A DNA stretch of 64,000 nucleotides from Pristionchus mayeri (lineage: Eukaryota > Nematoda > Chromadorea > Rhabditida > Neodiplogasteridae), in contig BTRK01000006.1 of the NCBI GenBank assembly GCA_036245805.1, forward strand, positions 23,654,365 to 23,718,364, given 5' to 3'. Numbering within the stretch: position 1 is the first letter of the stretch; every line of letters begins with the position of its first letter. The translations under genes and the position numbers were made by a program. Shown here one piece after another: positions 1 to 64,000 of this stretch. The notes beneath the pieces are model-generated. The model searched no databases. It was not told where the DNA came from and was given only the letters and a program-made list of their open reading frames with translations.

Positions 1-571
1 TCTGAGATCCCAATATGAGAGGGTGCAAGTAAAATGATGAGGGAATGGATGATTTGGAGCCCTTGCAAGCAATAATTATTGCTGCAACGACTCATAACAA
101 CATGAAAAGGGATAACGATATTAAGAATGGAAGGGTAGTTAGCATCGAGGAAGTGATCTTCCTCCGTCTGCTTCTCTTCACATTTCACCAATTTTCCGAT
201 TATGGCCTTCCATCGGGAAAGAGGAGTCTGAATACAGAAGATAATAATACCTTGAATCTCACTTCGAAATTAATTAACCCCAGCCATCCAGAATTACAAA
301 GTGAGATATGTTTATAACATTTTCAGCACTGTTTACATTCCTCTTATGATATACTTACTTCGATAGAGGAGACTTCTCGAATCCTTTTACATGTTGCCCG
401 GAATAATGAACAAATTCCATTCTCCTTAATTAAATATTTGAACACAATTCACTTTGAATTAATATCCTATTGAGTGATTATGAATAGGCTTATCGACAGA
501 CCCCATTCAGTGTAATGAATAAGGTACTCAAGTTGCAGAATAAACTCACCCCTTCCAATATCTGAGAAATA

Positions 572-1453
572 TTGGGGTGTCCGGAAAGTTCGTATAATTT
601 TTTGTTTTTATTTTTTATTCAATGCTTTACAATTCTCAGTGACCAATGTATGCCCCCTTCTTTCTCACTACCTCCCTCCAGCGATTGGGCAGGGTCTCGA
701 TTCCTCTCTTCCAGAATGCGGGTTTCTTCGAGACCGCCCAGTTCACGAAAGCCCTCACAACTTCATCTCGATTCTTGAACTTCTTTCCTTTGCAGAAGTC
801 AGAGAGAGAGCGGAAGCAGTGGTAGTCGCATGGGGAGAGATCCGGGGAATACGGTGGATGGGGAATCCTCTCGATCTTCAGCTCGTCCATTTTCTTCTGG
901 GTCATCTTCGCTCGATGTGGGCGAGCATTGTCCATCAGAAGAAGAATTTTGCCCTGGTTCAGGAGTCTGGGAGGGACTCTGATCGCGATTTCTTCCAGTT
1001 GTTCAGAGAAGAGGTCGGCATTGATGGCGGTTCCAGTAGGAAGGATCTCTTATTAGATCGGAACAAGTAATGATAGAAAGAATCAGTGAATTTCCTCATT
1101 TTCTTCAAGGGAACGGGTTTGTGCTTCGCATCGGTGTCGAAACACTGTTGTCTCTACGCTGGGTTATTATACATGATTCACTCCTCGCACATGTCTATTA
1201 TGGAATCTGTCCATCGAAGATCCGATCTACGATGGAGCGATTTCCGGCAGTAATTCAACACAACTGTATCAAAATATCGGCTATACTTCACCACTTCAAC
1301 AAGTGTAGAAACTACGAGACTGATCCAACCCACATCCCACTTAACGTCAGAGTAACGCAATACATTGTTGACAAACAGATTGCGCAATCATTGCATTTGA
1401 TCGCGAACTGACGTTTTTTCCGAAGCATTATACGAACTTTCCGGACACCCCAA
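572..1453 (-). mobile_element. Degenerate mariner-family transposon
   Basis: The element is bounded by perfect 27-bp terminal inverted repeats (572-598 and 1427-1453) that begin TTGGGGTGTCCGG. It is flanked by TA on both sides (570-571 and 1454-1455), the mariner/Tc1 target-site duplication. On the minus strand about 1052-636 encodes the C-terminal half of a mariner transposase: a LPTGTAINADLF stretch, then MDNARPHRAK with the second catalytic Asp, then PPYSPDLSPCDYH with the third. The first catalytic Asp region and the DNA-binding domain are missing, and the 882-bp length is short of the usual 1.3 kb. The copy is therefore internally deleted and inactive. It lies 24 bp beyond the stop codon of the zinc-finger gene, probably in or next to its 3' UTR. 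Confidence 0.93.
636..1052 (-). pseudogene. Mariner transposase fragment (C-terminal DDE half)
   Basis: Open reading frame inside the mariner element. The residues around the second and third catalytic aspartates (DNARPH; PYSPDLSPCDYH) and the downstream W-x2-R-G-I-E-T-L-P-x-R-W end are typical of mariner transposases. An in-frame stop lies just upstream and no N-terminal helix-turn-helix is present, so this is a truncated, non-functional remnant. Confidence 0.88.
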
Positions 1454-1476
1454 TAGCTCGATATGCAATCTCCACA

Positions 1477-4400
1477 TCACAATTTTCGTCCCCTAGCGTT
1501 TCGTTGGCAGATAATCCAATCTGAAATCTTTCAGTATCCGAAGAAGAAGAAAAATACAATTGAGTGCTCGCTCTAGCACAATTGATCTATAGTATAAAGT
1601 TTTTAAAAAAATAAGTAATAACCTACGTCGTTCTTTCCTTTTCTTCCTTCTTCTGTATCTTCCCCATGCTCTCTCATCTAAATATTTTCAGTCATTTTTG
1701 TTGTGAAATTTTTAAATATATATTCCTAGCAAGCATATCTGACTCTTAAGCTGAATCAAAAATATTTATACATTCATATAAAGTGAATCGTTACAAAAAA
1801 TTATCCATGATATCGTTGGCCATCTAAAGTAACTAATAAATATCATTCTTCTCGTATTGCACCTTTCCAATCTCTCCTGATACTCACTTATCATGATACC
1901 AATATTCCGTGAAAATTGACTATTTATAACAAAAAATCCATTAGCATAAATCACCATCTCATCCGCATTTCGCATTTCAATATCTCGTCCATTATCTTCC
2001 TCATTTCTTGATTCAAATAGCGATCCGTCCAAATTGCGGATAGTGAAATCTTGGCCATTGCACTGCAATATTGAAAATAAGGACGATGAAAATTAACACT
2101 TCCGCTAGATTTCCCTAGGCTAACATTCCATCGTAAAAGTTGAAATTATATTTGTGGAAGTATTTCGTTCATGGTGTGCGAAATCAATCCATGACAAAGA
2201 ATTTATGAAATATGAAAAAAGTATCGCACGCGTGTCGCGTAAGATTCGAATAAACCCTGGTACATTGGAAAAGTCGAAATTGGGCTCTGAGCAGTTTTGA
2301 ATAGCCCATATGGTCCTTCAATCGAAATCATCAAGTTTTGTACCATATCTCCATCCTCGACGATGTGAGACGCCGTCAAAGTCGACGGCTTCCGAAATTT
2401 GCCATTTTTGAAGGCATGATGCTCTGCCTACAGGGCGTCTAGTAACACGAGAAGAAAGTTTTCCGTACCAAATTTCATGGAGAATAAGCCTGTGTTATCT
2501 GTTCATCGATACGATCATTAGTATTTTCATAAATCGATTAAAATTATTGATTTTTACCGCAATTTCGTACCGAAGCTGTTTTTCAGCTCAATCGATAGAG
2601 CTCGAAAAGACGAATCGAATGGTATGCTGAATGCATATGCAACGCGCGCACTAAAGATGTCAAAATCGCGAAATTAGATTTTCACTTACCCCGATTCAGA
2701 CATTATGACCCTCTGGAAGTTAGTCTGGCCTTTTGATCTACCCTCGTATCTCGCCTTGAGATCGATTTGCGTTTCGTTTTCAGAAAAATCAATGATATTT
2801 CACATTTTCTAAATATAATTTCAATCGAATTAACTTTATTTGAATCATAAATATGTTGCCTAAGAATCGAGTGAGACCCGGCACTGTCCCGTGGCAATTC
2901 TCTCACCACTCCGCGTTGTCCACACGCACTCATCATCGCCGCATCAATAAAAGTGAGCCTAAGCCTTCCCTCATTTTTATTGATGCGGAGTATTCAAATA
3001 TTTCGTTTATTCAGATACCTTCTCTGATAAGAATACTAACGAAAATACTAACGAATGGACGGCGTCGGCGCACTTCGCGTGCCTACGAGTTTTTTTGGGT
3101 TACTGATCACTCGTCACGAAGCACTGGTGGGATTCAGTTGCGAAATACATCAACAGAAGCACTCTGGACTTTATAAAAACATTGCAAAAGAAAATTTAAA
3201 ATGAGCAGTTTCGAACCTACGGCGATCGGGCAAATCACTCAGAACACAACCCGTCAGCTATCGAAGCACATGGCTGCGAGCTCGTGCTAGGCATAGAGTA
3301 GAAGGATGAAAAGGCGAGACTGACTGCGAGAGGATAAAACCGGCGTGAGTAAAAATCTAATTTCGCGATTTTGACATCTTTAGTGCGCGAGTTGCATATG
3401 CATTCAGCATACCATTCGATTCGTCTTTTCGAGCTCTATCGCATGAGCTGAAAAACAGCTTCGGTACGAAATTGCGGTAAAAATCAATAATTTTAATCGA
3501 TTCATGAAAATACTAATGATCGTATTGATGAGCAGATAGTACAGGCTTATTATTCATGCAATTTGGTGCGGAGAACTTTCTTCTCGTGTTACCAGACGCT
3601 CTGTAGGCAGAGCATCATGCCTCCAAAAATGGCAATTTTCGGAAGCCGTCGACTTTGACGGCTTCTCACATCGTTGAAGAAGGAGATATGGAACACAACT
3701 TGATGGTTTCTGTTGAGGGACCATAGGAACTATCGGAAAACGCTCACAGTTGCAGGGGTCAAAAAATGTACCAGGCTGTTCACAATTCTATTCGAGTCTT
3801 ACGCGACACGCGTGATAGAGGCAGTTAGTCAATACTTTAAACTGAAAGAGCAATAAATTATCTAGACCATTGATACCTTTGCACTGTGATGGGGATCATT
3901 CGCACGATCTTTGCGAACTTCAGAGCCGCATAAACAGAGGAGATAGATTCCGTTCTGAGATATATCCATGAGATGTTGAATTCCATCTGTTGATACTAAC
4001 TTTGTGCAGAGTAGATTTGTGATGCGTGATGATATGATGAGCATATCCAACAATAGTCGTCGGATAGACCTTGCACAGGAAACATTTCGGAGTCGTCTGA
4101 AAAATCAATGATCTCCTGGATCAACATGAAACATAATTCTGGAATCCGTCGCAGTAATGAAGGGAAATGAGTGGATTAAATATTGCAATCGACAATTGGA
4201 AAAGGGAATAGCAATACTAGAAAATTAAAAAAGCTCGAATAATTTGCGCACGAAAGACGCAAATTAATTAATTTAAAAACCTTCAATTCGTCGTCCAAAT
4301 ATCGGATTGAGTACTCACGACCACGACACTAAAAGGAGAAGATTGTAGGGGAAATTTTATGAATCACACTTTTCACTCTACATATTTTATAAGATATTTC

Positions 4401-5999
4401 ACTCAATATATCTTCACGAAGTTTAAAACGGTGTTGAAGTGTTCAGGGACTGTCCGAACTCTCTCACTCTGATTAGATGATGAGACAAAAATTCCTCTTT
4501 CCGCAGCTCTCTAATCCGAGGAGACTATCACACGCCGTCAGACTACACACTCTGCTTTATCTCGATACGCTACCAAGACTCTCCGTGTTCTCATGTTTTC
4601 CTGGAAGAGCGTGAAATGCAAAGGCGAACCAATATCACACGCTCAATTATATCCTAGGATGTTCGATTATTACGCTGATAGCTCTATAGAAACCAAGACA
4701 CTTGCAAAATTCATACATATCATGTTTTTGTTTGAAATGGTGTCTAACAATTTTGCAAAATGTTTCATGGTACAGACTTGCGGACTAACTTTTAGTACCT
4801 CCACACCTGAGTTCTCTTAATCTTCTTTTAATATACCTTTTTGTAATGGTCGGGCTTGCTTTGACCTCCGCGAAGTTCGTCACCACATGCACAGATAAGA
4901 TAGATCCCATTCTGAGAATATTCATTCGAAGTAGACTCAACCACAAAGACGAACTTTGCGCATGGTGGTTTGATGGTGTTCAACGAGATGATGAGCGTAT
5001 CCACGTAATGACTTAGGATACACCTCGCATATAATACATTTAGGAGTGATCTGAAAATACAATTCTAACTCTTAAAAACTGACTAAATATAAATATTACG
5101 TTAAAATTAATATTGCAAACAGCTGCTACTACCAACCTTCTTACCATCAATAGTTCGAATTGGTCCAATTCTCTTACGAACGACAGTGAAATTAGCAAGT
5201 TTGCACTGAAATCATCATTACAAATGTATAGGGAGCCGATAGCATAGCATCTGCTCTGGTTTCAGCAGTCTTTTCTCTGTTTTGACAACACATTTTTTTT
5301 TCAAAATAGCTCCGTAAATTATGTCTTTTAGTAATTCTGCAGTAATAAAACCAACTCTGTAAATGTGTTTCTCCGATAGTCCTTCATTCCCACATTCGCA
5401 ACGAAGAACGACGCCTGAAAAAAAAACTCCACAATCGGTTAACGTTTGTATCATCATCTCTATAGATTCTGGCCGATTCTCACTCACATCGTAAGGTTTG
5501 GTGCGATGAATGCGAGAGAGATGACGAACCCATGTGACCACGACATTTGTACTAAACTGAAAAAAAATTTTCAACAAAACATGCATTATGACAGATTACA
5601 TTATAAAGAATTAACAAAAATAAAATTGTAGTTTCCTAAAGAATAATTTCAACCTGTAACTGGTTGACTAAAAAACCTCACTTCGCATTCGGGGCACTTA
5701 ATGTCCGTGTCACTTCTCTGTGCCACTTTGTTGATGCGTATCCTGGGCTTTTTCTTCACCAATTTCGAATGAGAAGACTCATTATTAGAAGTTCCATTCT
5801 GATCGTGCTCGGAAGGAGGCTGGAATGGATCACACTATGCAGAGCTATTTACATCACATAGTGAGTAAGTACTACATATAATTACGAAAAAAACGACAAT
5901 AGGTTTTAGTAATATTGCTCAGAGATCAGATAGGTTGAATTTTTATACCTCTGATTTATAGTCGTCGACGGTCGATTGGACCGCCTCTGAGTGAAGCAT
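1477..5999 (-). CDS. Nematode C2H2-like protein with three tandem zinc-finger domains
   Basis: Thirteen exons join in frame into 350 aa: 5999-5949, 5819-5682, 5556-5484, 5414-5356, 5205-5137, 5050-4955, 4911-4837, 4328-4281, 4096-4001, 3954-3877, 2062-1888, 1677-1627, 1520-1477. After an acidic/basic N-terminus there are three similar domains of about 70 residues. Each has C-x2-C, then H-x3-H (for example TPKCIICEVYP then YAHHLVEHHQTT), then a (N)GIYLxCxCG segment, then an H-x3-K-C-x-G-x-[ED]-[FY]-[TS] tail. Domain 1 is the most diverged. The C-terminus has a lysine/arginine run that could be a nuclear localisation signal. I know this architecture from nematode-specific families of unknown function; DNA or RNA binding is inference. 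The intron at about 3876-2063 holds a 1.6-kb inverted repeat. A pyrimidine-rich sequence before the start codon could be a trans-splice site. Exon 3/4 boundaries are the least certain. Confidence 0.78.
2222..3817. repeat. Long inverted repeat (fold-back element) in an intron
   Basis: Left arm about 2222-2692 and right arm about 3338-3817 are imperfect reverse complements over roughly 470 bp. Both outer ends contain ACGCGTGTCGCGTAAGA, and both inner ends contain AATTTCGCGATTTTGACAT in opposite orientation. The roughly 640-bp spacer has its own short hairpin (2939-2990). No transposase-like open frame is seen, and no clear target-site duplication could be read. It lies wholly inside intron 10 of the zinc-finger gene. 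Likely a non-autonomous DNA transposon with long terminal repeats. Confidence 0.85.
2939..2990. repeat. Short perfect-stem hairpin inside the fold-back spacer
   Basis: CCGCATCAATAAAA pairs with TTTTATTGATGCGG across a short loop in the middle of the 2222-3817 inverted repeat. The stem is about 19 bp with one mismatch. It may be the scar of a second, nested insertion or a remnant MITE; nothing else is readable. Confidence 0.6.
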
Positions 6000-6520
6000 T
6001 CCTTCAACAAAAAAAAATCGAAAATGGGACAATGAACATAGAATATATATATGCCTTGCGCACAGTCCCTTTTCGGGACAATGTACCCTCACCATTTATC
6101 GCTATCTATGCTGAGATTTCAATTGTAATACATTGACTTGTTTTGGTATGGAATTGGAAAACTCTCATAAGCTCCTAAACATCGTACTGATATGATGTTG
6201 CCTAACCAGACTATCATTTGTCACTGAGTCTACCTAAGGCCTACCGATTTATAGAGAACTGAAGTAAATCAATCCATCTTTCACTAGATCTTTCATTAGG
6301 CTGAGAAAAGAGATAATAAAGCATGAGGGCTTTTACCTCGACATATTTATGTTTAATTGTGGAGCAAAAAGAGACATTAAAATTCGGAATATTTATCGAT
6401 GAACTACTTTTCAACTTTGCCTCTACAAAAACAGGGATACGAAACATGTACACGCCAACGATCTCTCTACTGAACAAGTAATGCGACATTCGAACGTTAA
6501 CTAGACTGCCATTTAGTCTC

Positions 6521-9500
6521 TCAGGCGTGCGCGTGCTTCTTCGGTATCTCCGCGTACTCGTTGTCCTTCTCCTGTAATTAGAATGAAATCAATTGCATCA
6601 ACATTAGGTTAAGAAACAAGAAGCAATCAAAAACTGTGTACTGTCAAATGAAACGACGATTGCAACCTAATACTTAGAATTTTAAACAGTACAATTTGAT
6701 TATTCCCACTATTGGCACTATTCCCCCATCCTCCCTATCCCCTACCGTACCTTGAGTGCTGCTTTCCTCGCTTCGGCCATGGTGGCTGATGCTCGAGTGA
6801 CTGCATTGGTCATGTAGAAGTCGGCGAGAGTCGACTGAGAGGCAGTCACGTCAATGTCCACGGGAGAAGACGACTAAAAGGAACAGATGAGCTTGAGATA
6901 GTGAGTGGCCCGATCATAGCAATGTGACGTGGATTCAAATATATCCACTATCTTTATATCAGATAAACCGCGTACTCAAGATTCTTGGAAATATGAAAAA
7001 GTTGTGAGGTCGCAAATTCCTATTTTATGATTTCTTCTAAATTTCTTGAAAATACTTTCCTAGTTGAAATTTTTCAAATGTAAAGAACGCTTATAGAAAA
7101 TACGTAGAGCTCAATCCAGCAAACACTACTTGCTTAGGGTCGTTCGGTCGAGGGAGCATAGTTAACGGGATAAGAATGGCCTCGGCGCATTGCTCACCTT
7201 CTCAGCGACGGCAGCAGCAGTGCTCTCGAAGGCAGTCTCTTCCGCATCTCCGAATCGAACGAGATGAGGAGCGATCTGAAGGAAGGAATATGAGTATTTA
7301 CCAGAATATGTTATAGACTTGAAGCAACGACGTGCAAAAATCATTGTTTTCTACCAAAAAAAGAATCAAACAAAGTGAAATAAAAAGTGGGATTGCATAC
7401 CTCACTGAGTCTTCCACGGATCTCCTTGATGTCATCGTAGGGGAGGGATTTGCCTGCAATCACACACATTCAACATAATTTTGAAAGTAAATTGTAACAT
7501 TTAAAGCAAAATTTATTTTTTTTGATTAAATGAGTGAATCAAAAACATGAATACATAAAAGAGTAAAAGGGTAGTTAGCTATCCTGAATAGTCTCACTCA
7601 CCGGCGACTTCCGACAGTGCCCTGATGATCTTCCAGTCGGCACGAGCATCTCCAGGAGGAGCCACGGCAAGGTAACTAAACGAACCACTCAGCACATCAA
7701 GAACATTGTCATTATATCAAACGAGGCATTTGCTGATGAATTTGACACGTTAATCTTGCAAAAGTTTGATCATGTTGCGGCTCCTAAAGTTACTCCACAA
7801 AGAAACCGTCCCTAAACTCTTTCCGGACCTTCACTGGCCCAGCCAATATAATACTAGAAAGCATCTCCTTCCATCACCCCCCCCCCCTCGTACCCCTTCT
7901 GGGATCGTCCCTCAGTGTTGACATAGGAGGCGTCCTTCTCAGTGTAAGCTGCTCCAGGGAGAACGACGTCAGCCATCGAAGCACCCGCGTCTCCCTGATG
8001 ACCTGTACGAGACCATATCTTATTCAACCAACTTGTAGGAATAGATTAGGATTCCACATTCCCGCAGAAACATATAGGTGAGGTTCCAAAACAATTGAAC
8101 AAGAAGCTCCTTAATTGCTAACTAACTCAAACTGCCTTTGCTAAATCATCGTCCAAATTAAAAATTCTATTCCAGTTAATCGCAATCTCCACGTTATCCG
8201 TAGTGGTTGTACCGTGCCCCTCCCCCCTCTCCTCACCCTGGTAGACTACGAATGCATCGGGAGCCAGTTGTTGTCTGTTCACTGCTCCCTCGTCAGCCCC
8301 CAGAAGGTAGAGGAACTTGATGGGTCTCTTCCGAATGGCAGCAGTGCCAGGCTGGTATCCGAGGTCGAGAGCACCCGTCTAGAGAGGGCACTATCAGCAT
8401 CCACAATTCATGCACACAACCAGGAAAAGAAGGAACACATGCGTATCGGAAAAAATGTTTTGAGGTATCGCTGGTGGAATTGTAGCAGGATTCCAAAACC
8501 AATACCATCTAAATACCATGACAATCTCTCACCTGTGAGGCGAGTTTCTGGAGTACGTTGAGTACCTTCACGTCCTTGTCCGTCTGAAAACATATTCCTA
8601 TTGCTCACACTAATAAAAATCAGGAAAAATATAAATATATATTTTCCTAATGCGTAATCCGTACCTTTCCATTGGTCTTGATCTTCTCAGCCAGCTGTTG
8701 CAACTTCGCCAGCAGAGCAGCTCCCTTGTCGCCCTAAAAGAGTCCAATTACGGAAATTCACATATTCTCATCAATGGTGCCGTCAACCACTAACCTTGAG
8801 AGCAGCTGCTCCCACGAGAATCATCGGACGTTTGGCAGAGAGGAAACGCTGAAAGGAAAGATAGATAGGAAGAAACATTTGAATTAAGCAAATGGATAAA
8901 CAAGTTATATCCATTATAAACGCACAAGACCCGCACAGTCCCCTCCCTTCCCCTCCCACTTTGGCGAATTCTCCTTTGCCAGCTGCGACATCCTCGAGTG
9001 CCTTGGTGCTGGTTCCGAGATGCTCGTAATCGTAGGTCAGATCAGTCTTCCCTCCGATCACTCCCACCTCCACGTCCGAGTAGAGGTACCTCAACGGAGA
9101 CGATCTCAAACTGGATAGAACACGCACGACTACTGTTGAGGAGGATTTATTTTTCATCGAGCTAAAGTACACTACAGCTTCCATGAAACACATTATTCTG
9201 AGTGTAAGATGGAGAGTGACTCACGACTTCCTGATCCTTGCATTGAGTACGGGTGCCTCGTAGCGGGGGTTCGTTCCCACGAGGAGAAGGGCATCGCACG
9301 ACTCAACTGCAGCCAGACCATCGCCCATCGTGTAGTTCGATCTGAAGAGGGAATCGAGTAGACGGAATCATACGAGATTCCACTTTTTCACCAGTTTCAG
9401 TTGTTCTGTCAGATTCGTATTTGACAACATTTTTTTAAAAATCTTTTTTATATTTCCTCCTCAAAATAAAAATAAATAGGACGCAGTATTTGTAAGGGTC

Positions 9501-12500
9501 AGACAATTCAGGGAGGATCTGGAACACCAAATTTTCAATAATATGGTATCCGGGGTACTTTTTCATGCTGATGACGATGGTCAACTTCATTTTGCATAAT
9601 TGACCTCTAATGAAGCACTATTTCACCCGTCGAAATAGCGAAATTTCCGGTTTATTTGATTTATCAGGGGCAAAACTTGCTACAAAAATTTGGAAATTTG
9701 TTTCCCGAGGTGGTTTTTCATTCTCTACACGATGGAATGGTGAACAACCCCGTTTGCAAGTTCCTTCATTGGTGTTCGAATTTTATTTATGGCTAAAACT
9801 CAAAACTAGAAGCCGGCATTGTGTGTGCTTGTAAAGTATCTATTGCCTAGGCCGTAATCCGATTTTTGTGCAATTTGAAGTATGGGATTTTTACTTATGC
9901 CCATTTTAGTTTTCCGATTTCCAAAACTACTCATCTCTCACTATCTAATCAGCGAACAAGAGAGCACACTTGTTCACCTACTCTCACTGATGGCTCAATT
10001 GGTAGTGCGTTGGGCTATCACTCAGCGAGTCGCGGGTTCGATCCCCGCCGCTGCTCAAGTTTTGCAATAGTTTTGCAATTTTTCAATCCCTCAATTTATT
10101 TCTAACGAGTGTTTTGGTGAAAGAGTAAATCATTGAAAAGTAAAGACGATATAATTTGAATAAATGTTTATCTTATAGACAGAAAGCAATCATATCGTTA
10201 ATAACAAAAGATGAACTATTGTGTCTAAGCATTGTTGATGAAAATTGAGTTGAGATCTATCTTGGCAACGGCTGTTAGAAACTTGATAAAAATATTGCAA
10301 AACTTGAACAGCGGCGAGGATCGAACCCGCGACTCGGTGGGTGACAGCCCAACGCACTACCAATTGAGCCATCAGTGATACGAGAGTGGGTGAACAAGTG
10401 TGCTCTCTTGTTCGCTGACTAGATAGTGAGAGATGAGTAGTTTTGGAAATCGGAAAACTAAAATGGGCATAAGTAAAAATCCCATACTTCAAATTGCACA
10501 AAAATCGGATTACGGCCTAGGCAATAGATACTTTACATGCACACACAATGCCGGCTTCTAGTTTTGAGTTTTAGCCATAAATAAAATCCGAACACCAATG
10601 AAGGAACTTGCAAACGGGGTTGTTCACCATTCCATCGTGTAGAGAATGAAAAACCACCTCGGGAAACAAAATTCCAAATTTTTGTAGCAAGTTTTGCCCC
10701 TGATAAATCAAATAAACCGGAAATTTCGCTATTTCGACGGGTGAAATAGTGCTTCATTAGAGGTCAATTATGCAAAATGAAGTTGACCATCGTCATCAGC
10801 ATGAAAAAGTACCCGGATACCATATTATTGAAAAATTGGTGTTCCAACGTTTGTTCGATTCTTAGGAGTAGTATCTATAGATTCGAATTGGTAAAAATGC
10901 CGTTTTTTTCACAAAAATAAATTAGGATATGCTGAAAAAGTATGATGAACTGCCCTTGCAGACCTGGTGTAATTAATCATGTTAGTTTATCAACCTGAAA
11001 TCAGTGGCTCCAACGGGGAATTCCTCTTCGGTGAGGAGCAGCTCGGAGTTGAAACGATGGAAGAGATCACGGAGGGCTACCATCGACTCTCAAATGGAGG
11101 AGTTACCAGGAGTGAGGAATATGAGAAAACAATAAAATTTGCAGTGATGAAATCTACAAGTAATATAAGTGCGCATGTGAAATAGAGATTGGCTAGTTCT
11201 TGAACCCCCCCCCCCTCTCTCTTACCAGTATCTGCCATTCCTCCGACCACTGCTGCCTTCTCATCGGCGGGAGTCTGACGCAGCTTCGAGGCCACTGCGA
11301 AGAGGGCTTCCTCCCAGTTCGTGGCTCTGGAAAAAAGAAAATTAAATGCGCATTAAAATATAATATATTGATGATATGACAAATTAAATATAACAACAAA
11401 ATGAAGGACTCAGCATTTTCTCACCTGAGCACTCCGTCGTCTCCCTTCACCATTGGCTGCATCAGTCTCTGGTTCTTGAGTCCATCGATGGCGAAACGAG
11501 TCTTGTCCGAGATCCACTCCTCGTTCACCTCCTGCAGTCGCATTAATTACGGCAAAATAAGCAGCTCGAAGAGAAAATGGAAGGTAGTACCTCCTTTTAT
11601 ATGGTATATCACGGGTATCATGAGTCAGTGGAGGTGGCCGGGAACATTTTCCAAAAAGTTGTTCCCGAATTGGATCGTATAATGGTAAAATAATGTTCCA
11701 CAGACAACATTTCGAAATATATAGCTCATTGGTCCCAGATCCTCCTTTTAGGAAATTTCCGGTTTTGAACTTGGCTATACTGTATCTCAGCTCCCAGATG
11801 AACTACAGAGGTGGTATTGGGCTCAAAATGTGCGGAAAATTATTTCCAGAAACTTGCCTGTTCAGTACTAAGCGATTGGACAATGTTGAAAAATTGTAGG
11901 AACGAAAAACTATATTTCATCTCAAAATTAAAATATTCTCGCTTTCAAGCGATGCCGTGCTACATATTTTTAATGCAGATTATGAAAGAAGTAAGTGTAC
12001 ATGAAATGAAAATGTTAAAAGCAAAATTGGAACTTTTCACTCAAACATGGCATTCTGAAGAAAAAGTCGAAAAGTTGATATATTTCATTTTTGTTCTTTC
12101 TTCATCAAATTTTCCCAAAGTAGTATAGGGACAATGGTTACGTGGAAAATACTCTTTTGGGAAATGATTTCGCAAGTTTGTGCTTAAAATGAAATTCATT
12201 GATAAAAACAAAAATTTTATTGGGAACATTGTAATTTTGAGCATAAACTTGCGAAATGATTTCCCAAAAGAGTATTTTCCACCTAACCATTGTCCCTATA
12301 CTACTTTGGGATAATTTGATGAAGAAAGAACAAAAATGAAATATATAAACTTTTCGATTTTTTCTTCAGAATGCCATGTTTGAGTGAAAAATGCCAATTT
12401 CACCTATCTCCAATTTTGCTTTTAATATTTTTATTTCATGTATACTTACTTTTTCTCTCATAATCTGCATTAAAAATCGGTAGCACAGCATCGCTTGAAA

Positions 12501-14430
12501 GCGAGAATATTTTAATTTTGAGGTGAAATATAGTTTTTCGTTCCTACAATTTTTCAACATTGTCCAATCGCTTAGTACTTAACATGAGAGTTTCTGGAAA
12601 TAATGTTCCGCACATTTTGAGCCCAATACCACCTCTGTAGTTCATCTGGGAGCTGAGATACAGTATAGCCACGTGCAAAACCGGAAATTTCCTAAAAGCC
12701 GGCTCTTGGACCAATAACCTATATTTTTCGAAATGTTGTCTCTGGTACATTATTTTAACATTATACGAACCAATTCGGGAAAAACTTTTTGGAAAATGTT
12801 CATGAGGTGCCTGATTTTCATCCACTGGCTCGTGATAGACGTGATATATCTAAGGGTTCGATATTTAACATAAATCCAAACATCATGTACATACATCGTT
12901 CATCTTGGGGATGACTCTGAGGAGATCTCCCGTTCTATGGGAGACGACGATATTAGATCCGACGGCATCCATCACATCCACTGACTCCGTCTTGCGAGTC
13001 TCCCAGGGACGAGCAGTGAAACTGAGAAATCACATCCATAATAAGCTTTAAAAGAATATTTGAAAACTGAAAATAATAAATGGTCTCTGTCTACCTGTAG
13101 GGCTTGCTAGTGAGTGCTCCTACGGGGCAGAGGTCGATCACATTGCCGGATAGTTCAGTGGCGAAGAGCTTCTCCACGTACGTACCGATCTGCATCTCGT
13201 TTCCTGCCAATGAGAAAAAAATATGTATACGAATTCTTTTGCTACGCTCTATTCGTATCCACATTTTCCTCCATCAAATACCGATTACAATAAATAGTTT
13301 GTTTTTATCTATTTCTGCGTGTTTGTGAATGGAGCCACCAACCTCTTCCGGTAGTTCCGAAATCGGGCACTCCACACACTTCGTTGGCGAATCGAACACA
13401 GCGAGTGCACTGCAGATAAGTGAGCTATTACATCGCATAGCTTCATGACCTCTCCCCAATCAACATTTATTTTTCCCATCTTCATACCTGGATGCATCTC
13501 GTCATAACCGTCTTCACGAGTGGCCCGATGTTCTTGTCCTCGACAGCACTGAACAAGACAATCAACTAAATAATCAAGGCTACCGTAACCGTACCGCTTT
13601 CCGTCAGATCCGCACTGGTGTCTGCTGCGATCGGATCCGAAGGCGACCGACTGATCCTGCAGGTCGCACTCTCCTCCCTGCAATCACTGCTGTGAACGAG
13701 ATGGAATGAAGTAGAACGAGGAAAGATTCGTTCACACTCATCCCCAAACCGACACCCTTACACGCTCTCATTTTAAACAACAAAAAAATAATAGTACGAC
13801 CACATCGCTTGTCCGGTAGTTAATAAATAATTGTGCATTCTCTCTGATAGCTTCTCTCACCTGATCACAGATGGGACAATCGAGTGGATGGTTGACGAGG
13901 AGGAACTCCATTACTCCCTCCCTCGCCTTCTTCGTCAGATCCGAATTCGTCTTCACCTTCATTCCCTTCATCACGGGCATCGCACACGAGGCTACTGGCT
14001 GCAATCATCAACTTCCCCTCGCCCCCTTCCCCTGCGTACCTTGACACTCTTCTCCACTTCGACGAGGCACATTCTGCAATTGCCTGCGATGGAGAGACGA
14101 TCGTGGTAGCAGAAACGAGGGATGTCCACTCCCACCAGAGCACACGCCTGAGGAATACACATGTTGAAGGTCGTCACTACGAATGACATGTTCCTGTTGA
14201 TTACCTGTAGGATGGTGAGTCCAGGGTCGACGAGCACCTTCTTCCCATCGATGAACACCTGCGAAAATAAATTGTAGGGTTCAATTCGGAGAATTTCAAA
14301 ATGGGGATCCTATTGTGGAAAACGGGCTTACTTCGATCTTCTCGGGGGCGGCAGCGGGTGCATTGGAGGCGTTGGTGCGGCGCGAGGCCTGCATTCCACG
14401 CGCCACCAACGAACGACCCAGTCGATGCAT
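6521..14430 (-). CDS. nuo-5: NADH:ubiquinone oxidoreductase 75-kDa subunit (NDUFS1), mitochondrial complex I
   Basis: Twenty-four exons from ATG at 14430 to TGA at 6521 encode 739 aa, close to the human 727 aa. This core subunit carries three Fe-S clusters that move electrons from the NADH site toward ubiquinone in the matrix arm. A basic, Ser/Ala-rich N-terminus ([14 protein letters not shown]...) fits a mitochondrial presequence. Cluster ligands are visible: C64, C75, C78, C92 for the 2Fe-2S site; H124-x3-C128-x2-C131-x5-C137 for N5; CIQCTRC and the Cys of [11 protein letters not shown] for N4. All splice phases agree. There are three extra residues after SDRSR compared with the human protein. 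Introns 9 and 12 hold long inverted repeats. A 3' splice-site-like CTGCAG precedes the start by a few bases, as for trans-splicing. Exons: 14430-14332, 14258-14205, 14147-14040, 13998-13861, 13677-13595, 13548-13488, 13409-13343, 13203-13095, 13021-12895, 11531-11425, 11326-11226, 11088-10995, 9341-9225, 9110-8960, 8848-8795, 8733-8665, 8583-8533, 8378-8237, 8002-7894, 7675-7602, 7453-7401, 7275-7198, 6873-6751, 6571-6521. Confidence 0.97.
9985..10056 (+). pseudogene. tRNA-like sequence in the left arm of the inverted repeat
   Basis: GGCTCAATTGGTAGTG resembles the D-arm/A box, and GCGGGTTCGATCCCCGC forms a perfect T-arm/B box. The anticodon region reads CTATCA but its stem pairs poorly, and the 5' acceptor strand does not match the 3' side. 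It is a tRNA-derived module, not an intact tRNA gene. Confidence 0.6.
10306..10377 (-). pseudogene. tRNA-like sequence in the right arm of the inverted repeat
   Basis: Reverse-strand partner of the left-arm module. It has the same A box and a B box of GGGTTCGATCC with one G-U pair in the T stem. The anticodon loop reads CTGTCAC (as in tRNA-Asp), but the anticodon stem and acceptor stem are not properly paired. Likely tRNA-derived, SINE-like. Confidence 0.6.
11603..12850. repeat. Near-complete palindrome (fold-back element) in nuo-5 intron 9
   Basis: The sequence folds on itself around position about 12203, with arms of roughly 600 bp and almost no spacer. For example, GGAAATGATTTCGCAAGTTT at about 12160 faces its complement at about 12240, and CAGCTCCCAGATGAACTAC at about 11790 faces its complement at about 12640. 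There is no coding potential beyond short mirrored frames. It fills almost all of the 1.36-kb intron between nuo-5 exons 9 and 10. Confidence 0.88.
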
Positions 14431-14963
14431 ACTGCCTGCAGTCGAAACTAAGGAAGAGGACGAGGTGGCCAAGAGATAGCAATGCCCGGAAACAAACGGG
14501 TACTATCATGACATAGAAAACATACCAACAATTCTTTATACGCATATCTCACAATCTGATAGGTTCATCTCATTAGAGAATTACAGGGATAGAAAAAGAT
14601 TATACATTTCACTGTTAAAACAACCAATTCCGAAACTATAAAGATAGAATGTTTCTGTTGTGTGGCAAAGAAAACGCAGTATATTACTTGTGAAGCTAGA
14701 TACAAAACACACTAATCTTGGCGACACCGCGAGTATTTCGTTCGGAAATATGTCTACACATTAACACATCATTAAATACATATTCTGGGAATTTTCTCTC
14801 GACTTCTAGTAATAAGGTTACATGGTAGTATGGAGGTGCTGTAAAACCTTATTATGCAAATTTTTAGAAAAAAATAAATATAATGGGAAAGGGATTATCA
14901 CAGGTCGTAATCGATCGATTACCACGTTTCGAAGGAGTGGGAAGGGTGGGTGGAGGGTAATCA

Positions 14964-16913
14964 TCAATGGAATGCCCGTGATTCATCTGCTGCTACTCGA
15001 ATGTTCGGATTGGCCATGGGGTTAAAGAGAGGATCGTCGTCTCCTGAAAGAGTGATGATTGAATGAACTGCCATTCAAGATAACCGTCTCACAAGATAAC
15101 TACTAGTAGAATGTTGTTTCAATATATTATCTACGTGTACTTGGCAATAAAAAAAGAATATTCAGTCAAATTTCATTACTGGTTTTCATTAAGAAATTTC
15201 ATTAATTTCATTAGTAAATGAATATACAATGTGTCTAGAAGACAAACCTGGCCTCGAGATGACTCTCGACAGGACCATGAAGAGAGTTGCCAGTACGAGT
15301 AGTACGAGGAATCCGATGAAGAGTCCCTTGCGACATCCTACAATTATCAATAAGTCTCATGCCTACTTCCCCTCGGGAATCCTCACCCGTAGGTCCCTCG
15401 TGTCTCTCTCCTCCTTCTCCATACTTGGCCCTCCACAGTCCCCTCGCCCACTCCATCGGAGGACGTCGCTTGTACTTGTTCGCCTCAAAGCATAATCACA
15501 CCTTTGGAAGGATCTATTTATTACGATCTAAGCCTATAAATAATAAAAATAATTCTATTAACGAGAAGGCAGATCAAAAGATAGAGGTAAAAAAACTATG
15601 GAAACTTTATTTCCATAAGATACGTCACTCATTATTTAGATGTATAAATTGTAGTTTACCCCCTCGTCGGCGTCCCTATAGCTCTCGTTGGCGAGTAGTG
15701 GTCGCGTGTCCTCGCTGTTCTCCCCAAACTTCTTGCGTACTGAAAAGTCTTATAATGAACGAGTAGTCGCGTGAACGACTGTGGGATTGAGAGCCCGCAA
15801 TGGTACATTACGGTATTACGATCCCGAAATGCCCAAACTCTGAAGGAATACACACTTGCCATATCATTTGCCAAAAAAACGTTGCTTCATTTACCTCCGA
15901 TCTCGCTCCTGGATGCGATAGGACCCTGATACTCAGTGAGAGGCTCCTCCATGCTCAGCACAGTGGCGGGAGTACTCGCGCTGCAATATAAGATACGTTG
16001 AGAGTAGGGATGTGAAAGGTAAGAATGGACATGAAAATTAAAAGGGGCGAACCGATAGTTGCCAGCAGGTGTCTGGTTGGGAGTAGCAGCTGATCCGACT
16101 GCAGCAGCCTTGGCAGCAGCAACTGCAGGAGGGGGCGCCACGGGACGATCGAACTCGGCAGACAGCTGCATTCCCAGACCGGCACGGGCCCAGTTAGCCT
16201 CGGCCAGCGTGGCACGCAGTCTCTCGATAAGGAGGGACGTCTGCAACAAATACTTTCAAATATACATTTAAAGAACGTTAAAAAAACGCGATAAACTATT
16301 GACAAGCAAAACCAAGGGTAATTAAAGGTGCTGAGGGTGGAATTTGTACCTGGTTTTGCTTGGGGAAGACGGGCGTCGCACACTGGGGACACTTGTAGCC
16401 GGCAGGGGCCGTGTTGGCGGGCAGACGACGTGCCCACTCGTCCACGCAACCCCAGTGGTACACGTCTGAGAAGGCAACGGATAGAATAAGATTCGGGTTG
16501 AGTAACTACGCACAAATGTCCAGGAAGAGTGAAAACTAACGGAAGCATTGCAGTCGGACGGTGGGCGCGTCTCCGTTGTTCATGGGGGAAGAGCACAACG
16601 TGCAATTCGGGTCGAAATCCGAATCCGACAGCCATTGGAGGTATGTCTGGACGACGCACTGGAATGAGATGCATACGTCATCAACAGTTACAAGGCTATT
16701 AGGAATGCGGAAGGAAGCAATATCTTGCCTTGAAAGACACAATACGTCACGTACGTCACGTGGCGACATAAATATGTAATATTTTTACAGAAATTGAATA
16801 ATAGTGCTTACGTTTGCGTGGTTGTCGAGTAAGCAGTGCTCGCAGACATTGACCCTGTGTTCGTAACAGAACAAACTGGTCATATTCTTCTTCGGACACT
16901 TGCACAGCCCCAT
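14964..16913 (-). CDS. ZFPL1: Zinc finger protein-like 1 (ZFPL1), Golgi membrane protein
   Basis: Nine exons (16913-16812, 16658-16541, 16465-16350, 16240-16053, 15980-15895, 15739-15660, 15483-15387, 15337-15248, 15043-14964) encode 318 aa; human ZFPL1 is 310 aa. The N-terminus [20 protein letters not shown], a B-box-like CEHC motif, then a RING-like region (DFDPNCTLC ... [12 protein letters not shown] ... GYKCPQC) match the family in order. A single membrane segment ([19 protein letters not shown]) sits near the C-terminus, followed by the conserved D-P-L-x-N-P-x-x-N-P-N-I-R-V tail. ZFPL1 is an integral cis-Golgi protein that binds GM130 in mammals. Its stop lies 533 bp upstream of nuo-5 on the same strand, a spacing compatible with an operon. 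From memory, the C. elegans counterparts carry adjacent names (Y45G12B.2 and Y45G12B.1), which would make this conserved synteny. Confidence 0.95.
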
Positions 16914-17813
16914 GGCCTACAATTTGAGAATGCAATTAAGCAATAACAATAAGCAAAATACAGTCAAAATAATCGATAAAAGAGAGCGAACAAATCTCAG
17001 AGAACCGCTCTTACCGTATGCTCGAAAGGTATCACACATTGCCAACGATCGCACAAAGAAAAGCAAACTGAGTTTTATTTTTATTTTTTATTGAAATCGA
17101 TTTAAGACCCATTCTGGTGATTTTAAATTATTTAAAAAAATTGCGTCATTAGTAAGCTTTGTATATTGCAAATATCTATGTAAAATAAACTGGAGTACCG
17201 TTCGACTAAACTTTTAAAAGTACTGTAGCAACATGTACAGATTCGTCTATTCGAAGACGTCTGAGATCAATTTCCCTTCGTTCACATGTGGGGTAGAAAC
17301 CATTCTCCAGAATTGTTCTAGAAAGCTTTGTATAAATCGCAATACAGTACTCTTACAGCTCCTATCGTTCTTATACCCTTGTAGATAGAAGTTCCTCTTA
17401 GCAAAAAGAGCGGTGTGAAATCTAGGAATATACCAACGAAGGAATCTCTCTTTCAATCAAGAGAAGGTGTTAAATTTTATGCAACGATTAATTTTCTCTT
17501 CGCAAATTGTTTATCTTGGAAAGGAGAGAGAGATAACCGAATGAGCAGTGTACAATAGTGAGAGAATAAATGAAGAAAAGGAACCCGTGAGGATGGATCG
17601 ACTACTAGCAAGGAAAGAATCGCTCGAGTCGGCATTGGTTCGAGAGAGATGAACTTCCTGAGGTATGAACAGACAGTGAGACTGGAAGATCAAAGTGATA
17701 GGAGGTACGAATTAGGGCTAAGAGAGGTCACAGTCTGATATGTGAAGTGAAGGGCGGAATAGATGGGGGAATCACAAGACTAGGATAGAGAAGAGAATGC
17801 ACAGGGAGGAGAT
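16914..17813. other. Intergenic spacer between menorin-like gene and ZFPL1
   Basis: About 900 bp with no supported coding exon. It holds AT-rich sequence next to ZFPL1 and purine-rich sequence next to the menorin stop. It should contain the menorin 3' UTR and ZFPL1 upstream signals; no element could be pinned down. Confidence 0.5.
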
Positions 17814-20800
17814 TCATCGAGAGAGGAATAGAGTTAGGAGTAAGAGAAGAGAAGGGATGAGAGAGAGGGGAATACTCGAGGAATGGTCCAATCGATCGAG
17901 TAAGAAGTCCACATTCGGATCCCCTCGCTTAGCTATCGCCACTGAACGGAGTGAACGACTTCTGCAAGAAAGGGATCAATTATCATTCCTTTCCTAACTA
18001 CAGTATACCTGGTGAGGGGAGTGTCCAGCTGAATGTAAGCTGATGGTGGGCCATCCTCCTCCTCGAGGTACGGTATCGATCCAAGATCCTTGAGGTACGG
18101 TAGGTCAAGGAGTGACCGTTTCCCTCTCGGTTTATTGTCGGAGCAAGAGACGGGCAGAACCTGAGAGATCAAAGATCAGAGGAGTCTCATGACTAGGCCA
18201 ACCTCTGCACTGACTCTCCATCCCGAATCTGTGACTGTGAACTCATAGCAATGAGACTTCTCGGCTTGTCCCGTGGCCTGGAAGAGATCAGAGATCACTC
18301 CCCTCCTCGATCCACTATCGTACCTTAGTATCGTAGTAATTCTCAGAACTGTGACTCTTCTTGTTCGATCGTTTCTTCTTCTTCTCAATGGATACTCGAC
18401 CATCGTATCCAATAAAGACCTAAAAGATCAAAGATCAGTTTGAGAATAAAGAGAGATACTCATAGATACCTCAATGGCGTCGTCGACTCTCGGGGACTGG
18501 AGATCGTGCATCTTATCGATTAGGTAGATCACAACTCCCGATTCCTCATCTACTGCCTCTCCTCTGGTCGATCTCTTGGGAAGGAAATGAACCTGGAAGG
18601 AGAATGATACTTTCATCAACTCATTCAATACAATTCCTACAGTTCGTAGTAACACATGCTTTGGGGAATTAGTTACAGTAATCAATCGATATTCTCACTC
18701 TTCCTCTAATCTTCTGCTCTCCAGGGAATGAGGGTGGCGCTGAGTGGGAGAGCAAGAGCGCTGTTGGTTTCCCAAGGAATGCAGGCCCTCTCGCTGACAT
18801 CACTACAGTGGACAGATCTGCAATGGACGATTATGATCTACCAATCGATATCCATCGACTACCGTACCCGTTGAGGACGAAGAGAATACGACTGCGCGCC
18901 ACGAGGGCATCGAGAACGTAGGTGGATTCTGAATGAAGTCATGGACAGTGACGTCATTTCATTCCTCTTCTCACCTCAATGGGATCTGCACTCTCATTCT
19001 GGAGGATATCCCGATGTTTCTCTAGTAAATCGTAGAGTACTCGATTCTTTGTCGCCATTCGACGGAGATCAAAGATCGGTTTCCAATCTTCCACCTGAGA
19101 GACGAGAGATTGAAGATCAAAGATCAATCTGCTCACTTCATCGTGTTCATCACTCCAAATGAGCAGAGACACTTGCTTGTCCATCCCCAACAACCAGAGA
19201 AGCTGCTCCTTCGAATTCGCTGCCTGGAATGAGGGAAGAATTGATCGAGGTACGAGATCCACTCTGAGATCGATTAAATTTGGGAATGGAGAGGGAGATA
19301 TCACGCCTCTCACGAGAGAATCGTGCAAGAATCGACATTTCAGGGAATGGAGCGAAAACCGTGAAATGAGTTCTATCCGGATTTGGGCATCCTGAGGCAT
19401 GTCTGACACTCCCCCAAAGTCTCATTGTGCAGACTTCATTTTGTAGCTGCCTACGCCGGGCACGATGTTGATAGCTCTCACTTTGAGCTCTTGTATCTCG
19501 GTAACAGTGAAAGATATAACACAATTGACCGCAGAGATACCCCCACTCATTTTTCGAGCTCTATCGACGTATATAGTTCATTTTGTCTGAATGTCAAATT
19601 TAACAGTGATACACAGTGGGTCAATTTTCCCAAAAGTGTAGGTAAAGAAGCAGACAATTTTTACATATGTTGTAGAGTTTTCCAAGAGCTATCGAATGAG
19701 TGGTTTGCGCAAAAAATAGCAGGGGTATAATTAGGGTTAAGGCTTTTTTAGTTTAGCTGATGATTTGAAGTCAATTCATTTCATTCCGAACCGCGTTCAG
19801 ACCGCTCATCTCGCCTGGTCAACCAAGAATGATCGTATTTCAATAACATTTTAAGAAAAAATAACTTCAAATCATCATAAAAACTAGAAAGGCCTTAACT
19901 CTAATTATACCCCTGCTATTTTTTGCACAAAACACTCATTCGATAGCAGTTGGAAAACTTTACAACATATGTAAAAATTGCCTGCTTCTTTACCTACAAT
20001 TTTGTGAAAATTGACCCACTGTGTATCACTGTTAAATTTGACATTAAGACAAAATGAAATATATACGTCGATAGAGCTCGAAAAATGAGTGGGGGTACCT
20101 CAGGCGTCAATTTTGTTATATCGTTCACCGTTACCGAGATACAAGAGCTCAAAGTGAGAGCTATCAACATCGTGCCCGGTGTAGGCAGCTCCAAAATGAA
20201 GACTGCACAATGAGACTTTGGGGGAGTGTCAGACATGCCTCAGGAGGCCCAAATCCGGTTAGAACTCATTTCACGGTTTTCGCTCCATTCCCTGATTCAG
20301 CTCGATTCTCTCGTGAGTAGCGTGATATACTCGAGCACTCCGAAGACTAGACTTGTTCTCTCAATTCGCAATGAAATGTTAATGACGTACGACAGTGAGT
20401 CGTACGGAGAGCATCACTGGCTGGTCGAGTCTCGCGACATACTCCAGGATGTGCATCAACTGACGCCACGAAATACTGCAATTTTTTTTCTTATTTACAG
20501 CATTTACAAACAACCATAATAATTCGAATGAGTACTCACCGTTTGTACTTGTCTTCGACCTGGGTGAAGTTGGCCTGTCTCGTCCATCCGAGGGAGAGAG
20601 TTGCATCGGGGAAGAGACTCTCCGTGTTTGACACGAAGGTAGATGGATCCACTGCTGACTGAAAGATCACGCTCAGATGGACTCTCAACATTCTCCTGTT
20701 CTTTTCCTGTTCTATTTGTGTGTCTCACTTCGATACTCTGGTAGCTTCTGAAGACGTCAGCGTGCAGGATGAGAGGGTAGTCGAGGACAGGCGACGTGGG

Positions 20801-23613
20801 GTCGAATTGAGCAGCATGAAGGTACTCGAGGACGGGATGGACGACATCCGTAGATCGGAAGTTGATCTTGATAGCTGCAATAGACACAACTACCATTTAT
20901 CAATAACCAATATATTTCGAATTTGTCATTTCCATTTTCGTGTATTCGAATGCCCTCGTTTATGCGGTTACACCTTTCTAATGTATGGGCCCCTTCATAA
21001 TCTCCTTCTTTCGAATGCGCCACCTGCCCTCAAAACAGTCTCCATTCCTCCAGTAAGTGTGTAATCTCGCGATACTCTGGAGAGAGAGTGTGGAGGATGG
21101 AGAGAGTGGACTGTCTCCCGAGAAGAGCATCGTAAAGGAGTACCGCCTAATGATGGATAGGAAGAGAGAGAGGGAGCACGGATAACGTCTGTCAATACAA
21201 GGGACGGTCTGATGGAAATGATCGATCGCAGGATTAGATCTGTCCCGAAACATCGCCCACTCCACAAATATTGGTGTAACAACCCTGGAGCAAGTGCACA
21301 ATAAAGGCATTGGATGATAGTGGGCGCATCTACCGTACCCTTTCGTAGACTGGCGACTTCTCTCAACCACTCCTTGAAGGTCATCCGATCGGCTGCACGA
21401 GCAGAAGGAGACATCACGGGGATGGCACTGAAGGGAGGGAATGACAATGGCTCAGAAAGGGGGAGGGGTTGGTAATGATTCGTGTAATTGTGTGATTCCT
21501 CTGGAAGGAGTGAGAGATGGGTGATAATGGCGACTCCCTCCACCCTTCCTCACTCCCTCCTTCTTCTCTCACTCACCGATGTCTGGGTCGTCGATGGTTC
21601 TGCAGGAAGACGTCTCCTTCCAACAGCATCGACTTGTTCAGGAACGGCTCTAAAATGCGACAGATCTTTCTGGTTATTCAACCCTCTATTCTGTTCCACT
21701 GAATCCCTCTCTGTACTCTCATCCTGACCCTGAGGCCCTCCTCTCTCTCTCCATTCGCCTTTCCCAACCACGTCTTTATCTCTTCACACCTTCGTACATA
21801 AATCAGTCCCGTTTATGCAGGGTGGTTGACACCCGGAATGACCTCTCTCTCCCCCCATTGTCAGCCTCCCACACCCCTCGAGATGCCCTCCTGCCACCTT
21901 TTGATGGCCTATAAAGAGACCACCGGAAGAAATTATAAACGGTGTAAGCTCCAGTTGTTTAAAGTCATTCGGACTCTGAGGAAGTGAGATCATTCGCTAC
22001 ATGATCTCACTTGAGAACTGACTACTTCAGAAAAGTAGCCGCTATCTCACACTAGTTCTTATAAAAATAACGTCGTGAATACCTTGCAGTTGCTCAACGA
22101 GAGCTGGCCAGCTGTTGACTCCGTGGGCGACACGCAGATTGAGGCCGTCCCCTGCAGAGATCAAAGATCAACCAGAGAGAGAGAGAGAGATACTAATCAT
22201 CGAGCAGCTCTTCTCGTGATTGTATTCATGCTATCGTCCTTAGAAAAGATAGTGAGGTAATCGAAAATCAATTCTAAGGCAATCGAATCCGTCTCTCAAA
22301 TGACTGATGACAATCCGGTTATGTTTTATCTCATCATTTCTCACCGAGTGTTTCATTCTTCCAGAAGTCGACAACAGACATCCTCGTCGCTCGCACATCT
22401 CGGAATCCCGCTGTCGCTTTAATTCATTATTGTATTTGAATGTATATCTACACAACACTCCTGAGTTGGTCTCGTTCCACTCCCCATTGGAGGGAACGCC
22501 CGGATGGAATTATGAGTATACCGCTTCTCTCTCTTCCTCTGATTGTGACAGCCTAATGAACCCCCCTCCGAACACTTCAGAACCCAGGGCGAGATTCTCT
22601 TTCTTCTCCCCGCATTCTCCACCAAACACACTGATTCTGCTGCTGAGAGAATCACGACACTCAATCTAAGGAAGATTTAGAGAAGTGCGATATTTCCTTA
22701 TCGATCCTTGATCACTACTCATTTACAGATGATCCCTCATAAACCGACTAGGAGAATGCCTGTCAAGAAACTGGCGATAAACATCTGAGGAGGTCCGTTG
22801 AGTAATCCCGATGGGAGGAATCCCGCAAGTTGTCAGGTATCTCCCCCATCCCGTCACTCAGATCTCAACCAGAATCTCCATCTCATATCTTCTAATTGCC
22901 GACTCTCTCTTCACTTCGCACGTTCTTTCTCTCTCGAATTGCGAGATTCGATCGAATCTGATCAAGCCCCTCCATAAATTCATCCTCTCAAGGTCGAACT
23001 TCGCTCCTCTCCAGATATTCACTGTTTTCATGAGTAGAACAAGAGTGATTTGTGTTTCTCCCCTGGTTGCATGCTGACCTCTTTGCTCTCTCTCTCTCAA
23101 TGCATCCGTAATTGTAGCGATAATCGAGTCGGCACGAATCTCTCACAAAGCGAACTCGCCCCCTCCCGCTCCGATGACTTTTTTGTATGGGAAATCTGCG
23201 CCCGACACGCCTCTCTCTCCATTTCGCGTGCTCTCTCATCGAATAGCCAGTAGATCGGGGAATTCAGAAGGAACGGCGCGTAATTACATCAGTTCTGCGC
23301 CTCACACTGATCAGGAGGAGAGAGGGGTAGAACTCCCCTCCGGAGAAGGAACCAACCAGTATCACTCAACAGGTAATTGAAGGCTCAGAGACGGATAAAC
23401 AGACGATTTTCAAACGATTTGAGTGCAAAAAAGTGGGATGAATGGCCAACGATCACACCGAAAAACGACCTTCTGCCCTTTTCTTCGTCTAATTACCACC
23501 TTTGAGGCGCCCGTTTCGCACGATTTGAATAGAATTCCATCGATGAAGAATGGAGACTCACCTTCTAGCGATGCGAAGAACGTGAGAAGGGATAGGAAGA
23601 GAAGGGAGATCAT
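17814..23613 (-). CDS. mnr-1: Menorin/FAM151 family protein (mnr-1-like)
   Basis: Sixteen exons encode 537 aa. Exon 1 (23613-23562) is a signal peptide ([18 protein letters not shown]). Exons 2-9 (22151-22083, 21649-21577, 21427-21339, 20874-20729, 20658-20540, 20475-20391, 19223-19137, 19094-18975) give the FAM151 domain, about residues 18-280. Landmarks are [53 protein letters not shown] and VLYDLLEKH, all matching human FAM151A/B in order. Exons 10-16 (18928-18868, 18817-18699, 18592-18470, 18419-18324, 18277-18203, 18160-18009, 17961-17814) add about 255 residues that I do not recognise, ending in a hydrophobic tail ([16 protein letters not shown]). C. elegans menorin acts from the epidermis with SAX-7 and the DMA-1 receptor to pattern sensory dendrites; the same role here is inferred. 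Several introns share a TGATCTTTGATCT motif at the 3' splice site, and intron 7 holds an inverted repeat. Confidence 0.9.
18166..22170 (-). repeat. Recurrent TGATCTTTGATCT motif at menorin 3' splice sites
   Basis: On the gene strand TGATCTTTGATCT occurs at 22170-22158, 19126-19114, 18437-18425 and 18178-18166, with a one-mismatch copy at 18297-18285. All five lie in the last 15-35 nt of an intron (1, 8, 12, 14, 13). A sixth related copy (19078-19066) is in exon 9. Four of the introns are only 40-50 nt long, so the motif makes up about a quarter of each. Confidence 0.8.
19296..20335. repeat. Long inverted repeat (fold-back element) in menorin intron 7
   Basis: Left arm about 19296-19770 and right arm about 19855-20335 are imperfect reverse complements. 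For example, GACACTCCCCCAAAGTCTC (left) faces GAGACTTTGGGGGAGTGTC (right). The spacer is under 100 bp, so the whole 1.04 kb is nearly palindromic. No coding capacity. It accounts for almost all of the intron between exons 7 and 8. Confidence 0.87.
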
Positions 23614-24270
23614 CGTTTCATCGTAGAGGGAATACCGTACCTGGAATGGGGTACTGTAATGAGGGAATTCATACTAATGAGAGAGGGAAGGGAAGAGAAA
23701 GCGACTGGCGAAATGAGTGAGAAGGAGGCGAACACCTCAGTCGACTGTTCTCAAGTGGTCCTGAACTCATCGAGAGTGCCGAGAGATCGGGAGAAGAGAG
23801 GAGAGGGAAGGGAAAGAGAGGGACGAGAGAGTACTCACAATCGAGAGAGCGAGATAGTCACCACTATTTTCCAGTTGCGAGTTCGACAAGGAGTGAGGCC
23901 AATTGCGGAACAAAAGGGGAGCGCCCTCAGGGCTTACAGCTTCGAACGTAAACTTGAAGAATTTTGGAAACAGAAAGGTCAAGTTTTGCAGCAAATAATT
24001 TATGCGAAAGTGCTCAAAAAAGTAAGACGATGTAGTGTGCATGATATCAGAAATTCAGAGGAAATCTGGCACTCGAAAGTGCGATTGGATGTGAAATTCA
24101 GGTAGATGCACTGAATATCTCAACTAAAAACGGGATCAAATGAATGGGAAAGTAGTTGCTTTCCGGTCTTCACTCGAGTCACAATTGAGTTTCGGATGCA
24201 GGCACAAAGAATGGCACTTGTGCCTTATAAAAAGATTATCGGGCCGAGCCAGAGGAAGAGCCTATAGATA
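23614..24270. other. Upstream region of the menorin-like gene, GA-rich
   Basis: Purine-rich sequence with an open frame of 148 codons on the plus strand (23659-24105). That frame has a low-complexity R/E/G composition and no splice context or family match. Likely promoter-proximal non-coding DNA. Confidence 0.4.
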
Positions 24271-25536
24271 TTAGGTTGGAACAAAAGTTTTGCACGATTT
24301 CGGCCATGAAGTTTGAAATTGCTTAAAAGGCTTCACTTTAATCGGGTCGATCTAACCGGATAGTATATATTTAGGGACTATTTGTAAAATATATCCGCTA
24401 CTTCGAATCGAATCCTGCTCTGAGGGTTTGCGAAAAAAAGCAGGTTTCGTTAAATGTGAAATTTTTGAGTGACATGGACATTTGTTTACCACGCTCCTAT
24501 TCGGACAGAAAAAATCATTGTATCATCTTACATGGTGAAGTGAAAAGCCCGTTGGCAGTTCTCTCTAAATGTATGTAGGATCTAATGGTTGCTTTAATTT
24601 AGCAAGGTTTACAGACCATTAAATTCCAGCATTCGAGAAATAACGTTACTCAATGGATTGCTGTTATTGCCTCGACAATCAATTATGCTGGATTGGTCTT
24701 AAGTGCTTTTACATACACTACCTTGGGGCTTTGTAACATAAAGAAACGCTGGAGCATACCCTTTTCCACTCCTAGAAAATTAATATTTTCTGAAATTTTT
24801 GAATCATGGTCATCACAGACAAAATATTGAAATTCGGTGTACCTTGTTCGAGTCGATCTCCTCAAAAGGAAGCTATCCCCTGACTCGACCAAGCCAATAA
24901 GTGATGTAGTAAGAGTTGCTTGTTTATTTAACCATATAAAATCTAAGCTTCCTTCTATGCTGGAAACATGCCATTCATGGAAACATCAATTTCGACACTC
25001 TAATATCAGTATCTGAGTATGCAAAATTGCATTTTCTAATAGAAGCATTGTATGTCCACACGAAAATAATTGTGAGCTTACCATGGAAGGTACTTAAAGT
25101 TAAAATGTATTTGAGATCGATAGACTTACGGCTACGGGTATGCAGTGAAGGCAACTAATTCAAACCAAGCCCCTTTTGACGCGAGATCAAAACTGACCAA
25201 GTTTCTGGAATTCCATTTGTGGTGATTCCCATTTCCATACTATTTTATGATGCCTGTTCATCACACTTTCCAAATATACTTTGATATTTGCATTATCATC
25301 GATATCCATACAGAGCAGACCCCAAAAGTATGTAGTTCAGTTCTCTAATGAAGTAACTTTGACTTTCAAATGTCGCCACAATATCAAATGGTATAGGTAA
25401 TACTGATGTGTGATAGAAAGAGTATCCAAGCCCTCAACGAATACATGAAACAAAATTAAATAATTTTGAAAATAAATGACAGAGTATGCTAGAAACGAAA
25501 ATGTGAAAATCGTGCAAAACTTTTGTTCCAACCTGA
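24271..25536 (-). mobile_element. Decayed mariner-size transposon with TA duplication
   Basis: Terminal inverted repeats of about 27 bp (TTAGGTTGGAACAAAAGTTT at 24271 and its complement ending at 25536, one mismatch near the tip) are flanked by TA on both sides. The 1,266-bp length equals a full mariner. The minus strand keeps only a faint match to the transposase region around the third catalytic Asp (about 25160-25125, broken by stops). An old, inactive copy or a MITE derivative; the autonomous source is not in the window. Confidence 0.82.
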
Positions 25537-28500
25537 TACATTCGGAATAGGAGGATTAATAGGAGGAGAGGCTATTCGCCCTGCGGGTTATTCTCCCTGT
25601 TATTACTTTGGTATGGCCGATATGAGTGGATAAGCTGGGGGAATAGGGAGATGGTCGAGAATGGAAAAGGGAATGAAAACAGATTGAAACAGAGGATGAT
25701 CGTAATGTGAAGTGAAAGCTGAGATCTCGAGAGATCTCACACTGAGGCGAGAGAATTCTCCTCTCTTATCACTCATCCCCTAATTTTGATGGATGAGCTG
25801 CCTCCAACTTGAGTGAGGTCAGCATAGCCTAATGTTATCATTGGAAGAGAAGTGAAGAGAAAAGGACTGATCGTGCAGATATCTCACTTGTTTCTCACAT
25901 ACTCATAATACATATATGGACTGCAACAGTAGGGAAAGAGGGAGATGAGGGTTCAGAAGGAGGAATTCCGGAATGGAATTGATACCAGAATGAGATCAGA
26001 AACAAGAGGGGAGATCAAGGGGAAGAAGAGGCGTAAGCCCCCTTGCAATCAGAAAAGAGGCGAATCGAAGAAGGGAAAATCGAGTCGACATGATTGCACC
26101 AGGGCAAAAAGAGGAAAGACGCTTGGAGGTTCACCATTGTGTTCCACCTCTCTTGACTCTGTCCGATTAGAACTACCGTATCTTACTAATCAGTGATTCT
26201 TAGGAGGGCAGAAAAGTAAACTTGCACGATGTCTCTCATACGGGGAGTGATGCTTGATTAATCGTCTCCGCATAACTCGGGAGGGAGGAGGGGGAGGGGG
26301 GGGGAGAGGATACCCCGGAGGGAGAAGAGATGTCCTCCTCTGATAGGAGATGTGTGAGGACTACTAGTAGTGACACCTCCATCATTCCTAGACTACTGAA
26401 AGTATGAATCTGGCTGGGAAAAAACGAGAGATAGCTCATATAAAATTCAGGAAGCGAGGTAGGGAACCAGGGCCACTTCCATTGCTGGGGAGGGGAACGA
26501 TCCCTTCGCATTTCGAAGGAGCATGAGAGAAGTGGAGTGAATGGATACGTCTCTTTCATGGAAGTCAGAGACAAGAGAGAAGCAACCATCTAGATACTAT
26601 TTACAGGAAAGCAGCTCGGTATAGAAGAGAAGGAGAAAGAGCACAGCCAATTATCGCCCATAAAGTAGGAAAAGAGGAGAGGAGTAATAGAGTAAAGGAC
26701 TGCGAGTTGGATGGAATGGGCACTGAAACTTTCCAGAATTTAGCTCCAAGCGACGAATTAACCCTATCTCTCTTACTGGGTGAGACCCGCGAGATCGAAT
26801 TACAGAGGGAGACAAGCTTACTGCGAGACAAGGTGGAGTAGTAACACTTGTCGTGTTCGATGTAGACCCGATGGGCGGTAACCCGAACCGTGTATTCTCG
26901 CGAGAAGGAACAAGAGTGAAAGTAGTCATCATCTCATTATACACTTGTATGGATGGGAGGGACTATGATTCCATTGGATCGCCCTTTGATCCAAGGGAAT
27001 TTGCGCGAAAATGATGCCCGAATGGCGTGAATACTGTAGAAGAGAAGGGGGAGACAAGGTCATCGGGATTATCGCCCTGTCGAACAGAGGGGAAACCATG
27101 AGACCCGTTAGAATTCAAGGCGATTTCCATCGTAATAATCTGCAGACAAGTAAACAAGTTGTAAGTGAGCCACAAACAAGCGAGACTTGAACGGGGAGGA
27201 CCTCTAGATGTCTCCCGTCGTCCATCCCTTCCTTCCCATCCAGAACTGACCCCGCCCATTATGATTACCCTGGCCACGCCCATTTGCAGAACAAATGAGA
27301 GATGGGCATTGAATGGGCGGATGAATGAGGAGAGATACCCTGGCTGAAAGGGGCTTACTGGTTGGAGGAATGCGCGAAAGAAACAAATGACCGAGATCCA
27401 GCCTGGGCCTATTGTCATAATCGAAACGATTGGAGCATCAAAGGGAAGATCAGACGATGGATGAAGAAAAGTCGAGCGTGGACGAGAGAAAAGGGCGAAG
27501 AGATTGAGTGAGGGGGGAGAGGGGGAGAGGGCACCAGTAATTGTAAGTTGCCCGGAATAATTGAGGATTCGCGAGCTGAGAAAGCAAGGAGAAAAGCGCC
27601 TTTCTCGGTTTAATTCCTCCTTGAAATTTCGTAAAAGAGCAGAAATCGGCGCCTTCTCAGTCTCATCCAAAAGACAAAAAGGAAGAGAAAAAAAGTAAAT
27701 TAGCCTGGTCGTGTCGATAAGATCGGTTTAATTGCATGCGAAAGGTTCGGCATTTGAGAGAAGATTCGAAGGAGCGACCATAACCTTTCCCCTGAGTGCT
27801 ACCGTTACTGAGTAACTCGGTAAGTAACTCGCAAAAAGGAGTAAGTAATTTTGCGCGAACACGCGAACTTTCGTCCAAATGGAATGGAATTAGCTGCGGA
27901 GGGGTAGATGAGTTTCAACGAGGAAGGAAAAGAACGGAGAAGTGTAGAAGTTATTACGGACTGACGATGACGTAAAAATATACATCCTTTCATAAGCTTT
28001 GCCGACTTTTCAGTGGAACTGATATATCGAGTATCATGGGTGATCAAATACTGGCTAGAGGATGGCGATGAATATGAAAATAGAGATATTATGGGGGAGG
28101 ATAGATACTATCATGAAATGACTAATCGAAATGAAGAGCATTCAAATGATCTTTTATTGATTCAGAGACAACCTTGTAGAATGAAGGATCGCAAACATTG
28201 GTCTGAAGCAGGAGGGTTCATTCATTCCTCACACTCACTCCCTCTAATCACCTCTCCTCTTCCATCTTCCAATCATCTTCACTCTCATCATTTCTCAGGC
28301 TGGCAGCAGTGACTCGAGTCTTCCTCATCTTCAACGAGCAATGACCCGAAAACCAGGGCTCTCTCCCTTCCACACACTCTCTCGTCGCCAGAGAGACAAT
28401 GGATACTGACCGGGTGCAGTTGTAAACGTACTACTGTGGTCAAGAGGGAAGGGAGTCAATGAGTCGTGGAGACCCCTCATGGATCCTCTGCCTGTGAGGA

Positions 28501-31500
28501 CAAGCGAGGGAATCCGGAAGGAGCAGAAACCACAACAGCAAGAGGATACTCCCATCAAACGGCACTAAGAATTCTAGTTAAAAAACTTTTGCAGATTTTT
28601 CCCAATATGAGCTATTGCCGTCGGTGAAAATGAAGTTGGAGAGGGCAGGAAAAGTGCGAGGAATACGAGGGAGCAGATGAAATAAACAAACACGCGGATG
28701 AGAGGAAACGAAAAGGCAGAGGAAAAGAGAGGAGGATTCGGATTTGATTTGCACGCAAAGGAAAGGGAAGTGCACTAGAGAACTCGAGTCAGTCCTGCAT
28801 GAAAGTGAGCTGCGAGAGTGGGGGAAACCGTAATAATTGAGAGGAAGCATTCATTTCATTTTGGAGCAGCGTCTTCTTTCCTCGTCTTGAGATGGAAAGA
28901 AGAGCACAGTTCGAACGGAGAAATTAGCTGTAGTTTTTCTTCCGCTAGCATTTCCAGGATTCAAGAGTTTCCACCATTCGAGTGGAAATGACGTCACGGA
29001 GGGAAGAGGATGAAGTGATAGCATAATCTGTGCAATGAACCGAGAGAATCGGAGATATCTCTTTAGCACAGAAAGAGGGAATATCTATGTGAGATTTAAT
29101 CAAAAAGACTGCGCGCGCAAGTCAAAACGAGTTATGAATTTTTGATTAGCAAACGAAGGAAACTCGAAGGAAAAGAGTCTGTGACTGGTCTCAAACAGTT
29201 GAGTGTATTCTCAGTGGTTGAGGCAGATCTGGAAAGTAAGAGGCAATTGATCCCAGAAGGGAGAACTCACTCTCTCACTGAAACCGAACACTCCCATGTA
29301 GGCTGAAGACGCGTAATTTGAAACGGTATCGACCCTCTCCCAATCATCCAATCTGTCTCCCCCTTCAAAGGTAATCCACCGATTGCCCGAGGGCACAGAA
29401 GCCCCACCTTACTCTAATTTTCAGCTTAGCTTCGATCCGTTTTCGAGGTAATGGCAGCGGGCAATAGAGGGAGAGAAGGGTGGGGGGAGGGGGGGGGGGT
29501 ACAGGGAAGGGTCTCGTATCGAGTATCGATGACCTATCGATGACACTGTTAGCTCATCCAACTGTAATTATACGGGAAGAAGAGGGGAGGGGAGTAATCT
29601 GTACTGACTCTTCCTTCCTCATCACCTCACCACGTTCTGGATACTAATTGAGAGAGAGAGAGCCGGGGATTAGGAGGGAGACCGTGAATTGACGAGTGTG
29701 TGAAAACTCGCGGTGAATTGTAAACGAAAACGTGCTAATCTGGGGGAGTTTACACGAGTGCAACGCTTCCTTTTCTGGAGGCAACCAAAAATTTGGGAAA
29801 GAGAGATTCGTGGGATTAAATCTGGCTGAAATTGGAGCTCTGGAAGCAAAGCCTCTCCACTATTATGACTGCGAATTCGTGTCTCTCGAGTCAATTTGGG
29901 CGAGGTCGAGCCATCGAGTGATATCTGATAGCCTATCCCCCTACTATCACTCACTACTCTCGAGTGGAGAGACTGTTTGGGGCGAATTACAGTTACACAG
30001 AGACACTCTCGCTCCCTCGAAGGAGATCGCATTTCGGAGAGAGGGGGATAATCACAGACCGAGACATTCCTTCGTACGAGGGAATGGCATCCGTGCACAC
30101 TTGCTTCCAGGAGACTCCCATGCTCTCTGGATGTTCTTATTGTTAGTGGAAAGGATGTTCCCATAGTCTCTATCCTCAAGGTGTCCTATTCGATATCGCA
30201 GTTCCCACTTGGACGGCAGATGATCTTCTTCCTCCTCTTCATCTTGCTTCTAATCCAATTCTGTGGCACAATATCGACACTCAAGTGGTTCTGAGAATCG
30301 TCTCAAAAAGAGCACCGGATGGAAGGGGTAAAGAACCCCGCCAAGTGGGCGTTGATTGAGAGGCCGATGACCTACCTAGGGAGAGACAATGGAAAATGAA
30401 GAGGTCGGATTAGTGATTCCCTCCCCGGATATGAGATATTGTGAGCAAACCGAGGGGTCACTGGGAAATTCTAGCGCTTCCTTCCTGGGAAGAAGAATGG
30501 ATATTCTGAACAGAAGAAGGGGAGATTTGGGAACGGAAAGTCGAGGAAATTGATGCCGAAAAGAGTAGCGGAGTGTGGCTTTTCTTCGTCCTCCTCGAGA
30601 TCAGTCAAGTGTGACGGAGTGAATCCATTTAGAGAAGAGCTCTGTCTGGAACGGCCAGCAGTTTTCCCTTTCTAGGTTTCAATCCTATCATCGTTGTGTA
30701 TGCTTCATATTGTTTGTGATTTCGCTATTTTTTTCCGAATCTATCGATTGAAAAAGGCGTCAAGTAAAAATACAAACACAGAGCCTTATATTTCTCCAGT
30801 ACTAATTTGCAACGTATGGTCTTCTTGACTAATTAGAAGATGACTCCAGCAGTCTCTCAATGACTGTTTTGTTCTCGAGGAGGGGGAGGGGAGGGGGGAG
30901 GGGGGATGACTCCCCTCATGGACTCTTGACTACTCGAGAGGCGACGATCCATTGATGACAGCTGCTCAGAAATATGGGAAGGAATAAAAAGGAGTTGTGC
31001 AGGGACTCGAAGCTGAATTCCAGTGCGCAACACTACACTCGACCTGTTGTTGTCACCTGATTGTTATGCTTGCAAAGCTTGTTTCCAAGCACGTCAGGCG
31101 GAAGATTTAGGTTAATACTCATTGATATTCAAAAAAATAAGTTTGTTATCACTTCTTTAATAATCTTCTATGTTGGATATGACAGTGAGAACAGCGTAAC
31201 CGAATGGGCATACCATCGTAACTCTTCCTTTCTTTCCTCGCTGCAATCATTCATCCGATGGCTAATTCACAAATAATTCACACGCCTGGAGTGGAAACAC
31301 ACAATAGAAAGGGATGGAGTAATGAGATAATTACAGGACAAATAACGGACAAGTTGAGCATCACAACACTCCCACGTTTCATCCCTGTTGGATTAATTTT
31401 TCATCATTCGATATCACGATTGGGTGATGCATTCCGATCTTCGTTTCATAAGACGACTTGCAAAGGGGAATCTAATCGGATGAGTGAGTAAGGGATCGAT

Positions 31501-32547
31501 TGGGTCTGCATCGGACCCGATGTCCATCCACTTGCGTCAGCATCTACTCCTAATCCTCTTAGAGCCCGTGATGGAATTCGTGAGAATGACGAGTCAATAG
31601 GCTTAGGGTGATCTGCTTCACGAGGCATCTCGTCATCCTCCCATATAAAATGAGAAGAAGAATCACACCCAATGGATGATGCTGCAGTAATCATTCACAG
31701 CACTGCATCCTTCAGAAGGATTGTGCTCATGATGCTCATTCCGACCCCATCCTCTACTCTTCCGATCGCTCTCCATTCACATTCCAACGCCTTGTTAGGA
31801 CTGGCCATGATAAGAACCAATTGACGGTCAATTATGAGCACATGTCGAATTCATTACATTCTGTCAACGAAACGATAAATATCGACGTTTCAAACTTGAA
31901 TCTTCGAGTAGCTCTGACTTCTTGAAATTTGAAGGACGCATAGTTAAGTTTTGTAGTCAATTCAATTGCAGACACTTGTGCGACTATTGTTTGATAAGGG
32001 GTTCTTAGAGGGGGAAGCTCTCATCGATCATCCCCTCTCTCCTTCCTCAGATTGCAGTGTCAGCAAGGTGTGATGCCCTGATAAGGACGATAAGCGAGAA
32101 GTGGGCGAGGAATGTCACGGTTTTTGAGGGCACTGTTATGATCTCCTCACCTCACCTCCCAAGCCTCTCACTCTTTGCGAACCAACTCTTTGGATGAAGC
32201 TTTTCATGTGCTAGCTAATCAGCGTTGAGTGACACTATGGACTCAGGGAATTTCAAGAGTGAGAATATTGCCCCCATTGTGCACAAATCGTGTCTACTTG
32301 CCTGCAAAGTAGTCTTCAGTCGATTGCATTTTTTCACTGATAACCTCCTCCTCTCCTATCTCAGTAGTCTCTTCATTGAGATCTTTACTCTGATTTGTAA
32401 GCCTCGTTCGAACCTTAACTCTTTGTCTAGAATGCCATCTTCAATTTGAAATGTTGAGATTCGCCAGATTGTACACAACCTTTGAATCAACATCATCTCA
32501 ACAACTCTCTTCTTCAGAATAGGCCCGTCTAAATCCCCGTCGGGAGA
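25537..32547. other. 7-kb gene-poor, purine-rich intergenic region
   Basis: I see no exon here that combines plausible splice sites, codon bias and a recognisable family. Several long open frames exist (235 codons at 27670-26963 minus; 169 and 144 codons overlapping on opposite strands at about 29670-30180). They overlap on both strands and have low-complexity composition from GA/TC-rich DNA. There are G-runs at about 26290, 29490 and 30885. It lies between the menorin gene (transcribed leftward) and the CUB gene (rightward), so divergent regulatory sequence is likely, but none can be named. Confidence 0.5.
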
Positions 32548-34576
32548 ATGAGGGCCTCGTTCTTCGTTCTTCTGTTCCTTGGCTTCATTTCCATCGAAGG
32601 GAAAGTGACCTCCCAGATGAGATCATTCTCAGGTCAGTTCATAATACACCCAATTAAATTTTGAAAATGATTAGGATTATCTTATCTGAATGTTCTTCTT
32701 GTACTAATTATAAATAGTGCAGGCCCCCGTGGAGGACTTGGTTCTCCTTCCTTCCCCGATCAATACCCGAATGAGTTCCAGGATACTGCCATCATCCAGG
32801 TATCACTTTATCAAAATTTCACAACATTGCGTGATCAGATGACTCTCTATGGATTCACGACTCGTCTTTCAATCATTCCTTCTCAGTTGGGTTCTGGCTA
32901 CACCACCGACTACATCATCCACCTCGATTTCCTCGTTTTCCAACTCGAGAATTTGTACGACACCGTGGACATCTTCGATGGCAACTCCACTGATCCCGCA
33001 GACAACATCGCAAAGTGAGACATCACCCCATCCTTTAGCCTTTCCCTGCACTGTTATAATCCCGGACTATTGAATGATCCGGCTGATTAGAACTAATGGT
33101 CGTCGTTGTTTTGACGTCCCTCGTAAAGATTTCGCCCCCCTCCGCATGACTTTCCATGTGTGAATCGTGGTCCTGAGTGTGATGAGAGTGCGGGTGCTCA
33201 AAGTACAGTTCGAACAACATAAGGAAAGTGCAGGTTGACTGGAAACATGACTGGTCGAACGTATCAATCTGATGGGCCCGTTCTGACGATTCTCTTCAAG
33301 ACGGATCTCACTGGACAGAGGGATGGATTCTATGTCCGATGGACTGCAGTCAAGAGTGAGTACAGAAAGAAGATCCTCGAAAGGAGGGCATAAATTGCAG
33401 AGGGCGAGTCGTACTCTGCTCCCAAGACATGCGACAACCTGATCATCTCGGAGAACAGTAAGTTTTTTCATAATAAAATTCTTGAAAGCCGTTCGTCCTC
33501 CTCAATGATTCTTCTGCAGCTGGCTATGGTCTGATCTACTCTCCTGGATACGTGGGAAACTACCCCGATTCGATATCGTGCTCGTGGACACTCGAAGCTG
33601 GAGTGGCACAGAAGGTACACTGAAAGAAGAACTTACGAGTGAAATTATAAAATGCAGGTTCTCCTCATTTTCTATGCATACGAGACGGAGGATTGCTACG
33701 ACGTCCTCTCCTTCTATGATGGATCCATAATCAATGCCAACAAGAGATCCAAGTAAGAATAACCTAAATTTTATTTTAAAAAACTGCAAAAGAACGTAGG
33801 GGGCACCCGGAGTTGAACCGGGGACCTCTCGATCTGCAGTCGAATGCTCTGCCACTGAGCTATACCCCCGAGCGATGCTTTGAGAAAGGGCGGCTCATTT
33901 GTTGGTCAACAATGCCTGTCCTCTTTCGCTATCTCCTCGTGTCTCTTCTCTCCCGCCTGGTCAAAGCAAATAAGTGACAGTCTAATAGTTGGCGATTCTC
34001 TCTCGTGGTTTGCTCGCGGACGCCGTTTCCCATACGGGGGTATAGCTCAGTGGCAGAGCATTCGACTGCAGATCGAGAGGTCCCCGGTTCAACTCCGGGT
34101 GCCCCCTACGTTCTTTTGCTGATCTTGATTCTCAGGGGAATGTGCGGCGACATCGTCAATCCTACAACTGAAGCGGCGTTCGTGCTGTCCACGGGATCTA
34201 AGTTCTCACTCGTCAGTTTCCCTCGATCATTGGACCATTCACGGAATATTACGACTCGTTGTTCTCTATCAGTCGAGTAGACATTGAGTGGATTACACAA
34301 TCAGACAACAAGTCATCGATGTATGAGTGATAGAATGGAATTGTGAACTCTGTACCAATAACAGATTAACGATAGTCCAATAACGATAGTCTCTTCACTC
34401 ACTCCCTTCAGGTCTTCACTTCCGATATGACTAAGAACTACGCGGGATTCACAGCAGTCTTCCGCTACGTCTCTGCTTCGGAGACAATCAACGGCGACTT
34501 CAACAGAATGGACTGGACTCCTTCCAAGATCGATCGACACCCCAAGATGATCAAGCCCCCCAAGACCCCTCTCTAG
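32548..34576 (+). CDS. Secreted protein with two CUB domains
   Basis: Nine exons (32548-32632, 32723-32799, 32887-33014, 33234-33355, 33401-33457, 33520-33614, 33658-33752, 34136-34211, 34412-34576) encode 299 aa. It opens with a signal peptide (MRASFFVLLFLGFISIEG). CUB 1 (about residues 30-140) has the core YDTVDIFDGN and ends GFYVRWTAV, but contains no cysteines. CUB 2 (about 150-270) has the usual four (TCDNL, SCSW, DCYDVL, MCGD), the SPGYVGNYP entry motif and the closing GFTAVFRY. A basic, proline-containing tail follows. CUB domains are extracellular protein- or sugar-binding modules; ligand and role are unknown. Intron 7 contains two tRNA-Cys genes in opposite orientation. Confidence 0.93.
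33798..33869 (-). tRNA. tRNA-Cys (GCA anticodon)
   Basis: A 72-nt cloverleaf on the minus strand. The acceptor stem GGGGGTA/TGCCCCC is fully paired, the D arm is GCTC...GAGC, the anticodon stem-loop is TTCGA-CTGCAGA-TCGAG with anticodon GCA, and the T arm is CCCGGTTCAACTCCGGG. No intron. It sits in intron 7 of the CUB gene on the opposite strand and is identical to the second copy at 34036. Confidence 0.96.
34036..34107 (+). tRNA. tRNA-Cys (GCA anticodon), second copy in opposite orientation
   Basis: Identical in sequence to the minus-strand copy at 33798-33869, with the same complete cloverleaf and GCA anticodon. It points away from its partner. About 14 bp of 3' flank (TACGTTCTTTTGC) is also shared, so the two form an inverted duplication of gene plus 3' flank. 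It lies 28 bp upstream of CUB-gene exon 8. Confidence 0.96.
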
Positions 34577-35743
34577 ACTGTCTGAGGACAGAGTTTAGGG
34601 GCTGAGTTCAGCTAAATGAAGCGCGATAAAGCGCATTGCATGTACAGCATCAGAAGTATCTGAAAGCATACTGTAAATAGTGTAGATTAAACTGCATTCG
34701 TAGTGCTGGTCTCGGAGCAGACAAACTACAGAGGGGCGAGAGACGTTGTGCGTGACTTTGTCTGTTGAAAACAATGAATGCTGATCATAAGAGGAGAGTT
34801 TTGAGTGAGAGTATTTCTTCTCCCTTCATTCGCCTTTTGTGCCGATGTGTTGTGGTCACATTTTTTGTTGCAGAACGTTTTCAATTGTGTTCCGCGTATT
34901 GGGAGACCACATATGTAGCACGAGAGTATATTGATCCCCCAGTCCCTCCCACTGTAGTAATCGGGTAGAATCCATTCCTCCTGCTTGTATTGGCTACCAT
35001 TTCAGGCGTATTTTCGGAGTTGTTATCATTCCCTCTTTGCCATAGTTTTCATTCGGTTATTCGAGAAGGAAAGAGTTCACCTTCGATAAACTGATAAGAG
35101 AGATAGAGAGAAAGGAGAAAACTGTGCTCTTCTTCTTGGGGAATCGATGATTGTTTCTCATCGTGATCTTGTAATTCGTCCCCTTCTTCTTCCGTCCTTG
35201 ACCATTCAGGGAAGGAGCCCATCCTTGTGAAGTTCACATGATCACTCAATTCAATCGCACACCTTGTTTTCGGTTCCCTTTCTCCTCCTCTACTTTGTAT
35301 CATGTGCTTGAACTGCTTCCTTTTCCATTTTCTTCATCCTCTTTATTTCATTGCCCATTTTGTAATCGGCTTTTTTTGCTAGCGATCGTCAATTTTGTTC
35401 ATCGAATTTTCCGATCACTGAGGCGTTCCTTCACCATAGATCCTTCACTGGATTACACTACTCTGCTCTCTTCGACCCTATTCCCAAGGAGCCACGCCTA
35501 AATTGCTCTAACCCTCCAATATTTACGTGTTTACTAGACGTAATTCACACTCCGCGTGCTCCATCCTTGGTTTCTCTCTCCTTTAATGGTAATCAAAATA
35601 GCGTAGAGTAGAAGGGAAGGGAAGGGAAGGGAACATATGAGAGCGAGCACGCGATATTCTCTTTGTTTGTTTCGTCTCTCGATTATTCAGACGAGCATTC
35701 GACCCTTCCTTCCACTGAATCTCCCAATCTTCCAGACTCCAAA
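34577..35743. other. Intergenic region between CUB gene and acyl-CoA synthetase-like gene
   Basis: No supported coding exon in 1.17 kb. It contains the CUB-gene 3' region, pyrimidine-rich DNA (about 35250-35500) and a short AAGGG repeat at about 35610-35632. A splice-acceptor-like CTTCCAG stands 9 nt before the downstream start codon, consistent with trans-splicing. Confidence 0.5.
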
Positions 35744-38700
35744 ATGGTCATTGTCTCATCGTTACAAGCGCCTATCAAACTCCCTCGGGCACAGACTTTC
35801 CACGATCATTTCTTCCGAGAAACTGAGAAGTACTCCAATACTGTCGCACTCGTGGGTTTCACTTTATAGTCTCAGAAGCTCAGGAATAGAGAATGATGCA
35901 AACACTTGGGAATTGTTTTGTTTATTCATTCCTCTTTATACAATGATCAATCATCAATGGCAGATCAATCACAGCACGGGGGCAACAATGACTTACGCAC
36001 AAATTCGGAAGCAGGCAACGGTTCTCGCCCAGTGCATTGTTGCCATGGGAGTGGAGAAGGGAGAGGTACGCATCTGCCATCACCCACGTCGAAGTATGAT
36101 AGTAGAGGAACATTTTCTCGCAAAGAAGCAACACACGATTACAATCCCTTCTAGGCCATTCTGGTGGCGATGGACAATCGACCGGAGACCATCGTCATCT
36201 TCCTCGCTGCTTCGATGGCTGGTGCAGTGACCACAACAATCAATCCATGGTGGGGAGCAGGTACGGTATCACACCATTCATATCAATGACTGAATCGATT
36301 TGGAATACAGTGGCTATTGGGGATCACGGTTTGATCTCATTGTCGTGAATGGACGGTTCTTTATCGACTTCATTATGAATTCTATTGATAATTAATTTCA
36401 GACGAACTGCAGCACCAAGTTGAGAATTCGTTCACTCGATTCGCCTTCGTGATTCCCACTGCAATTTCCCCCGTGAGGAGTGCATTCGAGAGGATCAAGA
36501 GGGAACACAGGGTCAGTCGTCGTGTAGAGATCCTTTCAATTCATCTTCGTTTGAGTCAACTTCTCCTTGCAGCTCATTTGTGTGGGTCCTCGCGAGTACG
36601 CGGAAGGCCTCCCAATCCTCTCCGATCTCGAGTTAACTCTAGAGGTATCGTTTCTCACAATGCGCATTCCAATTGCTCCCCTGTAGCTCCTTCCCTCCTC
36701 TTCCCTTTCCTTTCCCGAGATCATCCCCGAAGAGGACGTCGTCTACTTGCCGTATAGCTCAGGAATCCACGGAGATCGTAAGGCAAGGACGACGTTTACT
36801 GATCACGCACGCAAGGCAACTGCTGGCGTATGCTAATGGCCATACTCCGTTCAGGGAATCCTCATCACACACGAAGTCTTCTGCCAGCAAATCGCAGTCG
36901 CGAATCAGTGAGAGGCCATCCCATGAATTATAATCAATATTAATTTCTAGTCCATTCTATGATAATCCCCGTTCGAATGAGTACACCGTCTCGTTGCTGC
37001 CATTCTTCAGACATATTGGTTAGTTATTACTTAGATCTTCAATATTAAACTTTTATTGTTCCGAAACTTGTACAGACGAGATATTGTTTTGTTGCCAGAA
37101 CTTTAATTTCCACTGTATGAATGGGAGTTACGGTAGTTTGTAAGCCCATTATCTCGTCCCTAATTTTCCTCTATCCTCAGGACTCGAGTGTTGCTTCGTG
37201 GGTCTCTTCAACGGGGTGACGATGGTGTGTGTCTCCGAGCACGAGGTGCACAAGTACATGGACTGCATCGAGAGATACGAAGTGAGTGCAAGGGGATCAG
37301 AGGAGAACGTGACTTACCCAGAATACTCTCACTACAATCACAGTGCACTCTTGATATGTTGTTGATGAGGAGGGAGATTAGTCCTAGATTGTAGGCTGAA
37401 TCACATCTGAACACATATGAAAATATAGTGTTTGAAAAAAATAGTTATCTTTCGAGGGTTCCATCAGTAGTTCGGATAAATCAGTAATATGAATAGTGAA
37501 AGGGAAAGAGTTTCAGGCCCGATGCATCTTCACTACTCCCTACATGGTTCACCAGATGTCTCGAACAGGGTCGAATTCCCCCGACTGCAAGTGCCTTAAA
37601 ACGGTGAGAGATAACCAACACCGAGACGATGGACTTCGTCACCCTTCCTTTCCAAATAACGAGAGAAGGAGTGTTTAGGTTATCGTGGGTACTGCTTGTC
37701 TCACTCGAACCGTGCACGAAGCATTCCTCGGCAGATTCCCACAAGCAAGCATCGTTTCCAGTCAGTTTATTCAACTTATATGATTCGAAGTTGATGCGGT
37801 ATACGACACTCGAATCATTCTGTTCAGTGTACGGGATGACTGAGACTGGGGTGCTCGCTCGCTCTCAACCTCGCCAAGAATTCAAAAAGGACGTCGGCAG
37901 ACTCGTATCTACTGTGCAAATGAAGGTGAAGAGAGACAAGTTATGGGACGGAAAGTTGTATACCTTGAATTTGTGCAGTTCATTATTAGGTTGATGCAAA
38001 AGTTTCGTTACAAGGTTAATTTAACGATTACTCGCACATTGCTTGCTCATCTCCAACAGTACTTCGGCATTATTTGAGGCACCATTCGTGCACTACAACA
38101 CTTGGGTTTTGTTGGATCTGTTCAGCTTCTTTCGGAAGAAAAATGCTGGTTTACAAAAAATGGGCAAAATATCCCATTTTTTAGTATTATGTTCAAAACT
38201 CCACAAAAATTATACTAATGTATTGCAGCTTCTATTCTTTTGTGAAGTTAATGCATAAGGGTTGACGCTTCCAGCAAATATTTGAAATTGGAATTTCAAA
38301 CTCTCCCAGAAAATTTATTGGTGGAAATATGCTGATCTCGGCTTCCAAAATTCAATTTTTTGGAGCATGCTGAATGTGATTATTGAATGAAGATGTCAAT
38401 CCTCACCAAATTTACAAGGTAGCATCGACTTGACATGCTCTTTAATTTTTGATAAATTTAATACGTCTAGACCCTACTCCACAAAAGCCCAGCTCGAACA
38501 TGCAAATTTTTCTAGATTTACGAACTCAAAATTTTTTAAATGCGTGAGGATTTTGAAAGGCGTTTTAAAGCTGATTCCGTGCACTTCAGGAATTATAATT
38601 CCTATACATCACTCTTTACAAAAATATAGTTGGTGTAGAGGAATTATCATTACTCAAAGAGTTCTGTTGCGTCAAAATGTCAATATCAGATTTCAATTTT

Positions 38701-39832
38701 GCGACACTCTTCATCCTACCCTGTCCGTTTATCCGATTGGTGATGGATAAGGATAGGTGCGCTATGGAGAGCACACATACGCTAATAATATGCAAAAATG
38801 CATGTAAAGATTGATAAAGTCTGAAGCGAGATATAACTCAAAAAGCACAAATTTTAAAGTCGTAACGAAACTTTTGCATCAACCTAATATTTTGCTACAC
38901 GAGAGATGATTAACTGGCCTCTTCTTTGAGGTTCTGGACATGCTGACGGGGGAGGAAATGCCGTGTGGGGAGAAGGGAGTGCTGTATGTGGCTGGTCCCT
39001 CTACATCCGCCCCGTATCTAGACTGCCCCGAACAAGATCCATTGGGAGGATGGAGGAAGACTGGTGAGCAGGGGAAATAATCCACATCAATGAGATCACA
39101 TGTTATATGGCGAACACTCCGTGTCACTCGATTGGATGCCATGGAAAATGAGGAGATCCATAAAATGTTGTTGTTGTTAGGAGACGTCGGGTCGATCGAC
39201 AATAAGGGGAACGTCCATCTGGTAGATCGAGCAAGGGAAATCATCAAGGTCTTCGGTGTACAGGTGAACATCCAATCAATCGAACCACTTTAACTGCCTA
39301 TGAATGGGAGAAGTACAAGGAGCGTTGTTGAGGTGATTCCTCAAGAGATCGAGGAGATTCTGGGTGCTCATCCCTCAGTCATCGAGTGTGCTGTGGTGGG
39401 AGTGAGCGACAAGGAGGCCGGTGAGATGGAAGAAGAAGGAAAGAGAAGAAGTAGTTCTTCTCATGCTTCGATCAAAGAGCGAGAGAGTTCGCCAATGTGA
39501 GATATGCTCTCTCTCTTGCAGGGGAGCGTCCCATCGCGTACGCAGTCCTCAAGCCTCTCACTCAAGTGACGAAGGAAGAATTGATGGACTATGTCAATGG
39601 TAGGAAGGTCATGATAAAATAAAGTAAATTCATCTTCCAGAGCGAATCGTCCGACCAAAATGGCTGCTGCGGGTTGAGGTACGATTAGAGAATTGAAGGG
39701 AGTTTCGAATGGTTTCGTTCTCAGTTGTCAACTACCCTCCCTCGTACCTCGTGTGGGGCTATCATGCGAAGGGTTCTGGCAGAGGCAGCCAATCTATCCA
39801 TCGACGCCTTTCCAACCTCAATCGCAAACTGA
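35744..39832 (+). CDS. Acyl-CoA synthetase-like ANL protein, probably catalytically inactive
   Basis: Eighteen exons encode 536 aa: 35744-35851, 35964-36065, 36155-36260, 36402-36511, 36573-36644, 36687-36782, 36855-36907, 36951-37018, 37181-37281, 37517-37603, 37679-37760, 37828-37925, 38931-39063, 39181-39263, 39333-39420, 39522-39599, 39641-39678, 39725-39832. The fold is that of 4-coumarate/long-chain acyl-CoA ligases: MTYAQIRKQA near the start, MYGMTETG (329-336), the ribose-binding GD (406-407), DRAREIIK, and VIPQEIEEIL. Two catalytic motifs are degraded. The P-loop SSGTTGxPKG reads SSGIHGDRKG (190-199), and the adenylation lysine in PKTxSGKIxRR is Ala513 (PRTSCGAIMRR). Family members activate fatty or aromatic acids as AMP then CoA esters; this copy may not. 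There is no peroxisomal SKL end. Intron 6 uses a GC donor and intron 12 holds a MITE. An AATAAA signal is at 39955. Confidence 0.93.
37986..38887. mobile_element. MITE with mariner-like termini in an intron
   Basis: Perfect 26-bp inverted repeats (TTAGGTTGATGCAAAAGTTT... at 37986 and its complement ending at 38887) are flanked by TA on both sides. Length is 902 bp with no transposase frame. The tip TTAGGTTG is shared with the element at 24271, so both may have been mobilised by related mariner transposases. It lies in intron 12 of the acyl-CoA synthetase-like gene and does not disturb splicing. Confidence 0.9.
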
Positions 39833-40188
39833 TATTTGATCTACTAATTCAGTTGCTGTTATTGTGTAGCCATTGAGCATTCCATTGTTGAGTTGAATTC
39901 GGGTTCAGAGTAAATTCATTCGATCGTATGAAGCAAATGTTCTACCACAACAGAAATAAATATTATGATTCAAAAGATATCGGAGATGCATCCCTAGTTT
40001 CAATCCTAGGAGGTCTTTGATCTCTCTCCCATCTTGACAGCCGCATTTTCATTCAGCTTGGGAGGGAGAGAGAGAGTGTAAATACGAGAGAACTAGAGAA
40101 AGAGGGAGCAAGGGACTCCCTTCTTCTTCCCCAATCCGTCTTCTACAGGCAACACTACTAATAAGCCTATCGTTCTTCGTTTCATCAG

Positions 40189-41625
40189 ATGAAGGGTCTT
40201 TTCCTCCGAATCTCTCTCATTTCCATCTTGCTTACTTCAGTGCATTCCAAAGGAGGTTATCATTTATGTCTTATAAATTTTGGACAACATTAATTTGTTA
40301 TCTTATTTTCTCAATCATCAAGTAAAGTAGGGAGTCCAATTTTTTTCCGACCAATTTGAAAATTACCTGTATTTGTCTATACAATGAGCAGCACATTATC
40401 CATGTTCAATGGGATTTGAATAGTATATAAAGACCCTATCATTGATGACATTGCTCTTACCGAGAGTAGTATACCTATAGGTCATGGTGGAGGAGGAAGA
40501 GGAGGAGGAGCAGTGAGAGGAGCAGCGAGAGGAATGGGTGGCAGTGGATACCATGGTGGATACTCTCCTAATGGATACCATGGCAAATCTTCCTCGATAA
40601 GTCATTCAGGTGGATACAACACAGTGCATGTCGCATACTTCAGGTATCAATGACTTTTCAATATAAATCTTTCTGAAAGACGCACTTATGTTTCTATTCA
40701 GGGGCAGTGGATCAGGGGAGAAATCGGAGGATCCATCGGTGAAGAGTTCACTGATCTACGACTCCCTCTTCAATAGAGAAGCATTCTCTTCCATCTTCAC
40801 TCCATCCGAAGGAGATGCCCCTGTATTCAAACCCGAGATGCGCTCGGTTAGTTATTGTGAAACACTTGGTTTATAAAGACCTGCGGTATTACTCCTGTGA
40901 GCGAGAAGTGAGGGTTGGCCCCTTCATATTTCTGCATTTTCCCGCTCGTGAAAATGTTCACAGCGTCCAGTAAAAAGCTACGGAGGGAATAATAGCTATT
41001 TTATTTTTTCGCAGGTGAACAACTCCATTTCGAATGGTGAATTCATGAAGATTCCTCTGAAAGTCGCCGATGCAAGCAGACCAATGAGGTGGGATGACAT
41101 GATGGAATAACCAATTCTCGATGGCGCACTCCTTCAGCATCAACAATGGTTCCATCTTCTACTTCTGGGGTCCTTCCTCTCTTCCTCAGGACAATTCCTC
41201 CGCTTGTTTTATCTTAATGGCCATCAACGATCGGAAACCATTTGCCCTTTGTGAAGTGAACACAATGGAGAAGTATGATAGCACCTCAAGCTGAAATCAT
41301 CTCATTATTTGCAGATGCAGTGCGAATATTTCGAATTTACCTCACTTCTCTCCTTTTGTATTTCTAACTTCTGATGGAAAACCGTAAGCTCCTTAATATT
41401 TGATTCAAAACGTTGCGAGACTCGAGACTGATTAGTCAAAGTGTGTTCCAGTCTCACTCAATTCGCGTGGATCTGCAAGAAGGATCAGATCTGCTGTGAA
41501 TGGGAATGCTGCGATCCCCCATTCGACTTGTATGTCTCCCGTTCCTCTCCACTCACCCAATTCTCCCCTTCCATCTTCTACCACCTCCTTTCAGGTTCAA
41601 AACCATAGCTTCTTGGTTTGTGTAA
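40189..41625 (+). CDS. Secreted glycine-rich then cysteine-rich protein (possible CX module)
   Basis: Eight exons (40189-40255, 40481-40643, 40702-40846, 41015-41088, 41138-41272, 41315-41383, 41452-41529, 41595-41625) encode 253 aa with consistent phases. A signal peptide (MKGLFLRISLISILLTSVHS) is followed by a glycine-rich stretch (about residues 23-75). A globular region with six or more cysteines comes next (SACFIL, ALCEV, KCSANIS), closing with WICKKDQICCEWECC. The paired-cysteine W-x-C...CC-x-W-x-CC end resembles the nematode CX module, a domain of unknown function often found in cuticle or membrane proteins; that assignment is tentative. The last exon is short and an alternative 3' end is possible. 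Confidence 0.8.
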
Positions 41626-41907
41626 CAGTGATCATGATCGCTGTGGAGGAAGATTCTTTAGTGGTCTCCACTCCTGCCCTGTTCTTTTCCAAATTATGGT
41701 TGGTTGAAAAAAAATCTTCCGTAGATTCAATAATATTTCCTTCATTTGTTTTTCCCCTGAAGCAGATCTTCAGTTTACATTTTCCCGAATACATATGAAG
41801 TTTCGGTCATGATATTTGGTTTATTACTATCTACGAATATAAACATAAAAAATAACTTATAATTAACACATATAAGAATCGTTACCTGAATAGACAGAAA
41901 AATAAGT

Positions 41908-43466
41908 TCATGAGGTGGTGAAATGAATGAGATTTGTGTTGAGATTTTTATGAAGCTCGAGAAAGAACGAAGTAGTGTCGAATGAAGGATTTGGGAGAGG
42001 AAGAGTAGGAGGAGGAAGGAAGGAGGAAGGGATCTGAGGGAGATACGAAAGGGAATTATGAACGATAGAGGGTGGAGGAATTTTAGATGATTGAGAATGA
42101 GAAGCAAGGAGTGCAGTAAGTTGAGAGAGAAGGGAGGAATCAATTGAACTGAGCAGAGAAAGGGAAGGAGTTACTGTAGGATAAGCAGTGATTGACTGGG
42201 TCATATCAACTGTTTGAGAGCTCTGGGGGATAGAACTGATTATGAAGGTGTTGTTGAGAAGTGGATAAGGCTTGGGTTGAAGAATGGAAGATATATCAGA
42301 GGGAGTGAGGACGGAAGAAGTGGAAATGCAAGAGGTAGGGAAAGAGGAATTTGCGGTAGTTGATACGGTAGAACAGGAAGGAATGGCAGGAACATAAGTT
42401 GGAAGAGAAGGGATAACGGTTGTAGGAGGGAGTACGGTAGAGAGATGATCTAGATTGCAGGAAGGGGAGGGAAGAGATGGGAGAAGAATTGGAGTGTCTT
42501 GAGAGATGGAAGGAGGAATGGAGAAGCGACGAGGACGTTTGATATCTGATGATGATGGAATAGAAGAAGAAGAGGAAGTTGAGGAATGATTGGAAGAAGG
42601 TTGAGAGGAGGAGAGGGGAGTGGTGGTAGATAATGTAGTTGATGAACGGATGGAAGGGGTTCGAGGGCGTTTGAATACAGAAGATGAAGAGGAAGACGAC
42701 GAGGGGGCAGTCGAGTGAAGAGGGGTGGAGGAGAGTGTTGAGGAAGTGGTAGGAGAGAGGGCCAGAAGGTTGGGTTCTCGAGGAAGAGAAGAAGATGAGA
42801 ATGTCGAAATGGAGGCAGGAAAAGTCCTTTGGCCCCTGGAAGAATCACTGCATCGTTAGCATTCTAGATTTTTATGAAAGAAAAGGAATGAGTCTCACTT
42901 GTGAGGGAATGGAATTCTGCACTTCTTAGTGGATACGAGATACTTCCCATTCCTTTCCACGATGACTCTCATTGGAGGAATTGTAGGGAGAACGACGAAA
43001 GTCCCTTTACACTCATCTTCTTCGTCTGAGATTGACGGAATCACCTACAATAACACCACATCTTTCTCTATAATGGGCCAATCAGGGAGTGGATGAGTCA
43101 TACTTGTATAAATAGCCACATGAATGCAACTTCATCAACTCAGAAGGGAGAAAATGTAGCCTTTGCGAGACATTGCTCGTTCCAACTGGTGTGCACCCAT
43201 TTTGAAAACTTGCCCTCTATCAGTCCCATTTATTTGAACGCGGAACTGAGGGAATACTGTAGCAAAAGACTTGTTGTTGTCTAGTGTGTGCTACAGATAA
43301 GATTGTGGCTTCTCACTGTTTTTCCGAAGGGAGAAAAGTTGAGGGGTGGTTCGGGATGAGGATTGAGACTTTTCGCCTTCTCTCTCTCCATCTTAGCATT
43401 CTTCATACGGATCTTCCATGCGTCATAGTCCTCGAATGGAGCCATTAGGAGAGAATTCGCACTCAT
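41908..43466 (-). CDS. Ser/Thr/Pro-rich protein of unknown function
   Basis: Three exons (43466-43317, 43044-42899, 42847-41908) encode 411 aa. The start codon directly follows a strong TTTCAG acceptor, so it is probably trans-spliced. The first exon gives a charged helix-like segment (FEDYDAWKIRMKNAKMEREK). The second has a short hydrophobic-basic region with VLPTIPPMRVIVERNGKYLV. The third is one long exon of 313 codons, strongly enriched in Ser, Thr, Pro and Leu, with two KRPR motifs that could be nuclear localisation signals. The long exon is easily missed because it has no early Met. It converges on the secreted Cys-rich gene 283 bp away. No family recognised. A possible extra exon near 43170-43310 was considered and left out. 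Confidence 0.72.
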
Positions 43467-44657
43467 CTGAAAGGAATGAGGAAGGGAAGAATTGAATAGA
43501 ATACGATTATCGAGAGAGACCAAACTACATTCAATACATTAAGTGCGATTCAATACGAAATATTAAGGGGGAGGGTTGATGAGTGATTCATTGGAATGGA
43601 GAGGAAGCGGGAAGAGAGAGCAGGAATTGAAGGGGGTTCAAGGTGATTAAGAGGGAAGAGAAGAGAGAAACAGTAGAGAGCAGAATCTAGAGATCACTCT
43701 CAGCTAACAGAGGGGGAGGGGAGATGGAGAGGGGGGGAGGGGGAGAGAGGGAGAGGGAGGAGAGGGGGGGGGACGAAGAGGGGCAGGGAGAGTGTGTAGT
43801 GTAGTCAACACGTGTGCAATGACGAAAGTGAGGAAGAGGAAATGAACCTCGTATGAATAGTTGAAGGAGTGGGAGAAAGAGGGGATGGGAGATGCAATAG
43901 GAGGCAGACTTCAAATGCTGATAGTTACTCATTGCAAGATGGGAGATAATGAGGATGATTATAAAAAGCAATGGTGGAGTGAAGAGATAATGATTAGGAT
44001 GAGTAAGAAGAAGGAGGGGAAGGAGAGTGGGTGCAACCGCACTGGGAATGAGATCTCTTGCAGGGAAAAGAGAGAGTGGGGGAAGGGGAAGGTGTTGATC
44101 TTTCTGTTGAGAGGGAGAGACAGAGAATGGAGTGAGAGAGTGAAGAGTGGACAGATCAACATACTGCAGTTAGATGTAAATGACCTACTAGGAAAGCTGC
44201 AAGAGGAGCATACAGTGAGGGGGGAAGGCATGGAATTCGTGTAGTGATTCGATATTGGGAGTAAGCAGGGTAACAATGAAGATGACGGTTGTGAGAAAGA
44301 CACAAAATAATAAAACGAAGAGAATGGAGGGAGAAGATAACATTCTCACTTGCCCATTCCGAGTATGCAGAGTTTGCCGATTTGCAGAGAGAGCAGAGGC
44401 GGAGGGGGGAAGGTTGGTGTGGTTGCACGGAGATCATTCGTGGAGAGCAGATAAGAAGAGGAAGAGAGGGAAGGAGTGGAGGAGGTTTAATGATTGCTTA
44501 ATACGACGACTATTATCGAGGAGATCAAAATTTACACGTGAATCCCTTCCCCGATCAGATTGAGATCACCCAGTTGTTTATTGTTGTTCCAGTTTGTTTA
44601 TCCCACATTTGGAAGTACAAGAACGTTGATGGGATTTGAAACTCGGTTCATGATGTA
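43467..44657. other. Purine-rich intergenic region
   Basis: 1.2 kb of strongly GA-biased sequence, including a run of G and GA repeats at about 43710-43790. Long open frames occur on both strands at once (plus 43861-44244, minus 44303-43959), which is expected from composition. No supported gene. Confidence 0.5.
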
Positions 44658-46041
44658 CATACGGCAAATGGGGGTCTCGCTGTTCATTTTTTGCCGACGT
44701 GCCTAAATTTTTCTGCCGACGTGGCCTATCCGTAAAAAAATTGCCGTTGTGGCCAATCCGCAGTAATTTGTCGTAGGTGCATGCAATTTTTAAACTGAAA
44801 TTTCGATTTTTTTCGATACGAAATTGAAATTGAGATAAAAATGCATATTTTTTAAAAGAAAATGTCACTTTTTGTTATATTTTCTTGCTCATTTAAAAAA
44901 ATACAATAATCCAATCGTTATTAGAGTTGATTCATATTCAACTGATTTTATATCTTGACACTCACGCGCCATGACATACTATGGAGATGTTCGACCACAG
45001 AATATGATATGGAGATGAATGTTTTTGAGTACTGATTTCAAATCTGATATTAGTTTTGCATGATCGTCAATTTAATGTTCAAGTCGAATGCGGCCACTTT
45101 TCATCTCTATTTGCGAACCCCAGAGGCATGCTTCTCCTCGTCCTAAAAAGATCGAGAGGTCAACGGACGAACACTCGGAACATGGATGTCCATAGGAAGA
45201 GCCTTGCGAGTGGGCATGCTGAGTAATTATACAATGCTATCATCCTTTCCGTCATTCTTCGAGCCACTTTTCGAGTTGAAGCCAAGCCATTTTTGAATAT
45301 GGCAATTTATGCCACTGAATACATAATTTATCAACTTTTGAGGTCACCGCATGGGTCAGGCTTTTTAGAATAAATATTTCATATGACAGTGGAGTTTTAG
45401 CCGTAATATTAACCCATGCGGAGCTCTAGTTGCTTAGAACAAGGGCTATAATTTCTGCGAAAAATTCACTTTTCGACGCCGATATAGTCATATTTCCAGG
45501 TCGGCGCTATGGGTCTGCCTTATATTTTCTTAAATGCCATACCTGAAATAAGTAATAGCCCAAAAAGTGACCCACGCGGTGACTTAATTCGTGAGAACTA
45601 AGGGACAACAGAAAATGAGTTCATTCGAGAGTAATTCGTTCAACTTTGGGCATGTCACATTCGTTTATTTCGCATTTTTGGACGAGCGCTGTGGTATACG
45701 TATAATTTCAATGTTTCAGATTGTATTTTAAAGCAAAAAACGCCTTAATTAATGCAAAATTCGATGCGTTATTAATTTTTAAAGTGATTGAGTTCAAAAA
45801 ATGAGGGTACAGTATACCATTTTTTGAGTACGCAAATGCACGGCTCTCTGTTCAATTATTGAACTATCCGGTTATGAATGCTCCATCTATATTTTAAACT
45901 ATTTTACACAATTTTGTATCATTTATGATGTGATTATTTGAAAATTAAAAACACAAAAACACTGAACGCTGAATTGCCGATATGGGGTTGGCCAAAGTGC
46001 CGACGTGCCTTCTCTCTTTTGGGAGACCCATTTGACGTATG
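44658..46041. mobile_element. DNA transposon relic with 8-bp target-site duplication
   Basis: The left end CATACGGCAAATGGGGGTC (44658) and the complement of the right end CATACGTCAAATGGGTC (ending 46041) form an imperfect terminal repeat of about 20 bp. The element is flanked by an exact 8-bp duplication, ATGATGTA (44650-44657 and 46042-46049). Eight-base duplications are typical of hAT and some other superfamilies. No transposase frame survives in its AT-rich 1,384 bp. The repeats GCCGACGTG near both ends are also internal inverted motifs. Confidence 0.8.
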
Positions 46042-46146
46042 ATGATGTAGCTCTTGGCACAAAGCCAACAGTAGTGACAAGCAAAAAGTTCTAACTCAAA
46101 GGTACTGTAGTTCATAGCTCAAAAATACAGTAAGAATGAACAATGT

Positions 46147-47994
46147 TTAGAATAAAGTGTATAGAGGCGAATCTACTTCACAATTCTCTCTGATGAATCG
46201 ATCCAATTCCTCCGTGGTCATCTTGAGGTAGTTGGCTGGTTCAATCACATATCCGAATAGTCCTTCCTCGTTCCTTCCCTTGTGCATTTTGGAAGGAACT
46301 GCCATGAATATCAAATTGACTCCGCAAGCTCTCATCGTTCGTTGAATATTCTCCCATTTCACCTCAAATCACGAGATTTTCATCTCAAATCAATTGTTGA
46401 TATTTGGAAGTGAACTAACAAGGGGACGCCCATTGTGTTCCGCCCACAAACGGCAGATCGATTCAGTGTTTTTGATTCTGAAGTGCCGTTGGTTTCCTGT
46501 CCAGACAATCACTGATTTGTTAGAAGCATCCATGAGGAGTTTGAGAAGGAAGAACCACAGTTGGTCTTTGCCTGAATCATATGGGGAGTTGTAGTGAGGG
46601 AATATGACTGATGAAGAGAAGAGAAGAGTGTAACTCTCACCGGAATGTTGGATGGTCTCTCTAGTGTTGTCCACGGGAAGAATATCAGGGAAGATCCTGC
46701 ACTTCTGACTCGATTTCCCCCGCACTTTCTTGTAGACTGCTTGAGTTACTGAATGGGAACAAAGGGATGAAACTGTTGCTATGCACATACAAAATATTAG
46801 CATGAAATTAATGAAATTTAACTTGTTCTTCACGAAGCAGTTGTGTTCATTCCCTAAACATGAGGAATGAGACTCACCGGGAGCACCCGTGGACACTGTC
46901 GACTGGGCTGCAGTTGATGATGAAAACAGATGAGCAGCAGCTGAAGTGGAAGCAGGAATGGATTCGGCATCCTCATTCGACCATGTCCCAAACTGAAAAA
47001 AATGTAGTTATTAATTCGTAATTTTTACTGATTGGTTGATTAATTCGTATATGATCTCATGTTGCCCTTGTCTTCATCAATAATATTCTGCAAATTCGAG
47101 ACTACCTGGTGACGTGGATGAGGTAGACTCTTCTCCTCCACTGGCTCTTCCTTCACTTGAATCTGCGACACTCTCTGTAAATCTTCCTCTTGGGTCTCTC
47201 TCTCCTCCAATTTGATATTCTTCAGATCGATTTGAGAATCGACGAGTGCCTGGAATTAATATTATCGAACATTTTTATGCTCATCGATAACAACGATGAG
47301 ATTGTGAATTACACTGTTTTGCTTTATTGTATCTCTTTATGTTTTTTCATGCACATTATACATATATCCGCTTGTGAATTTTAATGTTCTCATAACTAAC
47401 TTGACACTCGGTATTAATCTCCGGATTGTGATCGTCCATTCCTTCGTCCTCCTCATTCAGTGCACTCAATCCGAGAATGAATGCATCGACCATCGTGAAG
47501 CAAGAAGAACGTAATTCACTATCACTAAAATATTATTGCATTTTAATTGTTAATAGATAGATATCGCCTTGCGAGATATTAACGCAAATCGATGTTTTTG
47601 ATGATTCTTCGATGAAACTGCAGGGCCCGATTTGAATGTCATTATTAATTAATGAAGGCTAACCCTCTGTCCACGTTTTTCGCCATATCGGCCTTGAACT
47701 TGAGAGCTGATAACTCGTCTTCGACATCCTGAAACAAATTTGAAGTAATTCATCTGTTACAGGTTTTTATTTACACGAAATGGTCTGTGCAGGGGCCTCA
47801 CCTTCCAATCACCATCCCTCTTCCCCAGAGTAGAGAGGACGTCCAATGCGCTCGAGAAGAGATCTCCTATTCGATCGTCGGTTCCTTCAGTGATCTGTAG
47901 ATGTGTTAATCAACCCGATTCCAAAAAAAGTCCATTAGATAACTTTACCATTGAGGAGATTTACCTGCGCAGAAACACTGGAGTTGTTCTCCAT
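46147..47994 (-). CDS. Divergent ETS-domain transcription factor
   Basis: Nine exons (47994-47965, 47894-47802, 47728-47664, 47524-47401, 47249-47106, 46992-46878, 46748-46641, 46607-46420, 46362-46147) encode 360 aa. The N-terminal 200 residues are acidic and include VKEEP, a likely SUMO-acceptor site. The ETS domain spans about residues 238-340: DQLWFFLLKLL (helix 1), VIVWTGNQRHFRI (the W-x-G-x3-F strand), ICRLWAEHNGRPL (VAxLWG helix), and the recognition helix KWENIQRTMRACG. Both DNA-contacting arginines (R297, R300) are kept, but the Tyr-Tyr that normally follows is Ala-Cys, and the wing is rewritten. ETS proteins bind GGA(A/T) sites in the nucleus; sequence preference here is uncertain. 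Confidence 0.88.
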
Positions 47995-48611
47995 AGCTAG
48001 ATAAAAGGTGTTGTAGATAAAATGCTAAAAATAAATGGATCAATTAAATAAGTTAAAAATAGTAGTAACATGATTAACGAGGAAAATAAGTATTAGGGGA
48101 ACCAGCAGTCGCTGAAAATGGAGAAAACCATCCAAATAGCACGCGAAGAAGTGAGAAGCCCATTAGAATGTGAGATCGGAAGCGCAAGATAAAGAGACGT
48201 GCCAGGAGGGAGTATCCCTTTCCATATGAGGGCCAATAAAAATAAAATAATAGATTTTGTTCACTAAGGGCGCATTTGCAGTCGTTATCACTCGTAGATT
48301 ATTTGGAAGCGGAAAAACCTATACAAAAAATCGAACTATCAAAGGTATGCCCCTCCCCGGGAGCAATTTTCAAAAAAAGTTTGCTTGATCCGGCTTATCT
48401 CTTTCAATGGGATATTTATTGCACAAGCGAAGGAATTTCGAATGGATTGGTCATCTCGAGAGAGTTCCCTTCCACTCCTCAGAAGGGGCAACTTCATACT
48501 CAGTTCTCTCCCCTCTTGCATACGAGATCTCACCAGTCCATAATTGTGATAAATACAAAATAGAATTGATTCACAATGTTTATCTTTACAACACTACCCA
48601 GTATTCTCAGT
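47995..48611. other. Intergenic region between ETS gene and His-rich gene
   Basis: About 600 bp without supported exons. A 95-codon frame on the plus strand (48276-48563) has no start context, splice sites or family match. It should hold the His-rich gene 3' UTR and the ETS promoter. Confidence 0.45.
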
Positions 48612-49178
48612 CTAGTGATGTCCGTAGTGTTCGTAGTGGGGTTCATAGTGATGGTCGTGGTGTCCGTCGTGGTGATCTGAGTGCATTTCAAACAATCGAC
48701 CTTTCCCAATTCACACTATTCACCTCCGTGACCGTAGTAGTCTCCTCCATGGTGTCCTTCAACGTGGTGACCATCATGATGATGACCATGCTTGTGTCCC
48801 TGAATTGTCAGAGTACGGTTGTCGATCGATCGATACCGTACATCTTCGTGTCCATGACCGTACTCCTCTCCACTATGATGGCTACCGTATCCTCCGTAAT
48901 GGTAGTTACCGTACTCTCCGTGCTTTCCCTCGTCATACTTCCTGTGGTATTCTACAATCAAACTACACTATACAATTAATCGATCTACCGTACCATCAGC
49001 ATGCCCATGATCTCCATAGTATCCATCTCCATGATGACCTCCGTGATGATGTCCATCACCGTAATATCCACTACCGTAATCTGAGATTATCGATTAATTG
49101 GGAATATAAATCATTGAATCTCTCACAATGAGCAGCAGCTGCAGTAGCGAGAAGGAGAAGAATGAAAGAGGAATTCAT
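48612..49178 (-). CDS. Secreted histidine/glycine/tyrosine-rich protein
   Basis: Four exons (49178-49127, 49080-48994, 48951-48724, 48676-48612) encode 143 aa with matching phases. A signal peptide (MNSSFILLLLATAAAAH) precedes a body dominated by His, Gly and Tyr (blocks such as YGDGHHHGGHHGDGYY and GHHHDGHHVEGHHGG). One non-repetitive island, VRYRSIDNRTLTIQ, lies in the middle. There are no cysteines. Such compositions bind transition metals and occur in nematode secreted antimicrobial and cuticle-associated proteins; which applies here is unknown. The last exon (His/Tyr-rich, 20 codons) would be lost if the 47-nt final intron were not recognised. Confidence 0.85.
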
Positions 49179-49798
49179 TTGAATGGAAGGAAGAACGAAA
49201 GAAGGTGGAGAGAGAGGAGAAGGGAACTATTTTATACTCCGTCTCAAGGGTTATTTAGACGCCGAAGCATCCAAAAAGATCACGCGAGATGATGAAGAAG
49301 AAGGCAGATGAATGAACTCAACCAACTTCAGATAAGAAAAATTCATCATGAACCTGCTTGATCTGTTCATATTTTCAATGTCTTGGCATCTTCTGCATGT
49401 TACGGTCCAAAATACTTCAAATACATAGATTTTATGTTTGCAGAGTTGGCCTATCTAACGACGACCTATTCTATTCTCACAGTAGGAAGAGTTTCATTTG
49501 TTGCAGAATCAATTAAAAAAATAATTTTGTAGCAAAAACGATTTTTCGGAGGAAGTTCAAAAATGAATTGTGATTTCTCCTTCATCTTCATCACTGAGCG
49601 AGTACCGAGAGGATGCCCTACAGTCGTGTGTCCCCTCAAGGCCATCCCAAGACTAGATGGGGGTCTCTAGATCCATCGGCAACCATTGGTGGAGCGCATC
49701 CTTTCAAGACAACCGCTCCATCCTCTCCTGATATGATAAATAGTTGAATTTTTGTTGCTATTCTATAGAAGTGTATATGATTTTGCACATAATCGATT
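49179..49798. other. Intergenic region upstream of the His-rich gene
   Basis: 620 bp with no coding exon seen. It contains the presumptive His-rich gene promoter (a TATTTTATACTC stretch lies about 50 bp upstream of its start codon). Confidence 0.4.
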
Positions 49799-50170
49799 AT
49801 GTCTTCGGACAAAATCTGGCGGGTGGATTGTGTTGGGGGTGGATCTGGAGTGAGAGACAGTAGTAATCCAGGAGTGGAGATGTCCGGTGAGCCCTTTCAA
49901 TTTTTTATTCCTCTTGTGATGCAGTTTCAGTATTCTTTAAAAAATATTTTCAATCTTTATCTCGCTTCAGAGAACAATAATTCTATCGATCGAAAAGAGG
50001 GCGAAATTCGAGATGAATTCACACGAAATGGTGAGCGTGAGAAGTTGTTATAGTTGAAAGAGTGTTCACTCTTCGAATGTCTCTTCAACTGCCCTCCAGA
50101 TGCAGCATTCAGCCCTTTTCTCTCCATTTTACACTCAATTTCAATCCCTCTCCATTCCTTCTCTCGATAG
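49799..50170 (+). CDS. Possible small three-exon gene, 72 aa
   Basis: ATG at 49799, exons 49799-49886, 49971-50030 and 50100-50170. Both introns have good GT-AG signals (CCG|GTGAGC, CTTCAG; ATG|GTGAGC, CTCCAG) and compatible phases, giving an uninterrupted 72-codon product with an acidic/basic middle and a hydrophobic end. No family match and no clear trans-splice site upstream. It could be a real small gene, 5' exons of the downstream giant gene, or chance. Confidence 0.33.
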
Positions 50171-52647
50171 ACGCAATCATTCATTGATCCGGTATCCGGA
50201 TTTCTCTCTGATCTCTCCTTTCATCTCTCACATCATTCGCACTTCTCTTTTTACCGCTACCAATTGTGTTCCGTTAGACACACGTGCTATTCCAATGAAC
50301 TGTGCCATGTCCTCGCTCATTTTCCTTTAATAATGGCGTTCCGATTTATCCTCATCTTTCGAAACTTCTTCATTCGGTCTGGTGGTTTAATTTGTAACGG
50401 TAATCAATAATTGTCCTAATATATTGAATGGTGAATCGATGATCAAACTTCTCCCCTTCTTCCTTTCTGTAGGTTGTTTTCATGGGTTACCTAACGCAAA
50501 TCCGCGCATGTTTATCTCGATGGCCATAGAGGGAGACCCTACAGTCCCCTTATATTAAGCTTGTATTGCCATCAAATGGACCCCAATCTCTTCGTTCTCA
50601 TTTTCGAATATCCCATTTAATGGTGTTCGCATTCCTTCGTATTACAGATAGGATTATCCTGCTTAGATGATCCCTTCGACCGGAAGTGAGGGTGGAGGTG
50701 CGAAATCAATCAAATCACCATGACTAGTCCATTCAAACCATCCCACCCAAAACAAGCTTCTTTCAATGTTCGAAAGATTGGGAGGGAAGAGTAATGTCGG
50801 ATATTATTGCTCATTTCTTGCTCGTAAGTGGATTCTAACGTCTCTCTGAAGGCAATAACTGCCCTGGCTTCTTCCGTTTACTCTCCCATTCATTCATTTC
50901 GAGTATTCCTTTCCCTCCTTCTCTGTCCTAATAGAGAGTTCTCATAAGGGAGAGAGGGAGCACGCTCCCCTTCCTCTCCCTTTCCTTCTTCCATTTATTC
51001 TATCAAGCGATGCCATCTCAGTCCCCGTGTTTTTACGCAACATTCGCCATTCGCCCTCTTTTGTGCTCTCTAATCGGAATTTCTCACAGCAAGAAAAGAT
51101 GAAGCCAATTTACGAAGAGTTCTCGGTTTGTCCCTCACGTTTAGAGGAATTTCTCGCAAATAGTTGAGACTCTGCTTTGACTGTGGCACCAGCGCACTCT
51201 TTCCATTGTTTCCTCAGGAGGGAACTCATGCATCTGTTCGTTTCCCTCTGTCCTTCACGCTTTATCAGTCTCTCCTCCCCTTCACGAGAGTTGGCCCCTC
51301 CTGTCAAGCCAGTTTCCATTGTCTCATTCCCCCAAGACATTCATCCGATTTTCGATTTTATCACGCCTATTGCTCTTTACACCACGTTTTTTCTCAGTTT
51401 CTCGATGGAAAGGCCAGAAACCAAAGAGAAATTTCGCTTAGAGGACTAATCAGATCATGACGTTCCCTCTCTTTTGCCCCGTTTCGGGTTGCAAGTTAAA
51501 TGCGATTGTGTGCGCAAAATCGGAAACGAGTTTGTAGGCGTTTTTCGGGGTGGTAGGCGTATCGGTTGAAAGAAGAGAATGGGTCAACATTAGATTACGA
51601 GCATTTGTGACTCATTCGATTGAAGCGGAGTATTTCCCAGTCTTCCAATCTAATTCGTCGCTTCCCTTCGTCCATTCATCGTTTGTGTTCGTCATTAGCT
51701 ATTTGGAGCGCACTGTTTCAGTTTATTGCCGCCTCAATTGAGAGCAGTCAAAAATCGAGTGAAATCAGTGCTCTTAAACTTTGAATGTTCATGAACTCCT
51801 ACCTCCCCCTCCTCTCACTCCTCTATTCCTTCGGGTGTTTTCCTCCTCCAGCTGAGCTTCTCCTCCGAGAGTGCACCATTCCTGCATACATTACGTGCAT
51901 TAGAGACTACGCGAGAATGGGAGGGAAAGTGTCTCGAGAAGGGAAGAGAGAAATCCCGCTCTTCCTCCATTAGAATTGTTCCCCCAGTCCTTCCCATTCA
52001 TCACTCGTACCAATTGAAGTCGATCATTCTTCATTAGTCTCATTAACCATATCTGATTAGTCCATCATTACACCCCCCTAATCACTGCGCTATCTCAGAA
52101 AGGGACGCATTTCCTGAACTCATCAATAATTATGCTGCATAACGATTATTATTTCAGTCTACTCTTCTGTTGCTTCATTTTCCTCCAAATGTGAATCGAT
52201 AGAATAGAATGGGTTCATGATTGTATTGGCACCCCTCCTCTTCTTTCTCAGCCGTTCATCGTTCGATCACTCGCCTTTGGCCTCTCTTTTGTGCTTCCCC
52301 TTCCTCCTCCTCCTCCCCCCCCCTCCTCTCTTCGTCTCACCCTTCTCCATTTCCTCTCCATTAATTCGACTTGCTTATCGAGTAATCGTCGAGTGAGAGA
52401 TAGAGATGCTCTCAGTATGATCCAGCCTGGTAAGCTCTTTTGAAGGGCATCTCCACACTTCCATTCCATCGCTATCCAAAGTATTCTATGTACTCATACA
52501 ATATAGGGGAGGAATAAAGTGAATTTAGCCGTCTCCTCCCCTCTGGATCTCGCCTCCCTTCTGCTCTCACTCTCGCTTCCGACCACTCCCAGACGGTACC
52601 TTGCACTATTTGCTTGATATTTTCCAATCAACATTTATAATAAAAAG
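50171..52647. other. 2.5-kb intergenic region upstream of the giant gene
   Basis: No supported exons. It is pyrimidine-rich, with several polypyrimidine blocks (about 50940-50990 and 52290-52350). Short frames on both strands have low-complexity composition. Presumably holds the promoter of the large gene that starts at 52648. Confidence 0.45.
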
Positions 52648-55600
52648 ATGAAGGAGAGTGTTGGCAGGTCGCCAGAGCTGATTGTGATGGACCGATTGAA
52701 TGTCCGGCTTCTAGAGACGCATCAAGAGGTTCGAGTTAATAATTAATTATTCATTCGACGAGATTCTCCTCAGGTAACTCTCTCACGTGACGCCCCACAC
52801 GCGGATGCGGGAGTATTCATCTTCCCCGACCGCGTGGTCGCGGATGCGTCTCCCGTTACGCTTCGTCTCGCTGAAGAGGGGAGGAGCGGTCAGTTTCCTC
52901 TGTCTATTATTCAGTGGTTCTCTGTACGTAAATGGCTTTCAATTTTGTAAAGATGACTTGAGTTGAAACGCACTCTACTCCTTCTCAGGCGTAAATCTTC
53001 TGCCAGTGATCAACATCTACGAGGGGAAAGAAGAGGAAGAAGATTCGGTACTTAAAGCTGTATTCGCTGCCCCTTCCAATAGTGGAATCCACGAGGAGAA
53101 ATGCACCTGCAGAGCATGCCAAGTGAGCAATTCTACTTCATTTTAATATAACATAATCACTGCATTCTGAATGGTGCGATTGCACGTTCCTTGACGTTCT
53201 TTGGTGCAATTCGATCAACTTTGTTTGTGCTCGATGAAATACTACCGGAAGAGAGGGGAAGGGCACCTCGAGTTATTGAGATAAAAAGACACAAGTGTCG
53301 AGGGTAGAGAAAGAAACAGTTATCGATGGGAACTCATCTTTCTCCCCTCTTCAATTAGAAGAAGGGCGTAATACTTCCCATCACTCTTGCCGATCAAACA
53401 ATTGCATGATAGGAAAGGTCAATCACTCTTCTTCGTAGATCTCTGCTGGCACCCTTCCGGCGTCAACGATGGAGCAAGGCGCGTCTCGTGTGCCACGTCC
53501 ACTCACTATCGCCGATATGGACGTGCGAGATATGGATGAGGATAGGTGAGAGTTGACGCGCCTCGAGTGTCGTTGATGAAATTCCAATGGCAGAAGAGAC
53601 CACTTCCTCTCCCCTAGTGATGCCCCTTCTGAACCAACGACTCCCAATGCAAATCGATCGAGGAGACCCAGTGAAAAATTGGTTAGACTCAGTTTCATTT
53701 CTATTATTTTCTGAAATTAAATCATTGTTACAAAAAGAGTCAACGAATGTTTGCAGGACTACGGAATCGATTGGATCGAAGCATTCAAGATGGTCTCTCC
53801 TCGTCAGAGGAATAGTACTCTCGCAGATGAGGTCAGTGATGGAAAGGAAGGGTGGTGGGGGAATTCATCGAATGGAGAGAATCGATGAGCAGATTCAGAT
53901 GCAATTGCACGAAAAATAAGAAAATAACACGAGTGTGTTTCCTTGTTCCACAATCTCTACTGGTAATCTCTTCTCTCGATCATTTCCATTCCTCCGAGAT
54001 GGAAACCTCTCTCTCTGCTTCATTGCCTTCGAGAGTTCACTCACCTGATCGGTTCTTTCGTACGTGAAAACTCTCGTTCTCTCTCTCTTTCGTGAAAGGG
54101 AAAGTGAGGAATGCTCGATCATTAACTGCTTCCTCTCAGTGTCAGTCACGGTAATCTCCCTGTCCGAATTCATTTGTCAATCCACTTCATCCTTCTTTTT
54201 CTCTTCGATTTCTCGCACTTCCTCCGTCTGTCTCTCTATCTAATCCAATTGACTGGACACGAGAGTGAAAGTGTGCTCTGATTGGCAACTGGGAAGACAG
54301 ACCTCTGCTAATTCCAGATCGACGGTCGTCTTTCTGCCATGGAACACGAGGAGAAACAGAAGGAACTAATGGCAGAAACACTCAACAAGATCGACCAAGT
54401 CTCCAAGGGAAACAAAACCGACCAGAAACGGTACGTAGCTTTATTTTTACAATTGATCTCGAAGAAATCTTCTAAACAGTCGATAAATCTCTCTTCAGTC
54501 CCGATTCCTTCTTCGATTCCTCGATCACTCTGAAGGACATCTTCGGACAGAGCGCCAAATCAGATGACGTCGTCTTCAATACATCCATCAGGTGCAAATC
54601 GTAGTCATCTCCTCCAGATGATATCCTTCGATTCCATATTCTCCCAATAAAATTGAATAGGAAAATTCAAAAACATTATAATTTGAGTCTGGACGACGTG
54701 TTCGCTGGGATGAAAAGGACTCCTTCTCAAGAGAAGAATCGATCGAGTGCAGATAGATACTACTACCATGAGGATGAAGAAGATGAAGTGAGGAGAGAAG
54801 GAGAGAGGAAGGAAAGAGTGTCTCTCCCTTGCAGGAGATCCTCCCCCCTGAGGTGGCAGCCCTCTACTCCTCCCATCCCTCTTCCCTCCCTCAGTCTTCC
54901 TCTGTCAACATCGACGACGTCTTCGCTGCTCTCGATCGAAAGAATCGAATCTCTTCCCCTCGTCAGAATCTCGACGATTTCTACGCTGATCCTCCCTCAG
55001 AGGTCACCCACTCAAACACCCTTGGGGACATGCTTGCTTCCGTTTAGCTATTCCATTATCTCGCTTGCATTTGTGTGCTGGGTACGCCTGTTGTTGCCAT
55101 ATCGGATGAGTGATAAAGGATGTTCAGGTCTTTTCTGATTCGGCAGTCTCAATTCGACAACTGACTGAAAGCAAAGCGACGGATCGAGAAAGGGGAGAAG
55201 AGGAGGAAGGAAATGAGACGAGGTGACCACTCCCTCGCTACTATCGACACTTCCCTTTTATTACGGTGAGAGGAAGAGAAGATGTTGATTGCAGATCTTC
55301 CAGTTCGGGAGTTTCGCACGGGGAGTCAACACCCAGAGAAGAGGAGACGGATTGGTTGAGGAGTCTCGTGGAGAAGAGGAGATCGCAAGAGATCAATCTG
55401 CCACGAGAAGGACGATAGTGAGCATGCACACATTTGTTATCGTACATTCAATCAAGGTGTATTTTAAGTAACAATATTCCAAAGAATGAGCGTGAAGCGA
55501 GATGCGTGTTGAATATTTTACGTGTTGCAGTATGGAGGATAGTGATAACGGGCCGAGTCCCCCCTTGGATCCTTCTAAACTCTTCCCTGCAGAAACCATC

Positions 55601-58600
55601 GAGCAGACACGCAAGGTATTATTTACGAAAAATTCCTGTTTAAACAATATTTTTAAACATTCATTTTACGAAAATCAAAATAAGTGAGTGATTGTCTTCG
55701 GCAGGAGTCATATCTGCACGTGGGAGAGCTATTCTCTGGCCATTCTTCTTCCCCTCGGGAGAAACCCATCGAGGAAGAAAGGGAGAGAGTGGATCTGGAA
55801 TGGATCAATCGATTGGCTGATACAAGCACAGAGGAGATCCTCGATGCAGTCTTCTCGTGTTCAGCAGTGGGAGGAGAGAAGGGCAAGAAGTGCAACTGCC
55901 AGGCATGCGACCCCGCCAAGTGAGAACAATCCCATTCACATTTGAGAGGATTAGCCAGACAGACAAAACAATTCGTAGCCGGAAAAACAATAGTCTGCAT
56001 GTTCACAATGAATTCTGAACATAGCAGTTATTTTCAATTGTGCCGTATATCAATAATTTCTTATTCAGGAGTATCTACCTTGAGAGAGAAGCTGCGACTG
56101 CTTCCGAAGAGAGAAAACGGAGTCTGCACTTAGTGAACCCAGTAGATATCACTTTGGAGGAGGTATTCGAAGGGAAGAAAAGAGATAGACAAGAAATCAC
56201 CAGAAGAGAAGGAGAGGAGAACACTGTGGTGAGTATGAAATCATTTCATAATTATAATTACAAGCGTTGAGTTGTTCTGGGCATACATTGGAAACAACGA
56301 AAAATGCTTGAAAATGTATCATTGATGGTGGCAGTATTCTCATTCCAGCCTGCCCTCCCTCCAGTGAATATTGATCTGGAAGAGGTCTTCTCCCCTCCCG
56401 TCCATTCTCCTTCCTCGAGGGGAATCGACAGTGAGAAGTGGAAACCGAGGACGATTGTGAAGGAGGTGAACAGTCTTTTTAAACTCTACAATATTATGAG
56501 AATCATGTGAATATGAAATCATTAGTAAATTCTATTTGCGAAATAAGTGAGTTCTCGTTCACCTCTTCCACTATTTGTGTAGTGTGAGCAGCAAAGTTGT
56601 AACTTCACGATATATTAGGTCAAACAGCCCGTGATTCCTCAATCAAGGAAGAGAAGCATCGACCACGAGAAACCACTCGCGCCCAGTGAAATCGACCTGA
56701 AAGAGGTACCGAGAATTCTGTTGCAATACTTCTTTCCATGAACTACTCTTGTGAAGAATTGACGTGAAAAAATGATCCTATAGGATAGATGTAATTGGAC
56801 ATAAAATACGAAGAGGGTATCACACTTCATAATGAGCACATAATTGAGGTTTTCGAGGGCAAGGGAGATCCTTCTTCGTCCTCTCTCCACTCCACTCCCA
56901 TCAGCAACGTCGACTTGGACCTCGTATTCGCACCTTCTTCATCCTCTTCATCTACAGCGAATTCAAGAGTGAATCTGGACAAGTTCAAACCCCGATCACT
57001 GGAGAGAGAACACAAACAGTCGTCCATTCCTCCTCCTCCCTCCCGTCCTGTGGTGGATGCAGATCCAGTTGATATGGAGGCAGTATTCAGTCCATCGAAG
57101 ATGAAGAAGGAAGAGAGTTCAATCGTCTCTTCTTCGACCTTCCCCGTACTATTGAGAGAAGAGGAGGTTCCCATCACTGATTCATCCATTCCTGTGATCA
57201 TCGCAGAAGGAATTGTCTCCGAAGCCATGGATGAGGCCCTTAGAAGTCCGAAACTTGAGAAGACCGAAGAGAAAGGAATGATCTCCATTTCTTCCTTCCC
57301 TGTCTTCCTAGTGGATAAGAAGACCGAAACTCTTTCAACGGATGCTGTTAAGTTCGGATTGAATTCAAGATCAGCCTCTCCCGAACCAACGAGCGTAGAT
57401 ATAGACCAAATCTTCAGTGGAGTTTCTACGGAACACAAGCCAAGGATCGACCTCTCCAAATACGAGCAGAGAACTCTCGAGAGAAAGAAACAACCCAGTC
57501 CCAGACCAGTGATTATCTCCAACTCATCTGTGCCTGTGATTGTGATTGACCCTCTCGATATGGATCAAGTCTTCAATCCATCGACCAGCCGAGTGAATGA
57601 AGATATATTCACTACTTCAATCACTTCTTCATCCGTGCCAGTCATCATCGCGGAAGAGATCGTTTCTGGAGCAATGGACGGTGTACTGAAGAGCCATGAA
57701 GTGGAGAAGATCGAAGAGCATGGAATGATCTCTCATTCGACCCTCCCTGTATTCCTCGTGGACGAGTCAGAATCCCTATCTCCAAATCGAGAAGAGATCA
57801 GATTCGGTCTGACCTCGAAATCTTCTTCCCCCGAGCAGTCGACCATCGATCTCGACCACGTCTTCAGTGGAGTTTCTACGGAACACAAGCCAAAGATCGA
57901 CCTCTCCAAATACGAGCAGAGAACTCTCGAGAGAAAGAAACAACCCAGTCCGAAACCTGTGATTATCTCCAATTCGTCGGTGCCTGTGATAGTGACTGAC
58001 CCTCTCGATATGGATCAAGTCTTCAATCCATCGACTAGCCATGTCAAACAGGGGCCGACTACAATATCAAATTCTTCAGTGCCGGTCATCATCGCAGAAG
58101 GAATAATTTCTGAGGCCATGGATGAGGCCCTTAGGAGTCCGAAACTGGAGAAGATCGAAGAGAAAGGAATGATCTCCACTTCTTCCTTCCCCGTCTTCCT
58201 AGGGGATAAGAAGGCAGATACTCTTTCAACTGATGCTGTTACGTTCGGATTGAGTTCAAGATCAGCCTCTCCCGAACCAACGAGCGTAGATATAGACCAA
58301 ATCTTCAGTGGAGTTTCTACGGAACACAAGCCAAGGAACGACCTCTCCAAATACGAGCAGAGAACTCTCGAGAGAAAGAAACAACCCAGTCCAAGACCAG
58401 TGATTATCTCCAATTCGTCTGTGCCTGTGATAGTGACTGATCCAGTTGACATGGACTTGGTCTTCAATCCCTCTCCCTCTCTCAACGAAGATGCCGCCCC
58501 TTCAATCGTAGCCGAGGAAGTTGTCCATGATGCTCTCAAGGAAGCACTGAGAAGTGAGAAGTTGGAGAAGTCAGAGATCGACTTAGACCAAGTGTTCTCA

Positions 58601-61600
58601 TCGTCTTCTCCTTCCTCTTCTCCTCGAGTCGATCTATCCAAGTTCGAATCTCGTACTCTCGAGAGACGAAGAGATACTCCTCGACCAGTTATGTCCACTC
58701 CTTCTCCTCGTTCTGTCGTTATCCCCGATTCCCTCGATATGAACCTCGTCTTCTCCCATGGAAAGAATGAGATTATGGAAGAGGAAGGTCCTCTGACGTC
58801 TCCTCGTTCATCTCCTCAACAATCCCATTCCCTCCCTCTCGACATCGTCTCTTCTTCCATCGCAGATGCCATTGTGGCAGAAGCCATGGACGAGGCCCTT
58901 CGCAGTCCTTCCCTCAATGAATCTTCCTCCTCCACTTTCGCCTTCCCCTTCTCAACCGAGGAGAGAACGGGCAGTTTTGCTGCTATCGACTCTGCTTCTT
59001 CCCTCGATACTCCCACTGAACACGTCGTCTATCCACGGACCATCACACACGTTCGATCCTCTGCCCCTGAATTCGTCCCTCGTGATGATCTCATCAACGA
59101 GGCAGTGATGAAGACAGTGGAAGAAGAGGAGGAGGAGGAAAAGGAGGATGGAGAGACTCCCCTTCCAGTCTTCGCCCGATCTCGCAATCCTGCCTATGGA
59201 ATGGCAAGTGATCGACCTCGTGTGACACAGAGTGAAGATGCGCCTTCCCATATCTCCGATCCCATCTCAGTGGTCACTGATATCTCCCCTTCTCCTTCCA
59301 TCAAGAAGATCATCTCTCCATCTCCAGCCAGTGAGAGAATCCCTGAGTCGTCGATCAATCTGGACGAAGTCTTCACTTCTCACATCTCTCCCTCCTCTTC
59401 GACTACTTCCCGTGTCGATCTGGACAAGTTCGTGGCGCGGACTCTCGAACGACAGGCTCGTCCTCGTTCGTCCGCCCCTCCGCCTGAGAAGCATGAGACG
59501 ACGACACGTCACTCTTTCCTCCCTCCCTCCTCCATTTCCGTTGACGACATCTTCACCCCCCAACCCTCTGTCTCTGAATATCCTCCTCGGCAGGAATCGG
59601 AGTCAACTGGGACGGATCCAATGGACGATCCTGCAGCTGAGGTTGATCTCGACTCAGTCTTCGCAGCTTCATTCGGATCGGAAGGAAAGGGATCGAGGAT
59701 GATTCCCCGTAGTGTGGATAGAACACTCACTGCTGAGTTCAACGAGAGGAAGGAGGCAGCACTCTCCACCCTCTCCACTCTTCCCTCCTCTGATCTCGGT
59801 GATCTCACTCCCGCTCCCCTTCCTCCTCCAAGGCGGTCACCGCGTCCATCCGCCTCCGACGCGCCACTCGATGAAACACCATCGCGTCCTCCACGTCAGA
59901 AACTCGTCTCCTCTTCCTCATTTCCCATCCTCATAGCCAATAGTCCTGCAGTGGATGAAACTCCCTCTCCTCCTCCTCGTAATCGTCGTCCATCCCCCAT
60001 CCCTCCTGGAATAGTCCTCATCGATGAAGATGCTAATCCCGTGACTCCTCCTCCCTCACTCGTCACTACTCCCACTCCTCCTTCTCGATCCCATCGGAGG
60101 ACTGATTCTGTCTCTCTCCCTCGATCTCGCACTGCCTCCTCCAGCAAGGTCTCCGAATCGATCACGGAGGAAGAGAAGTCTTCCCTCACAGTCGATGCTT
60201 TCTTCGCAGCAACTGCAGCAGATGCAGCTCGTCCCTCAGTGACGATAACGGAGAGAGGAGACGAGGCCACAGTGGACATCCTTCTGCCTCCCCCTCGATA
60301 TCCCCCTCGCATGAATTTCCCCCCACCACCACCCGAAGAGGAGATTGATGGGGAGAAGGAAGCGATCACTTCGACGACTGTAGAGGAAGATGTCAAGGTA
60401 ATCAATGCAACTGCCAGTATGGAAAAAGAGCAATAATCTGATTGCAGGAAGCTCGTTTGATGGCGTCTCCCTCCCTGCCCCCTCTTTCCGTCATCACTGC
60501 TCCTGTAGAGATAGACATGGACGCTGTCTTCGAGAGGAAGATCCTCACTCCCAGCAGGTGAGAGCCCCCCCCCCCCCCTAGATGAATCCCTTCTGATCTC
60601 TCTCAGATTCGACACTGATCGATGGCAGCCTCGGACACTCGAAAGGGAGAAGAAGAGAATGGTGGAGGAAGTGATCGAGAAGAGACCGAAGAGTGACCTC
60701 CCTCAATCCACTGTCGACATCGATGAGATATTCAGTGGACGGTACCATTCATTTCCTATATTTTCAATACACCAACAATTGCTTGTCAGGTAACTTGGCA
60801 ACCAAATATTTCGTATCCCTTTAGGTTGACAACGACGGATGTGGAATACGTGACTAGCCCTCCTCGATTGACTCTGAAAAAGGCAGAGGAAGAGAAAGAG
60901 AAGTGGGAGGAGGATCTGAGCAAGGAAATCGATGAATATGAGAGAAGAAGAAATAGACTGGGACAGGAGACAGAGGGATCACTCAGGTAGACGATAGAAG
61001 GGAGTGAATTGAATTGAAGTGATTGCAGATCGACAATCTCTCGTGCCTCTTCCATCCCCTTCTCTTCGACTCCTGAAGGAACGTGGAGGAGGAATGAGAG
61101 TGTAGAACCAATTGTGGCCCTTCTCGAGAAGGAGAAGAAGAGGAAGGAATCGAGTGCCAGTGAGAGAAGTGGGAAGAGTGCAAAGAGGAAAGGAAGCAGA
61201 GGCAGTTGGAAGGTATAGCTTGCATTTGGATCTCAGGTTTTTCGCATTTGATGTTGTGCAGCAATGCGTCAAATAATCGAGTGATTTAGAATCCCATTAG
61301 ATGCAATATCCTTTTGTGTACGAGTGATACCTATTCTTCTGCAGGTGGAACATCTGCTGGAGCCTCAGTCAGACGGACTAGTCGAGATAACTCAAGAGCC
61401 AGAAGAGAGTGGAGCACAAGCAGAGATGAGAGAAGCGAAGAGGAATGGGAAGGTGTGGAGAGTAGACAGAGTACAGGTAAGGGATACCATCAGTAAAGAT
61501 ATCATTATAAATATGGCAGAAGACAGCATCTGCTTCAATCGAAGATTCAGATGATGAGAAGGGAGTGAGAATAAAGGTAGAACATCTCTCCTTTTGTGCA

Positions 61601-64000
61601 TACTTCCAACGTATTTACTCTCAGGTCCATTCGATTCCTCCTCCTCTTTCCGTCTCAATGGATTCCATCGATGATATCGAGAAGAGCATCGATGATGCTT
61701 TCGAAGAGGCACTCTCGCCAAGGGGAAGAAACATCGAGGTATCCAGAACATCGCTCTTCTTTCAGTGCACATTATTAAAGATTATCTTGCCCAAAGACCC
61801 ACGAGATCTCCTCTTCAGATCCGTCGCATTCCTTCTTCCTCTGTGGTTCGAGCTGAAGTCCATCGACACGATGAATCAGAGACTTATCCCCATCCAGAAT
61901 ATTCCTCTGAGACTCTCGAGGTACGCGAATGAGTAGATACATTGAAGCATATTCTACCATTCATTGAACGAAATTGGCTCTGAACTTATTATTGGAGGGA
62001 AGGGAGGGCGTCTATCGTTCCGTAACCAGTCTCCCATCAACCAGCGACACTACTAAGGTGAATATTTTGGGCTGTAACTTACTTCGTGAATATTATAAAA
62101 ATTGTGAGCATTTTTTATATGAATTCTTAATATTGTACTCTTATTACTGACAATACTCATACTTGTGAGGATGAAAGTAGAGAATGCATTTGAGGTCGTC
62201 TTCCCCCTCACTTCCCATGTGGAGGAACAACGATTCGTGACTTCAGCCAGTATCAGATTGGAGAAGAGTCTTCCCACTCCTGAGACTACTATGGAAAGGC
62301 ACACTGGAGTAGGGAACTTCTCCGAAAGAATGTACAATGAGTGACTCGTTCAGATGAGAAGAGAGTATGAATCGAGTGTCGATCCGTCCCTCCACTGGAT
62401 TCCCTCTTCGATTCCAGTGGAGAGAGTGACGATGAGGAAGAGATCTCGATCTGAAGGACCACTCGGATTACTCGAAGATGTGATGATGAGGGAAGAACAG
62501 GGTGAGCACGCACTGAATCAGAGCAATCAAATACAGTATTCGGAATGCATTGATCGATTTGAACTGAAAGATTTTTTAAAAGGATAAATGCATGTTTAGA
62601 ATTGTGTGATACTCGCAACTACCGCATGAGCTGGCATCCTTCCTCGGTACGAACTGATCTGGAAGACAGAGGATATCGAGGACACGAGGAGAGAATTAAC
62701 GGTGAGGATGAGCAACTTATGAAGTCATCGAACGGATGCTCTCAGGATCACTGACGACGACAGTTCGAGTAGCTGGATATTCATCGCCCAAGAGTGGAAG
62801 AAGCAGAGAAGGAAGAGAAAGGAGGAAGAAGGTAGAGAAGGAAGTGAATGGGGAATGCATCTTCATTCAACTGATGCGATATTACGGCAAAGTGACCGGC
62901 CCTAGTTCTTTTCAACAGATTGACTCACAATATATTCAAATGAAGGAACAAAGAAAGAAAATGTATTGTAGATCATTCGCAAGTCTAGAAATTCGATGTC
63001 ATCGTCGACTTCGAATGGGGAATCGACGTCGACGAGACCAGACGAGGAGGAAATGCTTGAGGTTGTTCAGAAATGGACAACTAATGAAGAACAACAATTT
63101 TCTTTAGGTGGAAGTGACGAAAAGACACATCATCTTGCGAGGTTCCTACAATCTCGTCGTTTCCAAGGTTTGTAATCGAAATTTTCCTTTGTGAAAGCAT
63201 AATCGTACCTCATTTTAATTATAAGAATGTATAAATATTAGCATTCTTGATTTTTGAGAGGTGTGAATTGCAGGAGGAACCCCTGGGTGTTCTCCTTCTT
63301 TCTCTCTCCGATGGTCAGCCAATCGTCCCCGCTGCTCTCGATTTCTCAGTCCTTCCCAAGCTGAAGAGACTCCTGAGGGAATGCATGACAAGAAGAGCGA
63401 GGAGGTTAGAATACATTTGAGCATGAAAGTGTAATCACGCATTCATGACCAATCGAACGGGTGAACAATTGAACGAAATAAGTGGATGAAATATCATACA
63501 TCTTAATTTTTTAATCGGGAACATAATGTATAATGTGTTGTTCGCTATGCATCTCTTTGTATTTTACCCAATCAGAATACTCGTGCCCCCCTTCATCTCC
63601 CCTTGCAGTGTGAGTATCCTCTCATCTCGTGGTGCATCTCTCCTCGAGATCTCCGATCCTGCCAACGAGAATATCAAGACTGTCTCTTCCGATCTCTTCC
63701 ATCCCATCAACAATCCAAGAGTGAGATCCACGTTTCAAACTTTTGATCCAAGTATAAATGTATAACAGGGGAAGGTGAATCTGTGCACTGCTGAGAATCG
63801 AGTTTGCGAGAAGGAAATGAGCAAGAAATTAGAGGTGAGCTCACTCTCAGCAAAATAGTTCATTTAGTGTAATTTAAAAACTTTATGGAAGGTTTCAATC
63901 TCTATATGGAAAGGTTGATACGAAAATAAACATATTATAGGAGATTCGTTTCCATCCCGACTCCCATCGATGGATGCTTCGATATACTGGACCAGGAGGA
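52648..64000 (+). CDS. Giant repetitive, largely disordered protein (C-terminus beyond window)
   Basis: At least 37 exons join in frame from ATG 52648 to the window edge, giving about 2,500 residues so far. Exon 18 alone (56849-60397) has 1,183 codons. The chain carries about 20 copies of [IV]-[DN]-[LIM]-[DE]-x-[VI]-F (VDIDQIFSG, IDLDHVFSG, ITLEEVFEG, VEIDMDAVF). Many are followed by a basic-charged [ID]L[SD]K[FY]xxRTLER motif (seven copies). Two cysteine motifs, CTCRAC (about 53101) and CNCQAC (about 55892), end related segments with AVF. Proline-rich PPPR clusters lie at 59810-60110 and K/E-rich coiled-coil-like stretches at 60840-61200. The C-terminal visible part (63111 onward) looks globular: HIILRGSYNLVVSK, then GVLLLSLSDGQPIVPAALDF. 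Composition is Ser/Pro/Glu-rich. No family recognised; a scaffold or adhesion-plaque role is speculation. Confidence 0.82.
57190..58500 (+). repeat. Tandem coding repeat, three units of about 445 bp
   Basis: The same 80-90-bp core (beginning AGTGGAGTTTCTACGGAACA) recurs at about 57416, 57866 and 58310 with only a few differences. The flanking blocks, encoding VPVIIAEG/EI, SSFPVFL-type strings and DPLDMDQVFNPS, recur with the same spacing. Each unit encodes about 148 residues. High nucleotide identity, including at silent sites, points to recent duplication or gene conversion within exon 18. Confidence 0.92.

Follow-up and report, generated by a model that had tools for sequence, protein, structure and literature searches.

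A giant motif-rich gene of Pristionchus mayeri with a conserved two-part repeat, probably continuing into an ACC-synthase-like PLP enzyme

A gene of 37 exons has been modeled at 52648..64000 on the forward strand (as are all features below) of the window, that is, of the whole 64,000-nt stretch of Pristionchus mayeri contig BTRK01000006.1 analyzed here, and it continues beyond the window end. Its 36 introns are of the GT–AG type with compatible phases, and a single spliced open frame of 2,515 codons, with no stops, runs from the ATG at 52648 to the window end, as expected from the original prediction of a giant protein. The expected full length is approximately 2,890–2,900 aa, by analogy with the P. 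entomophagus orthologue (P0002). The P. mayeri database protein PMAYCL1PPCAC_28940 (P0001) coincides with 1,351 model residues within 1161–2515, the sole difference being four residues absent from P0001 at the exon 28 acceptor, and P0002 can be aligned with the model from residue 1067 on. Model residues 1–1066 lie outside both proteins; for exons 1–17 the present gene model is the sole basis, and its frame is top-scoring by codon usage in 15 of these 17 exons. The prediction had pointed to other diplogastrids as a place to look for orthologues, and one was indeed found in a second Pristionchus species (P0002), while protein searches, with their limited sensitivity and candidate lists, yielded no match in Caenorhabditis.

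With 1,000 composition shuffles of the model protein as the baseline, the strict heptad [IV]D[LIM][DE]x[VI]F is present in 11 copies (shuffles: mean 0.002, maximum 1), and the relaxed heptad [ILVM]x[LIMV][DENK]x[VIF][FY] in 22 copies (mean 0.15, maximum 2); hence the predicted number of about twenty heptads holds for the relaxed form only and fails for the pattern as it had been written. The relaxed motifs are distributed over residues 239–1915 in exons 8, 9, 10, 15, 16, 17, 18, 19, and 20, one of them being divided between exons 17 and 18, so that nine exons are touched, and not at least eleven as had been claimed. With the numbers corrected in this way, the motif-rich spliced gene is confirmed as real, far above chance. 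RTLER is found six times and RSLER once, and RTIVK at residue 619 is an eighth, degenerate copy. Six-frame scanning of the whole 64 kb gives 12 matches to the strict heptad, 11 in exons of the gene and one in intron 7. IDLEEIF at 54452 was considered as a hidden exon and rejected, as it sits in intron 7 and is not needed.

The heptads and RTLER are parts of a single composite repeat of approximately 70 residues, present in eight copies, in which motif A (ψDψDxVF) is followed by a spacer, the element [DN]L[SD]K[FY]xxRTLER (R), one more spacer, and motif B (DψDxVF); the start-to-start distances are 24–28 residues from A to R and 25–32 residues from R to B. Both motifs recur, as had been predicted, but they form one repeat with near-constant spacing, and not two independent alternating motifs. 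Module 1 (IDLEEVF – RTIVK – IDLKEVF, 56355..56860, 41.5 bits) is spliced over exons 16, 17, and 18, with motif B interrupted by intron 17, and it is recovered across these exons by a profile excluding it, which supports their joining. It is followed by module 2 (VDLDLVF – RSLER – VDMEAVF, 56891..57100, leave-one-out score 65.7 bits), module 3 (VDIDQIF – RTLER – LDMDQVF, 57377..57586, 104.9 bits), module 4 (IDLDHVF – RTLER – LDMDQVF, 57827..58036, 100.6 bits), module 5 (VDIDQIF – RTLER – VDMDLVF, 58268..58474, 99.3 bits), module 6 (IDLDQVF – RTLER – LDMNLVF, 58559..58765, 84.1 bits), module 7 (INLDEVF – RTLER – ISVDDIF, 59339..59563, 61.4 bits), and module 8 (IDMDAVF – RTLER – VDIDEIF, exons 19–21, 60496..60828, 75.4 bits), the last two each having an orthologous module in P0002. 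All eight modules are recovered by profiles built without the respective module (41.5–104.9 bits), these profiles retaining recent tandem sisters and orthologues. Modules 3–5 belong to a tandem array of recent origin, for which TRF gives 2.8 units of 450 bp at 57197..58440, and since three of the eight modules are recent duplicates, fewer than eight copies are independent.

Isolated A-type motifs matching the relaxed pattern are located closer to the N-terminus, at 54499..56228 (ITLKDIF in exon 8, LSLDDVF in exon 9, VNIDDVF in exon 10, and ITLEEVF in exon 15), and are weak profile matches. Moreover, the model translation contains two C-x-C-x-x-C elements, CTCRAC in exon 3 (53102..53119) and CNCQAC in exon 14 (55891..55908), each placed 13 residues past the Phe of an AVF motif (in exon 3, of its variant); none is seen in 1,000 shuffles.

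The motifs are conserved compared to the sequence between them. Among six divergent modules, the pairwise identity is 0.68 for A, 0.50 for R, and 0.40 for B vs. 0.22 for linkers, and gaps are confined to linkers; between units of the recent tandem array, dN/dS is 0.18–0.25. The identity between P. mayeri and P. entomophagus is 0.80 in heptads and 0.86 in R compared to 0.67 elsewhere, and the relaxed pattern is kept in nine out of ten comparable heptads, the tenth being IDMDAVF vs. IDTDEVF. By the circular-shift test the between-species conservation of motifs is modest, the observed value being reached by 96 of 1,216 shifts for heptads and by 39 of 1,216 for R.

The motif-bearing part of the protein, further referred to as the scaffold, is rich in Ser, Pro, and Glu, and is predicted to lack a fold, although the charge–hydropathy index for exon 18 (+0.03) does not call it disordered. 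None of the three pieces making up the window protein has a Pfam match, to a known structural repeat or otherwise, above the curated cut-off, the top sub-threshold one being Peptidase_M19 (21 bits vs. the cut-off of 26). Among solved structures, the profile of six module copies matches nothing significant (best E 0.26), exon 18 as a query has no match, and the last 227 residues of the window protein have no significant one, the best being ACC synthase (ACS) with E 0.073. For one module, AlphaFold, run on a thin alignment of six sequences, predicts no fold (pTM 0.16), with short helices at A and B only and none at RTLER. Hence, as Pfam, the solved-structure profile, and AlphaFold gave none, the suggestion of short conserved motifs that have no recognizable fold and belong to no known family is upheld within the libraries searched. 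Among the matches listed, literature searches for a Pristionchus giant protein or linear motif, for Pristionchus ACC synthase, and for the locus names yielded no paper on this protein, and those for RTLER yielded nothing with a visible bearing on the motif.

The protein had been described as a scaffold only, but both database models run on past the window into a PLP-dependent, ACC-synthase-like enzyme that begins at exon 35. The start of this unit, within exons 35–37 (63609..64000), aligns with the starts of a paralogue and of fungal proteins: exon 35 begins in phase at the enzyme N-terminus, where the P. entomophagus paralogue P0004 and the fungal relatives start (MLS[SA]R), and exons 35–37 include an AEN segment, the glutamate of which corresponds to Glu47 of apple ACS. 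It is preceded by a junction block (residues 2289–2436, exons 30–34, 62626..63404), which has no Pfam match and is the most conserved part compared, with 91% identity to P. entomophagus. The aminotransferase class I/II domain PF00155 is matched at full length by P0002 (E 2e-40), and in P0001 by the N-terminal half only (E 3.2e-13). The six best sequence matches of P0002 among solved structures are all ACS (best E 3.5e-33), as are the top 14 Foldseek matches of the paralogue P0004. In the apple ACS numbering, the equivalents of Glu47, Asn202, Asp230, Lys273, and Arg407 are all present in P0002; the Schiff-base lysine (Lys273) is also found in P0004 and P0005 (a P. fissidentatus paralogue), its P. 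mayeri position being beyond the window and P0001. Of the ACS active-site residues Glu47 and Tyr85, the former is kept; in the pairwise alignment the column of the latter is occupied by Ser, and a Tyr is found a few positions before it. Of the presumed PLP-contact residues, Tyr233 is replaced by Leu in P0001, P0002, P0004, and P0005, and Arg281 by Lys in P0002, while P0004 and P0005 retain Arg281. Because of the Leu and Lys at these two positions the enzyme activity is uncertain, and we prefer the label "ACS-fold enzyme" to "ACC synthase", the conversion of S-adenosylmethionine to ACC being putative. The relatives considered are the named ones among the matches listed, and animal homologues may fall outside these; in the long-protein search, for which the enzyme region was the query, the only match outside Pristionchus was a weak one (P0003, E 8e-6). 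Literature searches on ACC synthase in nematodes gave no such protein among the matches listed, and those on ACS-like activity in animals gave no paper.

The fusion of scaffold and enzyme is well supported but not proven, as it rests on automated, evidence-based gene models, those of P. mayeri and P. entomophagus both spanning the scaffold/enzyme junction. The PPCAC pipeline named in the records builds models from ORFs of assembled RNA-seq and P. pacificus homology, according to its outline in PMC7992802, and was applied with transcriptome data to the assemblies of these species, as given in PMC11544036. We consider it rather improbable that two neighboring genes have been merged, one for a scaffold whose last exon is 34 and another, possibly in an operon with it, for an ACS-like enzyme starting in or before exon 35, in which case the motif scaffold would be real but would carry no enzyme. 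Such a merger would have precedents, artificial gene fusions being known to have affected earlier Pristionchus annotation, as recounted for P. pacificus gene sets (PMC7992802). Moreover, if intron 34 remains unspliced, only five codons (RLEYI) are added to the scaffold before a stop, an in-frame ATG within this intron could serve as the start of an independent enzyme gene, the P. entomophagus enzyme unit has kept Met at the expected start, and apparently standalone paralogues exist (as partial records). Nevertheless, the junction is crossed by the models of two species, made by a pipeline based on either RNA-seq ORFs or curated proteins of P. pacificus, again by the PMC7992802 outline; the splice phase is preserved, none of the seven poly(A)-signal variants tested is present in intron 34, P. 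mayeri has Ile in place of the ancestral-looking start Met of the enzyme, and of the parts compared the junction block is the most conserved.

For the protein as a whole, the reading that we favor, with chances about evenly balanced, is an N-terminal scaffold of approximately 2,290 residues, predicted to be disordered, followed by a junction block of approximately 150 residues and a C-terminal ACS-fold PLP enzyme. The scaffold would carry eight composite docking modules and isolated A motifs; we propose that A and B may be short amphipathic helices that dock into a groove on a folded partner, with RTLER touching this partner, or its neighbor, at a second site, and that through avidity the tail may tether the enzyme to a repetitive partner or raise its concentration there. 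It is unlikely, though to be reckoned with, that the tail is a spacer or entropic one, its repeats being mostly duplications within a low-complexity region that do no docking and its motifs seeming conserved as the sole non-degenerate residues. The recent 450-bp copies that make up three modules, the Ser/Pro/Glu-rich composition, and the modest circular-shift result for heptads agree with such a tail, but the contrast of motifs and linkers among divergent modules, with gaps in the latter only, the low dN/dS between tandem units, and the isolated A motifs outside the tandem array speak against it. Improbable to a greater degree is intramolecular or homotypic assembly, with the motifs docking on the PLP dimer or the junction block of the same protein, which would polymerize or condense with itself instead of recruiting another partner. 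ACS-fold enzymes are dimers, no other role has been assigned to the junction block, and the database models place scaffold and enzyme on one chain, from all of which such assembly could only be inferred; the apparently standalone, tail-free enzyme paralogues, although partial records, speak against it. Finally, we rejected as very improbable a folded repeat, e.g., a degenerate EF-hand-like helix-loop-helix, in place of linear motifs. It was suggested by the calcium sensor 2m97, second of the four profile matches in solved structures, where the aligned stretch EDVDEIFGDSDTDKNGRIDFDEF is EF-hand-like; however, the match is not significant (E 1.2), the loop length varies by indels, the canonical ligand positions show no conservation in the module, and the AlphaFold model consists of two isolated helices.

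The favored scaffold–enzyme reading could be extended, tentatively and at somewhat less than even likelihood, to a history in which, in a Pristionchus lineage, a duplicated ACS-fold PLP enzyme became joined to a giant scaffold, with A–RTLER–B as a novel docking code of two parts that is read by an as yet undescribed partner, and with the enzyme being delivered to, or clustered on, a repetitive structure by avidity. The arrangement of repeat scaffold and PLP enzyme looks new, and in this analysis it has been found only in one nematode genus, Pristionchus. If both fusion and docking are true, an enzyme would be borne on a multivalent scaffold of approximately 2,300 residues whose two-part repeat is conserved. 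This would provide a tractable case of new scaffolds acquiring docking codes via tandem duplication, as well as a defined peptide with which to search for the partner, and would raise the question of the role of an ACS-like enzyme in an animal. CRISPR tools have been used in P. mayeri, as mentioned in PMC11544036.

The best solved relatives of the enzyme half, both by sequence (P0002) and by fold (the paralogue P0004), are the plant ACC synthases 1iax, 1b8g, 1m4n, and 7dlw. The identity to these is 22–24%; the giant protein differs from them in having Leu at Tyr233, Lys at Arg281, and a giant N-terminal extension, and its Tyr85 equivalent is not placed. Two partial Pristionchus ACS-like records, P0004 from P. 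entomophagus (427 aa) and P0005 from P. fissidentatus (344 aa), are 56–57% identical to the P0002 enzyme unit, and neither contains a scaffold or junction block. The next-best named relatives among the matches listed are Eurotiales fungal PLP transferases (P0006–P0010, P0012–P0023; 23–26% identity), single-domain records of 370–439 aa, with an MLSSR start in the five that were aligned; as fungal and plant relatives are approximately equally distant, we claim no transfer from fungi.

The closest system for the tail is FAM21, compared here by arrangement only, with no claim of sequence relation. One end of FAM21 belongs to a functional assembly, and its motif, L-F-[DE]-rich-L-F, is a different one; moreover, FAM21 has no RTLER element, no A–R–B spacing, and no PLP enzyme. 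The likeness is in a long tail with numerous copies of one short motif, which differ in their affinity for a single folded partner. According to the account in PMC4110399, the tail of FAM21 from the WASH complex carries 21 LFa motifs binding VPS35/VPS29.

The gene model begins at a putative start codon at 52648 on the plus strand and runs past 64000; its 37 exons were assembled by hand from a three-frame translation and then checked by script, with all 36 introns being GT–AG, phases compatible, and no stops in 2,515 codons. Two partial records are the only matches at E 1e-3 among 7,971 candidates scored, with query words taken from residues 600–2515 and proteins of 0.55–1.75 times the query length admitted: PMAYCL1PPCAC_28940 of P. 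mayeri (P0001; NCBI, 1,495 aa), matching the protein read from the window at 100%, and PENTCL1PPCAC_1942 of P. entomophagus (P0002; 1,831 aa), matching at 68%, the latter being an orthologue of the kind that the original prediction suggested seeking in other diplogastrids. P0001 spans model residues 1161–2515 but lacks four of them at the acceptor of exon 28, so that the acceptor in the model is probably 12 bases too early. It contributes 144 further residues beyond the window, while P0002 ends 230 residues past the same point, which gives an estimate near 2,890 residues for the whole P. mayeri protein.

The original prediction of about 20 heptads alternating with RTLER motifs holds as to recurrence: the exact form, [IV]D[LIM][DE]x[VI]F, is found 11 times (mean 0.002 and maximum 1 over 1,000 shuffles), the relaxed form, [ILVM]x[LIMV][DENK]x[VIF][FY], 22 times (mean 0.15, maximum 2), RTLER six times and RSLER once. 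Separate alternation has to be abandoned, as the motifs form one composite unit present eight times on the model, consisting of an A motif (ψDψDxVF), an R element (RTLER) and a B motif (DψDxVF), with 24–28 residues from A start to R start and 25–32 from R start to B start. The A consensus [VI]-[DN]-[LIM]-[DE]-x-[VI]-F is observed in all eight sites, and the B consensus [LV]-D-M-[DEN]-x-V-F in five of eight, four of these preceded by D-P. Five R copies match [VI][DN]L[SD]K[FY]xxR[ST]LER; one reads NDLSKYEQRTLER, and modules 1 and 8 carry IDSEKWKPRTIVK and FDTDRWQPRTLER, respectively. Isolated A motifs outside the modules raise the motif count further. Leave-one-out profiles recover all eight P. 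mayeri modules (41.5–104.9 bits), but since recent tandem sisters and P. entomophagus orthologues were kept in the profiles, the result shows recovery rather than independent confirmation. Six-frame translation of the 64 kb yields 12 strict heptads, 11 in exons of this gene and one, IDLEEIF, in an open stretch of intron 7 (54452-54472), probably by chance.

Neither record reaches exons 1–17 or exon 18 up to residue 1066, the P0002 alignment beginning at residue 1067. This stretch is supported by the open frame and codon usage, the model frame being best in 15 of 17 exons, and by A-type motifs in exons 8, 9, 10, 15 and 16. Module 1 also joins exons, with A and R in exon 16 and B straddling exons 17 and 18, and its recovery at 41.5 bits by a profile built without it counts as support for the N-terminal exons. 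Two C-x-C-x-x-C elements occur in the same part (53102-53119 and 55891-55908; contexts LKAVF...KCTCRAC and LDAVF...KCNCQAC), each starting 13 residues past the Phe of an AVF motif; this repeated element is perhaps metal-binding or redox-related.

Six of the eight modules, chosen as divergent by omitting two of the three recent tandem copies, have a pairwise identity of 0.68 for A, 0.50 for R, 0.40 for B and 0.22 for linkers, to which gaps are confined. Between P. mayeri and P. entomophagus (residues 1067–2283), 56/70 heptad, 44/51 R and 739/1,096 other positions are identical, and the relaxed pattern is kept in 9 of 10 heptads. The observed identity is reached in 96 of 1,216 circular shifts of motif positions for heptads and 39 of 1,216 for R, hence this test is supportive but modest. 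The dN/dS values among three tandem units (0.18, 0.22 and 0.25, averaged over the whole unit, not motifs alone) argue that the protein stayed under selection once the units had duplicated.

A known structural repeat was sought as well, and the six-module profile, run against solved structures, gave four hits that all fall short of significance: an antibody light chain at E 0.26, a calcium sensor at E 1.2, a dynein light chain at E 1.7 and a further light chain at E 1.8. The aligned stretch of the calcium sensor is EF-hand-like, with the register matching the module; an EF-hand reading is disfavoured by loop indels and absent ligands. AlphaFold, run on a single module aligned to five more from the window (a thin alignment of six sequences), yields mean pLDDT 69 and pTM 0.16; the only helices, at residues 9–14 and 61–64, lie inside the A and B motifs or end one residue past them. 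The repeat is thus predicted to consist of linear motifs that tend locally towards helix, set in sequence that adopts no fold. For exon 18 the charge-hydropathy index (+0.03) alone does not indicate disorder.

At the other end, PF00155 is identified in P0002 (residues 1417–1787, E 2e-40) and, as the first half of the domain, in P0001 (E 3.2e-13). Among solved structures, the six closest to P0002 are all ACC synthases (ACS; E 3.5e-33 to 5.2e-28), as are the top 14 Foldseek matches of the AlphaFold model of P0004, a 427-aa P. entomophagus paralogue (pTM 0.78), the fold comparison covering this paralogue. Equivalents of apple Glu47, Thr121, Asn202, Asp230, Ser270, Lys273 and Arg407 are present in P0002. 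As Tyr233 is replaced by Leu and Arg281 by Lys, Tyr85 is not placeable, and the Lys273 equivalent is known from P0002, the P. mayeri position falling beyond the window and P0001, we call the C-terminal unit an ACS-fold PLP enzyme with putative catalysis, rather than an ACC synthase.

Scaffold and enzyme are very probably fused in one protein. The enzyme unit begins at exon 35 with [IM]LSSRG (Met in P. entomophagus, Ile in P. mayeri), corresponding to the start of P0004 (MLSARG) and of five aligned fungal relatives (MLSSR). The junction block directly before it (residues 2289–2436, exons 30–34) is the best conserved part compared, with 135/148 residues identical between the species (scaffold, 843/1,174; enzyme, 64/79 within the window and 123/144 beyond it). 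Judging by their names, P0001 and P0002 come from the PPCAC pipeline, in which ORFs from assembled mixed-stage RNA-seq and alignments of curated P. pacificus proteins are merged (PMC7992802), and which was applied with transcriptome data to chromosome-scale assemblies of these species (PMC11544036). P0001 starts inside near-identical tandem repeats, and P0002 at the matching element; as such repeats are expected to break short-read assembly, these starts would fit an RNA-seq origin. Two points speak against the fusion: earlier P. pacificus annotation is reported in the 2021 paper to contain artificial fusions (PMC7992802), and retention of intron 34 would bring a stop codon five codons on, the intron also holding an in-frame ATG further along. 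In its favour, none of seven poly(A) signal variants tested is found in this intron.

A search with the enzyme region of P0002, covering candidates of about 1,000–3,200 residues (7,972 scored), gave three proteins: the two Pristionchus giants and, weakly, P0003 (E 8e-6). A 606-residue query retrieved 27 proteins among 7,992 scored, including two partial Pristionchus records at 57%, 17 Penicillium or Aspergillus proteins and one from Fibrobacter; animals other than Pristionchus are absent from the named matches, the scored set being the candidates sharing most words, so that Caenorhabditis or P. pacificus may be missed. Within P. entomophagus, the giant's enzyme unit is 57% identical to P0004, against 84% over 200 residues between the enzyme parts of the two giants, suggesting a duplication older than the split of the two species.

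Elsewhere in the window, two tRNA-Cys (GCA) genes, 33798-33869 (–) and 34036-34107 (+), are inverted, with identical Rfam scores. On the minus strand are pieces of a molybdopterin oxidoreductase-like gene (8786-9220; PF00384, E 1.5e-7) and a Menorin-like one (18957-19421; PF10223, E 4.4e-5, slightly below the curated cut-off), and a Ser/Pro/Thr-rich open frame of 315 aa (41908-42855) with no Pfam match at E 0.01. GC skew is extreme (0.50) across 42001-44000, a region with G-rich tandem repeats around 43.7 kb.

We propose that the A–R–B modules anchor the enzyme by avidity through putative binding, a reading to which we give even chances. In its mode of action the arrangement would resemble a multivalent tail of linear motifs, with binding, partner and localisation all putative. 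The closest citable analogue is FAM21, whose tail carries 21 LFa motifs for VPS35/VPS29 (PMC4110399), although the P. mayeri giant is not a FAM21 family member.
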